Shown piece by piece: positions 1 through 64,000 of a stretch of 64,000 nt of DNA. How positions within the stretch are numbered: the stretch's first letter is position 1; each line of letters begins with the position of its first letter. This DNA is from Planomonospora sp. ID82291. GTDB lineage: Bacteria; Actinomycetota; Actinomycetes; Streptosporangiales; Streptosporangiaceae. The notes beneath the pieces were generated by a model, which saw only the letters and a list, made by a program, of their open reading frames with translations, was not told the DNA's origin and did no database searches. Position numbers and translations under genes: made by a program. The stretch spans positions 682,001-746,000 of the forward strand of contig NZ_JABTEX010000003.1 in the NCBI RefSeq assembly GCF_015711645.1. The letters are read 5' to 3'.

Positions 1-98
1 CGCCGCGGTAGCCGCCGGAGGGGCGGTCGCCGCGGAAGGAGTCGCGCTCGCCCGCCGGACGCTCGCCGCGGTAGCCGCCGGAAGGACGGTCGCCGCCG
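1..98 (-). repeat. Imperfect 63-bp-period repeat in the helicase RGG-like tail
   Basis: Positions 1-35 and 64-98 are nearly identical (about 33 of 35 bases). On the minus strand both encode the GDRPSGGYRG unit of the helicase tail. Such coding repeats can expand or contract by slippage, so tail length may vary between strains. The array continues past the left edge. Confidence 0.7.
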
Positions 99-1483
99 CG
101 GTTGTCGTCACCGAAGGAGCGCTCGCGGGCCGGGCGGCCCTCGCCCTCGAACCGGTCGCGGAACCGGCGCGGGCCGCGGCCCCCTCCGCCGCCGAAGCCC
201 TCACGGCGCTGGCGCTGCTTGGCCGCGGGGGCCGCGGGCTCCCAGACCGGGATCGGCTCGCCGCTGGGCCGCCGGGCCCCGGCGATCTCCTCCAGGCGCG
301 GGTGGCCGGGGGTGGCCTTGAGGCGGAACGGCTTGATGCCCGCGCGGCGGGTCATCGCGTCGGTGGAGCGGCGCTCGTTGGGGAGCACCAGCGTCAGGAC
401 GGTGCCCTTCTCCCCGGCGCGGGCCGTGCGGCCGCCGCGGTGCAGGTAGCTCTTGTGGTCCTGCGGCGGGTCGACGTGCAGCACGAGGCTGATGTTGTCG
501 ACGTGGATGCCGCGGGCCGCGACGTCGGTGCAGACCAGGACGTTGATCGCGCCTTCCTTGAACTCCGCCAGGATGCGGGTGCGCTGGTTCTGGCGCTTGC
601 CGCCGTGCAGGCCGCCGGCCTTGATGCCGACCTGGGCGAGCTGCTTGCACAGGCGGTCCACGCCGTGCTGGGTGCGGACGAAGATGATCGTCCGGCCCTC
701 GCGGTTGGCGATCTCGGCGGTCACCGGGAACTTGTCGTCGCGGTGCACCTCCAGGACGTGGTGCTCCATGGTGTCCACCGAGGAGGCCGCCGGGGCCATC
801 GAGTGGGTGACCGGGTCGGTCAGGAAGCGCCGGACGAGCTTGTCCACGTCGCCGTCGAGGGTGGCGGAGAACAGCAGGCGCTGGCTGTCGGCCGGGGTCT
901 GCTGCAGGATCGCGCTGACCACGGGGAAGAAGCCGAGGTCGCACATGTGGTCGGCCTCGTCCAGGATGCTCACCTGGACCTCGTCCAGGGTGCACTCGCC
1001 CTGCTGGATCAGGTCGGTCAGCCGGCCGGGCGTCGCCACGACGACCTCGACGCCGCGGCGCAGCGCCTCGATCTGGCGGCCCATGGACATGCCGCCGACG
1101 ACGGTCTTCATCCGCAGCGACAGGCCCCGGCCGAGCGGCTCCAGCGCGTCGGTGACCTGCATGGCCAGCTCACGGGTCGGCACCAGGACGACGGCGAGCG
1201 GGTGGCCCGGACGGGCCTTGCGCCCGGCGATGCGGGCCATCATCGGCAGGCCGAAGGCCAGCGTCTTGCCGGACCCGGTCTGGCCGCGACCGAGCACGTC
1301 GATCCCGGACAGGATGTCGGGGATGGTGGCGCGCTGGATCGGGAAGGGGCTGTCGATGCCCTGCCGGGACAGGCCGGTCACCAGGGGCTTCGGCAGGCCG
1401 AGGAGGGTGAACTCGGAGACGCCGTCGGGGATCTCGGGGACGTCGATGACATCGATGTTCTCGGGCAGGGCAGCGTCGAGCAT
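1..1483 (-). CDS. DEAD-box ATP-dependent RNA helicase (3' end outside window)
   Basis: RNA helicase of the RhlE/CsdA-like DEAD-box family, expected to unwind structured RNA in the cytoplasm. About 494 codons are visible and the C-terminus runs off the left edge. Motifs appear in order: Q motif (FPIQ), Walker A (GRGQTGSGKT), PTRELA, TPGRL, DEAD (ILDEADHMCDLGF), SAT, ARGIH and HRGGRTAR. After the two RecA lobes (about residues 1-390) comes an Arg/Gly/Asp-rich tail with SGGYRG and GERP repeats, typical of RNA-binding extensions of actinobacterial helicases. The ATG at 1483 was chosen; a GTG two codons upstream (1489) is equally possible. An in-frame stop lies near 1526. The gene stands alone behind a long leader. 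Family is certain; the RNA substrate is not knowable here. Confidence 0.93.
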   Translation of the reverse strand, partial: MLDAALPENIDVIDVPEIPDGVSEFTLLGLPKPLVTGLSRQGIDSPFPIQRATIPDILSGIDVLGRGQTGSGKTLAFGLPMMARIAGRKARPGHPLAVVLVPTRELAMQVTDALEPLGRGLSLRMKTVVGGMSMGRQIEALRRGVEVVVATPGRLTDLIQQGECTLDEVQVSILDEADHMCDLGFFPVVSAILQQTPADSQRLLFSATLDGDVDKLVRRFLTDPVTHSMAPAASSVDTMEHHVLEVHRDDKFPVTAEIANREGRTIIFVRTQHGVDRLCKQLAQVGIKAGGLHGGKRQNQRTRILAEFKEGAINVLVCTDVAARGIHVDNISLVLHVDPPQDHKSYLHRGGRTARAGEKGTVLTLVLPNERRSTDAMTRRAGIKPFRLKATPGHPRLEEIAGARRPSGEPIPVWEPAAPAAKQRQRREGFGGGGGRGPRRFRDRFEGEGRPARERSFGDDNRGGDRPSGGYRGERPAGERDSFRGDRPSGGYRG

Positions 1484-1604
1484 GGTCACGAAGACTCGTG
1501 CCTTTCGGTAGAAGAACGGGGCACGTCACTTCTGCGAAAGGACGAGCCTGGAGCGCGCGGCCGTGAGGCCGCGCTCGGTCGACGCCCACTTCGGAGGGGC
1601 GGTG

Positions 1605-1632
1605 GTGCGGTGCAAGTCGAGGCGCACCGCAC
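1605..1632 (-). promoter_or_regulatory. Hairpin in the 5' leader of the DEAD-box helicase
   Basis: GTGCGGTGC at 1605-1613 pairs perfectly with GCACCGCAC at 1624-1632 across a 10-base loop, about 120 bases upstream of the helicase start. Cold-shock DEAD-box helicases in other bacteria often have long structured leaders, so a cis-regulatory role is possible. No conserved element was recognised; the role is inference. Confidence 0.35.
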
Positions 1633-1804
1633 GGGGCGGGTGTAGCTTACCCGCACGCAGTCAAACCACGATCAAGCATTCCCGGCGTTCGCAGTGCCGG
1701 GTCGGTCGGGGCGCACGCCGTTGAGGGGCGGACGCTTGTCCGTCGATGGAGACAACGCTCCGCACCGGGCGTTTCTTCCCGGCGCATGGCATTCTCTCAC
1801 ACAT

Positions 1805-1847
1805 TCCGGTACGGCCCGCAACCCGAAAAGCCGCGAGCCGTACCGGA
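1805..1847 (-). terminator. Hairpin terminator of the suf operon
   Basis: TCCGGTACGGC (1805-1815) and GCCGTACCGGA (1837-1847) form a perfect 11-bp stem with a 21-base loop, 12 bases after the stop codon of the last suf gene. There is no strong U tract, which is usual for high-GC actinomycete terminators. Confidence 0.65.
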
Positions 1848-1858
1848 GACGAGGGTGC

Positions 1859-2227
1859 TCAGACGTTGAAACCGAGCATCCGCAGCTGGTCGCGGCCCTC
1901 ATCGGTGATCTTGTCGGGCCCCCACGGCGGGAGCCAGACCCAGTTGATCTTCACGTCGGAGACCATGCCGTCCAGCGCCGAGTGCGCCTGCTCCTCGATG
2001 ACGTCGGTCAGCGGGCAGGCCGCGCTGGTCAGCGTCATGTCGATGGTCGCCACCGGCGGCGCCCCGGCCTCCGCGGGGTCGAGGTTGACCCCGTAGATCA
2101 GGCCGAGGTCCACCACGTTGATGCCGAGCTCGGGGTCGACGACGTCCTTGAGGGCCTCCATGACCTCGTCAAGGGTCGTCTCCCCGTCGTACGACGCCCC
2201 GGTGGGCGTCTCCACGGGCCTGCTCAT
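1859..2227 (-). CDS. sufT: SufT-like DUF59/MIP18-family Fe-S assembly protein
   Basis: Small (122 aa) cytoplasmic protein of the DUF59 (MIP18/PaaD-like) family, used as an auxiliary factor in Fe-S cluster maturation or transfer. The family core is clear: VMEALKDVVDPELGINVVDL followed by a TLTSAACPLTDVIEEQ segment carrying the conserved Cys. It is the last gene of the sufRBD-Rieske-CSU operon, 65 bases downstream of sufU, and is followed by a hairpin terminator. Position and family match the sufT gene found at the end of many Gram-positive suf operons. The first 12 or so residues look unstructured. Confidence 0.9.
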   Translation of the reverse strand: MSRPVETPTGASYDGETTLDEVMEALKDVVDPELGINVVDLGLIYGVNLDPAEAGAPPVATIDMTLTSAACPLTDVIEEQAHSALDGMVSDVKINWVWLPPWGPDKITDEGRDQLRMLGFNV

Positions 2228-2291
2228 CGGGCCTCCTTCTCCGGTGTCCGAAAGAGACGGACTCCCCTGTTCGTGACCGGTTCGCTCATCG

Positions 2292-2726
2292 TCACGCGCT
2301 CCTCGCGACCGCGTCCTTGTAGGCCATCCAGGCCAGCAGCGCGCACTTGACCCGGGCCGGGAACTTGGCGACCCCGGCGAACGCCACCGCGTCGCCCAGC
2401 ACGTCCTCGTCGGCCTCCACCTTGCCCCTGCCCTGCATCAGTCGGGTGAACTCGTCCACCACCGCCAGCGTCTCCGGCACGGTCGACCCGGTGGCCAGCT
2501 CGTGCAGGACCGAGGCGGCGGCCTGGCTGATCGAGCAGCCCTGGCCGTCGTAGGAGACGTCCTCGACCGTGCCGCCGTCGCCCAGCTTCACCCGCATGGT
2601 GATCTCGTCGCCGCAGGTCGGGTTGACGTGGTGGACCTCGGCGTCGAAGGGGTCGCGCAGACCGCGCCCCTGCGGATGCTTGTAGTGCTCCAGGATCAGC
2701 TCCTGGTACATGGACTCGGCGATCAT
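2292..2726 (-). CDS. sufU: SufU, zinc-dependent sulfurtransferase partner of SufS
   Basis: SufU/NifU-N family protein of 144 aa that accepts persulfide sulfur from the cysteine desulfurase SufS and stimulates it. The metal-binding residues are visible in NPTCGDEI, GQGCSISQAAAS and VKCALLAWMAYKDAV (Cys, Asp, Cys, Cys), with the insertion between them that is characteristic of SufU rather than IscU. The start was set at ATG 2726 (MIAESMYQEL) because the homology begins there and a GAAGGTGAG Shine-Dalgarno-like sequence lies upstream; a longer reading frame would add 17 unsupported residues. It follows sufS with a gap of 73 bases from that start. Confidence 0.93.
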   Translation of the reverse strand: MIAESMYQELILEHYKHPQGRGLRDPFDAEVHHVNPTCGDEITMRVKLGDGGTVEDVSYDGQGCSISQAAASVLHELATGSTVPETLAVVDEFTRLMQGRGKVEADEDVLGDAVAFAGVAKFPARVKCALLAWMAYKDAVARSA

Positions 2727-2799
2727 CGGGTCGCGCTCACCTTCTCGTTCGCTGCGCACGACAGGCCGCCGGTCCACCGGTTCGACTGCGCCGGCATGA

Positions 2800-4062
2800 C
2801 TAGGCGAACACCTTCTGCACGTGGTGGAGGCCGCGGACCAGGGCGTCGATCTCGGCCGTTGTGGTGTACAGGTAGAAGGACGCCCGCGTCGTGGCGGGGA
2901 TCCCGAACCTCAGGTGGAGGGGGCGGGCGCAGTGGTGCCCCACGCGCACGGCCACGCCGAACTCGTCGTCCAGGATCTGGCCGACGTCGTGCGGGTGGAC
3001 GCCCCGCAGGGTGAAGGAGACCGTGCCGCCCCGGTCCTGCAGGTCCTGCGGCCCGATCACCTTCAGGCCGGGCAGCTCGCCCAGCGCCTGGAGGGCGTAC
3101 GCCGTCAGCTCGCGCTCGTGGCGGGCCACCGCGTCCAGGCCGACCGCCGACAGGTAGTCCACCGCGGCGCCGAGGCCGACGGCCTCGACGATCGGCGGGG
3201 TGCCCGCCTCGAACTTGTGCGGCGCGGGCGCGTAGGTCGAGCGGTCCATCCAGACCGCCTCGATCATCTCGCCGCCGCCCAGGAACGGGGGCATGGCCTC
3301 CAGCAGTTCCGCGCGGGCCCACAGCACGCCGATCCCGGAGGGTCCGACGGCCTTGTGCCCGGTGAACGCCAGGAAGTCGACGCCCAGCGCGGCCACGTCG
3401 ACCGGCTTGTGCGGGACCGACTGGGAGGCGTCCAGCATGAGCAGGGCGCCGACCTGCCGGACCCGGGCGAGGATCGGCTCGACGGGGTTGACCGTGCCGA
3501 GCACGTTCGACTGGTGCGCGACCGACACGATCTTCGTGCGCTCGGTGACCAGCTCCTCGATGCCCGACAGGTCCAGGCGGCCCTCGTCGGTGACGGGGAA
3601 CCACTTCAGGGTCGCGCCGGTGCGCGCCGCCAGCATCTGCCAGGGCACGATGTTGGAGTGGTGCTCCATCTCCGAGACGACGATCTCGTCGCCGGGCCCC
3701 AGGGTGAACCTGGGGTCGGAGTTGGTGGGGTTGCCGAAGGCGTAGGCCACCAGGTTGAGCGCCTCGGAGGCGTTCTTGGTGAAGACGACCTCGTCGCGGC
3801 TCGGCGCGCCGACGAAGGCGGCGACCTTGTCCCGGGCGTCCTCGTAGGCCTCGGTGGACTCGGCGCCCAGGGCGTGCATGGCGCGGCCCACGTTGCCGTA
3901 GTGCACCGCCAGGTGCTCGCGCATGGCCTCGATCACCTGGGTGGGCTTCTGCGAGGAGTTGCCCGAGTCGAGGTAGACCAGCGGCCGACCGCCGGGCAGC
4001 TCGCGGGAGAGGATCGGGAAGTCCTTCCTGATCCTGTCCACGTCGAACGCAGGAGTGCTCAC
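2800..4062 (-). CDS. sufS: SufS cysteine desulfurase (group II)
   Basis: Pyridoxal-phosphate cysteine desulfurase, 420 aa from the chosen start, releasing sulfur from L-cysteine as an enzyme-bound persulfide for Fe-S assembly. The PLP lysine is in TGHKAVGPSGIG and the catalytic cysteine in GHHCARPLH; the C-terminal RASFYLYTT segment is typical. The GTG at 4062 (VSTPAFDVDRIRKDFPIL) fits the family start. An upstream GTG at 4119 would only add a Thr/Val-rich stretch encoded by GTGACGACG simple repeats, so it was not used. It lies in the suf operon between sufC and sufU. Confidence 0.93.
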   Translation of the reverse strand: MSTPAFDVDRIRKDFPILSRELPGGRPLVYLDSGNSSQKPTQVIEAMREHLAVHYGNVGRAMHALGAESTEAYEDARDKVAAFVGAPSRDEVVFTKNASEALNLVAYAFGNPTNSDPRFTLGPGDEIVVSEMEHHSNIVPWQMLAARTGATLKWFPVTDEGRLDLSGIEELVTERTKIVSVAHQSNVLGTVNPVEPILARVRQVGALLMLDASQSVPHKPVDVAALGVDFLAFTGHKAVGPSGIGVLWARAELLEAMPPFLGGGEMIEAVWMDRSTYAPAPHKFEAGTPPIVEAVGLGAAVDYLSAVGLDAVARHERELTAYALQALGELPGLKVIGPQDLQDRGGTVSFTLRGVHPHDVGQILDDEFGVAVRVGHHCARPLHLRFGIPATTRASFYLYTTTAEIDALVRGLHHVQKVFA

Positions 4063-4155
4063 CGGCCGCTCACCGCTCCCTGCCGTCGTCGTCACCGTCG
4101 TCACCGCCGTCGTCGTCACGTCGTCACCGCCGCGTCCCCGCCCGTCCGAGCGGTC

Positions 4156-4929
4156 TCACGCGGAGGCCTTGGTGTACGCCTCGTAGCCCTCCGCCTCCAG
4201 CTTGTCGGCGAGCTCGGGACCGCCCTCCTCGACGACCCGGCCGGCGGCGAAGACGTGGACGAAGTCCGGCTTCACGTAGCGCAGGATGCGGGTGTAGTGG
4301 GTGATCAACAGCACGCCGGTCTCACCGGAGGCGCGGAAGCGGTTGATGCCCTCGGAGACGACGCGCAGGGCGTCGACGTCCAGGCCGGAGTCGGTCTCGT
4401 CGAGGACGGCGATCTTCGGCTTGAGCAGCTCCAGCTGGAGGATCTCGTGACGCTTCTTCTCGCCGCCGGAGAAGCCCTCGTTCAGGTTGCGCTGGGCGAA
4501 GGCGGCGTCGATGGACAGGGCGTCCATGCCGGCCTTCAGGTCCTTGGCGAACTGGCGGAGCTTGGGGGCCTCGCCGTTGACCGCGGTGACCGCCGAGCGC
4601 AGGAAGTTGGAGACGGAGACGCCGGGGACCTCGACGGGGTACTGCATGGCGAGGAACAGGCCGGCGCGGGCGCGCTCGTCCACCGACAGCTCGAGCAGGT
4701 CGACGCCGTCCAGCAGGACCTGGCCGCCGGTGACGGTGTACTTCGGGTGACCGGCGATCGCGTAGGCGAGGGTGGACTTGCCGGAGCCGTTGGGGCCCAT
4801 GATGGCGTGCGTCTCACCGGCCCTCACGGTCAGGTTGACGCCGCGCAGGATCTGCTTGTCCTCGACGGCGACCTGGAGGTCGCGGATCTCAAGGGTTGAC
4901 CCCGAGCGGACTCGGCTCGAATCAGACAC
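4156..4929 (-). CDS. sufC: SufC, ATPase of the SufBCD scaffold
   Basis: ABC-type ATPase of 257 aa that powers the SufBC2D Fe-S scaffold in the cytoplasm. It has Walker A (GPNGSGKST), the SufC-type signature NEGFSGGEKKRHEILQ, Walker B followed by DETDSGLD, and the His switch in LLITHYTRIL. It starts with GTG immediately after the Rieske gene stop (no gap), with AAGGAG inside the upstream gene as ribosome site. Length and order match actinobacterial suf operons. Confidence 0.96.
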   Translation of the reverse strand: MSDSSRVRSGSTLEIRDLQVAVEDKQILRGVNLTVRAGETHAIMGPNGSGKSTLAYAIAGHPKYTVTGGQVLLDGVDLLELSVDERARAGLFLAMQYPVEVPGVSVSNFLRSAVTAVNGEAPKLRQFAKDLKAGMDALSIDAAFAQRNLNEGFSGGEKKRHEILQLELLKPKIAVLDETDSGLDVDALRVVSEGINRFRASGETGVLLITHYTRILRYVKPDFVHVFAAGRVVEEGGPELADKLEAEGYEAYTKASA

Positions 4930-5247
4930 TTATGACTCCTTCGAGAGCGAGACGAGCACGTCGTCGCCGTCGATCTTGACTCGGTAAACGGGAACGGGCT
5001 TGTTGGCGGGCGGGCCGGTGGGCTTGCCCGAGCGCAGGTCGAAGCACGAGCCGTGCAGCCAGCACTCCAGGGTGCCGTCGTAGACCTCGCCCTCGCTGAG
5101 CTTGACCTCGGCGTGCGAGCACACGTCGTGCAGCGCGTGGACCTCGCCGCCCTGGCGGACCAGGGCGACGGGGGTGTCGCCGACCTCGACGCCGATCACT
5201 CCCCCGTCGGGGATGTCGGCGAGCTTGCAGACGGTCTCGAACGTCAC
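4930..5247 (-). CDS. Rieske [2Fe-2S] ferredoxin encoded in the suf operon
   Basis: Small Rieske-type ferredoxin, 105 aa. The two cluster-ligand motifs are present: C-x-H in DVCSHAEVKL and C-x2-H in ECWLHGSCFDL, with the spacing of dioxygenase ferredoxins. Annotation pipelines often name such proteins non-heme iron oxygenase ferredoxin subunit. In actinobacteria a copy regularly sits between sufD and sufC, as here; this suggests an electron-transfer or cluster-carrier role in Fe-S assembly rather than aromatic oxygenation, but that role is inference. It overlaps the sufD stop by four bases. Confidence 0.9.
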   Translation of the reverse strand: MTFETVCKLADIPDGGVIGVEVGDTPVALVRQGGEVHALHDVCSHAEVKLSEGEVYDGTLECWLHGSCFDLRSGKPTGPPANKPVPVYRVKIDGDDVLVSLSKES

Positions 5248-6365
5248 CGCTCGAGCTCCGCCTCGACCCTGGCGAACACGCGCTCGCGGAGCTCGGGGAG
5301 CTCGATCTTCTCCAGCAGCTGCGCGAAGAAGCCCCGGATGACCAGGCGCCGGGCCTCGTCGAACGGGATGCCGCGGGCCTGCAGGTAGAAGATGTGCTCG
5401 TCGTCCAGCCGGCCGGAGGCGCTGGCGTGGCCCGCCCCCGCGACCTCACCGGTGAGGATCTCCAGGTTCGGCACCGAGTCGGCGCGGGCGCCGTCGGTGA
5501 GCAGCAGGTTGCGGTTGAGCTCGTAGGTGTCGGTGCCCTCGGCCTCGACCCGGATGATCACGTCGCCGATCCAGACCGCGTGGGCGCCCTCGCCCTGCAG
5601 CGCGCCCTTGTAGACCACGTTGCTCCTGCAGTCGGGCTGCGAGTGGTCCACCAGCAGGCGGTGCTCCAGGTGCTGGCCGGCGTCGGCGAAGTACAGGCCG
5701 GTCAGGTCGGCGTCGCCGCCGGGGGCGGTGTAGGCGACCGACGGCGAGAGCCGCACCAGGTCGCCGCCGAGGGTGACCACGAAGCTGCGGAAGGTCGCGT
5801 CCCGGCCCAGCCGGGCGTGGTGGTGGGAGACGTGCACCGCGTCGTCGGCCCAGTCCTGCAGGCTGACGACCTTGAGCGTGGCGCCGTCGCCGACGACGAA
5901 CTCGACGTTGTCGGCGTAGACCGCGCTGCCGGTGTGCTCCAGGACGACGACGGCCTCGGCCATCGGCTCCAGCACCACGACGGTGTGGCCGAAGGCCGCG
6001 CCCTCGCCCGAGCCGGTGAAGGTGATCACCGTCGGCGCGGAGGCGACCGCCTCGCGCGGGAAGGTGACCACGGTCGCCTTCTCGAAGGAGGCGTAGGCCT
6101 GCGCGCTGACCCGGTCGGCCGGCACGTAGGCCGCGCCGATGCGGGCGTCGCCGCGGCCGGCGGTCTCGACCGCGGCCTCGGGGGCCGCGTCCACGGTCAC
6201 CAGCACGCTGCCGGAGGCGGCGGCGGTGCCGTCGTGCAGGCCCTTCAGCCGGGAGAGCGGGGTGAAGCGCCACTCCTCCTCGCGGCCGGTCGGAACCTCG
6301 AAGTCGGCCGGATCATAGGACGACTTCGCGTGCAGGCTCGACAAGGGTTTGGTTTCCAGGCCCAT
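5244..6365 (-). CDS. sufD: SufD, Fe-S scaffold subunit
   Basis: SufD subunit of the SufBC2D scaffold, 373 aa. The C-terminal beta-helix core carries the family pattern (YKGALQGEGAHAVWIGDVII, ILTGEVAGAGHASASG, FYLQARGIPFDEARRLVIRGFFAQ). The start ATG at 6365 overlaps the sufB stop (TGATG), giving [12 protein letters not shown]. Any longer frame would run inside sufB. SufD pairs with SufB to form the cluster-assembly interface and is translationally coupled to it here. Confidence 0.94.
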   Translation of the reverse strand: MGLETKPLSSLHAKSSYDPADFEVPTGREEEWRFTPLSRLKGLHDGTAAASGSVLVTVDAAPEAAVETAGRGDARIGAAYVPADRVSAQAYASFEKATVVTFPREAVASAPTVITFTGSGEGAAFGHTVVVLEPMAEAVVVLEHTGSAVYADNVEFVVGDGATLKVVSLQDWADDAVHVSHHHARLGRDATFRSFVVTLGGDLVRLSPSVAYTAPGGDADLTGLYFADAGQHLEHRLLVDHSQPDCRSNVVYKGALQGEGAHAVWIGDVIIRVEAEGTDTYELNRNLLLTDGARADSVPNLEILTGEVAGAGHASASGRLDDEHIFYLQARGIPFDEARRLVIRGFFAQLLEKIELPELRERVFARVEAELER

Positions 6366-7777
6366 CAGCCGACGGCCCCTTCCATCTGCAGCTCGATCAG
6401 GCGGTTCAGTTCCAGCGCGTACTCCATCGGCAGCTCGCGCGCGATCGGCTCGACGAAGCCGCGCACGATCATCGCCATCGCCTCGTCCTCGCCCAGGCCG
6501 CGGCTCATCAGGTAGAACAGCTGGTCGTCGGAGACCTTGGAGACGGTGGCCTCGTGCCCCATCGACACGTCGTCCTCGCGGACGTCGACGTAGGGGTAGG
6601 TGTCGGAGCGGCTGACCTGGTCGACCAGGAGCGCGTCGCACTTGACCGTGCTGGCGCTGCCGTGCGCGCCCTCCTCGATCTGGACCAGACCGCGGTAGGA
6701 GGTGCGGCCGCCGCCGCGGGCGACGGACTTGGAGATGACGGTGGAGGAGGTGTGCGGCGCCAGGTGCACCATCTTGGCGCCGGCGTCCTGGTGCTGGCCC
6801 TCTCCGGCGAAGGCGACGCTCAGCGTCTCGCCCTTGGCGTGCTCGCCCATCAGGTAGACGGCCGGGTACTTCATGGTGACCTTGGAGCCGATGTTGCCGT
6901 CGATCCACTCCATGGTCGCGCCCTCGTAGGCCACGGCGCGCTTGGTGACCAGGTTGTAGACGTTGTTCGACCAGTTCTGGATGGTCGTGTAGCGGCAGCG
7001 GGCGCCCTTCTTCACGACGATCTCCACGACCGCGCTGTGCAGCGAGTCGGAGGAGTAGATCGGCGCGGTGCAGCCCTCGACGTAGTGGACGTAGGAGTTC
7101 TCGTCCACGATGATCAGGGTCCGCTCGAACTGGCCCATGTTCTCGGTGTTGATCCGGAAGTAGGCCTGGAGCGGGATCTCGACGTTGACGTTCGGCGGCA
7201 CGTAGATGAAGGAGCCGCCGGACCAGGTCGCGGTGTTCAGCGCGGCGAACTTGTTGTCGCCGACCGGGATGACCGAGCCGAAGTACTCCTTGAAGAGCTC
7301 CTCGTGCTCGCGCAGGCCCGTGTCGGTGTCGACGAAGATGACGCCCTTCTCCTCGAGGTCCTCACGGATCTTGTGGTAGACGACCTCGGACTCGTACTGG
7401 GCGGCGACGCCGGCGATGAGGCGCTGCTTCTCCGCCTCCGGGATGCCGAGCTTGTCGTAGGTGTTCTTGATGTCCTCGGGCAGCTCGTCCCAGGAGGTCG
7501 CCTGCTTCTCGGTGGAGCGCACGAAGTACTTGATGTTGTCGAAGTCGATGCCCGAGAGGTCGGAGCCCCAGGTCGGCATGGGCTTCTTGCCGAAGAGGCG
7601 CAGCCCCTTGAGCCGGAGGTCCAGCATCCATTCCGGCTCGTTCTTGAGCGCGGAGATGTTGCGGACGACCTCCTCCGACAGGCCTCGCCTCGCCGCGGCG
7701 CCGGCCACGTCAGAGTCGGCCCAGCCGAACTTGTAATTCCCGAGGCCTTCCAGCTCCGGGCGGTCGGTGACAGTCAC
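6365..7777 (-). CDS. sufB: SufB, Fe-S scaffold subunit
   Basis: SufB of the SufBC2D complex, 470 aa, the subunit on which the nascent Fe-S cluster is built. Family landmarks include [12 protein letters not shown]-like N-terminal sequence, [19 protein letters not shown] with the conserved Cys, [15 protein letters not shown], and the C-terminal [21 protein letters not shown]. No intein interrupts it, unlike the mycobacterial homologue. It starts with GTG and overlaps the sufR stop by four bases. Confidence 0.96.
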
Positions 7778-8493
7778 CTTCCGGTCTCCTTGCTCGATTC
7801 GTCGATCGTTCTATGACGGGGCGGGCTCACGTGGGTGGTGCACACCCCGTCGCCGTGGGCGATGGTCGCGAGCCGCTGCACGGGAGTGCCGAGGATCTGC
7901 GCGAACGCCTCCGTCTCGGCCTCGCACAGCTGCGGGAACTCCGCGGCCACGTGCGCCACCGGGCAGTGGTGCTGGCACAGCTGCTCGCCGCCGACCTCGG
8001 CCTTGCTCGCCGAGGCGGCGTAGCCGTCGGCCGAGAGCGCCTCGGCCAGGACGCGGACCCGCTGGTCGGCGGGGACCTCGTCCATCCCGGGGCGCAGGCG
8101 GCCGACCAGCCCGGACACCTGCGACCGCGCGAACTCGGCCACGGCCTCCTCGCCCAGGCGGTCGGCCAGGAAGCGCAGGGCGCTTCCCGCCAGGCCGTCG
8201 TAGGCGTGCTCGAAGGCGCTGCGCCCGGCGTCGGTGATGGCGAACAGTTTCGCCGGCCGTCCCCGGCCACGCTGCCCGCGGGGCCGCGCCGTACGGGGTT
8301 CGATCATCCCGTCGGCGAGCAGCGCGTCCAGGTGGCGGCGGACGGCGGCGGGGGTGAGCCCGAGCCGTTCGCCGAGGGCGGCGGCGGTGATGGGTCCGTG
8401 CTCCAGGATGAGCCGGGCGACGCGCGCACGCGTGCCGCTCTCGGCGGGCACGCCGGAGTGCCGCGCTTCGGCGGCCTCCCGTGTGTCCGACAT
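7774..8493 (-). CDS. sufR: SufR, Fe-S-sensing repressor of the suf operon
   Basis: Winged-helix regulator of the ArsR/DeoR-like SufR family, 239 aa from ATG 8493. The N-terminal HTH is [25 protein letters not shown] followed by a basic wing ([12 protein letters not shown]). The C-terminal region carries the cysteines expected for a [4Fe-4S] sensor: [20 protein letters not shown] and DGVCTTH. As first gene of the operon with an operator-like repeat overlapping its promoter, it is likely autoregulated: holo-SufR represses suf and cluster loss derepresses it. A GTG at 8511 would extend it by six codons but lies inside the operator, so ATG 8493 is preferred. Confidence 0.93.
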
Positions 8494-8507
8494 CCGGTTC
8501 ACGTATT

Positions 8508-8522
8508 TCACAACATCAGTGT
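8508..8522 (-). promoter_or_regulatory. SufR operator candidate upstream of sufR
   Basis: On the minus strand this reads ACACTGATGTTGTGA, that is ACACT-N5-TGTGA, an inverted repeat ending 15 bases before the sufR ATG. From memory, this is the form reported for the mycobacterial SufR site upstream of its suf operon. The position would block transcription of the whole suf operon. Sequence match is seen; binding is inference. Confidence 0.6.
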
Positions 8523-8590
8523 GGCGTAATTACTTCCCCCCTGCCAAACCGGAGGGCCGATCGTTGCCAATGCAATACATCACGCAGGCA

Positions 8591-8605
8591 AGGCTTACCT
8601 AACCT
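8591..8605 (-). promoter_or_regulatory. Weak iron-box (IdeR/DmdR-like) candidate upstream of suf
   Basis: AGGCTTACCTAACCT has one perfect half (CTAACCT) and one degenerate half of the DtxR/IdeR box. It lies at the end of the upstream transporter gene, about 100 bases before sufR. Iron control of suf would make sense, but the match is only partial and could be chance. Confidence 0.25.
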
Positions 8606-9873
8606 GCGGAAACACTCCGGGCCGACCGCCGCAGACCGGTGAAGGCGGCCAGGGCCGCGGCGGCGAACGCCGCCAGCACGACGGCCATCGGCAGCGCCGA
8701 TCCGCCGCCGCCGATCCCCACCAGCGGGGCCGCGAGGCCGCCGAGCGCGAACTGCAGGACGCCCAGCAGCGCCGAGGCGCTCCCGGCGACCTGCTGGGGC
8801 TGGTCGGCCAGCGCCAGCGCCCCGGTGCCGGGCAGCACGAGGCCGGCGCCGCACATCATCACCAGCAGGCCCGCCACCAGCGCGCCGAGCGGCAGCCCGG
8901 CGACGGCCACGACGACCAGCGCCGCGCCTCCGGCCACGTACAGCAGCAGCCCGGCCGTGATCAGCCGCGCGGGCGCCGCCCGGCGCCCGGCGAGCCGCCC
9001 GCCGGCCTGGGCCGCGGCGGTCAGGGCGAGCGCGTTGAGCGCGAACACCAGCGAGTACGTCTGCGGCGAGGCCCCGTACACCTCCTGGATCACGAACGGG
9101 GAGCCGGAGATGTAGGCGAACAGGGCGCCGAACCCCAGGCCGCCGGCCAGTGCGCAGGCCAGGAAGGAGCGGTCGCGCAGCAGGTGGCCGAAGGTGACGA
9201 GGGTCTGCCGCAGCCCGCCGCGCTCCCGGTCGCCGGGCGGGAGCGTCTCGCGCACGCCGAGGAGCGCGGCGGCCAGCAGCGCCAGTCCCGTGACGCTCAG
9301 CACGGCGAAGATCCCGCGCCAGGAGGTGTGCGCGATCAGCTGCGCGCCGAGGATCGGGGCGAGGATCGGGGCGAGCCCGCTGACCAGCATGAGGGTGGCG
9401 AAGATGCGCGCGATGGCGGCGCCCTCGTACAGGTCGCGGACGACGGCGCGCACGATCACCAGCGCGGCGCCGCCCGCGATCCCCTGGAGCAGGCGGGAAC
9501 CGATCAGCCCCTCGACCGACGGCGCGAAGGCGCACAGCAGCGAGGCCGCGGCGTAGGCGGTGATGCCGATCACCAGCGGCCTGCGCCGCCCGAACACGTC
9601 GCTGAGCGGGCCGGCCACGATCTGGCCGGCCGAGACGCCGATGAGGCAGGCGGTGAGGGTCAGCTGCACCTGCGCCTGTCCGGTCCCCAGCTCGGCGGTG
9701 ATGGCGGGCAGCGCGGGCAGGTACATGTCGATGGAGAGCGGCCCGATCGCCGACAGGGCGCCCAGGACCAGCAGCAGGAGCAGCCCGCCGCGCCGCGCCG
9801 CCCCCGGGCGCGCGGCCTCCCCTCGCGTCTCCGGGCGTACGGACTCCTCCGGTGCGACGTCGGCCGCGGTCAT
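8599..9873 (-). CDS. Bcr/CflA-family drug efflux MFS transporter
   Basis: Major facilitator of 424 aa with about 12 hydrophobic segments, fitting the Bcr/CflA subfamily of 12-TM drug:proton antiporters. Visible landmarks are IGPLSIDMYLPALPAITAELG in TM1, the loop 2-3 motif GPLSDVFGRRRPLVIG, and the GLAPILAPILGAQL segment of motif C. Substrate is unknown; family members export bicyclomycin, chloramphenicol or sulfonamides. It is transcribed toward sufR but is probably a separate unit. Confidence 0.88.
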   Translation of the reverse strand: MTAADVAPEESVRPETRGEAARPGAARRGGLLLLLVLGALSAIGPLSIDMYLPALPAITAELGTGQAQVQLTLTACLIGVSAGQIVAGPLSDVFGRRRPLVIGITAYAAASLLCAFAPSVEGLIGSRLLQGIAGGAALVIVRAVVRDLYEGAAIARIFATLMLVSGLAPILAPILGAQLIAHTSWRGIFAVLSVTGLALLAAALLGVRETLPPGDRERGGLRQTLVTFGHLLRDRSFLACALAGGLGFGALFAYISGSPFVIQEVYGASPQTYSLVFALNALALTAAAQAGGRLAGRRAAPARLITAGLLLYVAGGAALVVVAVAGLPLGALVAGLLVMMCGAGLVLPGTGALALADQPQQVAGSASALLGVLQFALGGLAAPLVGIGGGGSALPMAVVLAAFAAAALAAFTGLRRSARSVSAG

Positions 9874-9893
9874 CCTGTTCTCCGTCCCTCACA

Positions 9894-9927
9894 GGCCCCC
9901 ACGGGCCACGGTGGGCCCACGGGGGCC
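9894..9927 (-). other. GC-rich inverted repeat upstream of the MFS gene
   Basis: GGCCCCCACGGGCC (9894-9907) and GGCCCACGGGGGCC (9914-9927) form a 14-bp stem with two mismatches and a six-base loop. It lies between the VOC gene and the MFS start and could be a terminator or a leader structure. Confidence 0.4.
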
Positions 9928-9951
9928 GGGAGTCCCCAACGAGATCAGGTC

Positions 9952-9978
9952 ATCCGATATTCCCCATATCGGATTTTT
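9952..9978. terminator. Intrinsic terminator next to the VOC gene 3' end
   Basis: ATCCGATAT-TCCCC-ATATCGGAT is a perfect 9-bp stem with a five-base loop followed on the plus strand by a run of T. It lies 16 bases after the VOC stop codon. The T run favours plus-strand termination, but the hairpin can serve the minus-strand gene too. Confidence 0.6.
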
Positions 9979-9993
9979 CGAAAAGCGGCCGCG

Positions 9994-10770
9994 TCACCCG
10001 GGCCGGTCGGGGGCGAGCAGCGCGAAGGGCGCGAACTCCGGGTCGGCCACCACGGCGGCGGGTCCCCGGGACGTGCTCACCCGCTCGGTGAGGACCGAAC
10101 CGCCCAGCTCCCCGACCTTCGCCACCGCGGCGCCGAGGTCGGCGACCGCGAAATGGGTCAGCCAGTGCGGCGGCACGTCCGGCGGCGTCCGCGGGCCCAT
10201 CGGCGCCATCCCGGCCACGGGCCGCCCGCCCGCCCGCCACTCGGTGCGCTCCGCGCCGCCCCGGCCGTCCTCCCGGGCCTCCCAGCCGAAGACCGCCGGG
10301 TAGAAGGCCTCCGCCGCCGCGGTGTCGCGGGTGACCAGCTCGCTCCAGGCGAACGCGCCCGGTTCGCCGACCAGTTCCGCGCCGTGCATCTCCTCCGCCT
10401 GCCAGGCCATGAAGAAGGCGCCCGAGAGGTCCCGGAAGGCGGCGGTCCAGCCGTGCTCGAAGACCCGCACGGGCTCCAGCACGACCCCGCCCCCCGCCGC
10501 GCGCACCTTCGCGGCCGTGGCGGCGACGTCGTCGACCGCCACGTGGACGTTCCAGACCGAGGGCGCGCCCTCGCCGAAACTCGGCGCCACTCCGGCCACC
10601 GCCCTGCCGCCGAGCGTGAACCGCCCGTAGCCGCCGGAGTCCGGGCGCGGGTCGACGGCCAGCTCCCAGCCGAAGAGCTCCCCGTAGAACCCCGCCGACA
10701 GGGTGACGTCGGTGCTCGACAGGTCGACCCAGCACGGGACGCCGGGCTGGTAGCCGCTCCGCTCGGACAC
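9994..10770 (-). CDS. VOC-superfamily protein with two tandem glyoxalase-like domains
   Basis: Cytoplasmic protein of 258 aa made of two vicinal-oxygen-chelate modules: residues about 10-125 (VPCWVDLSSTDVTLSAGFYGELFGWEL) and about 135-250 (FAWSELVTRDTAAAEAFYPAVFGWEA). Tandem VOC proteins of this type are common in actinomycetes, often annotated as hydroxylases or glyoxalase/bleomycin-resistance-like proteins; the substrate cannot be deduced. The start is GTG 10770 (VSERSGYQPGVP), preceded by AGGGGG; a longer frame upstream has no homology. It diverges from the ABC transporter pair. Confidence 0.85.
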   Translation of the reverse strand: MSERSGYQPGVPCWVDLSSTDVTLSAGFYGELFGWELAVDPRPDSGGYGRFTLGGRAVAGVAPSFGEGAPSVWNVHVAVDDVAATAAKVRAAGGGVVLEPVRVFEHGWTAAFRDLSGAFFMAWQAEEMHGAELVGEPGAFAWSELVTRDTAAAEAFYPAVFGWEAREDGRGGAERTEWRAGGRPVAGMAPMGPRTPPDVPPHWLTHFAVADLGAAVAKVGELGGSVLTERVSTSRGPAAVVADPEFAPFALLAPDRPG

Positions 10771-10966
10771 TCCGACCCCCTGTCGGTCATGACTCGGACG
10801 CGCCCAGCCTGACATGCGCGTGAGGGGGCCCCGGCGGGCCGCCGGGGCACTTGGCGGGATCCGCCCGAAGCCTTTTACCGGGCGTGGACGGCCCGCCGTC
10901 CGCCCGGCCCGCGCCGCTCCGCGGGGAAGGGCGCGAGCGGGACCGCCCGGGACAGTCCCTAAACTC

Positions 10967-11881
10967 ATGGCCATGGACTCCCCAGCCGTCGAGATCATCG
11001 ATCTGGTCAAACGGTACGGCCGAACGACCGCGATCGACGGCCTGAGCCTGCGCGCCGCCCGCGGCGCGGTCACCGCCGTGCTCGGCCCCAACGGCGCGGG
11101 CAAGACCTCCACCGTCGAGATCTGCGAGGGCTTCCGGCGCCCGGACGGCGGCACGGTCAGCGTGCTCGGCCTCGACCCGGCCCGGCCGGAGCTGCGGGCC
11201 CGGGTCGGCGTGATGCTCCAGTCCGGGGGCGTGCCTCCGGCGATGCGCTGCGGCGAGTGGCTGCGGCTGGTGGCCCGCTTCTACGCCCACCCGCTCGACC
11301 CGGCGGCGCTGCTGGACCGGCTCGGGCTGGCCGAGCACGCCCGCACGCCGTACCGGAGGCTGTCGGGGGGCCAGCAGCAGCGCGTCTCGCTGGCCGCGGC
11401 CGTGATCGGCCGCCCGGAGCTGGTCTTCCTCGACGAGCCGACCGCCGGGCTGGACCCCCAGGCCCGCCACGCCTGCTGGGAGCTGGTCGCCGCCCTGCGG
11501 GCCGCGGGGGTGTCGGTGGTGCTCACCACCCACCACATGGACGAGGCCGAGAAGCTCTCCGACCACGTGGTGATCATCGATCACGGCCGCGTGGTGGCCG
11601 AGGGCACCCCCGCCTCGCTCACCGGCGCCGAGCGGCAGCTGCGCTTCCGCGCCCGGCCGGGGCTCGCCCTGGACGAACTGCTCACCGCGCTGCCCGCGGG
11701 CAGCGCGGCCAAGGAGTCCCCCGCGGGGCACTACATCATCGAAGGGCAGGTCGGCCCCGAGCTGCTGGCGACCGTGACGGCCTGGTGCGCCGCCGAGGGC
11801 GTCACCGCCGACGACCTCAGCATCGAGCGCCGCACCCTGGAGGACGTCTTCCTCGAACTGACCGGCCGGGAGCTGCGATGA
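10967..11881 (+). CDS. ABC transporter ATP-binding protein (drug/ABC-2 exporter type)
   Basis: ATPase of an ABC-2 exporter, 304 aa. Walker A GPNGAGKTST, signature LSGGQQQRVSLA, Walker B LVFLDEPTAGLDPQ and the His switch TTHHMDEAE are all present; the last 80 residues form the C-terminal extension typical of DrrA/CcmA-like exporters. ATG 10967 (MAMDSPAVEIIDLVKRYG) is favoured over longer frames. Its stop overlaps the start of the permease gene by four bases (ATGA), so the two form one operon. Substrate unknown. Confidence 0.92.
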   Translation: MAMDSPAVEIIDLVKRYGRTTAIDGLSLRAARGAVTAVLGPNGAGKTSTVEICEGFRRPDGGTVSVLGLDPARPELRARVGVMLQSGGVPPAMRCGEWLRLVARFYAHPLDPAALLDRLGLAEHARTPYRRLSGGQQQRVSLAAAVIGRPELVFLDEPTAGLDPQARHACWELVAALRAAGVSVVLTTHHMDEAEKLSDHVVIIDHGRVVAEGTPASLTGAERQLRFRARPGLALDELLTALPAGSAAKESPAGHYIIEGQVGPELLATVTAWCAAEGVTADDLSIERRTLEDVFLELTGRELR

Positions 11882-12663
11882 CCGTGAACACCCCCGCGCC
11901 GGGGCCGGACCTGACCCCGGCCGGCGCCGCCGCGCCGCTGCCCGCCATGGTGCTGGCCCAGGCGGGCGCGGAGATCCGGGCGACGCTGCGCAACGGCGAG
12001 CAGCTGCTGCTCACGATGATCATCCCGGTGCTGCTGCTCGTCGGCTTCTCCAGCGCGCCGCTGGTGGACGTCGGCGGCGGCTCCCGGGTGGACTTCACCA
12101 CCCCCGGCGTGCTCGCGCTGGCCGTGATGTCCACCGCCTTCACCGGCCAGGCCATCGCCACCGGCTTCGAGCGCCGCTACGGCGTGCTCAAGCGGCTGGG
12201 CGCGACCCCGCTGTCGCGGACCGGGCTGCTGCTGGCCAAGACGCTCGCGGTGGTCGCGGTCGAGGCCGTGCAGGTCGCGGTCATCGCCGGGGTGGCGCTC
12301 GCGCTGGGCTGGCGGCCCGGCGGCTCCCCGCTCGCGGCGCTGGCGCTGATCGTGCTGGGCACCGCCGCGTTCAGCGGGCTCGGCCTGCTGATGGCCGGCA
12401 CGCTGCGCGCGGAGGCGACGCTCGCCGGGGCCAACCTGGTCTACCTGCTCCTGCTCGGCTGCGGCGGAGTGATCTTCCCGCTCTCGGCCTTCCCCGACGC
12501 GGTGGAGCCGGTGCTGGAGCTGCTGCCCATCTCCGCGCTGGCCGGCGGGCTCCGCGCGGTCCTGTCCGGCGGCTCGGGCCTGCCCCTGGCCGGCGCGGCC
12601 GTCCTGGCGGCCTGGGCGGCCCTCACGCTGGGTCTCGCATCGCGGACGTTCCGCTGGGAGTAG
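11878..12663 (+). CDS. ABC-2 type permease
   Basis: Integral membrane partner of the preceding ATPase, 261 aa, with about six hydrophobic segments (LLLTMIIPVLLLVGF, VLALAVMSTAFTGQAIATGF, LAKTLAVVAVEAVQVAVIAGVAL and three more). The ERRYGVLKRLGATPLSRTGLLLAK segment is the conserved coupling region of ABC-2 permeases. It begins at ATG 11878, overlapping the ATPase stop. The pair is a half-size exporter that probably acts as a dimer of each. Confidence 0.9.
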   Translation: MTVNTPAPGPDLTPAGAAAPLPAMVLAQAGAEIRATLRNGEQLLLTMIIPVLLLVGFSSAPLVDVGGGSRVDFTTPGVLALAVMSTAFTGQAIATGFERRYGVLKRLGATPLSRTGLLLAKTLAVVAVEAVQVAVIAGVALALGWRPGGSPLAALALIVLGTAAFSGLGLLMAGTLRAEATLAGANLVYLLLLGCGGVIFPLSAFPDAVEPVLELLPISALAGGLRAVLSGGSGLPLAGAAVLAAWAALTLGLASRTFRWE

Positions 12664-12709
12664 GCACGGCCATTCCGCGGAGTCGGGCGAGGTCTTCTAT
12701 CATCCCCCG

Positions 12710-14179
12710 GTGACCATCACCGGAACGCGGTCCGCGGCCGCTCCGGCGGCACGGCGCACGGGGCGGGTCCTCGGGCCGTACGCGGCCGTGGGGATCATCG
12801 CCGCGGCCGTCGCCGCCGTCGGCTCCTGGACGGCCTCCCTGTCGTCGGACGAACTGGCCACCCACAGCGCCGTCCGCCGGAGCGCGGCGGGCCTGTGGGA
12901 GCTGGCCCAGCACATCGACGGGCACTTCCTGCCCTACTACGCGTTCATGCACCTGTGGCTGGAATTCGGCCAGGCCGAGTGGTGGATGCGCCTGCCGTCG
13001 GCCCTCGCCACCGGCGCCGCCGCGGTGCTCGTGGCCGACCTGGGACGCCGGCTGCACTCCCTGCCCGCGGGGCTGCTCGCCGCCGCGGTCTACACGGCCC
13101 TGCCCTCGGTCTCCTACCAGGGGCAGAACGCCCGCTCCTACGCCTTCGCCGCGGCCGCGGCGGCGCTGGCCGCCTGGGCGCTGCACCGGGCGGTCGAGGA
13201 GCCGGGGCGCCGCCGCCGGTGGGCGGGATACGCCGCGGCCGTCGCGCTGCTCGGCTCCACCCAGGTGTTCGCGCTGCTCACGCTCTCGGCCCACCTGATC
13301 GTCGCGGTGCCGTACGGCAGGAGCGTCCTGGTCCGGGTGCTGCCGGCGATGGGCGCCGGCTGCGTTCCCGGCGCGGTGTGGCTGGCCGTCGGGTTCGCCG
13401 AGCGGCACGCCGTCAGCTGGATCCGGCTGCCCGAGCCCTCGGTCTTCCTGGCGCTGCCGAAGATGGTCGGCGGCACCCCGGCCGCCGGCTGGATCCTGAC
13501 GGGGGTCGCCGCGCTCGCGCTGCTCCCCCGCGGGCGGCGCGCCCCCGGCAACTGGACGGCGGGCCTGGTGGGCTGGGCGCTGCTCCCGCCCGCCCTGCTG
13601 TTCGCCGTCTCCCACCTGGTCGCCCCGGTCTACGTCGACCGCTACCTGTTCGCGACCGTGCCCGCCTACGCGCTGCTGGCCGGGCTCGCGCTCGCCTCGC
13701 TGCCCCGGGCCGCCGCGCCGCTCGCCCTGGCGGGCCTCGTCGCGGGCGCCGTCCCCGGGCACCTGGGGCATCTGGACCTGCGTGGGCCGGACGGGCGCCA
13801 GGAGAACTTCCCCCGGGCGGTCCGGATCATCGAGCAGGGGGCGCGGCCCGGCGACGCGATCGTCTACGGGCGTTCCCGGATGCGGGAGGGGTTCCTCTAC
13901 TACGGCGGGCGGCGGCTCCCCGACGACGTGCTGCTCGACGGGACCGGCCCCCTGCCGGACTCCTTCGGCTATCCGGAGCGGGACGACGTCGCCGCGGCGA
14001 CCGAGGGGCGGCAGCGCGTGTGGGTCGTCTGGATCGGGGACACCGGGGCCGCCGCACGCGTCGAGAGGGTCGACGCGCTGACCGGGGCCGGGTTCGCCCG
14101 GGTCAAGGCCTGGCATGCCGGCCGGGTGCCCGGCATGACGGTGGCGCTGTACGTCCGGCGGTCGCCCTCCGGCGGCTGA
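12710..14179 (+). CDS. GT-C type membrane glycosyltransferase
   Basis: Polytopic membrane protein of 489 aa resembling family 39/83 (PMT/ArnT-like) glycosyltransferases that use polyprenyl-phosphate sugars on the outer face. The SSDELATHS stretch in the first extracellular loop holds the Asp-Glu expected of a GT-C catalytic site, followed by eight to ten hydrophobic segments and a soluble C-terminal domain (about residues 380-485). Acceptor unknown. It starts with GTG at 12710 and stands alone. Confidence 0.75.
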   Translation: MTITGTRSAAAPAARRTGRVLGPYAAVGIIAAAVAAVGSWTASLSSDELATHSAVRRSAAGLWELAQHIDGHFLPYYAFMHLWLEFGQAEWWMRLPSALATGAAAVLVADLGRRLHSLPAGLLAAAVYTALPSVSYQGQNARSYAFAAAAAALAAWALHRAVEEPGRRRRWAGYAAAVALLGSTQVFALLTLSAHLIVAVPYGRSVLVRVLPAMGAGCVPGAVWLAVGFAERHAVSWIRLPEPSVFLALPKMVGGTPAAGWILTGVAALALLPRGRRAPGNWTAGLVGWALLPPALLFAVSHLVAPVYVDRYLFATVPAYALLAGLALASLPRAAAPLALAGLVAGAVPGHLGHLDLRGPDGRQENFPRAVRIIEQGARPGDAIVYGRSRMREGFLYYGGRRLPDDVLLDGTGPLPDSFGYPERDDVAAATEGRQRVWVVWIGDTGAAARVERVDALTGAGFARVKAWHAGRVPGMTVALYVRRSPSGG

Positions 14180-14184
14180 GCGCG

Positions 14185-14232
14185 GCCGTCCGCCGACCCG
14201 TCCGCCGACCCGTCCGCCGGCCCGTCCGCCGG
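14185..14232. repeat. Four tandem 12-bp repeats downstream of the glycosyltransferase
   Basis: Four head-to-tail copies of a CCCGTCCGCCG(A/G) unit directly after the stop codon. With no spacers it is not a CRISPR; it looks like a simple slippage repeat in intergenic DNA. Confidence 0.8.
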
Positions 14233-14333
14233 CCGGGACCGCGGAGACGGCGGGCGCCCCGGCGGGACCGGCGGGCCGGCGGAACCCCGGCACAGTAAGG
14301 TGCATGCAGCCGTAGAGCCCCTGAAGGAGTGCG

Positions 14334-15245
14334 ATGACCGCCGAAGCCCTGCCGGGAGCAGCAGAGCCGTACCGTCCGGGCCGCGGGCCGGGCGCGCTGC
14401 TGCGGAGCGCCGCGGACGCCGTCCCGCCCTCCGGCCTGGTGCTGCTGGCCATCCTGTCGGTCCAGGTCGGCGCGGGGTTCGCCAAGGAGCTCTTCGCGCA
14501 CCTGCCGCCCAGCGCCGTGGTGCTGCTGCGGATCGGGATGGGCGCGCTGGTCCTGTGCGTGGTGGCCCGCCCCCGGCTGCGCGGGCTGACCCGGGCCGAC
14601 CTGGGGGTCGGCGTCGCGTTCGGCGCGGCGCTGGGCCTGATGAACATGACGTTCTACGAGGCGCTGGCCCGGCTGCCGATGGGGATCGCGGTGGCCATCG
14701 AGTTCCTCGGCCCGCTCGGCGTGGCGGTGGCCGCCTCGCGGCGCCGCCTGGACCTGCTCTGGGTCGCGCTGGCCGCCTCGGGCATCGCGCTGCTGGCGCC
14801 CTGGGGCCAGGCGTCCGGGCTGGACCTGGTCGGGGTCGGCTTCGCCCTGGCCGCCGGGGCCTGCTGGGCCGCCTACATCCTGCTCGCGGCCGCGGTGGGG
14901 CAGCGCTTCCCGGGCACCGGCGGGGTGTCCTTCGGCATGCTCGTCGCCTTCCTGCTGTCGGCCCCCCTCGGCATCGCCTCCGGCGGCGCCGACCTGCTCC
15001 AGCCGGAGCTGCTGCTGATCGGCCTGGGCGTCGGGCTGCTGTCGTCGGTCATCCCCTACTCGATCGAGCTGGAGGCGCTGCGCCGGATGCCCAAGCGGGT
15101 GTTCGGCATCCTGATGAGCCTGGAGCCGGCCATGGCCGCCCTGGTCGGCCTGCTCGTCCTGGGGGAGGTCCTCGACGCGCGCGAGTGGGCCGCCATCGGC
15201 TGCGTGGTCGCCGCCAGCGTGGGGGCCACCCGCGCCGCACGCTGA
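14334..15245 (+). CDS. EamA/DMT-family exporter (RhtA-like)
   Basis: Drug/metabolite transporter of 303 aa with about ten hydrophobic segments arranged as two EamA repeats. FYEALARLPMGIAVAIEFLGPLGVAV and IPYSIELEALRRMPKRVFGILMSLEPAMAALVG are typical of the RhtA subgroup, which exports threonine and homoserine in E. coli. The actual substrate here is not known. Starts ATG 14334 with GAAGGAG upstream. Confidence 0.85.
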   Translation: MTAEALPGAAEPYRPGRGPGALLRSAADAVPPSGLVLLAILSVQVGAGFAKELFAHLPPSAVVLLRIGMGALVLCVVARPRLRGLTRADLGVGVAFGAALGLMNMTFYEALARLPMGIAVAIEFLGPLGVAVAASRRRLDLLWVALAASGIALLAPWGQASGLDLVGVGFALAAGACWAAYILLAAAVGQRFPGTGGVSFGMLVAFLLSAPLGIASGGADLLQPELLLIGLGVGLLSSVIPYSIELEALRRMPKRVFGILMSLEPAMAALVGLLVLGEVLDAREWAAIGCVVAASVGATRAAR

Positions 15246-15297
15246 CCGGGACGGGCCAGCGGCGGGACCACCGCGCCCGCCGCCTACCATGTGACCC

Positions 15298-16296
15298 GTG
15301 AACCAGCTCCTCGACCGGCCCGCCCGGCGCGCCGCGCACCCCTTCCTGAGCGTGTGGTCGCCCACGACCGCCACCATGCGCCTGTGGGCCCTGATCATGG
15401 TGGCCGTCAACGCGGGCATCACGGTGACGGGCGCGGTGGTGCGGGTGACCAAGTCGGGACTGGGCTGCCCCACCTGGCCGCAGTGCACCCCGGACAGCTT
15501 CGTCCCGGCCGCCCATGACGGGATCTCGCCGCTCAACACGGCGATCGAGTTCGGCAACCGGCTGCTGACCTTCCTGGTGCTGGTCGTGGCGGTGGCCTGC
15601 GTGATCGTCGCGCGCCGCCTGCCGGAGCGCCGGCGCGTCCTGGTCCGGCTGGCCTGGATCCAGCCGTTCGGCGTGGCCGTCCAGGCGTTCTGGGGCGGTG
15701 TGGTGGTGCACAGCGCGCTCAACCCGGTCACCGTGAACGTGCACTTCCTGTTCTCCGTCGGCATGACGGCCGCGGCCTGCGTGCTGTACGCCCGTGCCGG
15801 AGAGGGCGACGCCGCGCCGGAGCCGCTGGTCCACCCCGGCATCCGCACGCTCGGGGCCGTCCTGGTCGGCGCCGTGCTCGCGCTGATCCTGGCGGGCATG
15901 ATCGTGACCGGCACCGGCCCGCACTCCGGGGACGACCTGGCCTCCCGGTTCCCCTTCGACATCGAGACCGTGGCCAGGATCCACGCCGACGCCGCCTACC
16001 TCGTGGTGGGCCTGACGTTCGCGCTGGCGTTCGCGCTGCACGTGACCGGCGCGCCCGGCCCGGCGCGGCGGGCGGCGCTGACGCTGCTGGCCGTGGAGCT
16101 GGCGCAGGGCGTCGTCGGCTACGTCCAGTACTTCCTGGCGGTGCCCGCGTTCCTGGTCGGCCTGCACGTGCTCGGCTCGACCCTGGTGTGGATCTGCACG
16201 CTGCGGGTGGTCTTCACGCTCCGCTCCCGGGGCCCGGCGGGCGTTCCCGCCGCCGGGGCGTCCGAGGCGGCCGCCCCGGACGCCGTCCGTGCGTGA
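15298..16296 (+). CDS. ctaA: Heme A synthase (CtaA/COX15)
   Basis: Membrane enzyme of 332 aa that oxidises the C8 methyl of heme O to a formyl group, giving heme A for aa3 cytochrome oxidase. Features include VTGAVVRVTKSGLGCPTWPQC with the extracellular cysteine pair, the IEFGNR segment holding the conserved Glu, and about eight TM helices; a second repeat has VARIHADAAYLVVG. It starts with GTG at 15298. The partner heme O synthase gene ctaB lies 3 kb away on the other strand. Confidence 0.92.
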   Translation: MNQLLDRPARRAAHPFLSVWSPTTATMRLWALIMVAVNAGITVTGAVVRVTKSGLGCPTWPQCTPDSFVPAAHDGISPLNTAIEFGNRLLTFLVLVVAVACVIVARRLPERRRVLVRLAWIQPFGVAVQAFWGGVVVHSALNPVTVNVHFLFSVGMTAAACVLYARAGEGDAAPEPLVHPGIRTLGAVLVGAVLALILAGMIVTGTGPHSGDDLASRFPFDIETVARIHADAAYLVVGLTFALAFALHVTGAPGPARRAALTLLAVELAQGVVGYVQYFLAVPAFLVGLHVLGSTLVWICTLRVVFTLRSRGPAGVPAAGASEAAAPDAVRA

Positions 16297-17095
16297 CCCC
16301 GCGGACGGTCCCGGACCCCGGCCCGGACCTCCGGCCGGGCGGCCGCGCCGTACGGTCCCCCGCGCCGTGTCCGCCTCCGTGTCCGCCCCCGTGTCCCTCC
16401 TCGCGTCCGTCCGGCGCTCCCGCGCGGCGCTGCGCCGCTGCTACCAGGCGGCGGTGGCGCTGAGCGTGCTGGCGGTCGCCCCGCTCACCTGGGCCTGGCT
16501 GACCAGCTCCGGCCACCGGGTGGTCGCCGACTCCTCCCCCGGCTGGACGGCCGAGGTGCCGCAGGCGCCCGTCGCGCTGGTGCTGGGCGCGGCCGTGCAC
16601 GGCGGGCGCCCCTCCCCCATGCTGGCCCGACGGCTGGACGTCGCCGCCGAGCTGTACCGGGCGGGGCGGGTGCGCGCGCTGCTGCTCTCCGGTGACAACG
16701 GACGCCGCGGCTACGACGAGCCGACCGCGATGCGCGACCACCTGCTCGCCCGCGGGGTGCCCGGCCGGGCCCTGGTCCTCGACTACGCGGGCTTCGACAC
16801 CTGGGACTCCTGCGTGCGCGCCCGCGACGTGTTCGGCGCCACCCGGCTGACCGTGGTCACCCAGGTCTTCCACCTGCCCCGGGCCGTCGCGCTGTGCCGC
16901 GCGGCGGGCCTGGAGGCCTCCGGCGTCGGCGACGACTCGGCCCGGCGGTGGGCCTCGACCACCTACGCCTACGCGGTCCGCGAGTTCGGGGCGGCGGCGA
17001 AGGGGTTCCTGGACGCGGTGGTGCTGCGCTCGGATCCGGTCTTCCCCGGCCCCCGGGAGACCACCCTGGACGCCGCGCTGCGCGCGCGGGGCTGA
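16289..17095 (+). CDS. SanA/YdcF-family (DUF218) membrane-anchored protein
   Basis: 268 aa with one N-terminal TM segment (about residues 52-70) and a periplasm-facing DUF218 domain: ALVLGAAVHGGRPSPMLARRLDVAAELY, LLLSGDNGRRGYDEPTAMRDHL, STWDSC-like DTWDSCVRA, and VTQVFHLPRAVALCRAAGL. The E. coli relatives SanA and ElyC affect envelope barrier function; the enzymatic activity is uncertain. The GTG start at 16289 overlaps the ctaA end by eight bases, so it may be cotranscribed. An internal GTG around codon 27 is an alternative start. Confidence 0.82.
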   Translation: MRDPADGPGPRPGPPAGRPRRTVPRAVSASVSAPVSLLASVRRSRAALRRCYQAAVALSVLAVAPLTWAWLTSSGHRVVADSSPGWTAEVPQAPVALVLGAAVHGGRPSPMLARRLDVAAELYRAGRVRALLLSGDNGRRGYDEPTAMRDHLLARGVPGRALVLDYAGFDTWDSCVRARDVFGATRLTVVTQVFHLPRAVALCRAAGLEASGVGDDSARRWASTTYAYAVREFGAAAKGFLDAVVLRSDPVFPGPRETTLDAALRARG

Positions 17096-17099
17096 CCGG

Positions 17100-18293
17100 C
17101 TACGGGGCCCGTCCGCCGGGCGGGCGGCTCCAGGGGGCCGCCCCGTTCTCCTGCCCTCCGGCCGGGACCGCCGCCGCGGGGAAGCTGCGGCGGGCCTCGG
17201 CCATGCACTGCAGCAGCGCGTACTGCTCCTCGTCGAAGGTCCGCTCGCCGATCGTCCGGTGCGCGGCCCGCTCGTGGAGCAGGCCGAGCTCGGTGGCGGC
17301 GAGCTGGTAGTCGGTCATCGCCCGCAGCCCGGCGCGCCCGCCGTTCGTCCTGGCCCAGTGCCGGGCCTGGCGGCGGCCGGGCAGCGAGGAGAGCATGTAG
17401 ACGTCCTGCGGGCCCACCAGCCCGGTCGCCTGGTAGGCGGGCAGGTAGGTCTGGATCAGGCCGACGATGCGCCTGCGGTCGCGGACCACCACGCCGATGA
17501 GCACCAGCAGCACGGTCATCAGCAGCAGGTAGGCGCCGGCCAGCCCGGTGAACCCGGCGTAGAGCGTGAAGCCGTTCCAGATGCCGTGCAGCAGCATCGC
17601 GCCGACCCAGCCCGCCGCGATGACGCCCACCTGCCCCGGGCGGTGGCGCTGGGCGGCGTAGGCCACCGCGATGCCGATCATCGAGGTGAACAGCGGGTGC
17701 GCGAACGGCGAGAGCACGCCGCGCAGCACGGCGGTCACCGCCAGGCCCTGCGCGCCGGTGTCGCCGAGGGCGCTGACGTAGTAGCTGACGTTCTCGCTCA
17801 TGGCGAAGCCGAGGCCGACCATGCTGGCGTAGATGACGCCGTCGGTGGGCCCGTCCAGCTCCGCCCGCCGGAACCTGAGCAGGCCCAGCAGCACCAGGCC
17901 CTTCATCGTCTCCTCGACCAGCGGGGCGCCGAACGTCGCGGCGAGGTTGCGCGCCTCGGTCTGCTCGAGCATCGCGGACTGCCAGAGGTAGAGCAGGTTC
18001 AGGGAGTTGACCACGCCCGCCACCAGGACGGCCACGCCCGCTCCCCAGCCGAAGGCGAAGACCAGGTTGCCGCGCGGCTCGGGTTCCATCCGGTCCAGCG
18101 CGAGCACCGCGGCCAGCAGCACCGGGACCGGGGCCAGCGCCAGCGCCAGCGCGATGAGGAAGTGCACCGGGTCGCCGTGGCGCAGGTCGAAGGAGAACGA
18201 CACCAGCGCGCACAGCCCGGTCGCGACGAGCCCGGCGATCAGCCCGACGGACGGGCGGTCCTTGAACACCCATCGGGGATCGCGGCTCGCCAT
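17100..18293 (-). CDS. PrsW-family intramembrane metalloprotease
   Basis: Polytopic protein of 397 aa in the PrsW/M82 family. The putative metal-binding residues are visible: EE in LVEETMKGLVL, MSENVSYY, HPLFTSMIGIAVAY and HGIWNGFTL, spread over about eight hydrophobic segments; a soluble C-terminal part (about 290-397) follows. In Bacillus PrsW cleaves an anti-sigma factor; the substrate here is unknown. ATG 18293 (MASRDPRWVFKD) was chosen over an upstream start lacking homology. It converges with the SanA-like gene, whose stop lies four bases away. Confidence 0.88.
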   Translation of the reverse strand: MASRDPRWVFKDRPSVGLIAGLVATGLCALVSFSFDLRHGDPVHFLIALALALAPVPVLLAAVLALDRMEPEPRGNLVFAFGWGAGVAVLVAGVVNSLNLLYLWQSAMLEQTEARNLAATFGAPLVEETMKGLVLLGLLRFRRAELDGPTDGVIYASMVGLGFAMSENVSYYVSALGDTGAQGLAVTAVLRGVLSPFAHPLFTSMIGIAVAYAAQRHRPGQVGVIAAGWVGAMLLHGIWNGFTLYAGFTGLAGAYLLLMTVLLVLIGVVVRDRRRIVGLIQTYLPAYQATGLVGPQDVYMLSSLPGRRQARHWARTNGGRAGLRAMTDYQLAATELGLLHERAAHRTIGERTFDEEQYALLQCMAEARRSFPAAAVPAGGQENGAAPWSRPPGGRAP

Positions 18294-18398
18294 GGGGCAA
18301 CGGTAACCGATCGGCCGGAGGCTGTCCCCCGGCCACCCGTCCACCTGCGGTCATGCCGGTGCAGGCCGCCGGCCGGGGCGCTGCCGGACACCGCCGGC

Positions 18399-19352
18399 TC
18401 AGACGAGCATCGAGTCGATCGCGACGGCGAGGAAGAGCAGCGCCAGGTAGGCGTTGGACCAGTGGAAGAAGCGCATCGGCCGCAGGTCCACCCCGGTCTT
18501 GCCCGCGTTGACCCGGCCCAGCAGGCTGTGCACCTCCCACAGGCAGGCGGCGCCGAGCACGGCGGCCACCGCCGGGTAGAGCGGGGTGGTGCCCGCCAGC
18601 GGCCACAGCAGCAGCGAGCAGAGCACGGTCGCCCAGGTGTAGACGATGCTCTCCAGCACCACGCGGCGCTCGGTGGCGACCACCGGGAGCATCGGGACCT
18701 TCGCCGCGGCGTAGTCCTCCTTGTAGCGCATGGCCAGGGTCCAGGTGTGCGGGGGCGTCCAGAAGAACACCACGCCGAACAGCACCACGGGGGCCCAGTC
18801 CAGGCGGCCGGTGACCCCGGCCCAGCCGATCAGCACCGGCATGCAGCCGGCGATGCCGCCCCACACCACGTTCTGGGCGGTGCGCCGCTTGAGGACCATC
18901 GAGTAGACGAGGACGTAGAAGAGGTTCGCGGCGAGCGAGAGCCCGGCGGCGAGCCAGTTCACCGTCAGCCCGAGGCCGAGGGTCGACACGGCGCCGAGGA
19001 CGAGGCCGAAGACCAGCGCGTTGCCGGGCGGCACCTGGTCGCGCGCCAGGGGGCGGCGGCGGGTGCGGCGCATCGCGGCGTCGATGTCGCGGTCGATGTA
19101 GCAGTTCAGCGCGTTGGCGCTGCCCGCCGAGAGGGTGCCGAACACCAGCGTGTTGACGGCGGTCCAGAGCGGCGGCAGGCCCTTGGCGGCCAGGAACATC
19201 ACCGGCAGCGTGGTGATCAGCAGCAGCTCGATGATCCGCGGCTTGGTCAGCGCGACGTAGGCCTTGACCACGTCGCCGAGCGAGCGCGGCGCGTCGTCCG
19301 GCGCCGCGCCCTCCTGGAGCGGGGCCGTCGGTTGCTTGTCGGTCAGCACCAT
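18399..19352 (-). CDS. ctaB: Protoheme IX farnesyltransferase (heme O synthase)
   Basis: UbiA-superfamily prenyltransferase of 317 aa that adds a farnesyl group to protoheme IX to make heme O, the substrate of CtaA. The prenyl-diphosphate site [20 protein letters not shown] and the second Asp-rich loop ([16 protein letters not shown]) are present with about nine TM helices. The order ctaA ... ctaB followed by a divergent tkt is conserved in many actinobacteria. Confidence 0.95.
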
Positions 19353-19720
19353 CTAGGGCGCTTCCAGCACGTGCGGGGTCAACTGCTCAACCTCGTGATC
19401 GACGACGCGGATCCGTGAATGCGGGCACCAGCCAGCGTGTGGACTCACTGTAGTTGCAGCGGGGGGCGGTCCCGGCACGGGGGTGCGAAGGCCTCCGGCG
19501 AGTCCCCCGTGCGGCCCGCGCCGGGGCCCCGGCGAGGCCCCCGCTCCGGCCCGCAGTGGGACGCCTCTCACTGGGTAGGTCATCGGTGCTGCTCACAACT
19601 CCCGTGACCGCGCTCCGGCTGGGCCTACGCCACGGTAGCAAGGTCGAACCGTTAGGGTCCGTTGTGGGCGGGAAATGCCAACCGGCGCCACCGATACGAC
19701 TAGATCCGGAGATCGAGCAC
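19353..19720. other. Divergent intergenic region between ctaB and tkt
   Basis: 368 bp with no convincing gene. It should hold the ctaB promoter and the promoter and leader of the tkt-tal-pgi-zwf-opcA operon. The middle part is a GC-only stretch rich in short GGCCC/GGGCC inverted repeats; no known operator was recognised. Confidence 0.4.
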
Positions 19721-21832
19721 TTGAGCAGCGAACTCGTGCCAGCCCTCGAATGGACCGACCTGGACCGCCGTGCGGTCGACGTCGTCCGGGCCCTGGCGAT
19801 GGACGCGGTAGAGAAGGCGGGGTCGGGCCACCCCGGCACCGCGATGAGCCTGGCCCCCGCCGCATACCTGCTTTTCCAGCACGTGATGCGACACGACCCC
19901 TCCGACCCGGCCTGGGCCGGCCGGGACCGTTTCGTGCTGTCCTGCGGCCACTCCAGCCTGACCCTGTACATCCAGCTCTACCTGTCGGGCTACGGCCTCA
20001 CCCTGCACGACCTGGAGATGCTGCGCCAGTGGGAGAGCCTGACCCCGGGCCACCCCGAGCACGGCCACACCGCCGGCGTGGAGACCACCACCGGCCCGCT
20101 CGGCCAGGGCATCGGCAACGCGGTCGGCATGGCGATGGCCGCCCGCCGCGAGCGCGGCCTGTTCGACCCGGACACCGCGCCGGGCGCCTCGCCGTTCGAC
20201 CACATGGTCTGGTGCATCGCCTCCGAGGGCGACATCGAGGAGGGCATCAGCCACGAGGTCAGCGCCCTGGCCGGCCACCAGAAGCTGGGCAACCTGGTCG
20301 TCGTCTTCGACAGCAACCACATCTCCATCGAGGACGACACCCAGATCGCGCTGAGCGAGGACGTCCTGGCCCGCTACGAGGCCTACGGCTGGCACGTGCA
20401 GACCGTCGACTGGACCCGGACGGGCGACTACGTCGAGGACGTCCAGGAGCTGTACGACGCGCTGGAGGCGGCCCGCGCCGTCACCGACAAGCCGTCCTTC
20501 ATCCGGCTGCGGACCGTCATCGGCTGGCCCTCGCCCGGCAAGCAGAACACCGGCAAGATCCACGGCGCGGCGCTCGGCGAGGAGGAGGTCGCCGCGACCA
20601 AGAAGGCCATGGGCATGGACCCGGCCACGTCCTTCGACGTCCCGGCCGAGGTGCTGGAGCACGCCCGCCGCGTCGTCCAGCGCGGCCGCGCCGCGCGCGC
20701 CGAGTGGGACAAGGCCTACGCCTCCTGGCGGGAGTCCGCCCCCGAGCGCGCCGAGCTGTTCGACCGGGTCTCCCGGCGGGAGCTCCCCGACGGCTGGCAC
20801 AAGGCGCTGCCGGCCTTCGAGGCCGGCTCCTCGGTGGCCACCCGCAAGGCCTCCGGCGAGGTGCTCAGCGCGCTCGCTCCGGTCCTGCCCGAGCTGTGGG
20901 GCGGCTCGGCCGACCTGGCCGAGTCCAACAACACCACGATGAAGGGCGAGCCGTCCTTCATCCCCGAGGAGCACCAGACCAAGGCCTTCCCGGGCGGCCC
21001 CTACGGCCGGACGCTGCACTTCGGCATCCGCGAGCACGGCATGGGCGCGATCCTCAACGGCATCGCGCTGCACGGCGGCACCCGCCCCTACGGCGGCACG
21101 TTCCTGGTCTTCAGCGACTACATGCGCCCGGCCGTACGGCTGGCGGCGCTGATGAAGCTGCCGGTCACCTACGTGTGGACGCACGACTCCATCGGCCTGG
21201 GCGAGGACGGCCCGACCCACCAGCCGGTCGAGCACCTGTGGTCGCTGCGCGCGATCCCGGGCCTGGACGTGGTCCGCCCGGCGGACGCCAACGAGACCGC
21301 CGCCGCGTGGCGGGCCGTGCTGGAGCACACCGACCGCCCGGCCGCGCTGGCGCTGACCCGGCAGAACCTGCCGGTCTACGAGGGCACCGCCGACCCCGGC
21401 AAGGTCGCCAAGGGCGGTTACGTCCTGCAGGACGCCTCCGACGGCCAGCCCCGGGTGATCCTGATCGCCACCGGCTCGGAGGTCGAGCTGGCCGTCGAGG
21501 CGCGCACGGCCCTGGAGGCCGAGGGCGTGCCGACGCGGGTCGTGTCGATGCCGTGCGTCGAGTGGTTCCAGGCCCAGGACGCCGCCTACCGGCAGACCGT
21601 GCTGCCGCCCGCGGTGCGCGCGCGCGTCGCCGTGGAGGCGGGCATCGCGCTGGGCTGGCGGGAGTTCGTCGGAGACGACGGAGTGGTGGTGAGCCTGGAG
21701 CACTTCGGCGCGTCGGCCCCCTACCGCACCCTCTTCCAGCAGTTCGGCCTCACCGCCGAGCGCGTGGTGGCCGCAGCGAAGGGAAGCCTCGCGAAGACCG
21801 GGGCCGACAAGGGCGAGACGACGGGAAACTGA
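19721..21832 (+). CDS. tkt: Transketolase
   Basis: Thiamine-diphosphate enzyme of 703 aa that transfers two-carbon ketol units in the non-oxidative pentose phosphate pathway. Visible are [16 protein letters not shown], the TPP-binding region ([24 protein letters not shown] then [12 protein letters not shown]) and the C-terminal half with [10 protein letters not shown] and [19 protein letters not shown]. Start taken as TTG 19721 ([11 protein letters not shown]), because it matches family length and has GGAG nine bases upstream; longer frames have no homology. First gene of the pentose-phosphate operon. Confidence 0.95.
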
Positions 21833-21834
21833 TC

Positions 21835-22938
21835 ATGAGCGAGATCCTGAAGAGCCTCTCCGGCCACGGTGTTTCCATCTGGCTGGACGACATCAGCCGC
21901 GAGCGCCTGCGCAGCGGCGACCTTCAGTCCCTCATCCGGGACAAGGGCGTGGTCGGCGTCACCTCCAACCCGACCATCTTCGCCTCGGCGCTGAGCAAGG
22001 GCGACGCCTACGCCACCCAGCTGCACGACCTGGCCGTGCGCGGGGTGGAGGTGGAGGAGGCGGTGCGCGCCATCACCACCTACGACATCCGCTGGGCCGC
22101 CGACGTGCTGCGCCCGGTCTACGACGCCACCGGCGGCGTGGACGGCCGGGTCTCCATCGAGGTGGACCCGCGCCTGGCCCGGAGCACCGACAAGACGATC
22201 GCCGAGGCGCGCGCGCTGTGGTGGATGGTCGACCGGCCCAACCTGTTCATCAAGATCCCGGCGACGGTCGAGGGCCTGCCCGCGATCGCCCAGGCCATCG
22301 GGGAGGGCATCAGCGTCAACGTCACGCTGATCTTCTCCCTGGAGCGCTACCGCGCCGTGATGGACGCCTGGCTGACCGGTCTGGAGCAGGCCAAGGCCGC
22401 CGGCCTCGACCTGGCCGGCATCGAGTCCGTGGCCTCCTTCTTCGTCAGCCGCGTCGACACCGAGATCGACAAGCGCCTGCAGGCGACCGGCGCCCCCGAG
22501 GCCGAGGCGCTCAAGGGCAAGGCCGCGATCGCCAACGCCCGCCTGGCCTTCGCCGCCTTCGAGGAGGTCATGAACTCCCCGCGCTGGCAGGCGCTGCAGG
22601 CCGCCGGGGCGCGTCCCCAGCGTCCGCTGTGGGCCTCCACCGGCACCAAGGACCCGAGCTACCCCGACACCCTCTACGTCGACGAGCTGGTCACCGCCGG
22701 GACGGTCAACACCCTGCCGGAGAAGACCCTCGACGCCGCCGCCGACCACGGCCGGATCACCGGCGACACGATCCGCCCCTTCTACGAGCAGGCCTGGAAC
22801 ACCATGGCCGCGCTCAAGGAGGCCGGGATCGACTACGACGACGTCGTGCGGACGCTGGAGGACGAGGGCGTGGAGAAGTTCGAGGCCTCCTGGAACGAGC
22901 TCCTGGCCACCGTCACCGCCGAACTGCGGAAGGCGTGA
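21835..22938 (+). CDS. tal: Transaldolase
   Basis: Transaldolase of 367 aa, the second non-oxidative pentose phosphate enzyme. The catalytic lysine lies in [28 protein letters not shown] near the N-terminus and [24 protein letters not shown] are family hallmarks of the long actinobacterial type. It starts two bases after the tkt stop, so the genes are translationally linked. Confidence 0.96.
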
Positions 22939-22943
22939 GTCCC

Positions 22944-24569
22944 ATGGCAGTCTCCGTGACGTTCAACGAGGACCGTCTGGCCGAGCAGGCCGCCGAGGCG
23001 GTCCGGTCCCTCGTCGCCGACGGGGTGCACGAGCGCCTGTCCGCGGGCGACGCCACGCTGTGGGGCGAGGAGGCCCGGGCCGAGGCGGCCGTCCGCCTGG
23101 GCTGGCTCACCCTGCCCCTGACCAGCCGGGAGCTGCTCCCCGAGATCGGCATCCTGGTCGAGCGGGCCCGGGCGCAGGGCCTGGACCACGTGGTCCTGGC
23201 CGGCATGGGCGGCTCCTCGCTCGCCCCCGAGGTCATCTGCGCCAGCGCCGACGTGCCGCTGACGGTGCTCGACACCACCGACCCGGCCCAGGTCGGCCGC
23301 GCCCTGGCCGACCGGCTGGAGCGCACCGTCGTCGTGGTGGCCAGCAAGAGCGGCGGCACGGTCGAGACCGACAGCCACCGCCGGATCTACGAGCAGGCCT
23401 TCCGCGACGCCGGGATCGACCCGGCCGAGCGGATCGTCGTGGTCACCGACCCGGGCTCGCCGCTGGAGCAGTCCGCCATCGAGGCGGGCTACCCGGTCAT
23501 CCTCGCCGACCCCAACGTGGGCGGGCGCTACAGCGCGCTGTCGGCGTTCGGCCTGGTGCCCAGCGCGCTGGCCGGGGCCGACGTGCTGAAGCTGCTCGAC
23601 GACGCCGCCGCGGTGCAGCCGCTGCTGGCGCAGGCCGAGGGCAACCCCGGTCTGGAGCTCGGCGCCGCTCTGGGCGCCGCCGCGCTGGCCGGGCGCGACA
23701 AGCTGGTCCTCGAGGACGGCCTGTCGGAGATCAACGGCCTGCCCGACTGGATCGAGCAGCTGGTCGCCGAGTCCACCGGCAAGTCCGGCAAGGGCATCCT
23801 GCCGATCGTCGGCGCCGACCCCACCGACGCCGACGACGAGCTGGTCGCCGGGATCGACTCCGACGGCTCGGTGACCGTCGCCGGCCCGCTGGGCGCGCAG
23901 TTCCTCGTCTGGGAGTACGCCACCGCGGTCGCCGGCCGGGTCCTGGGCATCGACCCGTTCGACCAGCCGAACGTGACCGAGTCCAAGGAGAACACCAACC
24001 GGCTGCTGGCCGCCGGCGAGCTGCCGGCCGGCGCTCCGGCGCTGGTCGACGGACCCGTCGAGGTGTACGGCGAGGGCCTGGAGGACGCCAAGGACCTGTC
24101 GGAGGTGTTCACCCGGCTGCTGCGGGACATCCCGGACGACGGCGGCTACCTGGCGATCATGGCCTACCTCGACCGGGAGGCGGCCTTCGACGCCCCCGTG
24201 GCCGAGGGCGCCTCGTTCGAGGCCATGACCGACGCGTGGAGCGCGGCCGACCCGGCCACGCTGCGCGGCCTGCTCGCCGTACGCACCGACCGGCCCGTCA
24301 CCTTCGGGTGGGGGCCCCGGTTCCTGCACTCCACCGGCCAGTACCACAAGGGCGGCCCGCAGAACGGCGTGTTCCTGCAGATCACCGGTGCGGTCGAGGC
24401 CGACCTGGACGTGCCGGGCAAGCCGTACACCCTGGGCCGGCTCCAGCTCGCCCAGGCGCTGGGCGACCAGGGCGCGCTGACCGGCCGGGCGCGCCCGACC
24501 GTGCGACTGCACCTGACCGACCGCGCGGCCGGGGTCGCGCGCCTGCTCGCGGCAGCGCGGGAGGTCTGA
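22944..24569 (+). CDS. pgi: Glucose-6-phosphate isomerase (actinobacterial type)
   Basis: 541-aa sugar isomerase interconverting glucose 6-phosphate and fructose 6-phosphate. SIS-domain features include LAGMGGSSLAPEV, SKSGGTVETDSHRR, and the C-terminal PYTLGRLQLAQALGDQGALTGRARPTVRLHL. Being in the zwf operon, it feeds fructose 6-phosphate from the pentose phosphate pathway back into the oxidative branch. The ATG at 22944 is five bases after the tal stop. A pgi copy between tal and zwf is typical of several actinomycete families. Confidence 0.93.
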   Translation: MAVSVTFNEDRLAEQAAEAVRSLVADGVHERLSAGDATLWGEEARAEAAVRLGWLTLPLTSRELLPEIGILVERARAQGLDHVVLAGMGGSSLAPEVICASADVPLTVLDTTDPAQVGRALADRLERTVVVVASKSGGTVETDSHRRIYEQAFRDAGIDPAERIVVVTDPGSPLEQSAIEAGYPVILADPNVGGRYSALSAFGLVPSALAGADVLKLLDDAAAVQPLLAQAEGNPGLELGAALGAAALAGRDKLVLEDGLSEINGLPDWIEQLVAESTGKSGKGILPIVGADPTDADDELVAGIDSDGSVTVAGPLGAQFLVWEYATAVAGRVLGIDPFDQPNVTESKENTNRLLAAGELPAGAPALVDGPVEVYGEGLEDAKDLSEVFTRLLRDIPDDGGYLAIMAYLDREAAFDAPVAEGASFEAMTDAWSAADPATLRGLLAVRTDRPVTFGWGPRFLHSTGQYHKGGPQNGVFLQITGAVEADLDVPGKPYTLGRLQLAQALGDQGALTGRARPTVRLHLTDRAAGVARLLAAAREV

Positions 24570-26177
24570 ATGACCGACCAGGAGCAGGTGGGCACCCCCG
24601 AGGAGTCCGTGGCCGCCGCATCGGCGGCCGCGGTCACCGGCACCACCGAGGAGGTCGTGGCGGCCAACCCGCTGCGCGACCCCCGCGACAAGCGCCTGCC
24701 CCGCGTGGCGGGACCGTGTGTACTGGTCCTGTTCGGCGTGACGGGCGACCTGGCGCGCAAGAAACTGCTCCCGGCGATCTACGACCTGGCGAACCGGGGG
24801 CTGCTGCCCCCGGGCTTCTCCCTGGTCGGTTTCGCCCGCCGCGACTGGGCCGACCAGGACTTCGCGAAGCTGACGTACGACGCGGTCAAGCAGCACGCGC
24901 GCACGCCGTTCCGCGAGGAGGTCTGGAAGCAGTTGTCGGAGGGCGTCTTCTTCTGTCCGGGCGAGTTCACCGACGACGGTGCGTTCGACGCGCTGGCGAT
25001 GATGCTCAAGGAGATCGACGAGACCCGGGGCACCGGCGGCAACTACGGGTTCTACCTGTCGGTGCCGCCGAAGTTCTTCCCGGTCGTGGTCGAGCAGCTC
25101 AAGCGGACCGATCTGGCGCACGGCCCCGCCGGGGCCTGGCGCCGGGTGGTCATCGAGAAGCCGTTCGGGCACGACCTGAAGAGCGCCCACGAGCTCAACG
25201 CGATCACCAGCGCGGTCTTCCCGGAGAGCTCGGTGTTCCGCATCGACCACTACCTGGGCAAGGAGACCGTCCAGAACGTCATGGCGCTGCGCTTCGCCAA
25301 CAACCTGTTCGAGCCGATCTGGAACCGCGGGTACGTCGACCACGTCCAGATCACGATGGCCGAGGACATCGGCATCGGCGGCCGGGCGGGCTACTACGAC
25401 GGCATCGGCGCGGCCCGCGACGTGATCCAGAACCACCTGCTCCAGCTGCTGGCGCTGGTCGCGATGGAGGACCCGACCTCCTTCGACGCCGACTCGCTGC
25501 GCCGGGAGAAGGAGAAGGTGCTCAAGGCGGTGCAGCTCCCGCACGACCTGTCGCTGGCCACCGCCCGCGGGCGGTACGCCGCGGGCTGGCAGGGCGGTGA
25601 GCCGGTCGTCGGCTACGTCGAGGAGGAGGGCATCCCCGCCGACTCCATCACCGAGACCTACGCCGCGATCAAGCTGGAGATCGCCAACCGCCGCTGGGCG
25701 GGGGTGCCGTTCTACCTGCGCACCGGCAAGCGGCTGGGCCGCCGGACGACCGAGGTCGCCGTGGTGTTCCAGAAGGCGCCGCACCTGCCGTTCAGCAAGG
25801 ACGACACCGAGATCCTGGGGCACAACGCCCTGGTCATCCGGGTCCAGCCGGACGAGGGCATCACCGTGCGGTTCGGCTCCAAGGTGCCGGGCACCGCGAT
25901 GGAGGTCCGGGACGTCTCGATGGACTTCGCCTACGGCGAGTCGTTCATGGAGTCCTCCCCCGAGGCCTACGAGCGGCTGCTGCTGGACGTGCTGATCGGC
26001 GACCCGCCGCTCTTCCCGCACCAGCGCGAGGTGGAGCTGTCGTGGAAGATCCTCGACCCGATCGAGGAGTTCTGGGCCTCGCAGGGCCCGCCGGAGGAGT
26101 ATCCGGCGGGCAGCTGGGGCCCGGCCTCGGCCGACGCGATGATGGCCCGCGACGGACGCGTCTGGAGGAGGCTCTAA
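24570..26177 (+). CDS. zwf: Glucose-6-phosphate 1-dehydrogenase
   Basis: 535-aa NADP-linked dehydrogenase that starts the oxidative pentose phosphate branch. Nucleotide-binding GVTGDLARKKLLPAIYDL, the active-site RIDHYLGKETVQN and VIEKPFGHDL are intact. The first 45 residues are an acidic, Ala-rich extension. The ATG directly follows the pgi stop. It is expected to work with OpcA, encoded next. Confidence 0.97.
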   Translation: MTDQEQVGTPEESVAAASAAAVTGTTEEVVAANPLRDPRDKRLPRVAGPCVLVLFGVTGDLARKKLLPAIYDLANRGLLPPGFSLVGFARRDWADQDFAKLTYDAVKQHARTPFREEVWKQLSEGVFFCPGEFTDDGAFDALAMMLKEIDETRGTGGNYGFYLSVPPKFFPVVVEQLKRTDLAHGPAGAWRRVVIEKPFGHDLKSAHELNAITSAVFPESSVFRIDHYLGKETVQNVMALRFANNLFEPIWNRGYVDHVQITMAEDIGIGGRAGYYDGIGAARDVIQNHLLQLLALVAMEDPTSFDADSLRREKEKVLKAVQLPHDLSLATARGRYAAGWQGGEPVVGYVEEEGIPADSITETYAAIKLEIANRRWAGVPFYLRTGKRLGRRTTEVAVVFQKAPHLPFSKDDTEILGHNALVIRVQPDEGITVRFGSKVPGTAMEVRDVSMDFAYGESFMESSPEAYERLLLDVLIGDPPLFPHQREVELSWKILDPIEEFWASQGPPEEYPAGSWGPASADAMMARDGRVWRRL

Positions 26178-26179
26178 CG

Positions 26180-27091
26180 ATGACGAGCTTCATGCTCACC
26201 GACACCACCGCGTCGAAGATCTCCTCCCAGCTCACCCATCTGCGCCACCAGCTGGGCAGCCCGGCGGTCGGCATGGTGCTGACCCTGGTGGTGCTCTGCG
26301 ACGAGGGCAGCCAGTACGACGCGGTGCGCGCCGCGACCGAGGCGGCCCGCGAGCACCCCTCGCGGATCCTGGTCGTCATCACCCGCGGCGCCGACGAGCC
26401 GAACCGGCTCGACGCGGAGCTGCGGGTCGGCGAGAGCACGCCGGGCGAGGTGATCCTGCTCCGGCTGTACGGCGAGCTGACCCGGCACGCCGACTCGGTG
26501 GTCAGCCCTCTGCTGCTCACCGACACGCCGGTGGTCGCCTGGTGGCCGGGGGAGTCCCCGGAGGTGCCCGCCGAGGACCCGGTCGGGGCGCTCGCCCAGC
26601 GCCGGATCGTCGACGCCCGTGCGGCGACGCCGTCGGTGCGGGCGATCGCGAGCCGGGCCCGGGCCTACGTGCCGGGCGACACCGATCTGGCGTGGACCCG
26701 GCTGACGCCGTGGCGGAGCCTGCTGGCCGCCGCGTTCGACCAGCCGGTGGGCAAGGTCAAGAGGGGCCTGGTGGAGGGCTCGCCCGACCACTCCAGCGCC
26801 CCGCTGCTGGCCGCCTGGCTCGGTGAGCGGCTGGGCGCCCCGATGAAGGTGGCGGAGTCCGGCGGCCCCGGCCTGACGGCGGTCAGGCTGACCACCGCCG
26901 AGGGCGACATCGTCATCAGCCGCTCCGACGCGCGGCTGGCCACGCTGTCGCGCCCGGGGCAGCCGAACCGCCAGGTGGCCCTGACCCGGCGGCCGACGGC
27001 GGAACTGCTCGCCGAGGAGCTGCGCCGGCTGGACCCGGACGAGGTCTACGAGGCGGCGATCCGGCGGGTCGCCCGCACGCACAAGTCCTGA
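26180..27091 (+). CDS. opcA: Glucose-6-phosphate dehydrogenase assembly protein OpcA
   Basis: 303-aa OpcA, the actinobacterial and cyanobacterial partner needed for full G6PDH activity and redox control. The sequence TPVVAWWPGESPEVPAEDPVGALAQRRIVDA and DLAWTRLTPWRSLLAAAFDQP is characteristic. ATG 26180 is two bases after the zwf stop, with GGAGGAGG inside the zwf end as ribosome site. Followed by a strong terminator-like hairpin. Confidence 0.95.
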   Translation: MTSFMLTDTTASKISSQLTHLRHQLGSPAVGMVLTLVVLCDEGSQYDAVRAATEAAREHPSRILVVITRGADEPNRLDAELRVGESTPGEVILLRLYGELTRHADSVVSPLLLTDTPVVAWWPGESPEVPAEDPVGALAQRRIVDARAATPSVRAIASRARAYVPGDTDLAWTRLTPWRSLLAAAFDQPVGKVKRGLVEGSPDHSSAPLLAAWLGERLGAPMKVAESGGPGLTAVRLTTAEGDIVISRSDARLATLSRPGQPNRQVALTRRPTAELLAEELRRLDPDEVYEAAIRRVARTHKS

Positions 27092-27132
27092 CGGGAGGGC
27101 GTCCCGCGGCCGGTCCGCGGGACGCCCTCCCG
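27092..27132 (+). terminator. Hairpin terminator after opcA
   Basis: An 18-bp perfect stem (27092-27109 with 27115-27132) and a five-base loop begin directly at the end of opcA. There is no U tract, but the stem is long enough for a GC-rich actinomycete terminator. It could end or attenuate the tkt-opcA transcript before pgl. Confidence 0.75.
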
Positions 27133-27222
27133 CCGGGTCCCGCGGCTCCGGGCCTTCCGGTTCCTCCGCGACCCCGCGACCCCCGCGGGTCTTCCGATTC
27201 CTCGAATCAGAGAGAGCGCGCT

Positions 27223-27999
27223 GTGAGTGTTCCCAACGTCGTCGTCCACCGCGACGCCGACATGCTGGCCAAGGCCGTCGCCGCCCGGGTGATCACCCGT
27301 CTGGTCGACGCGCAGTCGGCCACGGGCTCGGCCTCCCTGGTCCTGACCGGCGGCACCGTGGGCATCGCCACCCTGGCCGAGATCGCCGCCAGCCCGGCCC
27401 GCGACGCCGTCGACTGGCGCAACCTGGACGTCTGGTGGGGCGACGAGCGCTTCCTGCCCTCCGGCGACCCCGACCGCAACGAGACGGGCGCCCGCGCGGC
27501 GCTGCTGGACCACGTCGACCTCGACCCGGCGCGCGTGCACGTGATGCGCGGCCCCGACGCCGGGCTGACCGCCGAGGAGTCGGCGGACGCCTACGCCGAG
27601 GAGCTGCGCCGCGCCGCCCGGCCCGAGGACCACGGCCCGGCGCCCTCCTTCGACGTGCTGCTGCTGGGCATGGGCCCGGACGCCCACGTGGCCTCGCTGT
27701 TCCCGGAGATGCCCGCGCTGTACGACACCCGGCCCGCGGTCGCGGTGCACGGCTCCCCCAAGCCGCCGCCCACCCGGATCTCGCTGACGATGCCGGTCAT
27801 CCGGGGCGCGCGCGAGGTGTGGGTGGTCGCGGCGGGCGCGGACAAGGCGGGAGCCGTACGGCTGGCGCTGTCGGACGACTCGGGACCGGTGCAGGTCCCG
27901 GCGGCCGGCGCCCGGGGGCGGCGGCGCACCCTGTTCCTGCTGGACCGCGCCTCCGCGGCGAAGATCCCCGCCTCCCTGAGCCGGATCTCCTCTCCCTGA
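27223..27999 (+). CDS. pgl: 6-phosphogluconolactonase
   Basis: DevB-type lactonase of 258 aa hydrolysing 6-phosphogluconolactone, the product of Zwf. Recognisable parts are LTGGTVGIATLAEI, VDWRNLDVWWGDERFLP, DPDRNETGARAALLDHV and LLLGMGPDAHVASLFPE. Starts at GTG 27223. It is separated from opcA by the 18-bp-stem hairpin and 90 bases, so it may have its own promoter. Confidence 0.95.
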   Translation: MSVPNVVVHRDADMLAKAVAARVITRLVDAQSATGSASLVLTGGTVGIATLAEIAASPARDAVDWRNLDVWWGDERFLPSGDPDRNETGARAALLDHVDLDPARVHVMRGPDAGLTAEESADAYAEELRRAARPEDHGPAPSFDVLLLGMGPDAHVASLFPEMPALYDTRPAVAVHGSPKPPPTRISLTMPVIRGAREVWVVAAGADKAGAVRLALSDDSGPVQVPAAGARGRRRTLFLLDRASAAKIPASLSRISSP

Positions 28000-28051
28000 G
28001 GGGACGAAATTCGGATGCGCACCATCTCGTGATTTAGGCATCATTTCGGTC

Positions 28052-28933
28052 ATGACGATGAGGATCGCGGAGCCGGAGCGGCTGGGACGGAGCAGGCTTC
28101 CCGACGGCCGGTCGCTGGGCTGGGCCGAGTGGGGGCCGACGGGCGGGGCGCCGGTGCTGCTCTGCCCGGGAGCGGCCACGAGCCGGTGGCTGGGGTTCGG
28201 CGCGGACGTCCTGGACGACCTCGGGGTCCGCCTCGTCTCGGTGGACCGCCCCGGCCTCGGCGCCTCCGATCCCGCGCCCGGCCGGACGCTGCAGGGCTGG
28301 GCGGACGACGTGCGCCGCCTCGCCGTGGACCGCAGGCTGGACGGCCTGGCGGTCGTCGGCTACTCGCAGGGCGCGCCCTTCGCCCTGGCGTGCGCGGCGG
28401 CGGGGCTCGCCACGTCCGCGGCGATCGTCTCCGGCACCGACGAGCTGGCCGCGCCCGGATTCGCCGACGCGCTGATCCCCCAGGTCCGGGGCATGGTGGA
28501 GGCCGTGGCGAGCGATCCCGCCGCCGCGGAGGCGTCCTTCGCCGGCTTCGGCGACCCCGAGACGATGTGGCAGATCGCCATCGCGGGGGCTTCCGCCGTC
28601 GACCGTGAGGTCTACCTGCAGCCGCCGTTCGAGCGGGCCTACCGCCGGGCCATGGCCGAGGCGTTCTCCCAGGGACCCGCCGGGTACGCCCGCGACACCG
28701 TCCTGGCCTCGGGCCGCTGGCCGTTCGACCCCGCGGGCATCGCCGTCCCGGTCGACCTCTGGTACGGCCCGCACGACACCAGCCCGGTCCACTCCCCCGA
28801 CCTCGGCGCCACCCTGGCCCGCCGCATCCCCACCGCCCGCCGCCGCGTCGTCCCCGAGGCGGGCGGCTCGCTGCTGTGGACCCACTCGGCGGAGATCCTC
28901 CGCTCACTGCTCCGAGGCGCCGCCGGCGCCTGA
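28052..28933 (+). CDS. Alpha/beta hydrolase with altered catalytic histidine position
   Basis: 293-aa alpha/beta-hydrolase fold protein. The nucleophile elbow GYSQG is intact, the oxyanion region LLCPGAATSRW is plausible, and an acid residue is available in GPHDTSP. At the place where the catalytic His normally stands (PEAGHSLLW in relatives) this protein reads PEAGGSLLWTHS, so the usual His is Gly; the nearby His of THS might substitute. Function unknown; it could be a weak esterase or a non-catalytic member. Confidence 0.78.
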   Translation: MTMRIAEPERLGRSRLPDGRSLGWAEWGPTGGAPVLLCPGAATSRWLGFGADVLDDLGVRLVSVDRPGLGASDPAPGRTLQGWADDVRRLAVDRRLDGLAVVGYSQGAPFALACAAAGLATSAAIVSGTDELAAPGFADALIPQVRGMVEAVASDPAAAEASFAGFGDPETMWQIAIAGASAVDREVYLQPPFERAYRRAMAEAFSQGPAGYARDTVLASGRWPFDPAGIAVPVDLWYGPHDTSPVHSPDLGATLARRIPTARRRVVPEAGGSLLWTHSAEILRSLLRGAAGA

Positions 28934-28970
28934 GCGAGCCCGGTCGCGGTCGCGGCCCTCCCGCCGGGCC

Positions 28971-29010
28971 GGTCACCGCCCGCACGGACCGGTCACCGCC
29001 CGCACGGACC
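28971..29010. repeat. Two exact tandem 20-bp repeats
   Basis: GGTCACCGCCCGCACGGACC occurs at 28971-28990 and 28991-29010, with a degenerate third copy (GTCACCGCCTCCACGGACC) about 45 bases downstream. Each unit has dyad character (GGTC...GACC). No spacers, so not a CRISPR; possibly a site for a DNA-binding protein or a slippage product. Confidence 0.7.
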
Positions 29011-29089
29011 GGTGGCGACCGTCTCCGGTCCGTCCTCGACCACCTCGGGCCCGTCACCGCCTCCACGGACCGGTCGCCGGGGCCGGGCC

Positions 29090-29218
29090 TACATCAGCGC
29101 CGACCCGTCGGCGGCGTCCGCCGAGGACTGGGACGCCGGCCGCTTCGCGGCCGAGCACCTGAGCGCCTACCTGGGCGAGTGCGCCGGCTGGGCGGCCGAG
29201 GACGGACGGATCGGGTAG
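29090..29218 (+). pseudogene. C-terminal relic of an unidentified protein
   Basis: A 43-codon stretch (AYISADPSAASAEDWDAGR ... GECAGWAAEDGRIG, stop) reads like a well-folded protein C-terminus with normal actinomycete codon use. Upstream of it the frame dissolves into repeat-encoded low-complexity sequence with no good start. It is most likely the tail of a deleted gene. The family was not recognised. Confidence 0.35.
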
Positions 29219-29298
29219 CGCCGGGTGCTGCCGGGCCTGGGCGGCGCTCAGGCGCGGATGGCCCCCGGGCATGAACGGCCCTCGGACATCGGCGGCGC

Positions 29299-29895
29299 TC
29301 ATCCGCGGGCGGCCTCCGGCGGCGGGTCGCCGGTGAGGGCGGCGATCACGGCGCCGACCAGGTGCTCCTCGACTTCGTCGGCGCTCCTGCCCCGGTCGGC
29401 GGTCAGCTGCTCCCAGACGGGGACCGAGGTCATCGCCCACGCCAGGTCGGCGGCGACGTCCGGGGCCAGGCCGGGCCTCAGCCGCCCGGCGGTTCCCAGC
29501 CGGCGCGCGGCGAGGAGGAACCCCTCGTGGAGCTCGCCCATCCGGTCGTTCCAGGCCGCGGCGGCGTCGGGGTCGTCACGACGGGAGGCCAGCAGCACCG
29601 AGGCCACCGGATGGATCGTCGCCGCGTAGCGCAGCCAGGCGCGCAGGAAGGCGCGGAACGCCTCGACGGGCTCCTCCCCGGTCAACGCCCTCTCGCAGCG
29701 CGCGCGGATCCCGTCGCGTTCGTCCATGTCCCGCACGACGGCCACGAGCAGGCTCGCCCGGGAGCCGAAATGGAGGTAGACCGCCTGCCGGGAGATCCCG
29801 GCCGCGCGGGCCACATCGGCCATCGAGACCCGGGGCCCCTGCTCGGTGATGAGCCGCCGGGCGGTCTCCAGGATGCGCGATCGCGTGCTTGACAC
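29299..29895 (-). CDS. TetR-family transcriptional regulator
   Basis: 198-aa TetR regulator with N-terminal HTH (VSMADVARAAGISRQAVYLHFGSRASLL) and a ligand-binding C-terminal domain. It starts with GTG 29895, inside the first of two identical 18-bp palindromes shared with the divergent SnoaL-like gene. The predicted -10 (TATGCT, 29907-29902) places the transcript start at about the GTG itself, so the mRNA is probably leaderless. Likely controls itself and the divergent gene. Confidence 0.9.
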   Translation of the reverse strand: MSSTRSRILETARRLITEQGPRVSMADVARAAGISRQAVYLHFGSRASLLVAVVRDMDERDGIRARCERALTGEEPVEAFRAFLRAWLRYAATIHPVASVLLASRRDDPDAAAAWNDRMGELHEGFLLAARRLGTAGRLRPGLAPDVAADLAWAMTSVPVWEQLTADRGRSADEVEEHLVGAVIAALTGDPPPEAARG

Positions 29896-29904
29896 GTGTC
29901 AAGC
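29887..29904. promoter_or_regulatory. Palindromic operator 1 (TetR/SnoaL intergenic)
   Basis: GCTTGACACGTGTCAAGC is a perfect 18-bp palindrome covering the TetR start codon and containing the TTGACA -35 of the divergent plus-strand promoter (29889-29894, N17, TAGCTT at 29912-29917). An identical copy lies 27 bp away. A TetR dimer site is the natural reading. Confidence 0.85.
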
Positions 29905-29913
29905 ATAGCCCTA

Positions 29914-29931
29914 GCTTGACACGTGTCAAGC
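29914..29931. promoter_or_regulatory. Palindromic operator 2 (TetR/SnoaL intergenic)
   Basis: Second exact copy of the 18-bp palindrome. On the minus strand its TTGACA (29929-29924), 16-bp spacer and TATGCT (29907-29902) form the promoter of the TetR gene. Binding at both copies would shut both divergent promoters. Confidence 0.85.
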
Positions 29932-29955
29932 AGAAGGCTCCTGAGGAGGCACCCG

Positions 29956-30363
29956 ATGGACACCACCCACCCGGCGGCCGTCGCCGCGCTCACCGCGATG
30001 GGCGCGGTCGGCGCCGGCGACCGGGACGCCTGGCTCGCCTGCTACGCGCCGGACGCCGTGCTCCACGACCCGGTCGGCGGCTCCCCGCTGGACCCCGACG
30101 GCACCGGACTGCGGGGGACGGCCGCCCTCGAACGCTTCTGGGATCTCACCGTCGCCGCCAACGAGGTGCGCTTCGAGATCGCCGCGGTGCATCCGGCGGG
30201 CGATGAGGCAGCGGTCGTGGCCTCGGTCTCCGTCCGCTTCCCCAGCGGCGCCTCCGCCGGCTACGACGGCGTCTTCGTCTACCGTGCAGGCGGCGACGGG
30301 CGGATCGTCTCGCTGCGCGCCTACTGGGACCTGGGACCCGTCCTGTCCGCACTCGGCGGCTGA
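29956..30363 (+). CDS. SnoaL-like / NTF2-fold protein
   Basis: 135-aa cone-shaped NTF2-like protein (SnoaL/ketosteroid-isomerase superfamily): AVGAGDRDAWLACYAPDAVLHDPVG near the N-terminus and DGVFVYRAGGDGRIVSLRAYWDL at the C-terminus. Members are isomerases, cyclases or small-molecule binders; no specific reaction can be assigned. ATG 29956 has an ideal GAGGAGG site. It is divergent from, and presumably repressed by, the TetR regulator. Confidence 0.85.
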   Translation: MDTTHPAAVAALTAMGAVGAGDRDAWLACYAPDAVLHDPVGGSPLDPDGTGLRGTAALERFWDLTVAANEVRFEIAAVHPAGDEAAVVASVSVRFPSGASAGYDGVFVYRAGGDGRIVSLRAYWDLGPVLSALGG

Positions 30364-30482
30364 CGAACCCCGGCGACCTCGCGGAGCCGGCCGGGCCGCG
30401 GAGTCCTGGTCGGTCCGGGGGCCCGTCGGCGAGCCGGAGACCGGGTCCGGACGCGCGGCGGAGACCATCCCGCCGGGTGCTC

Positions 30483-31493
30483 TCAGAGCAGGGCGTCGAT
30501 CTCGGCGGTCAGGGAGCGCTGGGCCGCGGGGTCGAGGTAGGAGGCGGTGACGGCGTTGCGGGCCAGGACCGCCAGAGCCGGGCGGTCGAGGCCGAAGACG
30601 TCGGCGGCGACGCGGTACTCGTTCGTCAGCGTGGTGGCGAACATCGGCGGGTCGTCGCTGCCCAGCGTGACGGACAGGCCCTCGGCCAGCAGGCGCGGGA
30701 GCGGGTGGTCCTCGATCCGGGCGACCTGGCCGGTGCGGACGTTGGAGACGGGGCAGACGTCCAGCCAGATCCGCTCGTCGCGCAGCCGGGCGACGAGGCG
30801 GGGGTCGTCCAGGCAGGAGATGCCGTGGCCGATCCGCTCGGCGCCGAGGTGGTCGACGACCTCCCAGATCGTCTCGGGACCGGTCATCTCCCCCGCGTGC
30901 GGCACGCTGTGCAGGCCGGCGGCCGTGGCGGCGCGGAAGGCGTCCCGGAAGGCGTCGCGGTGGTGGACGCGCTCCTGCTCGATCCCCGCCAGGCCGAAAG
31001 CTACCAATGCCCGGGGAGGATTCTGCAGAGCGTGGTCCAGGGTGACCCGGGCGGCCTCGGCGCCGTACTCGCCGGGGATGTCGAAGATGTACCCGATCCG
31101 GACGCCGTGCTCGTCCAGGGAGCGCCGGGCGGCCAGGTCCAGCGCCTCGGTGACCTCCTTCGGCGGCATCCCGACGACGTGGTGGGCGTACGGCGTGACG
31201 GTCACCTCGGCGTAGCGCCCGTTCTGCGCGGCCAGGTCCCGGGCCAGGCCCGTCACCAGGGTGGCCACGTCCTCGGGCTCGCGGACCAGGGCGTTGACCG
31301 CCCCGTAGGCGGCGGCGAACTCGGCGAAGTCGCGGAACCGGTAGAACGCCCGCAGCTCCTCCTCGGTGGTCGGCACCCCGCCGCCGGGGTGGCGGCGGGA
31401 CAGTTCGAGCACCGTGGGCACCGACGCCGAGCCGACGAGGTGGACGTGGAGCTCGGCCTTGGGCAGCGCGTCGATGAAGTCGTGGATCGTCAT
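30483..31493 (-). CDS. Adenosine-deaminase-family enzyme
   Basis: 336-aa metal-dependent aminohydrolase of the adenosine deaminase family. Zinc and catalytic motifs are intact: AELHVHLVGSAS, the HAGE motif in SVPHAGEMTGPETIW, IGHGISCLDD and VTLGSDDPPMF. Besides adenosine deaminase, actinobacterial members include 6-aminodeoxyfutalosine deaminases of menaquinone synthesis, so the exact substrate is open. The start is ATG 31493 (MTIHDFIDALPK); a GTG-type upstream start adds ten unsupported residues. No purine gene flanks it. Confidence 0.85.
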   Translation of the reverse strand: MTIHDFIDALPKAELHVHLVGSASVPTVLELSRRHPGGGVPTTEEELRAFYRFRDFAEFAAAYGAVNALVREPEDVATLVTGLARDLAAQNGRYAEVTVTPYAHHVVGMPPKEVTEALDLAARRSLDEHGVRIGYIFDIPGEYGAEAARVTLDHALQNPPRALVAFGLAGIEQERVHHRDAFRDAFRAATAAGLHSVPHAGEMTGPETIWEVVDHLGAERIGHGISCLDDPRLVARLRDERIWLDVCPVSNVRTGQVARIEDHPLPRLLAEGLSVTLGSDDPPMFATTLTNEYRVAADVFGLDRPALAVLARNAVTASYLDPAAQRSLTAEIDALL

Positions 31494-31656
31494 GCGGCCG
31501 ACCTTAGGCAGCCGGGGCGGCAACCGGATAGAGATCGGACATAAATCTCACATGAGAATGTCAGGATAGGCCGATCGGCCGGTCCTCCCGCTGGGCGGCG
31601 GAACGGGCGCATAGTGGGGGGCAAGAGCAACTCGACGCCCCCATCGGAGGCCCTCC

Positions 31657-32427
31657 GTGTTCGAGCGCTTCACCGATCGTGCCCGCCGTGTCGTGGTCCT
31701 GGCCCAGGAGGAGGCCCGGCGGCTCGGCCACGACCACATCGGCACCGAGCACGTCCTGCTCGGCCTGCTCAGCGAGGAGGGCGGCGTCGCGGCCCGCGCG
31801 CTGCAGTCCTTCGGCCTCGGCCTGGAGCAGGTCCGCGGCGACGTCGAGGAGGTCGTCGGCCGGGGCTCGGACCCGCCGCCCGGGCACGTCCCGTTCACCC
31901 CCCGCGCCAAGAAGGTGCTGGAGCTGTCGCTGCGGGAGGCGCTCGACCTGCGCCACACCTACATCGGCACCGAGCACCTCCTGCTCGGCCTGATCCGCGA
32001 GGGCGAGGGGCTCGCGGCGCGGGTGCTGACCGATCGGGGGGCGCGGCTGGAGGCCGTACGGGCCCACGTGGTCGCGGTGCTCGGCGGCCGGGGCCACCGG
32101 GGCCGGCTCGTCACCGCCGAGGAGGTGCTCACCGGGCTGGGGCCGTCGCTGGTCGAGAAGCTGGACCGGATCCAGGAGAGCCTGGACCGGATCGGGCGCC
32201 GCCTGGACGCCCTGGGCGCTCCGCAGGGGCCGCACGGGCCGGAGGGCCCGGTGACGCGGCCCGCGGCGGAACCGCAGGGGGCCGGGGCGGCGGAGGCGGC
32301 GGTACGGCTCGCGGCGGGGGCGGCGGAAACGGGAACGGCGGAGCCGGAGATGCGGCCCGCGGCGGAGCCGGGGATGCGGCCCGCGGCGGAGCCGCCGGAG
32401 GCGGGCACGGCCGGGCGGGAGGGGTGA
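31657..32427 (+). CDS. Free-standing Clp N-domain (Clp R) protein
   Basis: 256-aa protein consisting of the two Clp N-terminal repeats of ClpC/ClpA (MFERFTDRARRVVVLAQEEA ... GTEHVLLGLL and FTPRAKKVLELSLREALDLRHTYIGTEHLLLGLI) without any AAA+ domain. A helical segment follows and then a low-complexity tail with MRPAAEP repeats (about 190-256). The N-domain normally binds adaptors and substrates, so this may be an adaptor or decoy for ClpC. It starts at GTG 31657 with CGGAGG upstream and is followed by a strong terminator. Confidence 0.85.
   Translation: MFERFTDRARRVVVLAQEEARRLGHDHIGTEHVLLGLLSEEGGVAARALQSFGLGLEQVRGDVEEVVGRGSDPPPGHVPFTPRAKKVLELSLREALDLRHTYIGTEHLLLGLIREGEGLAARVLTDRGARLEAVRAHVVAVLGGRGHRGRLVTAEEVLTGLGPSLVEKLDRIQESLDRIGRRLDALGAPQGPHGPEGPVTRPAAEPQGAGAAEAAVRLAAGAAETGTAEPEMRPAAEPGMRPAAEPPEAGTAGREG
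32349..32394 (+). repeat. 24-bp-period direct repeat in the Clp-N protein tail
   Basis: A 22-base sequence beginning GATGCGGCCCGCGG occurs at 32349-32370 and again at 32373-32394. It encodes the doubled MRPAAEP motif of the C-terminal tail. Confidence 0.75.
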
Positions 32428-32429
32428 TC

Positions 32430-32470
32430 CCCCTGGTTCGAAGGGCCCTGAGCTCCCTTCGAACCAGGGG
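32430..32470. terminator. Bidirectional hairpin terminator
   Basis: CCCCTGGTTCGAAGGG (32430-32445) pairs perfectly with CCCTTCGAACCAGGGG (32455-32470) around a nine-base loop. It sits between the convergent Clp-N gene and the ACT-GNAT gene and probably ends both transcripts. Confidence 0.85.
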
Positions 32471-32484
32471 AGCCGGTGACGGGT

Positions 32485-33519
32485 TCAGCTCGGGGAGGCC
32501 GTCGCCATCACGCCTATGGCCAGCCTGGCCTCCACCACGCCGGGGTCGTCGGTGTAGCCGAGGGTCGCGCCGAGCGAGACCAGGAGCCGGCGCATCCGCA
32601 CGTTGTCGGAGAGCAGCGTCGCCCTCACCTCGGCGAAGCCCAGGTCGCGGGCCTCGGCGACGAGCATCCGGGCCAGGGCGGCGCCCAGCCCCCGGCCCTG
32701 CCAGCGGTCCTCGACGAGGAAGGCCATCTCGGCGATCCCGGGGTCGGGGGTGAACATCAGGCTGGCCAGCGCGACCACCTGCCCGTCGCGCCCGGCGACG
32801 ACGGAGTGCCCGCGCCCGCGGTCGCAGAGCCGGTCGAAGACGCGCTCGGGCAGCGCGGGCATCGCGGTGAAGTAGCGGAAGCGGCGGCTCTCCGGTGAGC
32901 AGCGGTCGTGCAGGTCGCGGACGGCCTCGCGGTAGACGGAGGTGAGCGGCCGGATCTCGGTCTCGGTGCCGTCGGCCAGCTTGACGGACCGCTCGGCCGG
33001 GTCGACCTCCTCGGCCGGGGGCTGGGCCAGCCGGACGAACGCGGCGGCGCGGGCGGCCTCGGTCAGCGTGAACGGCAGGTCGCCGCGGCGCAGCCGGATC
33101 GCCCGGCGGGCGGCCACCGGCAGGGTCAGCAGGGTCGGGTCGGGCAGGTCGCTCATGTCGGAACCGTAGACCCACCGGGCGTCGTCGGCGCGCAGCAGCT
33201 CCTTGAGCAGCTCCGGCAGGCGCCAGGGCGCGGTCCGCAGCCGGGAGGCGAGCAGCAGGGCCCGGGTGGGCTCGTCGGTCAGCTCGTGGGCGCAGGCCGG
33301 CACCACCTGGACCCGGCGCCCGCCGACCGCCTCCAGCGCCTCCCGCACGGCCTCGGGGGCGGCGGGGATCTCGGCGACGAACTCGTCCACCGTGCCGTCG
33401 GCGTCGGGGTGGACGCTCAGGCCGAGGATGTTGCCGCCCTTCTCCGCGAGCGCGGCGGCCAGCGAGGCCAGCCGTCCCGGCCGCTCGTCCACCGTCGTAC
33501 GAATCCGCAAGAACCCCAT
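32485..33519 (-). CDS. ACT-domain-fused GNAT acetyltransferase
   Basis: 344-aa two-domain protein. Residues about 3-75 form an ACT domain (LRIRTTVDERPGRLASLAAALAEKG ... NILGLSVH), a fold that binds free amino acids. Residues about 165-335 form a GNAT acetyltransferase with the acetyl-CoA pyrophosphate loop in VEDRWQGRGLGAALARMLV. This fusion is known from actinobacteria as amino-acid-regulated protein lysine acetyltransferases (the Micromonospora AAPatA type), so a similar role is likely. The start is ATG 33519 with AAGGAG eight bases upstream. Confidence 0.88.
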   Translation of the reverse strand: MGFLRIRTTVDERPGRLASLAAALAEKGGNILGLSVHPDADGTVDEFVAEIPAAPEAVREALEAVGGRRVQVVPACAHELTDEPTRALLLASRLRTAPWRLPELLKELLRADDARWVYGSDMSDLPDPTLLTLPVAARRAIRLRRGDLPFTLTEAARAAAFVRLAQPPAEEVDPAERSVKLADGTETEIRPLTSVYREAVRDLHDRCSPESRRFRYFTAMPALPERVFDRLCDRGRGHSVVAGRDGQVVALASLMFTPDPGIAEMAFLVEDRWQGRGLGAALARMLVAEARDLGFAEVRATLLSDNVRMRRLLVSLGATLGYTDDPGVVEARLAIGVMATASPS

Positions 33520-33687
33520 CGGAACGCTCCTTCCGTCTGGCACAGAGCCTGACGGAGCCCTGTTACGGCGCTGCTACGCGGGAGTGAGGCCGCCGTTACG
33601 TCTCCAAAGATCATTCATGACGCGGTTACGCAACGGTTTCCGTCGGGAGGCGCGGCCCGACTGACGGATATAGCAGGATGTGGGGAC

Positions 33688-35088
33688 ATGAGCACGCTTG
33701 TCCCCCTTTCGGATGACTTCGTCAACGGTGACGTCTCCTTCTGGTTCCGCTCCCTCGGCGTCCCCGAGGCGGGAACCCCACTGGAGGGCGACCGCGACGC
33801 CGACGTGGTGATCGTCGGCGCCGGTTACACCGGCCTGTGGACCGCGTACTACCTGAAGAAGGCCGATCCGGCCCTGCGCGTCGTCGTGCTGGAGAGGGAG
33901 TTCGCCGGGTACGGCGCGTCCGGGCGCAACGGCGGCTGGCTGGTCGGCGAGCTGGCCGGGACCCCCGAGCGCTACGCGCGCACGCACGGGGACGACGCGG
34001 CCCGGCGCTTCCAGCGGGTGATGTTCGAGACGGTCGACGAGGTCGTCGCCGTCGCCCGGGACGAGCGGATCGACGCCGACGTCGTCAAGGGCGGCGTCAC
34101 CACCGTGGCCACCAACGCCGCCCAGGAGCGGCGCCTGCACGAGCTTGTCGCCCACGCGCGCCACTGGGGCTGGACCGAGGGCGACCTGCGGCTGCTGGAG
34201 CCGGACGAGCGGGAGCGCCGCCTGCGGGTCAGCGGGGCGGTCGGCGCGGTCTGGAGCCCGCACTGCGCCAGGATCCAGCCGGCCAGGCTGGTCCGGGGGC
34301 TGGCCGAGACCGTGCGGGGGCTCGGCGTGGAGGTCTTCGAGCGCACCCCGGTGACCGGGATCGCGCCGCGCACGGCGCGCACGCCGTACGGGACGGTCCG
34401 CGCGCCGTACGTCATCCGGGCCACCGAGGGGTTCACCGCCGGGCTGCGGCAGTACCACCGGGCCTGGCTGCCGATGAACAGCTCGATGATCGTCACCGAG
34501 CCGCTGGGCGCGCTCTGGGACGAGATCGGCTGGGAGGGCTGCGAGCTCCTCGGCGACCTGGCGCACTACTACATGTACGCCCAGCGGACCGCCGACGGGC
34601 GGATCGCGTTCGGCGGTCGCGGCAAGCCGTACCTGTACGGCTCGCGGGTGGACGACCGGGGGCGCACGCACGCCTGGACGGTCGAGGCCCTGTGGGAGCT
34701 GCTGACGCAGATGTTCCCCGCGGTGCGGGCCTCGCGCGTGGCGCACACCTGGTCCGGGGTGCTGGGCGTGCCGCGCGACTGGTGCGCGACCGTGCACGTG
34801 GACCACGCCACCGGGATCGGCTGGGCGGGCGGCTACACCGGCCACGGGGTGACCGCGGCCAACCTCGCCGGCCGTACGCTGCGGGACCTCGTCCTGCGCG
34901 AGGAGAGCGAGCTGGCCTCCCTGCCGTGGGTGGACCGCAGGGTGCGAAGCTGGGAGATCGAACCGCTGCGCTGGATCGGGGTGCACACCATGTACGACCT
35001 GTACCGCCGGGCCGACGCCCGGGAGCGGACCGGGCTCGGCCGCACCTCCGTGCTGGCCCGGCTGGCCGACTCCATCACCGGCCGCTGA
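33688..35088 (+). CDS. FAD-dependent oxidoreductase (DAO/PuuB-like)
   Basis: 466-aa flavoprotein of the D-amino-acid-oxidase fold. The FAD-binding motif is VVIVGAGYTGLWTAYYLKK (about residues 45-63), followed by GYGASGRNGGWLVGEL, and the C-terminal ATGIGWAGGYTGHGVTAANLAGRT closes the FAD site. Gamma-glutamylputrescine oxidase PuuB and related amine oxidases look like this, but the amine substrate is not deducible. The next gene, an amidohydrolase, could process the product. Confidence 0.87.
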   Translation: MSTLVPLSDDFVNGDVSFWFRSLGVPEAGTPLEGDRDADVVIVGAGYTGLWTAYYLKKADPALRVVVLEREFAGYGASGRNGGWLVGELAGTPERYARTHGDDAARRFQRVMFETVDEVVAVARDERIDADVVKGGVTTVATNAAQERRLHELVAHARHWGWTEGDLRLLEPDERERRLRVSGAVGAVWSPHCARIQPARLVRGLAETVRGLGVEVFERTPVTGIAPRTARTPYGTVRAPYVIRATEGFTAGLRQYHRAWLPMNSSMIVTEPLGALWDEIGWEGCELLGDLAHYYMYAQRTADGRIAFGGRGKPYLYGSRVDDRGRTHAWTVEALWELLTQMFPAVRASRVAHTWSGVLGVPRDWCATVHVDHATGIGWAGGYTGHGVTAANLAGRTLRDLVLREESELASLPWVDRRVRSWEIEPLRWIGVHTMYDLYRRADARERTGLGRTSVLARLADSITGR

Positions 35089-35242
35089 CCCGGCCGCCGC
35101 CGCCCCTACCACCGACACCGCCGCGTGCGCCGCCGCGGCCCCGGCGGCCGACACCGCCGCCGGGACACCGCGGCCGCCGACCCTGTCGCCGACCCGGCGA
35201 CCCGATGACCGCAGACCCCCAGGAGACCTCCGAGGTGAACGC

Positions 35243-36862
35243 ATGACGGACCTGCTCTTCCGGGGCGGGCGCGCCTTCCTGGCCGCCGGCTCCTTCGCCG
35301 AGGCCGTACTGGTCCGCGACGGGCGGATCGCCGCCGCCGGGGCCGAGGCCGACCTCGCGCGGCTGGCCGCCCCCCGCTGCGAGACCGTCGACCTGGGCGG
35401 CGGCCTGCTGATCCCGGGGATCACCGACGCCCACCTGCACCCGGTCCAGGCCGGGCTGGAGCGGGCCAGGTGCGACCTGTCGGGGGTCTACGGTCTCCCG
35501 GAGTACCTGGAGAGGATCTCCGGCTACGCCGCGGCCCATCCGGACCGGGAGTGGATCGACGGCGGCGGCTGGGACATGTCGGCCTTCCCCGGCGGCCTGC
35601 CGCACCGCGCGCAGCTCGACTTCCTGGACCGGCCCGCCTACCTGATCCAGCGCGACCACCACGCCGCCTGGGTGAACGGCCGGGCCCTGGAGATCGCCGG
35701 GATCACCCGCGACACCCCCGACCCTGCCGACGGCCGGATCGAGCGCGACGCCGACGGCACGCCGAGCGGCGTGCTGCACGAGGGCGCGATGGACCTGGTG
35801 GGCCTGCTCACCCCGCGCCCGACCGGGCGGGACCTGCTGGAGGCGCTGCTGGCGGCCCAGTCCCACCTGTTCTCCCTGGGGATCACCGGCTGGCAGGACG
35901 CGATCGTCGGCTCCTACGCCGGATCGGACGACCAGCTGCCGACCTACGTCTCCGCCGCGTCCTCCGGGAGGCTGAAGGCCCGCGTGGTCGGCGCGCTGTG
36001 GTGGGACCGGACGCGCGGCGCCGAGCAGATCGGCGAGCTGCTGGAGCGGCGCAGGGCCGCCGAGGGCCTGGAGACGTTCCGGGCGACCTCCGTGAAGATC
36101 ATGCAGGACGGCATCGCCGAGAACTTCACCGCCGCGGTGATCGAGCCCTACTGCCGCTGCGGCGGGACGGGCCTGTCCTACGTCGATCCCGAGGCGCTGA
36201 AGGGATACGTCGCCGCGCTGGACCGGCACGGCTTCCAGGTGCACTTCCACGCGATCGGCGAGCGGGCGGTGCGCGAGGCGCTGGACGCGCTGGAGGGCAC
36301 CGACCCGGCCACCCGGCTCGACCGCCGCCACCACATCGCGCACCTGCAGATCGTCACCCCGGCCGACGTGCCGCGCTTCGCCCGGCTCGGCGTCACCGCC
36401 AACCTGCAGCCGCTGTGGGCCACCCACCACGCGCAGATGGACGAGCTGACCCTCCCCTTCCTGGGCGAGGAGCGCTCGTCGTGGCAGTACCCCTTCGCCG
36501 ACCTGCTGCGCGCGGGGACCCGGTTCTGCGCCGGCAGCGACTGGCCGGTCTCCAACGCCGACCCGCTCCAGGGCATGCACGTGGCGGTCAACCGCACCGA
36601 GCCGGGCGGCTCGGTGCACGCGGACTACCCGACGGCGCAGACGCCGTTCCTGCCGGGGCAGGCGCTCGACCTGGCCACCGCGCTGACCGCCTACACGGCC
36701 GGGTCGGCGTGGATCGACCACGACGACGAGGCGGGCACGATCGCCCCCGGCAACCGCGCCGACCTCGTGGTGCTGGACCGCGACCCGTTCGCCGGGCCGC
36801 CGGAGGACATCTGGCGCACGAAGGCGGCCATGACCTTCGTCGGCGGCGAGCAGGTGCACTGA
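35243..36862 (+). CDS. Amidohydrolase family 3 protein
   Basis: 539-aa metal-dependent hydrolase of the amidohydrolase_3 group (YtcJ/AepA-like). The metal ligands appear as HxH in ITDAHLHPVQAG, His in VHFHAIGERAV and RHHIAHLQIV, and Asp in CAGSDWPVSN. The carbamylated Lys often found in this fold is probably in ATSVKIMQDG. It starts at ATG 35243. It lies 154 bases after the flavoprotein gene on the same strand. Substrate unknown. Confidence 0.88.
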   Translation: MTDLLFRGGRAFLAAGSFAEAVLVRDGRIAAAGAEADLARLAAPRCETVDLGGGLLIPGITDAHLHPVQAGLERARCDLSGVYGLPEYLERISGYAAAHPDREWIDGGGWDMSAFPGGLPHRAQLDFLDRPAYLIQRDHHAAWVNGRALEIAGITRDTPDPADGRIERDADGTPSGVLHEGAMDLVGLLTPRPTGRDLLEALLAAQSHLFSLGITGWQDAIVGSYAGSDDQLPTYVSAASSGRLKARVVGALWWDRTRGAEQIGELLERRRAAEGLETFRATSVKIMQDGIAENFTAAVIEPYCRCGGTGLSYVDPEALKGYVAALDRHGFQVHFHAIGERAVREALDALEGTDPATRLDRRHHIAHLQIVTPADVPRFARLGVTANLQPLWATHHAQMDELTLPFLGEERSSWQYPFADLLRAGTRFCAGSDWPVSNADPLQGMHVAVNRTEPGGSVHADYPTAQTPFLPGQALDLATALTAYTAGSAWIDHDDEAGTIAPGNRADLVVLDRDPFAGPPEDIWRTKAAMTFVGGEQVH

Positions 36863-36955
36863 CCCGCCTGCACGCGGAGAACAACACCGAATAGGACAAA
36901 CAGTCATTAACGCATAGCATGCATCGGCAACCGTCGCCCCCGGAAACAGACGTGC

Positions 36956-38707
36956 ATGCGCGAACACCGCTCTCCGCATCCCCCCGCCCGCCCCGAGCAG
37001 GCCGTGGGGACCTCCGGCACGCCCCGGCACCGCAGGCGCGCGGGCGGAGGTGCGCGGCCGGGATTCCTGCGGAGCGCGGGCAGGGACGCCCGGCCGGGAT
37101 CCCTGCGGCGCACGGACGGACGTGCGCGGCCGGGATTCCTGCGGAGTGCACGCGGAAGGGCCCGGCCGGGACCGCTGCGCGGTGCGGGCGGAGGAGCACG
37201 GCGGTTCGGCCTGCCCTCGCTCCTCGCCGTCCTGCTCCTCCTCGTCGCGGGGGTCATGCTGTCGTCCACCCGCACCGGCGACGAGACCGTCGTCCTGAAG
37301 TTCTACGACGCCGCCGGGAAGGGCGCCGAGCTGACCGGCGCGGCCGTCAAGAAGGTGATGCACGGCAGCGGCGGCTCCGACAGCGACGCGCTGCTCGACC
37401 CGGCGACCCTGCAGGTCGTGCGGGAGTGGCCGCTGTACGCCGGGGACCCGCCCGGCCGCTGGCGGTTCGACGTCCCGGACCGGGCGGTGGCCTTCGCCGT
37501 CAACTGGCCGACCTCGCGCGGCTACTCCACCGTGATCCTGGACAACGGCGGGACCGGTTTCACCGGCCGCGGGACCGTCGTCTTCAACCACCAGGCGGCG
37601 CTGGACGCCCGGCGCAGGCTCGACGCGGCGCTGGCCGTACGGAGCGGCTACCGGCGCTCGGCGGCGTTCGAGCGCGCCTACGCCGCGGCCGCCGCCGAAC
37701 TGGACCGGGCCCGCGCCGCGGCCTCCGACGCCGAGCGGGGCGGCCACGGCCAGCGCGCGCTGGACGCCCTGCACACCGCGAACGACCTGATGCTCGGCGA
37801 GTACGGCCCCGCCTCCGCGGCGGCCCGCGGCGCGGAGACCTGGACGGGCCTGACCGTGACCGAGGTCGCCGGGCACCGCGGGCGGCCGGAGCTGGCGCGC
37901 TGGCTGACCGGGCCGGACGGCTGGGTGCGGATCGTCTTCGAGCCGGACGAGGACCGCGGTGACCCCGGGCACTACCGGGCCGCGGTGCGGGCCGCCCGCG
38001 CCGCCGGGCTGAAGGTGCTCGGCCAGCCGCTGGACTCGGCCTTCGCCCGGGAGAACACCCGCGCCGCCTACCTGGCCAGGGTGAAGGCCTACGTCGACGC
38101 CTACCCGGAGATCGAGGCGTGGGAGGTGGGCAACGAGGTCAACGGCTGCTGGGTGGACGGCGGCTGCACGGGCCAGCGGCCGGTCGCGGACGACGACCGG
38201 ATCACCAACAAGATCGCCGACGCGGCCGCCTACGTGCGCGCGGTCCGGCCGCAGGCCAAGGTCGTCGTGACGCTCTACTGGCAGCTGGGCACCGACGCCG
38301 CCCGGTGGTCCGTCTTCACCTGGGCCAGGGAGAACCTGCCCGCCGCCGTCCGCGAGGACGTCGACGTGGTGGCGCTCTCGGTCTACGCCGAGGACGCGCC
38401 GCTGGGGCTCGCCTTCGACCAGGTGATGAACGCCCTGCACGCGGAGTTCCCGGAGCAGAGGATCGCGCTGGGCGAGCTCGGCTACTGGAGCGCCGACACC
38501 ACCAAGGCGTACTGGGCGTTCGACGCCGCCGACACCGCGGCGGCCCGCCGGGCGCTGGCCGGGCACTACTACGCCGCCGCGCTCGGCTACCCGTGGAGCC
38601 TGGGCGGCGGTTTCTGGTGGTACTTCGTCCAGGAGGTGCCGGGCGACGCCGGGCTGCAGAACGCGATCCGCGACGTGTCCGGGCGGCTGTCCGGTGAGGC
38701 GCCGTGA
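36956..38707 (+). CDS. Membrane-anchored clan GH-A glycosidase-like protein
   Basis: 583-aa type II membrane protein. Residues 33-80 are four tandem 12-residue ARPG-(F/S/P)LR repeats that are Arg-rich and expected to stay in the cytoplasm. One TM helix follows (about 84-104), then an extracellular region. The C-terminal TIM-barrel part has the clan GH-A signature pair: NE in EAWEVGNEVNG (Glu394, acid/base) and GELGYWS (Glu507, nucleophile), followed by GGGFWWYFVQ. It resembles GH39/GH5-type enzymes, but no substrate can be given. The start ATG 36956 has a weak ribosome site. Confidence 0.72.
   Translation: MREHRSPHPPARPEQAVGTSGTPRHRRRAGGGARPGFLRSAGRDARPGSLRRTDGRARPGFLRSARGRARPGPLRGAGGGARRFGLPSLLAVLLLLVAGVMLSSTRTGDETVVLKFYDAAGKGAELTGAAVKKVMHGSGGSDSDALLDPATLQVVREWPLYAGDPPGRWRFDVPDRAVAFAVNWPTSRGYSTVILDNGGTGFTGRGTVVFNHQAALDARRRLDAALAVRSGYRRSAAFERAYAAAAAELDRARAAASDAERGGHGQRALDALHTANDLMLGEYGPASAAARGAETWTGLTVTEVAGHRGRPELARWLTGPDGWVRIVFEPDEDRGDPGHYRAAVRAARAAGLKVLGQPLDSAFARENTRAAYLARVKAYVDAYPEIEAWEVGNEVNGCWVDGGCTGQRPVADDDRITNKIADAAAYVRAVRPQAKVVVTLYWQLGTDAARWSVFTWARENLPAAVREDVDVVALSVYAEDAPLGLAFDQVMNALHAEFPEQRIALGELGYWSADTTKAYWAFDAADTAAARRALAGHYYAAALGYPWSLGGGFWWYFVQEVPGDAGLQNAIRDVSGRLSGEAP
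37052..37195 (+). repeat. Four tandem 36-bp coding repeats
   Basis: Four in-frame 36-bp units encode ARPGFLRSAGRD, ARPGSLRRTDGR, ARPGFLRSARGR and ARPGPLRGAGGG in the cytoplasmic tail of the glycosidase-like protein. The units share the core CGGCCGGGA and are diverged at about a third of positions. Confidence 0.85.
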
Positions 38708-38828
38708 CCGGCCCGGACCGGCGCGGCGACGGGCTGCAGCGTGTCCGCTCGCTCACCGCACCCCCGCGGACGGTGCGGGCGGTGCGGCCGGTGCGGGCGC
38801 GTCACGCGGCCCGGCACCGGCAGCGGTG

Positions 38829-39515
38829 TCAGGCCTCGGGGACCGCCGCGGCCAGAAGCCGCGCCAGCTCGGCCGGCTTGGTGATCATGGGCCAGTGGCC
38901 CGCGTCGAGGTCCACGAATTCGAGGTTCTTGGCCCTGGCCAGCTCGGGCACGTCACCGGCGGCGATCCACTCCCGGGCCTGGGCGGGGGTGAACTCGGGG
39001 CACACGACGAGGACGGGGACGGCGAACCGCCGCTCGTCCGTCAGGCGCACCACGCCCTGCGCCACCCCGGCGGGGACGGGAAGCGCCGCGGACGCGAACT
39101 CCCGCCGGGCCTCCTCACCGAGGTCGGCGGAGTCCGGTCCTTCGAACGGACCCCAGCCGGGGAAGGGCATCACGCCGTCCTCCAGCGCGAAGAAGTCGGC
39201 GTAGGCCTGCCCGTCGGCGGCCGGGAAGCCGCCGACGAGCGCGACCTTGGCGACCCGCTCCGGGCGCGCGTCGGCCGCCAGCCAGGCCAGGGTGCACGCG
39301 GCGGAATGCCCCACCACCATGGGCGCTCCGGCCGCCGAGTCCACGGCGGAGAGCACGGCCGCCACCTGGTCGTCCAGGGTGGCCGAGGCCGATCCGTCGC
39401 CCTGCCCGGGCAGGGCGACCGGCACGGGGCGGTGGCCGAGCGCCTCGAGTTCGGCCGCGACGTCGCTCCACGCCGATCCGTCGAGCCACAGTCCGGCGAT
39501 GAGCAGGATGTCCAT
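38829..39515 (-). CDS. Alpha/beta hydrolase
   Basis: 228-aa alpha/beta-hydrolase of the small esterase type. The nucleophile elbow is GHSAA, the catalytic His is in LDAGHWPMITKP, and an Asp/Glu is available near VVCPEFTP. The N-terminal ILLIAGLWLDGSAWSDVAAEL is typical. The start is ATG 39515 with AAGGA-type site. Physiological substrate unknown. It converges with the glycosidase-like gene. Confidence 0.83.
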   Translation of the reverse strand: MDILLIAGLWLDGSAWSDVAAELEALGHRPVPVALPGQGDGSASATLDDQVAAVLSAVDSAAGAPMVVGHSAACTLAWLAADARPERVAKVALVGGFPAADGQAYADFFALEDGVMPFPGWGPFEGPDSADLGEEARREFASAALPVPAGVAQGVVRLTDERRFAVPVLVVCPEFTPAQAREWIAAGDVPELARAKNLEFVDLDAGHWPMITKPAELARLLAAAVPEA

Positions 39516-39614
39516 GATCAGTCCTTTTCCTTCGGCGCGTTCCGGCGAGGTCCCGCCCGCGGGGCCCGGGCAGGACGTCAGACTAGAACCTGCCCCGGAC
39601 ATTCTGCTGTCCGT

Positions 39615-40886
39615 TCATCCCGCGCCTCCCGACTCGATGACGACCCCGCGCGGCGCGGCGGCGTCCGGCTCCAGGAAGCGCAGCAGCTCCTCCCCCTCCG
39701 CGGTCAGCCCGGAGAGCGCCTCCCGCGGCAGCGGCTCGAAGGGGGTCAGCCGCAGCACGGCCGCCTTCCGCCCGACCTCCGCCTGCCAGGTGCCGCGGAC
39801 GGTGCCGTCCCACAGGAAGACGGCCCGCACCCGGAGGTTCTTGGTGGTGACGCGCCCGCGGTACTCCTCTGCCATCAGCCGGGTGCGGTCGGCGTGGGCG
39901 AGCACCAGGCTGTCGAAGTCGGGCAGGAAGCGCGCCGGGGCCGGCGTGTCCTCGTCCGGGCGCGGGGCGCCGGGCAGGTCGAACAGCTCCCTGCCCTTCT
40001 CGTCGCGGAAGACGGCCAGCCGGGGGCGGAGCCCGTCCAGTACGGCGCGCAGCCCCTTCAGCCCGGTCCAGGTCTGCGCGTCGGCGGCGGTGGCCGGGCC
40101 GAAGGCCGCCAGGTAGCGCAGCACCAGCTCCCCTGCCGGGTCCCCCGGCTCCCCCGGCTCCTCGGTCCTCCCGGTCTCCGTACCAGGCGCGGCATCCGGC
40201 GGAGCGTCGGGCGGAGCGTCGGGCGGAGCGTCGGGCGCGGCACCCGACAGCATGTCGGACAGAGCACCCGGCAGCATGTCGGGCGCGGCGCCCGGCAGCC
40301 TGTCGGACAGGGCATCACACGGGACGTCCAGCAGCTCCTCGGCCAGGGCGAACTTCGCGGCGGGCGGGAAGGCCCAGCGGTCCTCGGTGGGGACCATGGC
40401 CAGGGGCAGGCTCATCCGTACGGCGTAGCCCAGCGCGCGCTCGTCGACCTCGGGGAAGTGCCGCTGGAGCAGGGCGCGCAGCTCGGTGAAGTCCCGCGGC
40501 CCCTCGGCGAGGACGGCGCGGGCGACGGGCAGCAGCGCGCCGAGGTCCAGCCCGGCGGTCAGCTCGCCGCGCCCGCGCAGGGCGGCGGCGAGCGACGGCG
40601 CCAGGACCGGCCGGAACCTCGCGTAGTCGGCCGCGCTCACCAGGTGCAGCGTGGCCCGCATCATCGTGGCGCGGACCACGGCGCGCTCGTGCAGCGCCCG
40701 GTGCAGGTCCTCGCGGCGGAAGCCCTCCAACCGCGTCCACAGGCCGGTGAAGGGGTGCCGGGGCTCCTGCGCCTGCATGCCGCCGAGCCGCTCCACCGCC
40801 GTGACGACGTCGCCCTCCTCCCGGGCGAGCAGCATCTGCCGGGCCAGCGTCGCGCGGCCGAGCCGCCGTGCCGTCAGGGTCTCCAT
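39615..40886 (-). CDS. HTH_42 winged-helix protein, AlkZ-like DNA glycosylase candidate
   Basis: 423-aa protein of the HTH_42/AlkZ-YcaQ superfamily. Some members excise bulky or crosslinked alkyl-purines, for example AlkZ, which protects the azinomycin producer. The motif MQAQEPRHPFTGLW places Gln38-x-Gln40 where AlkZ has its catalytic Q-x-Q pair. LPDFDSLVLAHADRTR near the C-terminus is also family-typical. A Pro/Ala/Asp-rich insertion of degenerate repeats (about residues 190-240) divides the protein. The start is ATG 40886. Glycosylase activity is inference; many members are untested. Confidence 0.8.
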   Translation of the reverse strand: METLTARRLGRATLARQMLLAREEGDVVTAVERLGGMQAQEPRHPFTGLWTRLEGFRREDLHRALHERAVVRATMMRATLHLVSAADYARFRPVLAPSLAAALRGRGELTAGLDLGALLPVARAVLAEGPRDFTELRALLQRHFPEVDERALGYAVRMSLPLAMVPTEDRWAFPPAAKFALAEELLDVPCDALSDRLPGAAPDMLPGALSDMLSGAAPDAPPDAPPDAPPDAAPGTETGRTEEPGEPGDPAGELVLRYLAAFGPATAADAQTWTGLKGLRAVLDGLRPRLAVFRDEKGRELFDLPGAPRPDEDTPAPARFLPDFDSLVLAHADRTRLMAEEYRGRVTTKNLRVRAVFLWDGTVRGTWQAEVGRKAAVLRLTPFEPLPREALSGLTAEGEELLRFLEPDAAAPRGVVIESGGAG

Positions 40887-40897
40887 GCCCCCATCGT

Positions 40898-40936
40898 GCC
40901 GCCCGTACCTGACAGCCGGCGACAGGTACGGGCGGC
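40898..40936. promoter_or_regulatory. 14-bp-arm inverted repeat in a divergent promoter region
   Basis: GCCGCCCGTACCTG (40898-40911) and CAGGTACGGGCGGC (40923-40936) are perfect complements separated by 11 bases. They lie between the AlkZ-like gene (start 40886) and the SEC-C gene (start 40986). It may be an operator for one or both, or a leader hairpin of the AlkZ-like mRNA. Confidence 0.55.
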
Positions 40937-40985
40937 TTCTCCGATACGGCAGGCCCGCGCGCCGACCGGAGCGTAAGGTCTCCGC

Positions 40986-41993
40986 ATGCCCGCGAAGAAC
41001 GACCTCGTATCGCTCGGCGACATCGAGTTCGCCCTGCCCGACGCCCTCAAGGCAGGCTCCCCCGACCCGGTGGTCGCCCGCCTGCTCGCGGCCGTGGACG
41101 ATCCCTCCCGCCGCGACGACGACTTCGAACCCGCCTTCGCCATGGTCGCGGTGAGCGGGGTCCTGGAGGACTTCGGCCGCCTGGAGGAGGCGCTGGCCAC
41201 CCTGCGGCGGGCCGACGCCGAGGGCATCCGCGACGACCGGACCGAGCCGAAGGCCTGGATCGCGGCGCTGCTGGTCAAGCTCGGCCGGACCGACGAGGCC
41301 GCCGAGGTCTTCCAGGAGGTGCGGCGGGCCGGCCGGGACGACTGGAGCGCCTACGAGATCTACGGCGAGTCCGTCGAGGAGACCGGCGACCTCGCGGGCG
41401 CGCTGAAGCTCTTCGCCTCCGGCGAGGCCCGGTCCCGCGACGCCGGGGACGGCTTCGGCACCGAGCAGCTGGGCACGGCGGTCGGCCGGGTACGGCGGGC
41501 CATGGGGTTTCCCGACGAGGCTCCCCCGCCGGAGCCGTCGGCGGTGCGGCGTCTCCTCGCCGAGGACCACGGTCTGGGGACAGGCGGCTACGACCTGGAG
41601 GCGGACGACCACGACCGCGCCACGACGGACGTCGAACCGTTCTGGCCCCGGGCCGACTTCGAGCGCCTCCTCGGCCGCTGGCCGTCACTGGCGGAGTCCG
41701 AGGGGGCGGACTGGGACGCGCACCGGGCGGAGGTGGAGACCGGCGCCCTGGAGGCCGGGGAGCTGGACGTCCGGGTCGCCCTGCTCCGCTGCTCGTTCGA
41801 GGACTTCGCGTCCTTCGCGGAGCGGGCCGGCGGGCGGCCCGACGCGGACACGGTTCTGGCCTACGCCGAGAGCCGCGGCCCGGACGCCGACCTGGTGCCC
41901 TGGCCACCCGAGCGCAACGCCCCCTGCTGGTGCGGCTCCGGCCGCAAGTACAAGCAGTGCTGCCGCCCCCGGGGCTTCGCCTCCCCCTCCTGA
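40986..41993 (+). CDS. TPR-like protein with C-terminal SEC-C zinc motif
   Basis: 335-aa soluble protein. Residues about 25-165 look like TPR-type helical repeats (AMVAVSGVLEDFGRLEEALATLRRADAEG; AALLVKLGRTDEAAEVFQEVRRAG). The C-terminus carries a SEC-C motif, NAPCWCGSGRKYKQCC, a zinc-binding module first seen in SecA. Such proteins are often of unknown function or adaptor-like. It ends 68 bases before the convergent mcrC and marks the left border of the defence island. Confidence 0.85.
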   Translation: MPAKNDLVSLGDIEFALPDALKAGSPDPVVARLLAAVDDPSRRDDDFEPAFAMVAVSGVLEDFGRLEEALATLRRADAEGIRDDRTEPKAWIAALLVKLGRTDEAAEVFQEVRRAGRDDWSAYEIYGESVEETGDLAGALKLFASGEARSRDAGDGFGTEQLGTAVGRVRRAMGFPDEAPPPEPSAVRRLLAEDHGLGTGGYDLEADDHDRATTDVEPFWPRADFERLLGRWPSLAESEGADWDAHRAEVETGALEAGELDVRVALLRCSFEDFASFAERAGGRPDADTVLAYAESRGPDADLVPWPPERNAPCWCGSGRKYKQCCRPRGFASPS

Positions 41994-42061
41994 GCTCCGG
42001 TCAGGAACGGGAGGCGCGGGAGTGTCCCGCCGTGGTCGCAACGCCTCGGCGCGGTCGCCGT

Positions 42062-43288
42062 TCACCCGCTCGGCCCTGTGAAAGCGATCCGCTCCGCGAG
42101 TTCCCGCGCCTCCCGGTCGAGCCGTTCGGGCGGCGCTCCGAGGTCGAGGACGTGCGCGGTGACGGTGATGCCGGAACCGGTGATGCGGTACGGCCCGGCG
42201 GGCGCCTTCCCCGCGGCGTAGACGAGGTGCCCGTGGTCCAGGCCGAGGGCGGTGCAGTAGGAGATCATCTGGAACAGGTGCCCGGCGGGCGGGTCCCCTT
42301 CCATCACCTGGTACTTGGCGTCGACCACGGTCACCGGCCGGCCGCGGCGGTGGGCGATGATGTCGGGCCGGAACCGCACCCGCCCGCTCCGGTCCAGACG
42401 GTGGCTCCCCCGCTGGGCCTCGCAACGCACGCCGTACGGCGTCAGCAGGTCGCGCAACCGGGCGGTGAGGAAGCGTTCGAAGACCTGGGCCAGGTCGAGG
42501 ACGAACCCGTTGATCCGTACGGCGGGACGCCCGGCCTGCTGGAGCGACGATCCGGCGAGGACCAGCTCGGCGAAGCGCAGGGCGGGCACGTACCGCTCGT
42601 TGAGCCGGGTGGCCCGCCAGCTCGGGAGCGGGGCGCCGGGGCGGACCGGGACGACGCCGATCAGGCGGGCCGCGAGATGGCGCAGAAGCCCGGCCGTGGC
42701 GGCGGTGACACCGGGGACGCTCCGTAGCCGCTCCAGGGCGCCGAGCAGGATGCGGTTCTCCGCGATGTCAGCGGTGTGGTCGTCGAAGGCCACCTCCAGC
42801 GGCACGGGCATGCCGAGCCTGCGACCGAGCTGGGCGCCGGTGCGGACGCGGCCGCGCACCACGGTGAGCGCCTCCTCCCGGTGGACGTAACCGTGCAGCA
42901 CCCCGCCGTTCAGGGCCTCCTCCGCCAGGCGCGCGAAGGCGTCCGCGACGGCCGCCACCAGCGTCTCGGCCTCGGCGACCTCGACCCGGCCCCGCCGCCA
43001 GACCGGGGCGCCGCCCGCGTGGCCGACCAATCCCAGCAGGTGGCCGACCGGGATCTTGGGATGGAGGCGCAGTTCCAGCGCGCCGTCGCCGGTGCCGAGC
43101 CGCACCGTCCCGACTCGCTGCCGCCCGGCCACCCGCCACCGTCCGGAACGGTCCGGGGTGACGGCGACGAGCTCGGGGACCGCGACCAGCGTCGCCACCT
43201 GGGCCGGGGTCAGCGGGAGCACCGCCGACGACGTCTCGGTCAGCTCGACGACGGGGACGGTCTCGACAGGTGTCCCGGCGGCGTTCAC
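42062..43288 (-). CDS. mcrC: McrC-like nuclease subunit of a type IV restriction system
   Basis: 408-aa McrC-family protein. The N-terminal part has the McrC beta-rich region (GALELRLHPKIPVGHLLGLVGHAGG), and the C-terminal part carries a PD-(D/E)xK nuclease core: FRPDIIAHRRGRPVTVVDAKYQ. McrC cuts DNA containing modified bases when recruited by McrB. The start is GTG 43288, overlapping the mcrB stop by four bases (ATGA-type coupling). Confidence 0.9.
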   Translation of the reverse strand: MNAAGTPVETVPVVELTETSSAVLPLTPAQVATLVAVPELVAVTPDRSGRWRVAGRQRVGTVRLGTGDGALELRLHPKIPVGHLLGLVGHAGGAPVWRRGRVEVAEAETLVAAVADAFARLAEEALNGGVLHGYVHREEALTVVRGRVRTGAQLGRRLGMPVPLEVAFDDHTADIAENRILLGALERLRSVPGVTAATAGLLRHLAARLIGVVPVRPGAPLPSWRATRLNERYVPALRFAELVLAGSSLQQAGRPAVRINGFVLDLAQVFERFLTARLRDLLTPYGVRCEAQRGSHRLDRSGRVRFRPDIIAHRRGRPVTVVDAKYQVMEGDPPAGHLFQMISYCTALGLDHGHLVYAAGKAPAGPYRITGSGITVTAHVLDLGAPPERLDREARELAERIAFTGPSG

Positions 43289-45471
43289 GGCAGGTCGATC
43301 CCCAGCGTCTCCAGGAGCGCGGCCAGGCCGTACTCCTGCTCGACGTCGGTGCCGCTCCCGTAGAGCTGGTCCTCCAGGAGCGGGAGGATCTCGGTCGCCC
43401 AGATCCGCTCCAGCCCGCGCCGGTGCGCGGCCTGGCGGGTCATCAGGTAGGACGGGCCGACCGCCCGGTCGGGGTCGGCGAGGCGGCGGTTGACCTCGTC
43501 GAGCAGGCGGGCGGAGGTGTCGGGGAGGTTCTTCTCGGTCAGCCAGCGGCGGAGCAGGCCGTCGACGGGCGGCCGGTCGGGGGCGAGCGCGCGGAACGCG
43601 AAACGGCGGCGCATGGCCGCGTCGACGAGCGCCACCGAGCGGTCGACGGTGTTCATCGTGCCGATGACGAACACGTTCTCCGGCAGCTTGAACTTCTCGT
43701 GCGGGGAGTACTGCAGGCTGATCTCCCGGTTGCGGTACTCCAGCAGGAAGTACAGCTCGCCGAAGACCTTGGCCAGGTCCGCCCGGTTGATCTCGTCGAT
43801 GACCAGCACGAAGGGCCTGCCCGGTTCGGCCTCGGCCGCCTCGACGGCCCGCTTGAACGGGCCCGGGACCAGCTCGAAGCCGATCGTGCCGTTCTCCGCC
43901 GGGCGGGGGCGGAAGCCCTCGACGAAGTCCTCGTAGCCGTAGGAGGGGTGGAACTGGACCAGGTCGGTGCGTTCGGGACCGGCCAGTTCCTCGGCGAGGC
44001 GGGTGGCGAGGAAGGTCTTCCCGGTGCCGGGCGGGCCGTAGAGGATGAGCTGGCGTTTGGCCGCCAGCAGGTCGGCGGTCTCCCGCAGCCAGTCATGCGG
44101 CATCAACAGCTTGGCCGCGAACGCGGTCGTGATCTCCGGGACCACCAGCGGCTGCGTCTCGTCGACGATCTTGACGTCGTCGGTGACCTCGTCGTCCAGG
44201 CCGGCCTCGGCCGCCAGCTCGGCCATCACCCGGGTGAGGTCGACGACCGTGCGGCGGTCGCGCAGCCGCGCCTGGGCCGCCTCGGACAACCGGCGCCGGC
44301 TCAGTGGGCTCTCAGTACTCCACTCGACCGGCCGCCGCCGTGCCAGGTCACGGCCGTCGGTGTCGTCGTAGAAGGCGTCGCCGGTGACCTTCCCGACGTA
44401 GACGGTGTCCCCGTCCACGGTGGCGACGAGGTCACCGGGCTGCATCTCGGTGAGGAACCGCGAGAGCTGGCGCACGTGGGCGGACCTGCTCTCGTTCACG
44501 GCGTCCGGGTACGCCTTGGTGACCACGGCTCCGATCTCCTCCCGGGAGGCCCCGGCGGGGATCTCGTCGGCCTCGGCCCAGGCGACGGAGCAGAACCCCT
44601 CCTCCAGCCAGCGGGGGATGACGTTGACATCCTTCACGTTGGCGCCCCGCACTAACCAGCCCTTCTGCGGACGGGGCCGCTCCGGAGGGTGCCACTTCGA
44701 CCGCCAGGGTTCGGCGTAGAAGCCGACCGGGCGGCCGCTCTCCTGCTCCAGCCTCCTGCGGATCTCGGCGAGGTCGCGGTCGACGTCCCCGGCGGGCCCG
44801 GCGAGGCGATCGGCGAAAGCGTCGCGGATCAGTTGCTTGTGCCGCTCGCTGGCGATGGGCTCGTAGGTGCCGGGGAAGAGCAGGAAGAGCAGGATGTGCA
44901 GCTGGGACCGGGCGCGGTACTTGCCATCGTGGTCGGCGAACACCGCCTGGGCCAGGTCGCGGAAGGCCCACGGGTCGCCCAGCAGACGCTCCCGCTCCGC
45001 GGGCGTCGACTCCAGCAGCCGTACAGTGACCCGGATGAGGAAGGCGAACTGCGCCCAGCGGTAGTTGAGGAACGCCTGCCCTCCCTTGATGGAGCCGGTG
45101 GAGGCGGCCTCGGCGAGGTCGGCGGGGATCGCGGCCCGGCGGGGCGTCCACGACAGGACGGTCTCGATGATCTCGAACTTGCGGTCCTGGCCGACCGTCC
45201 CGGCGTTCAGCGGCACCAGGTTGACGTACAGCAGCTCGGCCGCGAGCACGACGGCCTCGTCCGAGGCGTCCGAGATCTGGCGTTTGAGCTTGACCAGGAA
45301 CTCGTCCGTCGAGCCGTCGTAGTTCTCGACGAACCGGTGGAGCAGCTCCCGCGCGGCCGGGAGGGTCCAGGCTTCCAGCTCCGGCGCGAAGGCCGACCGG
45401 CCGGTGAGGATCCCGGTCCTGAACACCTTCTGCGCGGCGGTGCAGACGATCGCATGCCGTTCGGCACCCAT
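43285..45471 (-). CDS. mcrB: McrB-like AAA+ motor with EVE/PUA-like sensor domain
   Basis: 728-aa AAA+ protein. The C-terminal motor has Walker A YGPPGTGKTF (about 479-487), Walker B VLVIDEINRADLAKVFGELYFLLE and the McrB signature IGTMNTVDRSVALVDAAMRRRF. Residues about 275-385 (WLVRGANVKDVNVIPRWLEEG ... GDLVATVDGDTVYVGKVTGD) resemble an EVE/PUA-like modified-base reader. The first 260 residues are helical and of unknown type. With McrC it should form a GTP-driven restriction complex against modified phage DNA. The start ATG 45471 has GGAGGG upstream. Confidence 0.9.
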   Translation of the reverse strand: MGAERHAIVCTAAQKVFRTGILTGRSAFAPELEAWTLPAARELLHRFVENYDGSTDEFLVKLKRQISDASDEAVVLAAELLYVNLVPLNAGTVGQDRKFEIIETVLSWTPRRAAIPADLAEAASTGSIKGGQAFLNYRWAQFAFLIRVTVRLLESTPAERERLLGDPWAFRDLAQAVFADHDGKYRARSQLHILLFLLFPGTYEPIASERHKQLIRDAFADRLAGPAGDVDRDLAEIRRRLEQESGRPVGFYAEPWRSKWHPPERPRPQKGWLVRGANVKDVNVIPRWLEEGFCSVAWAEADEIPAGASREEIGAVVTKAYPDAVNESRSAHVRQLSRFLTEMQPGDLVATVDGDTVYVGKVTGDAFYDDTDGRDLARRRPVEWSTESPLSRRRLSEAAQARLRDRRTVVDLTRVMAELAAEAGLDDEVTDDVKIVDETQPLVVPEITTAFAAKLLMPHDWLRETADLLAAKRQLILYGPPGTGKTFLATRLAEELAGPERTDLVQFHPSYGYEDFVEGFRPRPAENGTIGFELVPGPFKRAVEAAEAEPGRPFVLVIDEINRADLAKVFGELYFLLEYRNREISLQYSPHEKFKLPENVFVIGTMNTVDRSVALVDAAMRRRFAFRALAPDRPPVDGLLRRWLTEKNLPDTSARLLDEVNRRLADPDRAVGPSYLMTRQAAHRRGLERIWATEILPLLEDQLYGSGTDVEQEYGLAALLETLGIDLP

Positions 45472-45617
45472 CAGCCCTCCATCTCGTCGGTCACTCAGCG
45501 TTCGGTCATGAGTACCCTACGAGATGGCGCGCGACACACCAAGGCGTGGTTCGAACCAGGCAGCTGGTCGGACGGGAGGCGTGCCGCGAAGGAGGTTCGC
45601 CGCCCGGCCGCGTCCGC

Positions 45618-46073
45618 TCACTCGGTGTCCCGTGCCGACGGCGCCCGGCCACGGCGGTGGAAAGCGAGGGCGGCCAGGCCGAGGAGAACGGCCCACACGA
45701 CGCAGTAAGCACCGAAGAGCGCACCACCGCGGTCCGAGAGCAGGGCACCGCCCGTCATGCCCACCGCTCCCGCGGCCGCCATCGCCGCACACACCCACAG
45801 CAGCACCAGCAGCGTCCGCCGCCACAGCAACCGCCGAACCGGCGCCAGGGAGACCACCAGCAGGGAGATGATGATCAGGCCGGACGCGGCGTTGCCCCAC
45901 TGGGCCAGTGCGACCTGTCCGGATCCATAGCCGAGGTACTCCTCCGGGGCCACCCGGGGACCCCCGGTGACGCCGAGGCGCCCTTCGAGAGCGAAGTGGA
46001 CCTTGGACACGACGTAGAGCGACGTCCAGCCGATCGCCGCCCAGGCGATCCAACGCCCGGTCCGAACAGTCAT
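45618..46073 (-). CDS. Four-helix membrane protein (DUF3995-like)
   Basis: 151-aa protein with four predicted TM segments: WIAWAAIGWTSLYVVSKVHFAL, NAASGLIIISLLVVSL, LLVLLWVCAAMAAAGAVGM and FGAYCVVWAVLLGLAALAF. The GYGSGQVALAQWGNAAS loop fits DUF3995-like proteins of actinomycetes. No function is known. It lies inside the defence island, 146 bases upstream of mcrB on the same strand. Confidence 0.7.
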   Translation of the reverse strand: MTVRTGRWIAWAAIGWTSLYVVSKVHFALEGRLGVTGGPRVAPEEYLGYGSGQVALAQWGNAASGLIIISLLVVSLAPVRRLLWRRTLLVLLWVCAAMAAAGAVGMTGGALLSDRGGALFGAYCVVWAVLLGLAALAFHRRGRAPSARDTE

Positions 46074-46095
46074 GCGGCGATCTTCTCATTCGTGC

Positions 46096-46111
46096 GATCT
46101 TCCGGAAGATC
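46096..46111. other. Perfect 16-bp palindrome upstream of the DUF3995-like gene
   Basis: GATCTTCCGGAAGATC lies 22 bases upstream of the minus-strand start of the membrane protein gene. It might be an operator or simply a chance palindrome. Confidence 0.35.
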
Positions 46112-46361
46112 CGGGGCGCGGAATCCGGCCACCCCGCGAACGGCAGCGGAAGCAGCCACCCCGGAACGTCACGGTAGGCTCTTCAGCGGTCCCCGACCGT
46201 CACCCGTCACGCTGTGCACTCCTTGAAACCAAGAACCACCCTCAGAGGAGCTCGGTCGTTCCATCGCTCCCGTGGAAGGCCGTGGTTCGGCCGGGTGCTG
46301 GGCTCAGAGGCACTCCACGTATGTTGATCACGGCCTTCTCCTGAGAGGAATCCCCAGCATC

Positions 46362-46775
46362 ATGGCCTCCATCCGCCACGAAATCGTGATCGACGCGTCC
46401 CCCGAACACATCTGGGATGCGCTGCGCGACGTCGGCGCCGTACATCGACGCCTGCTGCCCGGCCGCGTCACCGGCACCCGGCTCGAAGGCGACCAGCGCT
46501 TCCTGACCTTTCCCGATGGGCACGTGATCCGTGAGCTGATCGTCGCGATCGACGACGACGCCCGCCGCCTGGCCTACTCCGTCGTCGAGGGCGCGCGGCC
46601 GACGATCGAGCACCACCACGCCTCGTTCGAAGTCCGCCCCGAAGGCGACCGGGCGGGCCGGCTGATCTGGACCACCGATGTCCTGCCGCACGCGCTCGCC
46701 GCCGAGATCCGGATTCGCGTCGAGCGCGGCGCGATGGAGATGAAGCAGGCGATCGAGGCCGCGGCATGCGGGTGA
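46362..46775 (+). CDS. SRPBCC-family (START/polyketide-cyclase-like) protein
   Basis: 137-aa single-domain SRPBCC protein: IRHEIVIDASPEHIWDALRDVGAVHRRLLPG at the N-terminus, a beta-sheet core, and a C-terminal helix (ERGAMEMKQAIEAA). The fold binds small hydrophobic ligands; roles range from cyclases to stress proteins. Start ATG 46362 with GAGAGGA upstream. It is a plus-strand gene inside an otherwise minus-strand defence region, probably unrelated cargo. Confidence 0.82.
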   Translation: MASIRHEIVIDASPEHIWDALRDVGAVHRRLLPGRVTGTRLEGDQRFLTFPDGHVIRELIVAIDDDARRLAYSVVEGARPTIEHHHASFEVRPEGDRAGRLIWTTDVLPHALAAEIRIRVERGAMEMKQAIEAAACG

Positions 46776-46936
46776 ACCCGGGTCGGCACACTGATCCATC
46801 CGCACGTTCGCCTGTATCCGGCTCTGTCCGCGAGGCCGTGCACCGGCGATGAGCGTCTTGCGCGAAGCAGGTTCGCTGAGACAACCGGTCGTGTTCTCGG
46901 AGAACACTGTTGGCGATTCCACCCCGCAGCGCTGAG

Positions 46937-47000
46937 GCGCCGCACCAGCTCGCGATCGTCTCGGTTCTGCAGTTCCTGGAGAACCTGTCGGACCGCCAGC
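46937..47000 (+). pseudogene. IS1182-type transposase N-terminal relic
   Basis: The plus-strand segment encodes APHQLAIVSVLQFLENLSDRQ, which matches the conserved N-terminal stretch of IS1182-family transposases (QLALVSVLQFLENLSDRQAADAV in typical members). The frame breaks off on both sides. The relic directly abuts the 3' end of the DUF262 gene, so an old insertion or deletion marked this edge of the drm block. Confidence 0.6.
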
Positions 47001-47016
47001 CGCCGCATCGAGAGGA

Positions 47017-49272
47017 TCAAGAGTAACCGAACTGGCCGAGGCGGTGCTGGGCGATCTCGATCTCGGCGGGGGTGAACAATTCCGCGAACTCGGGCCGGAC
47101 GACCAGGGCCTCCACCGTCAGGTCGAGCCGTCCCCGCTCCCACAGCGCCGCGAAGCCGTCGGAGACCGCCGGGGCATTCAGCAGTTTGCGGGCGGTGGTG
47201 AGGCTTCCGTGCTCGGCGAGCATGCTCAGGAAGTAGGTGGCGTGGTAGTTCGCCTCGCTGCGGGCACGGTCGTAGATCGAGCGCATCGCCTGGTCGAACG
47301 CGACACTCACCGGACCGGCCGGTTCCGGCGCGGTGCCGGGGACCGTCTCCTCCTCACCCGCGACGGTCATATTGCGGCGGTTCACGTAGCCGAGCAGAGC
47401 GTCGACGGAGGTGAACACGAGATAACCCAGCTCCTCCAGCCGGGGCAGGTCCGCGACGTCGGGGTCGAGTTCCAGCACCACGGGCCGGTCCTGGCCGAGC
47501 TGGAGCCCATCGGGCCAGAACGCCTCGGCCACGGCCAGGGCGCGACCGGTGGCGGGGTCGGCGATCTCACTGTCGAGCGTGGGCTCGGCGTAACCCAGCC
47601 GGACGATCTCCTCGACCATGGCCTTGATCTGCGCGGCACGGACGTCGTCCTGCTCGTCGGCCACGACGGTGATCGGCTGGAGCTCGACGGCCGCGGCGGC
47701 GGAGGCTCCGTCGCGAAGCTCGCTCAGGAACGACTGCGCGGCCTGGGCCAGCAGTTCCCGGCGGGCGACGAGGAAGTCACGGTAGCGGTCGACGCGCCAC
47801 AGCTCGGGATCGGTCGGAATCCACTGCGAGGCGAGCACCCCGGGATGCCTCTCCTCCGCCTCGGCGAAGTACTCCTCGGGGGAGCGCTTGCCGATCACGA
47901 GGTTGGTGTCCTGGGTCAGGAAGCAGAAGTTCGCGACGGCGTTGACGTCCCCCCGGTCGTATCCGGCCTTGTACAGCAGGGCCTTGGGGAAGATGTGGTG
48001 GACCTGGAGCGTGGTGAGCTTGCCGAGCATCTCGGCGCGCAGTTCCAGGCCGCTGCCGAGGTCGCGGGCGCCCTTGACCCGGGTGAGCATGTACAGCAGC
48101 GGGTAGAACCGCGATCCCCGGGTGGACGCCTCGAAGTCGTGCGGCCGGATCTCCAGGTTGCCGCCGCGCCAGCGCTGCAGGGTGGAGATCAGCCCGTCGA
48201 TGCCGGAGCGTTCGGCGACCTCGTAGTCCTGGGCGAGCACGGTCTCCGTCGAGCCGGCGAAGCGCCCCCACAACGCCGAGTGGACGTACCAGAACAGGAC
48301 CCGGTCGCGCTGGGCCGCGTCGAGGAAGCGCCCGCCGGGCGTCAGGTGGAGCAGCCGGGAGACGACGGGGATCGCGTAGCGGCCCATGAGGACCTGCTCG
48401 TGGTCGAGGCCGAGCCGTCCGGAGACCGCGTCGAGGAAGGTGCCGATGTAACCGACGGATTTCGTCAGAGCGGTCTCGAACTCCTTGTCGGCCACCGAGT
48501 CGAGCGCGGTGAACACCGCCCGGCCGGTGGCGACGGCGGTGGTGTTGCGCAGCAGCCAGTCCAGGGAGAAATCGAACCCCGCCTCCCGCCACCGCTCCAG
48601 GTGGTCGCGCATCACCTGGCGGGCCGGTGACCACTGGGCGCAGATCTTGGCGAGCGCGAGGTCGCCCTTGGACAGTGCGGTGCCGCCGGAGTTGACCCGG
48701 TTGAAGATGTCGACGACGACATCGACGTCCTTGTCCGGACCGGTGATCTTCTCTTCGTGGAACTCGCGCTGGAGCAGGTTCGACAGCCGGTTCAGCCGCT
48801 CGAGGTAGGTGGCGAACTTCTCCGGGAAGCGGCCGAACTCGCGGATGAACGGCTCGAGCCCTTCGGTGAAGAGCCGGGTGACATCGACCCACCGCACGTC
48901 GTCGCGCATCTTCGCGGGGCCGTAGAACTCGAAGGTCTCATCCTCGACGTTGAACCGCAGACCGGTGAAGGCCGCCGGGTCGCCCTCGAAGAACTCCGGG
49001 GGGCGCCCGCGGACGACCTCGTACAGCGAGGTGATGCGCTGCTGCCCGTCGAGCAGGAGCAACCGTACTCCGCCATCGGGGCTGCTGCCGCGAACGGAGG
49101 CCATGTCGGGCTCGGTCTCCCAGAGCAGAAGGCCGCCCACCGGATATCCCTTGTACAGGGAGCGCATGAGCCCGCGGACCTGGTCGCGGTTCCAGACATA
49201 TCCCCGCTGGAACTCCGGCAGCAGCACCGTGCCGTTGTCGATCTGGTGGAGGAGCAGCGACAGAGTGGCCAT
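47017..49272 (-). CDS. DUF262 / HNH-like (GmrSD-type) defence protein
   Basis: 751-aa protein. The N-terminal DUF262 domain has LPEFQRGYVWNRDQV (residues 18-32) and the LLLDGQQRITS motif (Asp75-Arg79), a ParB-like NTPase/nuclease fold. The central part carries an HNH-like nuclease core VHHIFPKALL (His425-His426) with NFCFLTQDTNLVIGKR, as in DUF1524-linked proteins. GmrSD and related type IV restriction enzymes combine the same two activities to cut modified DNA. ATG 49272 has GGAAGG six bases upstream. It follows the RelE-UvrD helicase gene by 75 bases and is the last gene of the drm block. Confidence 0.85.
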   Translation of the reverse strand: MATLSLLLHQIDNGTVLLPEFQRGYVWNRDQVRGLMRSLYKGYPVGGLLLWETEPDMASVRGSSPDGGVRLLLLDGQQRITSLYEVVRGRPPEFFEGDPAAFTGLRFNVEDETFEFYGPAKMRDDVRWVDVTRLFTEGLEPFIREFGRFPEKFATYLERLNRLSNLLQREFHEEKITGPDKDVDVVVDIFNRVNSGGTALSKGDLALAKICAQWSPARQVMRDHLERWREAGFDFSLDWLLRNTTAVATGRAVFTALDSVADKEFETALTKSVGYIGTFLDAVSGRLGLDHEQVLMGRYAIPVVSRLLHLTPGGRFLDAAQRDRVLFWYVHSALWGRFAGSTETVLAQDYEVAERSGIDGLISTLQRWRGGNLEIRPHDFEASTRGSRFYPLLYMLTRVKGARDLGSGLELRAEMLGKLTTLQVHHIFPKALLYKAGYDRGDVNAVANFCFLTQDTNLVIGKRSPEEYFAEAEERHPGVLASQWIPTDPELWRVDRYRDFLVARRELLAQAAQSFLSELRDGASAAAAVELQPITVVADEQDDVRAAQIKAMVEEIVRLGYAEPTLDSEIADPATGRALAVAEAFWPDGLQLGQDRPVVLELDPDVADLPRLEELGYLVFTSVDALLGYVNRRNMTVAGEEETVPGTAPEPAGPVSVAFDQAMRSIYDRARSEANYHATYFLSMLAEHGSLTTARKLLNAPAVSDGFAALWERGRLDLTVEALVVRPEFAELFTPAEIEIAQHRLGQFGYS

Positions 49273-49347
49273 TGTCCGCCTTCCATGGCTTGGCGATCCG
49301 ATAAGGAGATCAATAATTACGTATTGCGCTTCCCTTGTCACCAAAGG

Positions 49348-51441
49348 TCATCGAACGAGTCCCGACAGAAAAGGACTCGGTGCGCCGTGCCAGGACACGT
49401 TGAGCTGCTCCCGGGCCCGCGTGCACGCGACGAACAGCAGGCAGCGCTCACGCTGCAGGTCCTGGGCGTTGGTGAGCTCGTCCTCTTCCACAGGGGTCAC
49501 CGCGCTCGACGACGGCAGCTGGTGCTCCCCGACGCCGATGACCGCGACGCACCGGAATTCCAGTCCCTTCATCCGGTGCATGGTCCCGGCGCGCACGACC
49601 TCGTCGGCCTCCTGGACCTTCGCCAGCGACCCCGCTCTGACACCCGCCCGTTCCAGGACCGCGATCGCCGTGTCGGCCAGCATGTTGGAACGCGCCGCGA
49701 TGCCGATCTCGCCGGGGGCGACTCCGGCGTCCAGCCACTGGCGGACCTTCTCGGCGAGCGCCTCCAGTTCACCCCGCTGCGAGCCGAACCCCCTCAGCTC
49801 GGGCGGGCGGCCGTGGACCTGCGACCGATAGCCCGCGACCGTGTCGAGTCCTCCGTCCATGTCGTCGATCGGCTCACCGCGCAGCATGCCGAGGCTCCAG
49901 GCGAGGATCTCGGCGGTCGTGCGGTAGTTGATGGTCAGCCGGGACGAGCGCCCGGCGACCTTGATACCGACGTCGCGCAGCGAGACGCGGCTGCTGTAGA
50001 TGCGCTGGTGGGTGTCGCCGGCCACGAAGACGTCGTCGGGCCCTTCGGCGACGGCCGCGCGCAGCAGCCGCCACTGCACCGGATGCAGGTCCTGCGCCTC
50101 GTCGACGACGACGTGCCGGTACGGCCTGTCGGCCCGCTCCTCCAGCAGCCGGGTCGCCTCGACGCAGACCGTCTCATGGGTCCACACCTTGCGCCGCTTC
50201 AGCTCCTCCTGGAACTCCCAGACGGCCTGCCAGAGCTGCGCCTTCTGCCGGGCGCCGAGGCGGCGGCCCCGCCCGGCTCGCTTGGCCGCGAGGTATCCGG
50301 CGGCGTCGGTCACCTGCTGGGCGAGCACAACGTGCCGCCACTCCTCGGCGAGGAAGGTCTCGGTGAAGGACAGCTCCAGCCGTTTGACGATCTTCCGCCA
50401 GATCTCCTTCTCCTCCTTGTCCCGGAGGATTGCGGGCCGGCCGTGCCGCTCGGTGAAGACCTGGTGGGAGAGCTGGTCGACGTGGCGCGCGTCGATGCCG
50501 TCACGGATCTTGTCCGATCCCGCCAGCAGCCGCAGTCCTGCCTCCAGGGACGCCGAGAGCGTGGAGGTGAAGGTGGTGACCAGGACAGGTCCGCCGGCGA
50601 GACCGGCGAGGTGGTGGGCCCGGTGCAGCGCCACGACGGTCTTGCCGGTGCCGGGGCCGCCGGTGACGCGGGCGGAGCCGCTGAACGCGGCCCGCACGAC
50701 CTGCTCCTGCGCCGGATGGAGGTAGATCTTCCAGAGCGCGAACGGGTTCCGGAACACCTCCATCAGCTCATCCGGGCCGTCGACCAGCACCACCCGCCCG
50801 GGAGAGCGCTCGACGGCCGCGGCGATGTCCTCGGTGTCGTACGGCTCCCGCTCCGGGGCCGCGCCGAGCTCGGCCCAGACCTCCTCGGGGGTGAGCCCGG
50901 CGGCCAGGCCGTACAGCGCGTCCCACTGGCTCTGCGGCAGGAACGCCCTGGCCGCCTCCAGCTGGATGACGTCGGTCAGCGCGCGGGCGAAGGCGAGGGT
51001 CTGCTCGTCGACGCCGAGCCGCGTCAGGTCGGCGTCCGCGACGTCCTCGAACAGCAGCCGGGGGGCGCGATCGGCCATCCTGGCCAGTTCCGGCAGCGTG
51101 GCGTCGATGGCGATGCTGTCGCGGATCTCGATGCAGCCGGTGAGCGCGTTCACCGAGGCCTTCCGCCGCCCGGCCCAGGCGTAGGCGTCGTCGTGCGGGA
51201 GCACCTTCAGCAGGGTGAAGGTGTCGCCGGTCTCCGGCGCGAGCACGACCCCGCGCCAGAACTTGTCGATGCGGATGGTCCGGAAGCGGTCGTCCTTGGG
51301 GTTGTTGAGCTTCTCCAGGTGCAGTCCGGTGTGCGTCGCCTCCTCGAACTTGCCGAAGACCTCGGCGACCCGGGTCTGGACGGAACGCTCCAGTTTCCCG
51401 TAGTCGACGAGGAAGTCCTTGTCGATCCCCAGCCTCGCCAC
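49348..51441 (-). CDS. UvrD-family helicase with N-terminal RelE/ParE-like domain
   Basis: 697-aa superfamily 1 helicase. Motif I is TGGPGTGKTVVAL (Lys267), motif II VVVDEAQD (about 445-451), motif IV LTINYRTTAEIL, motif V TMHRMKGLEFRCV and motif VI LLFVACTRARE. Residues 1-100 look like a RelE/ParE toxin fold: LERSVQTRVAEVFGKFEEAT, then GLHLEKLNNPKDDRFRTIRI and LLKVLPHDDAYAWA. The last is the type of C-terminal strand seen in RelE-like proteins. Start GTG 51441 has AGGGGA upstream. It lies 73 bases after the kinase gene in the drm block. DNA unwinding is expected; the N-domain could touch ribosomes, RNA or a partner. Confidence 0.87.
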   Translation of the reverse strand: MARLGIDKDFLVDYGKLERSVQTRVAEVFGKFEEATHTGLHLEKLNNPKDDRFRTIRIDKFWRGVVLAPETGDTFTLLKVLPHDDAYAWAGRRKASVNALTGCIEIRDSIAIDATLPELARMADRAPRLLFEDVADADLTRLGVDEQTLAFARALTDVIQLEAARAFLPQSQWDALYGLAAGLTPEEVWAELGAAPEREPYDTEDIAAAVERSPGRVVLVDGPDELMEVFRNPFALWKIYLHPAQEQVVRAAFSGSARVTGGPGTGKTVVALHRAHHLAGLAGGPVLVTTFTSTLSASLEAGLRLLAGSDKIRDGIDARHVDQLSHQVFTERHGRPAILRDKEEKEIWRKIVKRLELSFTETFLAEEWRHVVLAQQVTDAAGYLAAKRAGRGRRLGARQKAQLWQAVWEFQEELKRRKVWTHETVCVEATRLLEERADRPYRHVVVDEAQDLHPVQWRLLRAAVAEGPDDVFVAGDTHQRIYSSRVSLRDVGIKVAGRSSRLTINYRTTAEILAWSLGMLRGEPIDDMDGGLDTVAGYRSQVHGRPPELRGFGSQRGELEALAEKVRQWLDAGVAPGEIGIAARSNMLADTAIAVLERAGVRAGSLAKVQEADEVVRAGTMHRMKGLEFRCVAVIGVGEHQLPSSSAVTPVEEDELTNAQDLQRERCLLFVACTRAREQLNVSWHGAPSPFLSGLVR

Positions 51442-51514
51442 GCGTTCCCCTTCCGAGGCGGCCCTTACCGCCCGCACACATCTGTATGAACGATCGGCAC
51501 CCGGTCTGCCGGTG

Positions 51515-53107
51515 TTAGCCGTCGAGCCTTTCGAGGACTTCCCGGACCCTGACGGCGTTGATGTGGCCGGGGCCGTACCGCCGTTCCAGGTCGGGGAGGA
51601 GTCCTCCCAGCGTCCGCCCGGCCTCGACTCTCCTTCCGGAGCCGAGTTCCAGCAGCCCGATCTGACGGCGGAGCTCCAGGATGCGGTCCTCGTCGACGCC
51701 GAGACTCCTCTCGTCGTCGAGGAGCCGCCCGAGCAGTTCCAGGGCGGGACCGGCCTGCCCGAGCATCGCGTGACAGTTGGCCTCCATCAGGCGGCAGCGC
51801 AGCACGAGGTCGTCGCCGGGGCCCTCCAGCTCCGCCACGTCGGCGGCGAGCCTCTGGAACTCCGGGGCCGCGCGCCGGTAGTCGCCGCCCAGGAAGAGCA
51901 CGTCGGCCAGTTCGATCCGCAGGTCGATCACGGTACGGTCGGCCGCGCCGTACAGCCGGACGGCCGGTGCCACGGCCTGCTCGAGCACCCCCGCGGCCTG
52001 GACGAACCGCGACTCGGCCTTGAGCGCGGCGGCGTCCTTGCGGGCCACGGCGACGACGAGCGAATCGGCCTCCGAGGGCAGGACGCGCGCCGCGGGCCGG
52101 GCCGGCTCACGCGCCGCGGGCCGTACCGGCTCGGCCGTCGGGTGGGCGGCGGGCACGACGGAACGGTCCGCGGGCGGAGGCGCGGGGGCGTCGATGCGGC
52201 TGACCACGGCCGCGTACATCCGCGCCGGGTGCAGCGCGGAGGTGTCCACGTAGCCGGGCAGCGGCGGAAGCTCACGGCAGAAGTCCAGCAGCCGTTCGTA
52301 GACCACGGCCGCGGAGGACGGACGCTTCTCCGGCTCCTTGGCCAGCAGCCGGAGCAGGAGCCGCTCAAGGCCCTCGGGGGCGTCGCGCCGCCGGGTGCGG
52401 AGCGGCTTCGGCGGCTTGTCGGCGTGGTTGCGCATGGATGCCAGGGCGGTGGCACCGGCGAACTGGTTCTCACTGGTGAGCAGCTCGTCCAGCACGACGC
52501 CGAGGGAGTACAGGTCGCTTCTGGGGCTGGTGGCGCCCGACTCGGCCTGTTCGGGTGCCATGTACTGGGGGGTGCCGACGGCGACGCCGGTCCCGGTGAG
52601 CCGGGTCTCGGTGCCGGAGAGAGCGGCGGCGACCCCGAAGTCCAGCACCTTGACGGTGCCGTCGGGGCAGAGCATCAGATTGCTCGGCTTCAGGTCCCGG
52701 TGGACCAGGGAGCTGGCGTGGGCGACGGCCAGCACCGAGCAGACCTGGGCGGCGATCGCCGCGGCCCAGGCGACCGGCACCTCCTCCACCTCGTCGAGCA
52801 GCGAGGAGACGGGGCAGCCGTCGAGGAGCTGCATCACCATGTACAGGTCGTCGCCATCCGACCCGCAGTCGTAGACGGCGGGCACGCCGGGGTGCTGCAG
52901 CCGGGCGGTGATCCGCGACTCGCGCACGAACCGCTGGATCAGCTCCTGGTCGGGCCGGCCGCCGGGCAGCTTGTCGGTCCGGATGAACTTCACCGCGACG
53001 GGCCGGTCCAGGCGCTTGTCGTAGCCGAACCAGACCTCGCCCATGCCGCCGCCCTGCCGGGAGAGCGGATCCAGCTCGTAACGGTCGCCGATCGTTCGCT
53101 TCTTCAA
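51515..53107 (-). CDS. Soluble Ser/Thr protein kinase with C-terminal TPR-like region
   Basis: 530-aa eukaryotic-like kinase. Residues about 8-270 form the kinase domain with P-loop GGGMGEVWFG, VAVKFI lysine, catalytic loop HRDLKPSN, DFG and APEQ. An Ala/Pro-rich linker follows, then a helical TPR-like C-terminus (FVQAAGVLEQAVAPAVRLYG ... YRRAAPEFQRLAADVAEL). No TM helix is seen, so it is cytosolic, unlike PknB-type receptors. TTG 53107 is preferred because GGAG precedes it and the kinase fold starts there; GTG 53155 would add 16 residues. Its place between drmC and the helicase suggests a signalling role in the defence block. Confidence 0.85.
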   Translation of the reverse strand: MKKRTIGDRYELDPLSRQGGGMGEVWFGYDKRLDRPVAVKFIRTDKLPGGRPDQELIQRFVRESRITARLQHPGVPAVYDCGSDGDDLYMVMQLLDGCPVSSLLDEVEEVPVAWAAAIAAQVCSVLAVAHASSLVHRDLKPSNLMLCPDGTVKVLDFGVAAALSGTETRLTGTGVAVGTPQYMAPEQAESGATSPRSDLYSLGVVLDELLTSENQFAGATALASMRNHADKPPKPLRTRRRDAPEGLERLLLRLLAKEPEKRPSSAAVVYERLLDFCRELPPLPGYVDTSALHPARMYAAVVSRIDAPAPPPADRSVVPAAHPTAEPVRPAAREPARPAARVLPSEADSLVVAVARKDAAALKAESRFVQAAGVLEQAVAPAVRLYGAADRTVIDLRIELADVLFLGGDYRRAAPEFQRLAADVAELEGPGDDLVLRCRLMEANCHAMLGQAGPALELLGRLLDDERSLGVDEDRILELRRQIGLLELGSGRRVEAGRTLGGLLPDLERRYGPGHINAVRVREVLERLDG

Positions 53108-53236
53108 CCCGCTCCACCCCTCGCCACATCGGTGGTTTCCGGGAAAAACGTACACGCTCCCCTGGCGGTGGGCCGGGCTTCTCCCCTCGCTCCACCTGGG
53201 GCGGATCGGCTGTCGCCCGGCCCCGTCACCGCTCCC

Positions 53237-54004
53237 TCATTTCAGCCTCGTCAACGTGCCCTTGGCACGCAGTTCGGCGATGTGCTCGGCCGCCCGCCGT
53301 GGCGCCGTCCCGCCCCTGACGAGCAGCCCGGCCTCGATGTTGCGGGACACCCCGGACTGGGTGAGGTTGGCGCTGGAGACCAGCAGCGCGCGCCGGTCGG
53401 CGACGGCGAGCTTGGCGTGCATCTTCGCGCCCTTCGTCTCACGCCTGCCGACCGGCCACTGCCACAGCTGCATTCCCTCGACCGAGGCGAACGCCGAGGC
53501 GGGTTCGGCTCCGGCGAGCGCGCTGCCCGCGCCCTGCAGGGTCTCCACCACCGCCATGACCGAGACGTCGCGTGCCACGGCCGCGCGCAACGCCTCCAGC
53601 AGCGGTTCGTACGGCATGGCGGAGTAGGTCATGAGCACCAGCTCGTGCGCGGCCTCACCGACGAGCTCGACGAGCACCCGCCCGGTGGAGCGGACCGGTA
53701 CACCGTGGGTGCTCGGCCCGCTCCACACCGGTTCGACGGAGACCGTCGCCCGGCGGTGTTCGTATCCGGCGGCGACCCCGCGCAGGTAGGCGGCGAACTC
53801 GCCGTACGGCATGCCGAGCGCCTCCCTCGCCGCGAGGATCACCTGCGCCGCCTCGGGAAGGCCGGGGACCGGCGCCACGTTCACGACGGAACTCGCCGGC
53901 TCCCCCGCGGCGATCCGGTCGGCCAGGGTGCGCACGTGCACCGGGCCGAACCGTTCGACCGCGTCGGCGGCGGCCTCCTCCAGCGCGGCGCGGGCGGCGC
54001 TCAT
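53237..54004 (-). CDS. drmC: DrmC, phospholipase D-family protein of DISARM
   Basis: 255-aa PLD-superfamily protein with one HKD motif: KMHAKLAVADRRALLVSSANLTQSG (His-x-Lys-x4-Asp, then Ser-Ser-Asn). The N-terminal half is helical (ARAALEEAAADAVERFGPVHVRTLADRIAAG) and matches DISARM DrmC proteins. In DISARM this subunit is the PLD-fold member of the drmABC core; in some systems it is dispensable for protection. ATG 54004 overlaps the drmB stop by four bases, confirming the operon. Confidence 0.9.
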   Translation of the reverse strand: MSAARAALEEAAADAVERFGPVHVRTLADRIAAGEPASSVVNVAPVPGLPEAAQVILAAREALGMPYGEFAAYLRGVAAGYEHRRATVSVEPVWSGPSTHGVPVRSTGRVLVELVGEAAHELVLMTYSAMPYEPLLEALRAAVARDVSVMAVVETLQGAGSALAGAEPASAFASVEGMQLWQWPVGRRETKGAKMHAKLAVADRRALLVSSANLTQSGVSRNIEAGLLVRGGTAPRRAAEHIAELRAKGTLTRLK

Positions 54005-55911
54005 GGCAGTTCGGGGTAGATCGCCAGACCGGCGTCCTCGTCGATGGGCACGACGAACCGGCGGTCGAGGAAGCGGTTGCCCCGCTCGCAGGTCGTCTCG
54101 GACACGAACAGGCACACGTGGCAGGCGGCGCCGTGCAGGAAGTCCTCCGGTTTGCTCGGCAGCCGTTCGGCGCAGAGCGGGTCGGAGGAGCAGTGCCGGG
54201 CGTCGGCCAGCGCACGGCGGGTCAGCCGGACCAGCTCGTCGGGTTCGGCCAGGGAGACCAGGCCGCCGAGGGTGCCCTCGGCGTCGGGCACGGCGGTGTA
54301 GATGAGGATGCCGCCGCGCGGGTCGTCCTCGTTGCCCGCGTAGATCCGCTCGGCGAGGCTGGCGGAGTTGTAGCCGCATTCCAGCGCGATGGTGCGGATC
54401 AGCAGGTGCGAGAGCGTGTGCAGAGCGTAGTAGCGGGGGCCGGGCCAGCCTCGGTAGCGGGTCTCGTCGTCGAACGTCAGACCGGTCCGGGCGGAGTAGC
54501 GGTGCTCGCGGAAGCGGCCGTAGGCCTCGCGGTGCCGCCGGAAGGCCTCGGACTCCTCTACGCGGGCCTCCCAGCCGGTCAGCAGGTCCTCGGGAAGCCG
54601 CAGGAAGACGCCCTCTCCGCACACCTCGCTCGCCGGCACCCAGGTGGACTTGGACCGGGAGAGCGGGACCCGGAGCACCAGCTCCGGGTCCTCCGGATCG
54701 GGAGCGTCCAGCCGGGTGAAGCCGACCATGGCGCGGACCTCTCGGAGCCGCTCGACCTGGACCACGTCGGAGAAGAAGCCCTTGAGCAGGGGCGGCACGC
54801 CCTCCGGATCCCGGTGGGCGGTGAAGTCGTCGCTCGGCTCGGGCAGGACCGGGCTGGAGAACACCTGCCACTCGGGCGTCAGCAGATCCGGGTACCCCTC
54901 CGCCTCCTGCTCGTCTCCTGTCTCCTCCTTCTTGCGATGCTGCTGGATGGCCGCCCAGAGCTCCTTGTCGTTCCACTTCTCGAACTCGAAGGAGAGCGGC
55001 GGCATCGTCCGCATGAACAGCAGCGTCTCAGGCCCGGCGACGGCCTGCAGGTTGCCCCAGAAGTGCTCGACCTTGCCCTCCAGCTCGCCCGCTCCCACCT
55101 GGGGGACGAACAGCGCCGACAGGGTCTGCGGGAACCACTGGTTGGAGGCGCCCACCACGAGCACGTGGAGCTGCTTGTCGCAGCCGTTCTCCGCGTGGGT
55201 GCCCAGGTGCGGGTGGCGGCCCCGGCACCGGGGAAGCCGGTCCCGGCCCTTGCGGTCCATCGCCTCGCGGATGTTCCGCGTGGCCTTGCAGCGCTGGCAG
55301 CTGATCTGCACGTTGGCGCCGATGTTCCCGCCGCGGTCCTCCATCAGCAGGTTCGGCTTGGACGCGACCGAGCAGGCATCGCCCTGGTGGACGAACTCCA
55401 GGTAGGGGAAGTCGTCCAGGTGCCCGGCCGTGCAGGCCAGCACGAAGCGGGCACCGACCACGAGGCGCTTCCTGTTCCCCTTGCCGCACTCGTGGAAGAA
55501 CTTGGCCTCGTGCGGCTTGCGGGGCTTGTCGTTCTCGAAGCCGAACGCGCGGGAGTCGATACGGGCCAGCAGGTTGCAGGCGGTGCAGCGCATCCAGCCG
55601 GGGAACGGCATGACGGGCACGCCGGTCCGCGACGCGTCGCCGTTCGGGTTGGTGTCGGTGCCGGGGATCCACGGGGCGGGCCGCATCTCCTTCACCGTCT
55701 TGCCGAGCATCGCCTGCACGGCGGCGAGCAGCCGCGGCTCGGTGATGACGGCGGCGTTGTCGCCCAGCTTGTCGTAGCGCCAGTCGTCGAGCCCTCGCAC
55801 CAGCACCGAGAAGCTCGGCAGGTCGACGATGGAGCCCACCCCGGAGGTGAACATCAGGTGGCTGGGGCGGACCGCTCCGACCCGGCGCCGGTACGGCGAG
55901 AACTCCGCCAT
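54001..55911 (-). CDS. drmB: DrmB, DUF1998-containing DISARM protein
   Basis: 636-aa DrmB. The N-terminus (PSHLMFTSGVGSIVDLPSFSVLVRGLDDW) and the cysteine clusters (CTACNLLARID; FFHECGKG; VLACTAGHLDDFPY) are typical of DrmB. The C-terminal DUF1998 region has HTLSHLLIRTIALECGYNSASLAERIY and a zinc-knuckle-like CHVCLFVSETTCERGNRFLDR. In DISARM, DrmB forms a complex with the DrmA helicase on DNA. ATG 55911 shares a base with the drmA stop (TGATG). Confidence 0.92.
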   Translation of the reverse strand: MAEFSPYRRRVGAVRPSHLMFTSGVGSIVDLPSFSVLVRGLDDWRYDKLGDNAAVITEPRLLAAVQAMLGKTVKEMRPAPWIPGTDTNPNGDASRTGVPVMPFPGWMRCTACNLLARIDSRAFGFENDKPRKPHEAKFFHECGKGNRKRLVVGARFVLACTAGHLDDFPYLEFVHQGDACSVASKPNLLMEDRGGNIGANVQISCQRCKATRNIREAMDRKGRDRLPRCRGRHPHLGTHAENGCDKQLHVLVVGASNQWFPQTLSALFVPQVGAGELEGKVEHFWGNLQAVAGPETLLFMRTMPPLSFEFEKWNDKELWAAIQQHRKKEETGDEQEAEGYPDLLTPEWQVFSSPVLPEPSDDFTAHRDPEGVPPLLKGFFSDVVQVERLREVRAMVGFTRLDAPDPEDPELVLRVPLSRSKSTWVPASEVCGEGVFLRLPEDLLTGWEARVEESEAFRRHREAYGRFREHRYSARTGLTFDDETRYRGWPGPRYYALHTLSHLLIRTIALECGYNSASLAERIYAGNEDDPRGGILIYTAVPDAEGTLGGLVSLAEPDELVRLTRRALADARHCSSDPLCAERLPSKPEDFLHGAACHVCLFVSETTCERGNRFLDRRFVVPIDEDAGLAIYPELP

Positions 55912-58900
55912 CACTTGCCCTCCCCATCCGGCGCGGAAACGGCGTCCGTGCCTGTCTGGCCGCCGTCGGGCGGCAGGAAGCTCCACGGGGGAGCACCGAC
56001 CGGCGTCTCGAAGATCCCGCCGCCGGAGCCGGCGGACGGGAGCAGCAGGTTGATCTCGTTCTCGGTCTCCCGCATGGAGTTGCCGACCGTGAGCGGCCCC
56101 CAGGGCCCGTTCCCGGCCCGCTCCAGCAGCCCGATCACGATCTCCTTGCTGGTGCTCTTCTTCGGCTCGTACCCGAGCCGCGCCGGGCCGTCCTTCGCCG
56201 TGTTCCACTTGTCGATCACGGTCTGGATCCGCTCCGCCAGCGCCTCCCGGCCGCGCGGCCCGCCCGCCACCTCGGCCCGCGCCAGGAACCGCTCGACGAT
56301 CCGCTCGACGACCGGCCCGTCCAGCTTCACGTCCTCGGCGTCGCGGTTGCACGAGTGGGACTCCTCGGCGTTGCGCACCGCCGCCGCGAACGTCGCGGCG
56401 GTGCCCCGGTCCAGGGCGCGGCGCGTGTACGGCGTGACGGACAGAGCCTCGACCTGGCGGTAGAACGTCGCGTGGTAGTGCTCGAAGTCCTCGTAGTGCG
56501 CCAGGTCCCTCGGGCGCGACCAGTTGTAGAGCGTGACGACCAGGCCCGGCTTGGTGGCCTCCCGGCCGACGCGGGAGGACGCCTGGATGTACTCGGCGGT
56601 GTTCTTCGGCTGGCCCGTCATGACCATCAGCCCGAACCGGGGCACGTCGACGCCGACCTGGAGCATCGAGGTGGCGAGCACCACGTCGACGGGCGGCCGG
56701 GCGGTCCGGCGCATGCTCCGCAGCTCGCGGTACCTCTCGGCGAGCGGGTGGGCCCGCCGCCGCTTCGTCTCGTCCTTCTCCCGCATGATGTCGGTGATCT
56801 CCGCCCGGCACTCCTCGATCCGCCGGGAGGTGTCCAGCTCCGCGTCGAAGCCGATCTCCAGCTGCTTGAGCACCTGGCTGATGTCGCCGGAGGAGATGCG
56901 GGAGGTGAGCTCGACGGCGTTCAGCATGTCGGTACGGCTGAGCAGCCGGTTGGACAGGCCCTTGCGGGTGCCGTTCACCCTGACCCGGGTGGTGACGTCG
57001 TCGTCGAGGTAGCGGCGCATGCCCGCCAGCTCGCGGGTGGCGTTGAAGTAGCCGACGAGCGTCATGTAGGGGTCGGCGGCCTCGCCGTACCGGTCGAAGA
57101 CGGTCTGCCCGGCCAGCAGCAGGATCTCGGCGAGCCGGATCTCCGCGGACTTCAGGCGCACGCCGTGCGCGCAGACGCCCAGGTAGCGGCGGCCGGGGGT
57201 GGCCGGGGTGACCTCGACCTGCCGGGAGAAGAACGTGTCGGACACGTCGATGACCTGCGGCGGGAAGACCGCCAGGTCGCGGCCGAAGACGCCGAGCACC
57301 TGCCGGGCGGCCCGCTTGGTCGTCGCGGTCGAAGCGATGATCTTCGGTCCTGTGGGGCGGCCGCCGACGGTCCAGGTGCACAGCTCGTCCACCGCGGCCT
57401 CGAACAGGCCGACCGTGGTGCCCAGGGCGCCGGAGATGAGGTGCAGCTCGTCCTGGATGATCAGGTCCGGTGGGCGGAGCCGCGCCACGGGGCGGCTCTC
57501 GGTCTTCGGCAGCCTGCCCTTGGCGTGGTGCTTGCCGCCGCACTCGGCCCGCTCGTCCATGTCGGGGTGGCGGTAGCCGTGCCGGGGGCAGCGCTGGCCG
57601 ACCCGGCCGAACAGGTGCCCGGCGAACCCGCGCCACGGCAGCTGCGCCAGCTTGTCGACGGTGGCGATGACGAGGCTGGGCACCAGCCGGTAGATCTCCT
57701 CGTCGACGGTGAGGATCGGCAGGCCCTCCCGCCGCGCGTACACCGCGTCGTCCAGCTTCGCCCCGGCCGGGGCCAGCGGGTCGCCGGCCAGCAGTCCGCG
57801 GAGCATGCGGTCCTCGCCGAGCCGGGAGAACGGGCACACCTCGGCGTCGCCCTCGCTGCCGCGCCCGCAGTAGAGCAGGATACGGCGGCGGCCCTCGTCG
57901 ACGTCGATGTTCCGGCCGGCGACGAGCTTCTCCCCGCACCAGGGGCACGACAGGGTCTGCAGGACGTTGGCCCGGAGACTGTCGGGAGCCTCCTTGGCCT
58001 CGGTGATCTGGTCCGACGCCTCCGCGAACCAGTTGGGCGAGACGCTGCCGCCCACCCAGAGGCCGATGCGGAACGGCTCGGTGCCCCAGGTCGCCGGGTC
58101 CTCGCGGCGGACCACCTCGGCCGCGCAGACCAGGGCGGCGGCCCGCTGGAACTGCTGGGCGGTGAGCAGGCGCAGGGTGTAGCGCATGAGCACGGAGACG
58201 CCGTCGAGGCCGTTGCGGGCGTGCTCGCCGGTGCCGACGGTCTTCTGCAGCCGCCGGATCGCGAACGTGTAGGCGGTCAGGCCGAGGTAGGCCTCGGTCT
58301 TGCCGCCGCCGGTGGGGAAGAAGAGCAGGTCGACGGTGGCGGTGTGGTCGGCGGCCCGCTCGGGGTGCGCGGGGTCGGTCAGCGACGGCAGGTTGAGCAG
58401 CACGAACGCGAGCTGGAACGGCCGCCACGAGGCCGCCTTCGCGCCCTGCTCGCCGATCTCCGCCATCGCCTGCGGGTAGCTCAGTCCCTGCTCCTCGCGG
58501 AGCTTGGCGACCGCCGTACGGCGCCGCTGCAGCGCCATCGTCCGGTTGGCGAAGCGGAACGCGGCCAGCGCCTGCCCGTGCCGCTCGGCGGTGAACTCGG
58601 GCTCGCCGCCCACCGTCTCCGGGGTTCCGCAGAGCAGCCTGATCCCAGCCCGGACGCGGGAGGCGGCCTTGCGCGCCTGGTGCACGGCGACCGCCGCGGC
58701 CTCCTGGAGCGGCTCCGGCAGGGTGGGGATGCGGGCCTCCTGCTCGTCCAGCCAGGAGGCGTAGCCGTCGGCGAGCGGGGTCAGCCCGGCGGCCAGCGTC
58801 TCGGGCGTGCCGTCGGCGAGGGCGTCCATGGAGAGCTCGACTCCGGCCAGGGCGGTGCCCTCGCCGACCGGTGCGACGGTGGCGGGCACGTCGTGGACCG

Positions 58901-59963
58901 GCAGCCAGGTGGTGCGGAGCAACTCGGCGCGGCGCTCTCCCTCGGCGACCTCGGCGTGCACGGCGACGTTGCGCCCGTTGGCGTAGCGACGCTCGTCCCG
59001 GTAGAGCAGCCGCAGGTGCTTCTCCTCCAGGTCATCACCGGCCCCGCCGGAGGTGCCGGTGGCACCGTCGAGCGGGTCGTCGACCGGGAGGAAGACCGCC
59101 GGGCCCTGCCCGGGGACTGCGGTCACGGTCAGCCCGGCCTGGAACAGCCACGCGGTGTCGGACCGCTTCTCCGGCTCGGCCTGCTGGTTGACCAGCGCCA
59201 GCTCGACGACCCGCCGCCCGTCCTTCTGCGGCCGTACGGCGAGCGTCAGCAGCACGCCGGGGGCGTCGGGGCCGTCCATGGTGAGCGGGATCTTCTGCGA
59301 CGGCTCCCCGTCGAGCCGGACCACCCTGTACTGGTTCATCTGCTCGCGCGTCCAGACCGTCCTGGTCCGCGCCTTGCCTTTGGCGTCCTCGACCTGCTTC
59401 GATCCGGGGGTGTAACGGCCCCAGGCGGCGGTGACCTCGAGTGCGTCGACGTCGCCGGGCACGGCGAACGACAGGCCCATGGAGGAGGCCCAGAGCCGGC
59501 CGAGGTTCTGCGGGGTGGGCCGGTCGGCGAGCTCGCCGTCCTCGGCGTCGCCCTCGACGCCGAGCTCGGTGTCGGGCACCTCGTCGGCGTCGTCCACGGC
59601 GAGCTTCGGCGACGGCTTCGGGCCGAGCATGCCGACCAGGTAGCGGTCGCGCGGCCCCATCACGTGGTGCGGCAGCTCCTCCGACTCGCCGTCCCACGGC
59701 CCGAGCAGGTCACGCGCCACCAGCTCCTGGAAGGCGTCCCGCACCTCGAACGAGCCGGCCTGCTCGAAGTCCTGCGGCGTCCCCAGCCCGTGCCGGAGCC
59801 GGTCGATCCGCTCCTGCTTCGGGTCGTTCTTCTGCTCCTGGTCGGGCATGACCGTTCTCCCCTCCTCGGCGCCGTTCCCGCTGCCGCTCGGAGCGGCACC
59901 GGGGCCGAACAGGTCGTCCTGCTCCGCTCCGGCCGCGAACAGCTTCTCCTGCCGGTCGAACAC
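55911..59963 (-). CDS. drmA: DrmA, DISARM superfamily 2 helicase
   Basis: About 1350 aa. The N-terminal 480 residues are the DrmA-specific region. The SF2 motor has Walker A FFPTGGGKTEAYLGL (Lys555), motif II IIQDELHLI (Asp838-Glu839), a C-lobe DVVLATSMLQVGVDVPRFGLMV and motif VI ASSRVGREATKPGLVV. DrmA binds and translocates on DNA as the motor of DISARM. The start is uncertain: GTG 59963 (VFDRQEKLF) follows AGAGGA, while ATG 59990 and TTG 60002 are longer options; the last falls in a palindrome shared with the divergent antitoxin gene. The expected methyltransferase partner is only a remnant upstream. Confidence 0.92.
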   Translation of the reverse strand: MFDRQEKLFAAGAEQDDLFGPGAAPSGSGNGAEEGRTVMPDQEQKNDPKQERIDRLRHGLGTPQDFEQAGSFEVRDAFQELVARDLLGPWDGESEELPHHVMGPRDRYLVGMLGPKPSPKLAVDDADEVPDTELGVEGDAEDGELADRPTPQNLGRLWASSMGLSFAVPGDVDALEVTAAWGRYTPGSKQVEDAKGKARTRTVWTREQMNQYRVVRLDGEPSQKIPLTMDGPDAPGVLLTLAVRPQKDGRRVVELALVNQQAEPEKRSDTAWLFQAGLTVTAVPGQGPAVFLPVDDPLDGATGTSGGAGDDLEEKHLRLLYRDERRYANGRNVAVHAEVAEGERRAELLRTTWLPVHDVPATVAPVGEGTALAGVELSMDALADGTPETLAAGLTPLADGYASWLDEQEARIPTLPEPLQEAAAVAVHQARKAASRVRAGIRLLCGTPETVGGEPEFTAERHGQALAAFRFANRTMALQRRRTAVAKLREEQGLSYPQAMAEIGEQGAKAASWRPFQLAFVLLNLPSLTDPAHPERAADHTATVDLLFFPTGGGKTEAYLGLTAYTFAIRRLQKTVGTGEHARNGLDGVSVLMRYTLRLLTAQQFQRAAALVCAAEVVRREDPATWGTEPFRIGLWVGGSVSPNWFAEASDQITEAKEAPDSLRANVLQTLSCPWCGEKLVAGRNIDVDEGRRRILLYCGRGSEGDAEVCPFSRLGEDRMLRGLLAGDPLAPAGAKLDDAVYARREGLPILTVDEEIYRLVPSLVIATVDKLAQLPWRGFAGHLFGRVGQRCPRHGYRHPDMDERAECGGKHHAKGRLPKTESRPVARLRPPDLIIQDELHLISGALGTTVGLFEAAVDELCTWTVGGRPTGPKIIASTATTKRAARQVLGVFGRDLAVFPPQVIDVSDTFFSRQVEVTPATPGRRYLGVCAHGVRLKSAEIRLAEILLLAGQTVFDRYGEAADPYMTLVGYFNATRELAGMRRYLDDDVTTRVRVNGTRKGLSNRLLSRTDMLNAVELTSRISSGDISQVLKQLEIGFDAELDTSRRIEECRAEITDIMREKDETKRRRAHPLAERYRELRSMRRTARPPVDVVLATSMLQVGVDVPRFGLMVMTGQPKNTAEYIQASSRVGREATKPGLVVTLYNWSRPRDLAHYEDFEHYHATFYRQVEALSVTPYTRRALDRGTAATFAAAVRNAEESHSCNRDAEDVKLDGPVVERIVERFLARAEVAGGPRGREALAERIQTVIDKWNTAKDGPARLGYEPKKSTSKEIVIGLLERAGNGPWGPLTVGNSMRETENEINLLLPSAGSGGGIFETPVGAPPWSFLPPDGGQTGTDAVSAPDGEGK

Positions 59964-59990
59964 GTGGGGGCGTCCTCTCAAGTTGCGCAT

Positions 59991-60006
59991 GTAGTTGTAC
60001 AAGTAC
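59991..60006. promoter_or_regulatory. Palindrome between drmA and the divergent antitoxin gene
   Basis: GTAGTTGTACAAGTAC is a 16-bp palindrome with one mismatch per half, centred on the perfect TTGTACAA. It lies 15 bases before the antitoxin ATG (60022) and just upstream of drmA. Antitoxins of this family usually bind such sites next to their own gene, so it could co-regulate drmA. Confidence 0.55.
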
Positions 60007-60021
60007 GGGTAGCATCAGCGC

Positions 60022-60351
60022 ATGGCGAAATTCCTGCAAGTCGAGCCCCTGGCCAGCGCCCGTGCCCAGCTCAGCGAGACGATCGCCCGTATCAGCGAGC
60101 AGGGCGTCCAGGCCGAACCCGTCGTGATCGGCCGCCGCCGCAAAGCTGAGGCCGTTCTCATCAGCTTCGAGCTCTACGAGCGGCTCGCCGACCTCATCGA
60201 CGAGATCCAGCTCGCCCCTCTGCTCCGGGAACGACTCGCCGGAGTGACGGAGAGCCCGGACCTGACCCTGGAGGAGGTCGCCGACTCCCTCGGGATCGAT
60301 CTCGAAGAGCCGCTCGCGCCCCGCCCGGACGGGCATGAGTCCGTGGCATGA
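60022..60351 (+). CDS. Phd/YefM-like antitoxin without an adjacent toxin
   Basis: 109-aa protein with a Phd/YefM-type N-terminal DNA-binding fold (FLQVEPLASARAQLSETIARISEQG ... EPVVIGRRRKAEAVLISFELYERL) and an acidic C-terminal tail. No toxin gene directly follows; the next gene is another antitoxin 90 bases away. It is divergent from drmA and close to the 59991-60006 palindrome, so it may act as a transcription factor for the drm block or be a partner of the RelE-like domain encoded downstream in that block. Family sound, role inferred. Confidence 0.78.
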   Translation: MAKFLQVEPLASARAQLSETIARISEQGVQAEPVVIGRRRKAEAVLISFELYERLADLIDEIQLAPLLRERLAGVTESPDLTLEEVADSLGIDLEEPLAPRPDGHESVA

Positions 60352-60379
60352 GGTAACGGCCTGACATTCACTCCGAAGG

Positions 60380-60395
60380 GTAGCGATTCCGCTAC
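60380..60395. promoter_or_regulatory. Inverted repeat upstream of the second antitoxin gene
   Basis: GTAGCG-ATTC-CGCTAC is a perfect 6-bp-arm inverted repeat about 46 bases before the antitoxin start. The position suits autoregulation by the antitoxin-toxin complex. Confidence 0.5.
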
Positions 60396-60441
60396 TCTTC
60401 GACTTATGCTCCCCGCGCACACCGCCATCTACACTCGTGAC

Positions 60442-60726
60442 ATGAGCGACAACGCGTTCGAGGTCCCGTTGAACGAGGCCGACGGCCACCTGCCCGACGT
60501 CATCACCGCCGCCGCCGAGCGCCACACGATCGCCTACCTCACCGACCAGGGGCGCCGCGTCGCAGCGATCGTCCCCGCCGATGAGGCGTGGTATTGGACG
60601 CCCGGCTGGCAGGCGGCCGAGGCCGAGGCGGACGCCGATGCGCGCGAGGGCCGGACTCGCGTCTTCGCCACCGCCGACGGTCTCTTCGCCGAGTTCGACA
60701 CGGTACGCGGAGACGTCGGCGAGTGA
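60442..60726 (+). CDS. Antitoxin of a type II toxin-antitoxin pair
   Basis: 94-aa antitoxin of the Phd/prevent-host-death type: FEVPLNEADGHLPDVITAAAERHTIAYLTDQGRRVAAIVPADEAW, then an acidic helical tail (EAEADADAREGRTRVFATADG). ATG 60442 (MSDNAFEVP) fits the family; an upstream ATG at 60406 is possible. Its stop overlaps the start of the toxin gene (GTGA), the usual antitoxin-first order. Confidence 0.8.
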   Translation: MSDNAFEVPLNEADGHLPDVITAAAERHTIAYLTDQGRRVAAIVPADEAWYWTPGWQAAEAEADADAREGRTRVFATADGLFAEFDTVRGDVGE

Positions 60727-61034
60727 AGTACGAACGCACGGCGTCGTTCCTCCGCGACATCTCACGACTGCCTCCCGAGCACTACGTGATGTTCAGAGAC
60801 GCCGTCTACAAACATCTGCTTCCGGCGATCGAGCAGGGAGCCCACACGGGCCAGGCGTCCTGGCCCGTACGGCTCCGCGTCCACAAGCTCACCGGCACCG
60901 ACGTCTACAGCCTGACCTGGAACTTCTCGTCTCCGGACGGTCGGGCCACGTTCCGCTTCGTCGCCACGGACGACGGTGAGCCCGTCCTGCAGTGGCGCAG
61001 GGTCGGCGACCACTCGGTCTACGACCGCCCCTGA
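60723..61034 (+). CDS. RelE/ParE-family-like toxin
   Basis: 103-aa basic protein that begins VKYERTASFLRDISRLPPEHYVMFRDAV and contains VRLRVHKLTGTDVYSLTWNF and TFRFVATDDGEPVLQWRRVG, the beta-sheet pattern of RelE/ParE-superfamily toxins. The start is GTG 60723, four bases inside the antitoxin gene. A RelE-like mRNA cleaver would be the default expectation, but catalytic residues cannot be assigned with certainty. Confidence 0.72.
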   Translation: MKYERTASFLRDISRLPPEHYVMFRDAVYKHLLPAIEQGAHTGQASWPVRLRVHKLTGTDVYSLTWNFSSPDGRATFRFVATDDGEPVLQWRRVGDHSVYDRP

Positions 61035-61045
61035 CCCATCGGACA

Positions 61046-61348
61046 TCAGAACAGCTCGCCCGTCGTTCCCTCGGCCGCCTTCAGAGCCCGAGGAACCTTG
61101 GACCGGGTGGTCTTCTTGTCGTGGAGCCCCTTGGCGACCTCTTCGGCGTAGCGGGCGTGGTTAAGCTCCAGGAGGCGGTCCACGAACTCCCGCTGCACGT
61201 CTACGGAACCAGGCTGTGCGGCGGGTGCCACGGTGTAGCGCATCTCCCGGCCACCGATCTTGTAGTGGCCGTGGCCGAGGCCCTGCTCGATGAGGTTGTC
61301 CCAACCGTAGGCGCGGCATACTGCCTCGTCGATGTCCCGGTGGATACG
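61046..61348 (-). pseudogene. 3' remnant of an Eco57I/PglX-like DNA methyltransferase (drmMI candidate)
   Basis: The minus frame reads through 100 codons from the IS boundary to the stop: RIHRDIDEAVCRAYGWDNL, then HYKIGGREMRYTVAP, REFVDRLLELNHARYAEEV and AKGLHDKK, ending GELF. This is the recognisable C-terminus of large Eco57I-type adenine methyltransferases, the class to which DISARM DrmMI and PglX belong. The gene is cut at 61348/61349 where the ISL3 element end (GGCTCTTCGAAG) begins. The catalytic part is missing from this window and, if it survives, should lie beyond 64000. Its place upstream of drmA matches drmMI in class 1 DISARM. Confidence 0.82.
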
Positions 61349-61513
61349 GGCTCTTCGAAGTTAAGCGGGGTTGAGGCATCCGCGACCTCGTCGGGTAGTG
61401 GCGCAGCGGGTGCGTAGACGCTGGTTTTCGGGATTGCGGAAACCGTAGGCGTCTCGGGCGACCGTCTTGATCACTCGGTTGGTGCCCTCGGAGCCGGCGT
61501 TGGTGACGCCGGT
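61349..61513 (-). pseudogene. ISL3-family transposase, C-terminal piece with IS end
   Basis: The minus strand encodes GVTNAGSEGTNRVIKTVARD and AYGFRNPENQRLRTRCATTR, ending in GCLNPA and a TAA stop at 61361-61363. This is the conserved C-terminus of ISL3-type transposases. The element end, GGCTCTTCGAAG, starts at 61349 and borders the methyltransferase remnant. The piece joins in frame with the transposase part at 63118-64000 when the inserted IS3 element is removed. Confidence 0.85.
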
Positions 61514-61540
61514 CCGGTACCTGTCAAACCGGTTGGAACA

Positions 61541-62548
61541 TCAAGCTACGTGCGGTGTTTGTGGTGAGGCCTCGGCTTCGGGAGCCGTTGACGGCTTGTT
61601 GATCCACACCCGGGAGGGCAGCGGCGGCGGACAGGGCCGCCGGCCGCGGAACCGTTCGGGGTGGGCCAAGAAGGCCGCGTCCAAGGTCGCGACCCGCCGG
61701 GCGTGAATCTCGACCGCGGAGCCGTCGTGCACCGACGCCGGAGTGTGCATGCCGATCCCAGAATGGCGATGCTCGTTATTGTAATACTGGAAGAACTGCC
61801 CGCAGAAGACGTTGGCATCTTCAATGGAACCGAATTCCCCGGGAAATGCCGGACAATATTTGAGTGTTTTAAACTGCGCTTCGGAATACGGGTTGTCGTT
61901 GGACACGCGCGGACGGGAATGAGACTGATCGATTCCCAGCAGTGCGAGCAGGCCGGAAACGGTGTTCGACGTCATCGAGGTACCCCGGTCGGCATGAATC
62001 GCCTCCGGGGCGATCCCGCCGTTGGCCTCGATCGCGTGCTCGATGAACTCCTTGGCGAGGATCCCGGTCTCCGTCGGCCAGATCTCCCACCAGACGGTTT
62101 TCCGCGAGAAGATGTCGATGATGACGTACAGCAGATAGTACGTACCGCGCGAGGGGCCTTTCAGCTTCGTGATGTCCCACGACCACACCTGGTTCGGGCC
62201 GTCGGCCTCCAGCTCGGGTTTCTTCTTGGCCGGGTGGACGGCCTGGGCCCGGCGCTCACCGGCCGTGCCGCGCATCCGCAGCAGCCGGTACATGGTGGCC
62301 TGCGAGCACAGGTAGACGCCCTCGTCCAGCAGCATCGCCCACGCCTGGCCCGGAGACTTGTCGGCGAAGCGGGGCGAGTCCAGCACCGCCAGCACCTGCG
62401 CCCGCTCGTCCTCGGACAGTTCGGCCGGATGGTGAAACGGGCGGCGCGGTCCCAGCCGGGGCGGGACGGGATTGCGGTGCCGGTGCAGCGTGGCCCGGGA
62501 TCTCCCCAGGACCGCACATGCCCTGACCGTGCCGATCGTTTCCTCCAT
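61541..62548 (-). CDS. IS3-family transposase OrfB (DDE integrase)
   Basis: 335-aa integrase-like transposase. The DDE triad regions are QVWSWDITKL, IHADRGTSMTSNTV and SNDNPYSEAQFKTLKY. An N-terminal HTH_21-like part (ACAVLGRSRATLHRHRNP) precedes it. The orfB frame is open upstream of ATG 62548 (LKQRGLRQELNRILDEHFPA) and lies -1 relative to orfA across their junction, so an OrfAB product by -1 frameshifting is likely, as in other IS3 elements. It looks intact. Confidence 0.92.
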   Translation of the reverse strand: MEETIGTVRACAVLGRSRATLHRHRNPVPPRLGPRRPFHHPAELSEDERAQVLAVLDSPRFADKSPGQAWAMLLDEGVYLCSQATMYRLLRMRGTAGERRAQAVHPAKKKPELEADGPNQVWSWDITKLKGPSRGTYYLLYVIIDIFSRKTVWWEIWPTETGILAKEFIEHAIEANGGIAPEAIHADRGTSMTSNTVSGLLALLGIDQSHSRPRVSNDNPYSEAQFKTLKYCPAFPGEFGSIEDANVFCGQFFQYYNNEHRHSGIGMHTPASVHDGSAVEIHARRVATLDAAFLAHPERFRGRRPCPPPLPSRVWINKPSTAPEAEASPQTPHVA

Positions 62549-62577
62549 CGCGGGGAAATGCTCGTCGAGGATCCGGT

Positions 62578-63036
62578 TCAGCTCTTGTCGGAGTCCGCGC
62601 TGCTTGAGATGTCCTGCAGCAGCGCGAATGCTTTTCCCGCGATGTCCAGGGCGGTCCTGGTCTTCCCCAGCTCGCCGGCGAGTCTTTCATTGCGGGCTTC
62701 GAGTTTGGCCGCGTCGGCCTTGAGCTTCTTGTTCTCGGCGCGCAGCCGGGCCATTTCCTCGGACTCGGCGCTGCGCGCGGGCTTTCCCGTCGAGGCGGCC
62801 AGGGTGCCGCCTTCAGCCTGCTTGCGCCAGTGCTCGATGTGGGAGTGGTACAGCCGTTCCCTGCGCAGCAGGGCGCCGCGCTCGGGGCTGCCTTCGGGCA
62901 GGGCGTCGAAGGCCGCCAGGATCCGCGCCTTGTAGGCCTTGGTGAAGGTGCGCCGCTTGGGCCGGCCCGGCTGCTGGGAGGTCACGCGACCATCCTGCCC
63001 GGTCATGGCGGTCTGGTCGGCGAGTGTCATCGTCAC
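62578..63036 (-). CDS. IS3-family transposase OrfA (helix-turn-helix, coiled coil)
   Basis: 152-aa DNA-binding subunit. A basic HTH part (RRTFTKAYKARILAAFDALPEGSPERGALLRRERLYHSHIEHWRKQ) is followed by a leucine/coiled-coil segment (AESEEMARLRAENKKLKADAAKLEARNERLAGELGKT). It precedes orfB in the same element and probably contributes the N-terminus of the OrfAB fusion. The first 20 residues are of uncertain start; an internal start at about codon 11 is also possible. Confidence 0.88.
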   Translation of the reverse strand: MTMTLADQTAMTGQDGRVTSQQPGRPKRRTFTKAYKARILAAFDALPEGSPERGALLRRERLYHSHIEHWRKQAEGGTLAASTGKPARSAESEEMARLRAENKKLKADAAKLEARNERLAGELGKTRTALDIAGKAFALLQDISSSADSDKS

Positions 63037-63117
63037 TGTCGTGGTGGTCCTGTCTCGCCCTGCTTCATATCAGAGGGAATCGTACGTCCCATGTCTCACA
63101 GCAGTCTGACAGAGAGG

Positions 63118-64000
63118 GGTCTGGATGAACGCGAGGATCTCGGGCCACCAGGTCTCGACCGTGCTCGCCAAGCGGTGGAGCTCGGACAGGCCGGAGGCCG
63201 CGCATCGGTCGTAGAAGCGAAACAGCCGCTCGGCGATGACCGCGCGATCGGGGTGCGTGCGGGCCAGCGCGAGCAGGTCGAGCAGGTCTTCCTTGGCGTT
63301 CCACGCGGCCAGGATCGGCACACCGATCCGCTTCGGCAGCGCCATCAGGTCATCGACCATCGGATCAAGCTGCGAGCCGTGCATCCGGGCGGCCGAGCGG
63401 GTCAGCCGGTTGCGCAGCTCCCATTCCCGGTTGCCCTTGCGCCCGCGCCGGCCCCGCACCTGAACGGTGACGCGGCGGCGGACCTCGGTGACCGCGGCGT
63501 TGGCCAGCTGCACGATATGAAAGTGATCGATCACCAGCCTGGCCTGCGGTAACACCGCCCGGACCGCGGACTTGAAGATGGTGCACATGTCGATCGCGAC
63601 GAAGGCCACGCCATCGCGCCAGGCCTGGCTACGCTCGCCGAGCCAGCCGGTGACGGCGGCGCTGGTACGGCCTTCGACCTGGCCCAGCAGCCCTTGCCCG
63701 CCGGAGATGTCGACGAAGCCGACATGCCAGCGGTCCACGACGGTCTGCCAGGTGCCGGTGGTCTCCTCCCAGCTCCAGCGGGGCCGGCCACGGCGGATCT
63801 CGTCGATCCCCAGCACCGTGACGGGGGCAGGCTGATCGGGCAGGACGCGGGCGGCGTGCGCGGTGAACGCCGCCCAGGCCACCGGCCAGGACACGCCATG
63901 GTCGCGAGCCGACTGCACGATCGTCCTCCCTCCGTCGGCGACCGCCGCCCCGGTGGCCTGGCGTAATCGCGCCGTCAGCCGGGCCCGGGCCGGGACCTGG
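63118..64000 (-). pseudogene. ISL3-family transposase, N-terminal and central part
   Basis: The minus frame covers the catalytic core: VTVLGIDEIRRGRPRW, a WHVGFVDISGGQGLLGQVEGR segment, VAFVAIDMCTIFKSAVRAVLPQARLVIDHFHIVQLANAAV and STVETWWPEILAFIQT. It then breaks at the IS3 insertion. Upstream it stays open to the window edge (TARLRQATGAAVADGGRTIV), so the N-terminus is outside. The gene is inactivated by the nested insertion. Confidence 0.88.

Follow-up and report, generated by a model that had tools for sequence, protein, structure and literature searches.

Twin-operator divergent TetR switches and leaderless TetR genes are both already known. In the tet system of Tn10, the repressor gene tetR and its target tetA diverge from a short gap with two palindromic operators (tetO1 and tetO2), the promoters overlap these operators, and the repressor dimer is described as repressing both genes (PMC3511530, PMC3037858). 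An efflux target is not required in the wider TetR class, where enzymes make up 60% of likely targets in the account of PMC3511530, which also reports repression of the divergent neighbor by all five Streptomyces TetR regulators that were tested and lay within 200 bp of it. The tetR gene of Tn1721 and acuR of Rhodobacter are described as TetR-type genes that lack both a leader and a Shine-Dalgarno sequence, and the translation level of acuR is below that of its downstream genes (PMC3017554). In E. coli acrA/acrR, a TetR-family autorepressor and its target are expressed from one overlapping promoter, of a class with transcription starts on either side of a shared -10 box or within it. According to the same description, polymerase bound one way blocks the other, which matters only under strong transcription, and AcrR represses both RNAs (PMC12825309).

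We analyzed a stretch of 64,000 nucleotides from Planomonospora sp. ID82291 (contig NZ_JABTEX010000003.1, positions 682,001 to 746,000; hereafter the window), in which a TetR-family gene and a ketosteroid-isomerase/SnoaL-like gene diverge from a shared control region (Table 1). The two genes very probably form a self-contained, autoregulated two-gene switch, in which a TetR dimer would act on two identical palindromes. With the operators placed in a gap of 60 bp, below 200 bp, the locus has the layout of a divergent autoregulated TetR switch. It resembles Tn10 tet in the divergent repressor and target, the pair of palindromic operators close together between them and the promoters that overlap these operators, and repression of both genes by the dimer is predicted here as well. 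It differs in that the target is isomerase-like instead of an efflux pump, that the two sites are identical and each carry a -35 box, one of them also a start codon, and that a single tetR promoter is predicted as opposed to two in Tn10. As in Tn1721 tetR and acuR, the repressor gene appears to lack a leader and Shine-Dalgarno sequence; unlike it, acuR is first in its operon and has a described operator consisting of one inverted repeat with 8-bp arms (PMC3017554). The original prediction had put this arrangement forward as notable; in the light of Tn10 tet, Tn1721 tetR and acuR it is of a known kind. The particular member and its operator were not found in print: a search of the open-licence full-text literature for the operator sequence (a 14-mer and further strings) returned nothing, and a search of open-licence literature for a TetR paired with a ketosteroid-isomerase-like gene returned nothing relevant by title.

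Table 1. Features of the tetR/isomerase-like locus (positions in the window).
Feature	Position	Strand	Remarks
TetR-family repressor gene	29299..29895	-	198 aa; GTG start within operator 1; predicted leaderless
tetR start codon GTG	29893..29895	-	Predicted transcription start, 7 nt past the last -10 base
Operator 1	29887..29904		Palindrome GCTTGACACGTGTCAAGC; contains tetR codons 1 to 3 and the -35 box of the plus promoter
Plus promoter -35 box TTGACA	29889..29894	+	Isomerase-like gene; unchanged in 16/16 distinct promoters
Minus promoter -10 box TATGCT	29902..29907	-	tetR; 16-bp spacer; TA and final T unchanged in 16/16
Plus promoter -10 box TAGCTT	29912..29917	+	17-bp spacer; unchanged in 16/16
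Operator 2	29914..29931		Same palindrome; contains the -35 box of the minus promoter and bases 3 to 6 of the -10 box of the plus promoter
Minus promoter -35 box TTGACA	29924..29929	-	tetR; TTGACA in 8/16, TTGACG in 8/16
Shine-Dalgarno GGAGG of isomerase-like gene	29945..29949	+	6 nt before the start in the window
Ketosteroid-isomerase/SnoaL-like gene, presumed target	29956..30363	+	135 aa, ATG at 29956; SnoaL_2 7.4e-17

Sequence inspection and a repeat search identified the two perfect 18-bp copies of GCTTGACACGTGTCAAGC, 27 bp apart, just as had been claimed. The identical repeat extends to 19 nt (29887-29905 and 29914-29932), and without a gap the palindrome of operator 1 reaches 20 bp (29886-29905, with flanking T/A) and that of operator 2 18 bp. 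Together with a 9-bp linker the palindromes form a 45-bp element, which occupies part of the gap and reaches nine bases into tetR, and the G+C content of 29886-29932 is 51%, against 73% for the window. Perfect palindromes as such are not surprising in a sequence of this G+C content: under a first-order Markov model, 4.9 of at least 16 bp are expected in the window and 9 were found (both operators counted), and for those of at least 18 bp the numbers are 1.3 and 4. A pair of identical palindromes 27 bp apart is less expected by chance than single palindromes. For the operator 16-mer at up to 3 mismatches, 0.12 matches are expected per window, and at least two occurred in one of 100 shuffles; both real matches are exact. 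The longest perfect palindromes of the window are two G+C-rich ones of 24 bp (11685-11708 and 39396-39419), which are possibly terminators, and direct repeats resembling CCGCACGGACCGGTCACCG, short and imperfect, were seen by eye at 28970-29090, 3' of a hydrolase gene.

Each half of the palindrome contains TTGACA, and a -10 box is present only for the inward-facing copies, so that, as proposed, each operator gives the -35 box to one of two divergent promoters. The intervening -10 boxes of the original prediction are both in the sequence with an invariant TA, and of the two only TATGCT is called by a consensus scan of the window (10 of 12 bases matched for the minus promoter; shuffle mean 0.1). 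The scan did not call the plus promoter, because TAGCTT is a weak box that matches TATAAT at only three of six positions. The predicted promoters overlap almost wholly, both lying within 41 bp (29889-29929), so that polymerase would take one direction only at a time. In this the locus is like acrA/acrR, where a TetR-family autorepressor (predicted here) and its target also share one overlapping promoter; it falls outside that class of bidirectional promoters with a shared -10 box, as its -10 boxes are separate and each has its own conserved TA (PMC12825309). A plus-strand transcription start at about 29924 had been proposed, but the start could not be fixed there, since the 16 promoters divide evenly between T and C at this base (8 each); the neighboring G at 29923 or 29925 would fit better.

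These promoter comparisons come from 28 loci, 27 of which could be aligned (L071, without a TetR match, was left out); 11 of the 27 duplicated the promoter of another, leaving 16 distinct sequences. They contain no insertion or deletion anywhere in the stretch that runs from the tetR start through operator 2. Operator 1 is recognizable in all 16 with at most 2 changes each, and operator 2 in all 16 with at most 1. Over 29888-29895 of operator 1 the sole change is C to T at 29895 in two sequences, by which the GTG start of tetR becomes ATG. Since operator and promoter constraints overlap, only the TA doublets of the linker speak for the promoters alone: the invariant linker columns are the two TA doublets (29906-29907 and 29912-29913) with which the -10 boxes begin, and no others, and four invariant columns on both doublets are one of 126 possible placements in 9 bp. 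The last base of each -10 box (29902 and 29917) is invariant in all 16 as well. As the 16 sequences are related, these counts overstate their independence; the statistics ignore the tree, and shared descent could explain part of the conservation.

Fourteen named loci with a TetR orthologue belong to Planomonospora, Planobispora, Nonomuraea, Actinoplanes and Streptomyces, in a collection scan that detects close relatives only. A larger conserved cluster around the pair was considered and ruled out: beyond the pair and its overlapping frames, no open reading frame was matched in at least 11 of the 13 other named loci among the 60 best rows, which reach down to 10 loci, and for five other neighbors in the window the count did not exceed 3 of the 14. 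In a comparison that involves L052, L053-L057, L058 and L059, the TetR of the window shares 94% identity with its counterpart in Planomonospora parontospora and 84-89% with the Nonomuraea proteins, but only 70-72% with those of other Planomonospora, although neighboring genes are shared with Planobispora and Planomonospora. The tetR/isomerase-like pair may thus have been replaced in place. Farther away, the gene order at 24570-27999 resembles, from the translations, what we take to be glucose-6-phosphate dehydrogenase, an OpcA-like protein and 6-phosphogluconolactonase.

Within a family sample of 200 genomes, that of the window included and some of them incomplete, a close TetR orthologue (at least 64% identity) is present in 9, the next best match listed having 39% identity. 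The twin sites (at most 1 mismatch, 27-bp spacing) occur in all 9 of these genomes. None of the other 191 has two sites and 2 have one (Fisher p 8.5e-16, ignoring relatedness). A degenerate pattern searched against 345 genomes of the order matched in 19: two sites were found in 11, a single site in 6, and one site in G015 and G057, because there the partner departs from the pattern. All four further genomes with a site pair from this search have a TetR orthologue. The palindromes could in principle serve some other, unlinked regulator while the adjacent TetR binds elsewhere, and single sites do occur in seven genomes (G068 and G159 of the family sample; G035, G249, G277, G294 and G320 of the order search), with neither gene in the loci of about 3 kb around them except for a weak 29% TetR match in L038. 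For that same lack of both genes these single sites were rejected as further members; G249, G277, G294 and G320 stood outside the genome-wide TetR search. Site pairs, in contrast, are found only alongside a TetR orthologue, in the family sample as well as in the further genomes, and for an unlinked regulator one would expect further close sites in the genome of the window, which has none; we regard this explanation as highly improbable.

The absence of such sites also bears on the reach of the predicted TetR switch. Further copies of the palindrome had been proposed as a way to find its regulon, and a search of the genome that contains the window, 7.58 Mb in 15 contigs, yielded no site besides these two at up to 2 mismatches. 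At 3 mismatches there were 6 sites, no excess over the 9 of a reversed-pattern control, and the two that were inspected (L003, L004) both lie within long open frames. A wider regulon was ruled out on these two counts, and the detectable regulon thus consists of the tetR/isomerase-like pair. Use of the same operator by distant TetR proteins was likewise ruled out: the genomes of 21 loci with TetRs of 28-39% identity (L014-L034) lack any site within 1 mismatch, and near the starts of these genes the operator palindrome is absent among the best palindromes listed (at most 4 each; none for 8 of the 21).

The assignment of the repressor to the TetR family is based on a match to TetR_N (PF00440, 1.9e-14, 53.6 bits against a cut-off of 24). 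A match to an SbtR-like C-terminal domain is weak and below cut-off, and no NCBIfam model reaches its cut-off for this protein. The helix-turn-helix sequence SRQA(V/L)YLHF is found in all 16 TetR proteins.

As read from its -10 box, the predicted transcription start of tetR coincides with the initial base of its start codon in operator 1, where the original prediction had placed it. The start codon is retained throughout (GTG in 14, ATG in 2 of the 16 distinct sequences). An in-frame stop precedes it by 2 codons in 13 sequences and by 4, 4 and 6 codons in L013, L061 and L062, and in none of the 16 is there an alternative start in between. For leaderless translation in mycobacteria, an mRNA that begins with ATG or GTG is reported to be both required and sufficient, and purines make up 95% of the transcription starts in M. 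tuberculosis (PMC4633059); these are mycobacterial rules, applied here to another order. We consider it most likely, from the conserved sequence, that the tetR mRNA is leaderless and begins with the GTG at which its translation starts. Alternatively, the switch could be as described with the tetR mRNA starting some bases upstream, with a weak or no Shine-Dalgarno sequence. The distance from -10 box to transcription start differs among promoters, that of tetR being predicted from its -10 box, and in three of the 16 (L008, L013, L053) a four-base motif (GAGG or AGGA) is found 12-13 nt before the start codon (distance by eye), farther than usual; the other 13 have no Shine-Dalgarno-like motif within 20 nt. 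Against such a leader, the distance from the -10 box to the start codon is fixed in all 16, while the leader of the target ranges between 13 and 25 nt, the start codon begins with a purine in all 16, the upstream stop is close, and the mycobacterial rule on 5' ATG or GTG would suffice for translation. An upstream start is therefore unlikely, and the leaderless reading is kept below.

The presumed target lies in the same locus of 3-6.6 kb as tetR in all 27 aligned loci. Its leader after operator 2 was measured by eye (with an ambiguous start in L012), and a GGAGG-like sequence is found shortly 5' of its start in the compared sequences. By sequence, its closest solved relatives are a steroid delta-isomerase (5z3r, 3.5e-25) and Rv0760c (2a15, 5.4e-22). 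We take the catalytic residues of classical ketosteroid isomerase to be Asp38, Tyr14 and Asp99. In an alignment to 1ocv, Asp38 is kept, with Ala at Tyr14 and Phe at Asp99, and as two of the three are replaced the protein is termed isomerase-like. A leaderless start of this gene at the GTG at 29923 in operator 2 was rejected, as just 3 of the 16 sequences have this codon and have it in frame. In the window the frame is open from 29956 back to that GTG (29923-29956), an 11-residue extension that mirrors the tetR start and is probably due to chance.

In the proposed switch, a TetR-family dimer would bind both identical palindromes. Each of these provides the -35 box of one promoter and would cover the -10 box or start region of the other, so that the bound repressor would shut off the target as well as its own gene. 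A small ligand, plausibly related to the substrate of the isomerase-like protein, would free the repressor from the DNA, after which polymerase would fire mainly toward the target, firing one way excluding the other. The promoter of the target is the more strictly conserved one (17-bp spacer and invariant TTGACA). Together with the Shine-Dalgarno leader of the target, this would mean that induction yields more of the target and only a little of the repressor. The second operator might instead act in activation or looping, as some TetR-family members are described as activators (PMC6873888; AtrA, PMC3511530). Both sites lie on core promoters, however, where a bound dimer would block polymerase, and 27 bp is presumably too short for looping, which leaves this role barely credible and plain repression from both operators as the preferred reading.

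We advance only tentatively, as a rather doubtful extension, that the 45-bp element is a near-symmetric cassette, in which one palindrome used twice serves as repressor site, both -35 boxes and leaderless start codon, and that it moves as a unit among actinomycetes with a steroid- or polyketide-sensing TetR and its isomerase-like partner. The twin-operator switch opens no new kind of regulation. Its 45 bp bring operator, promoter and start-codon signals together, with a conserved record of the constraints on each base. Engineering in actinomycetes could draw on it for a compact repressor part, and what is encoded by the target gene gives a hint of a small-molecule sensor, for which one could look for the ligand.
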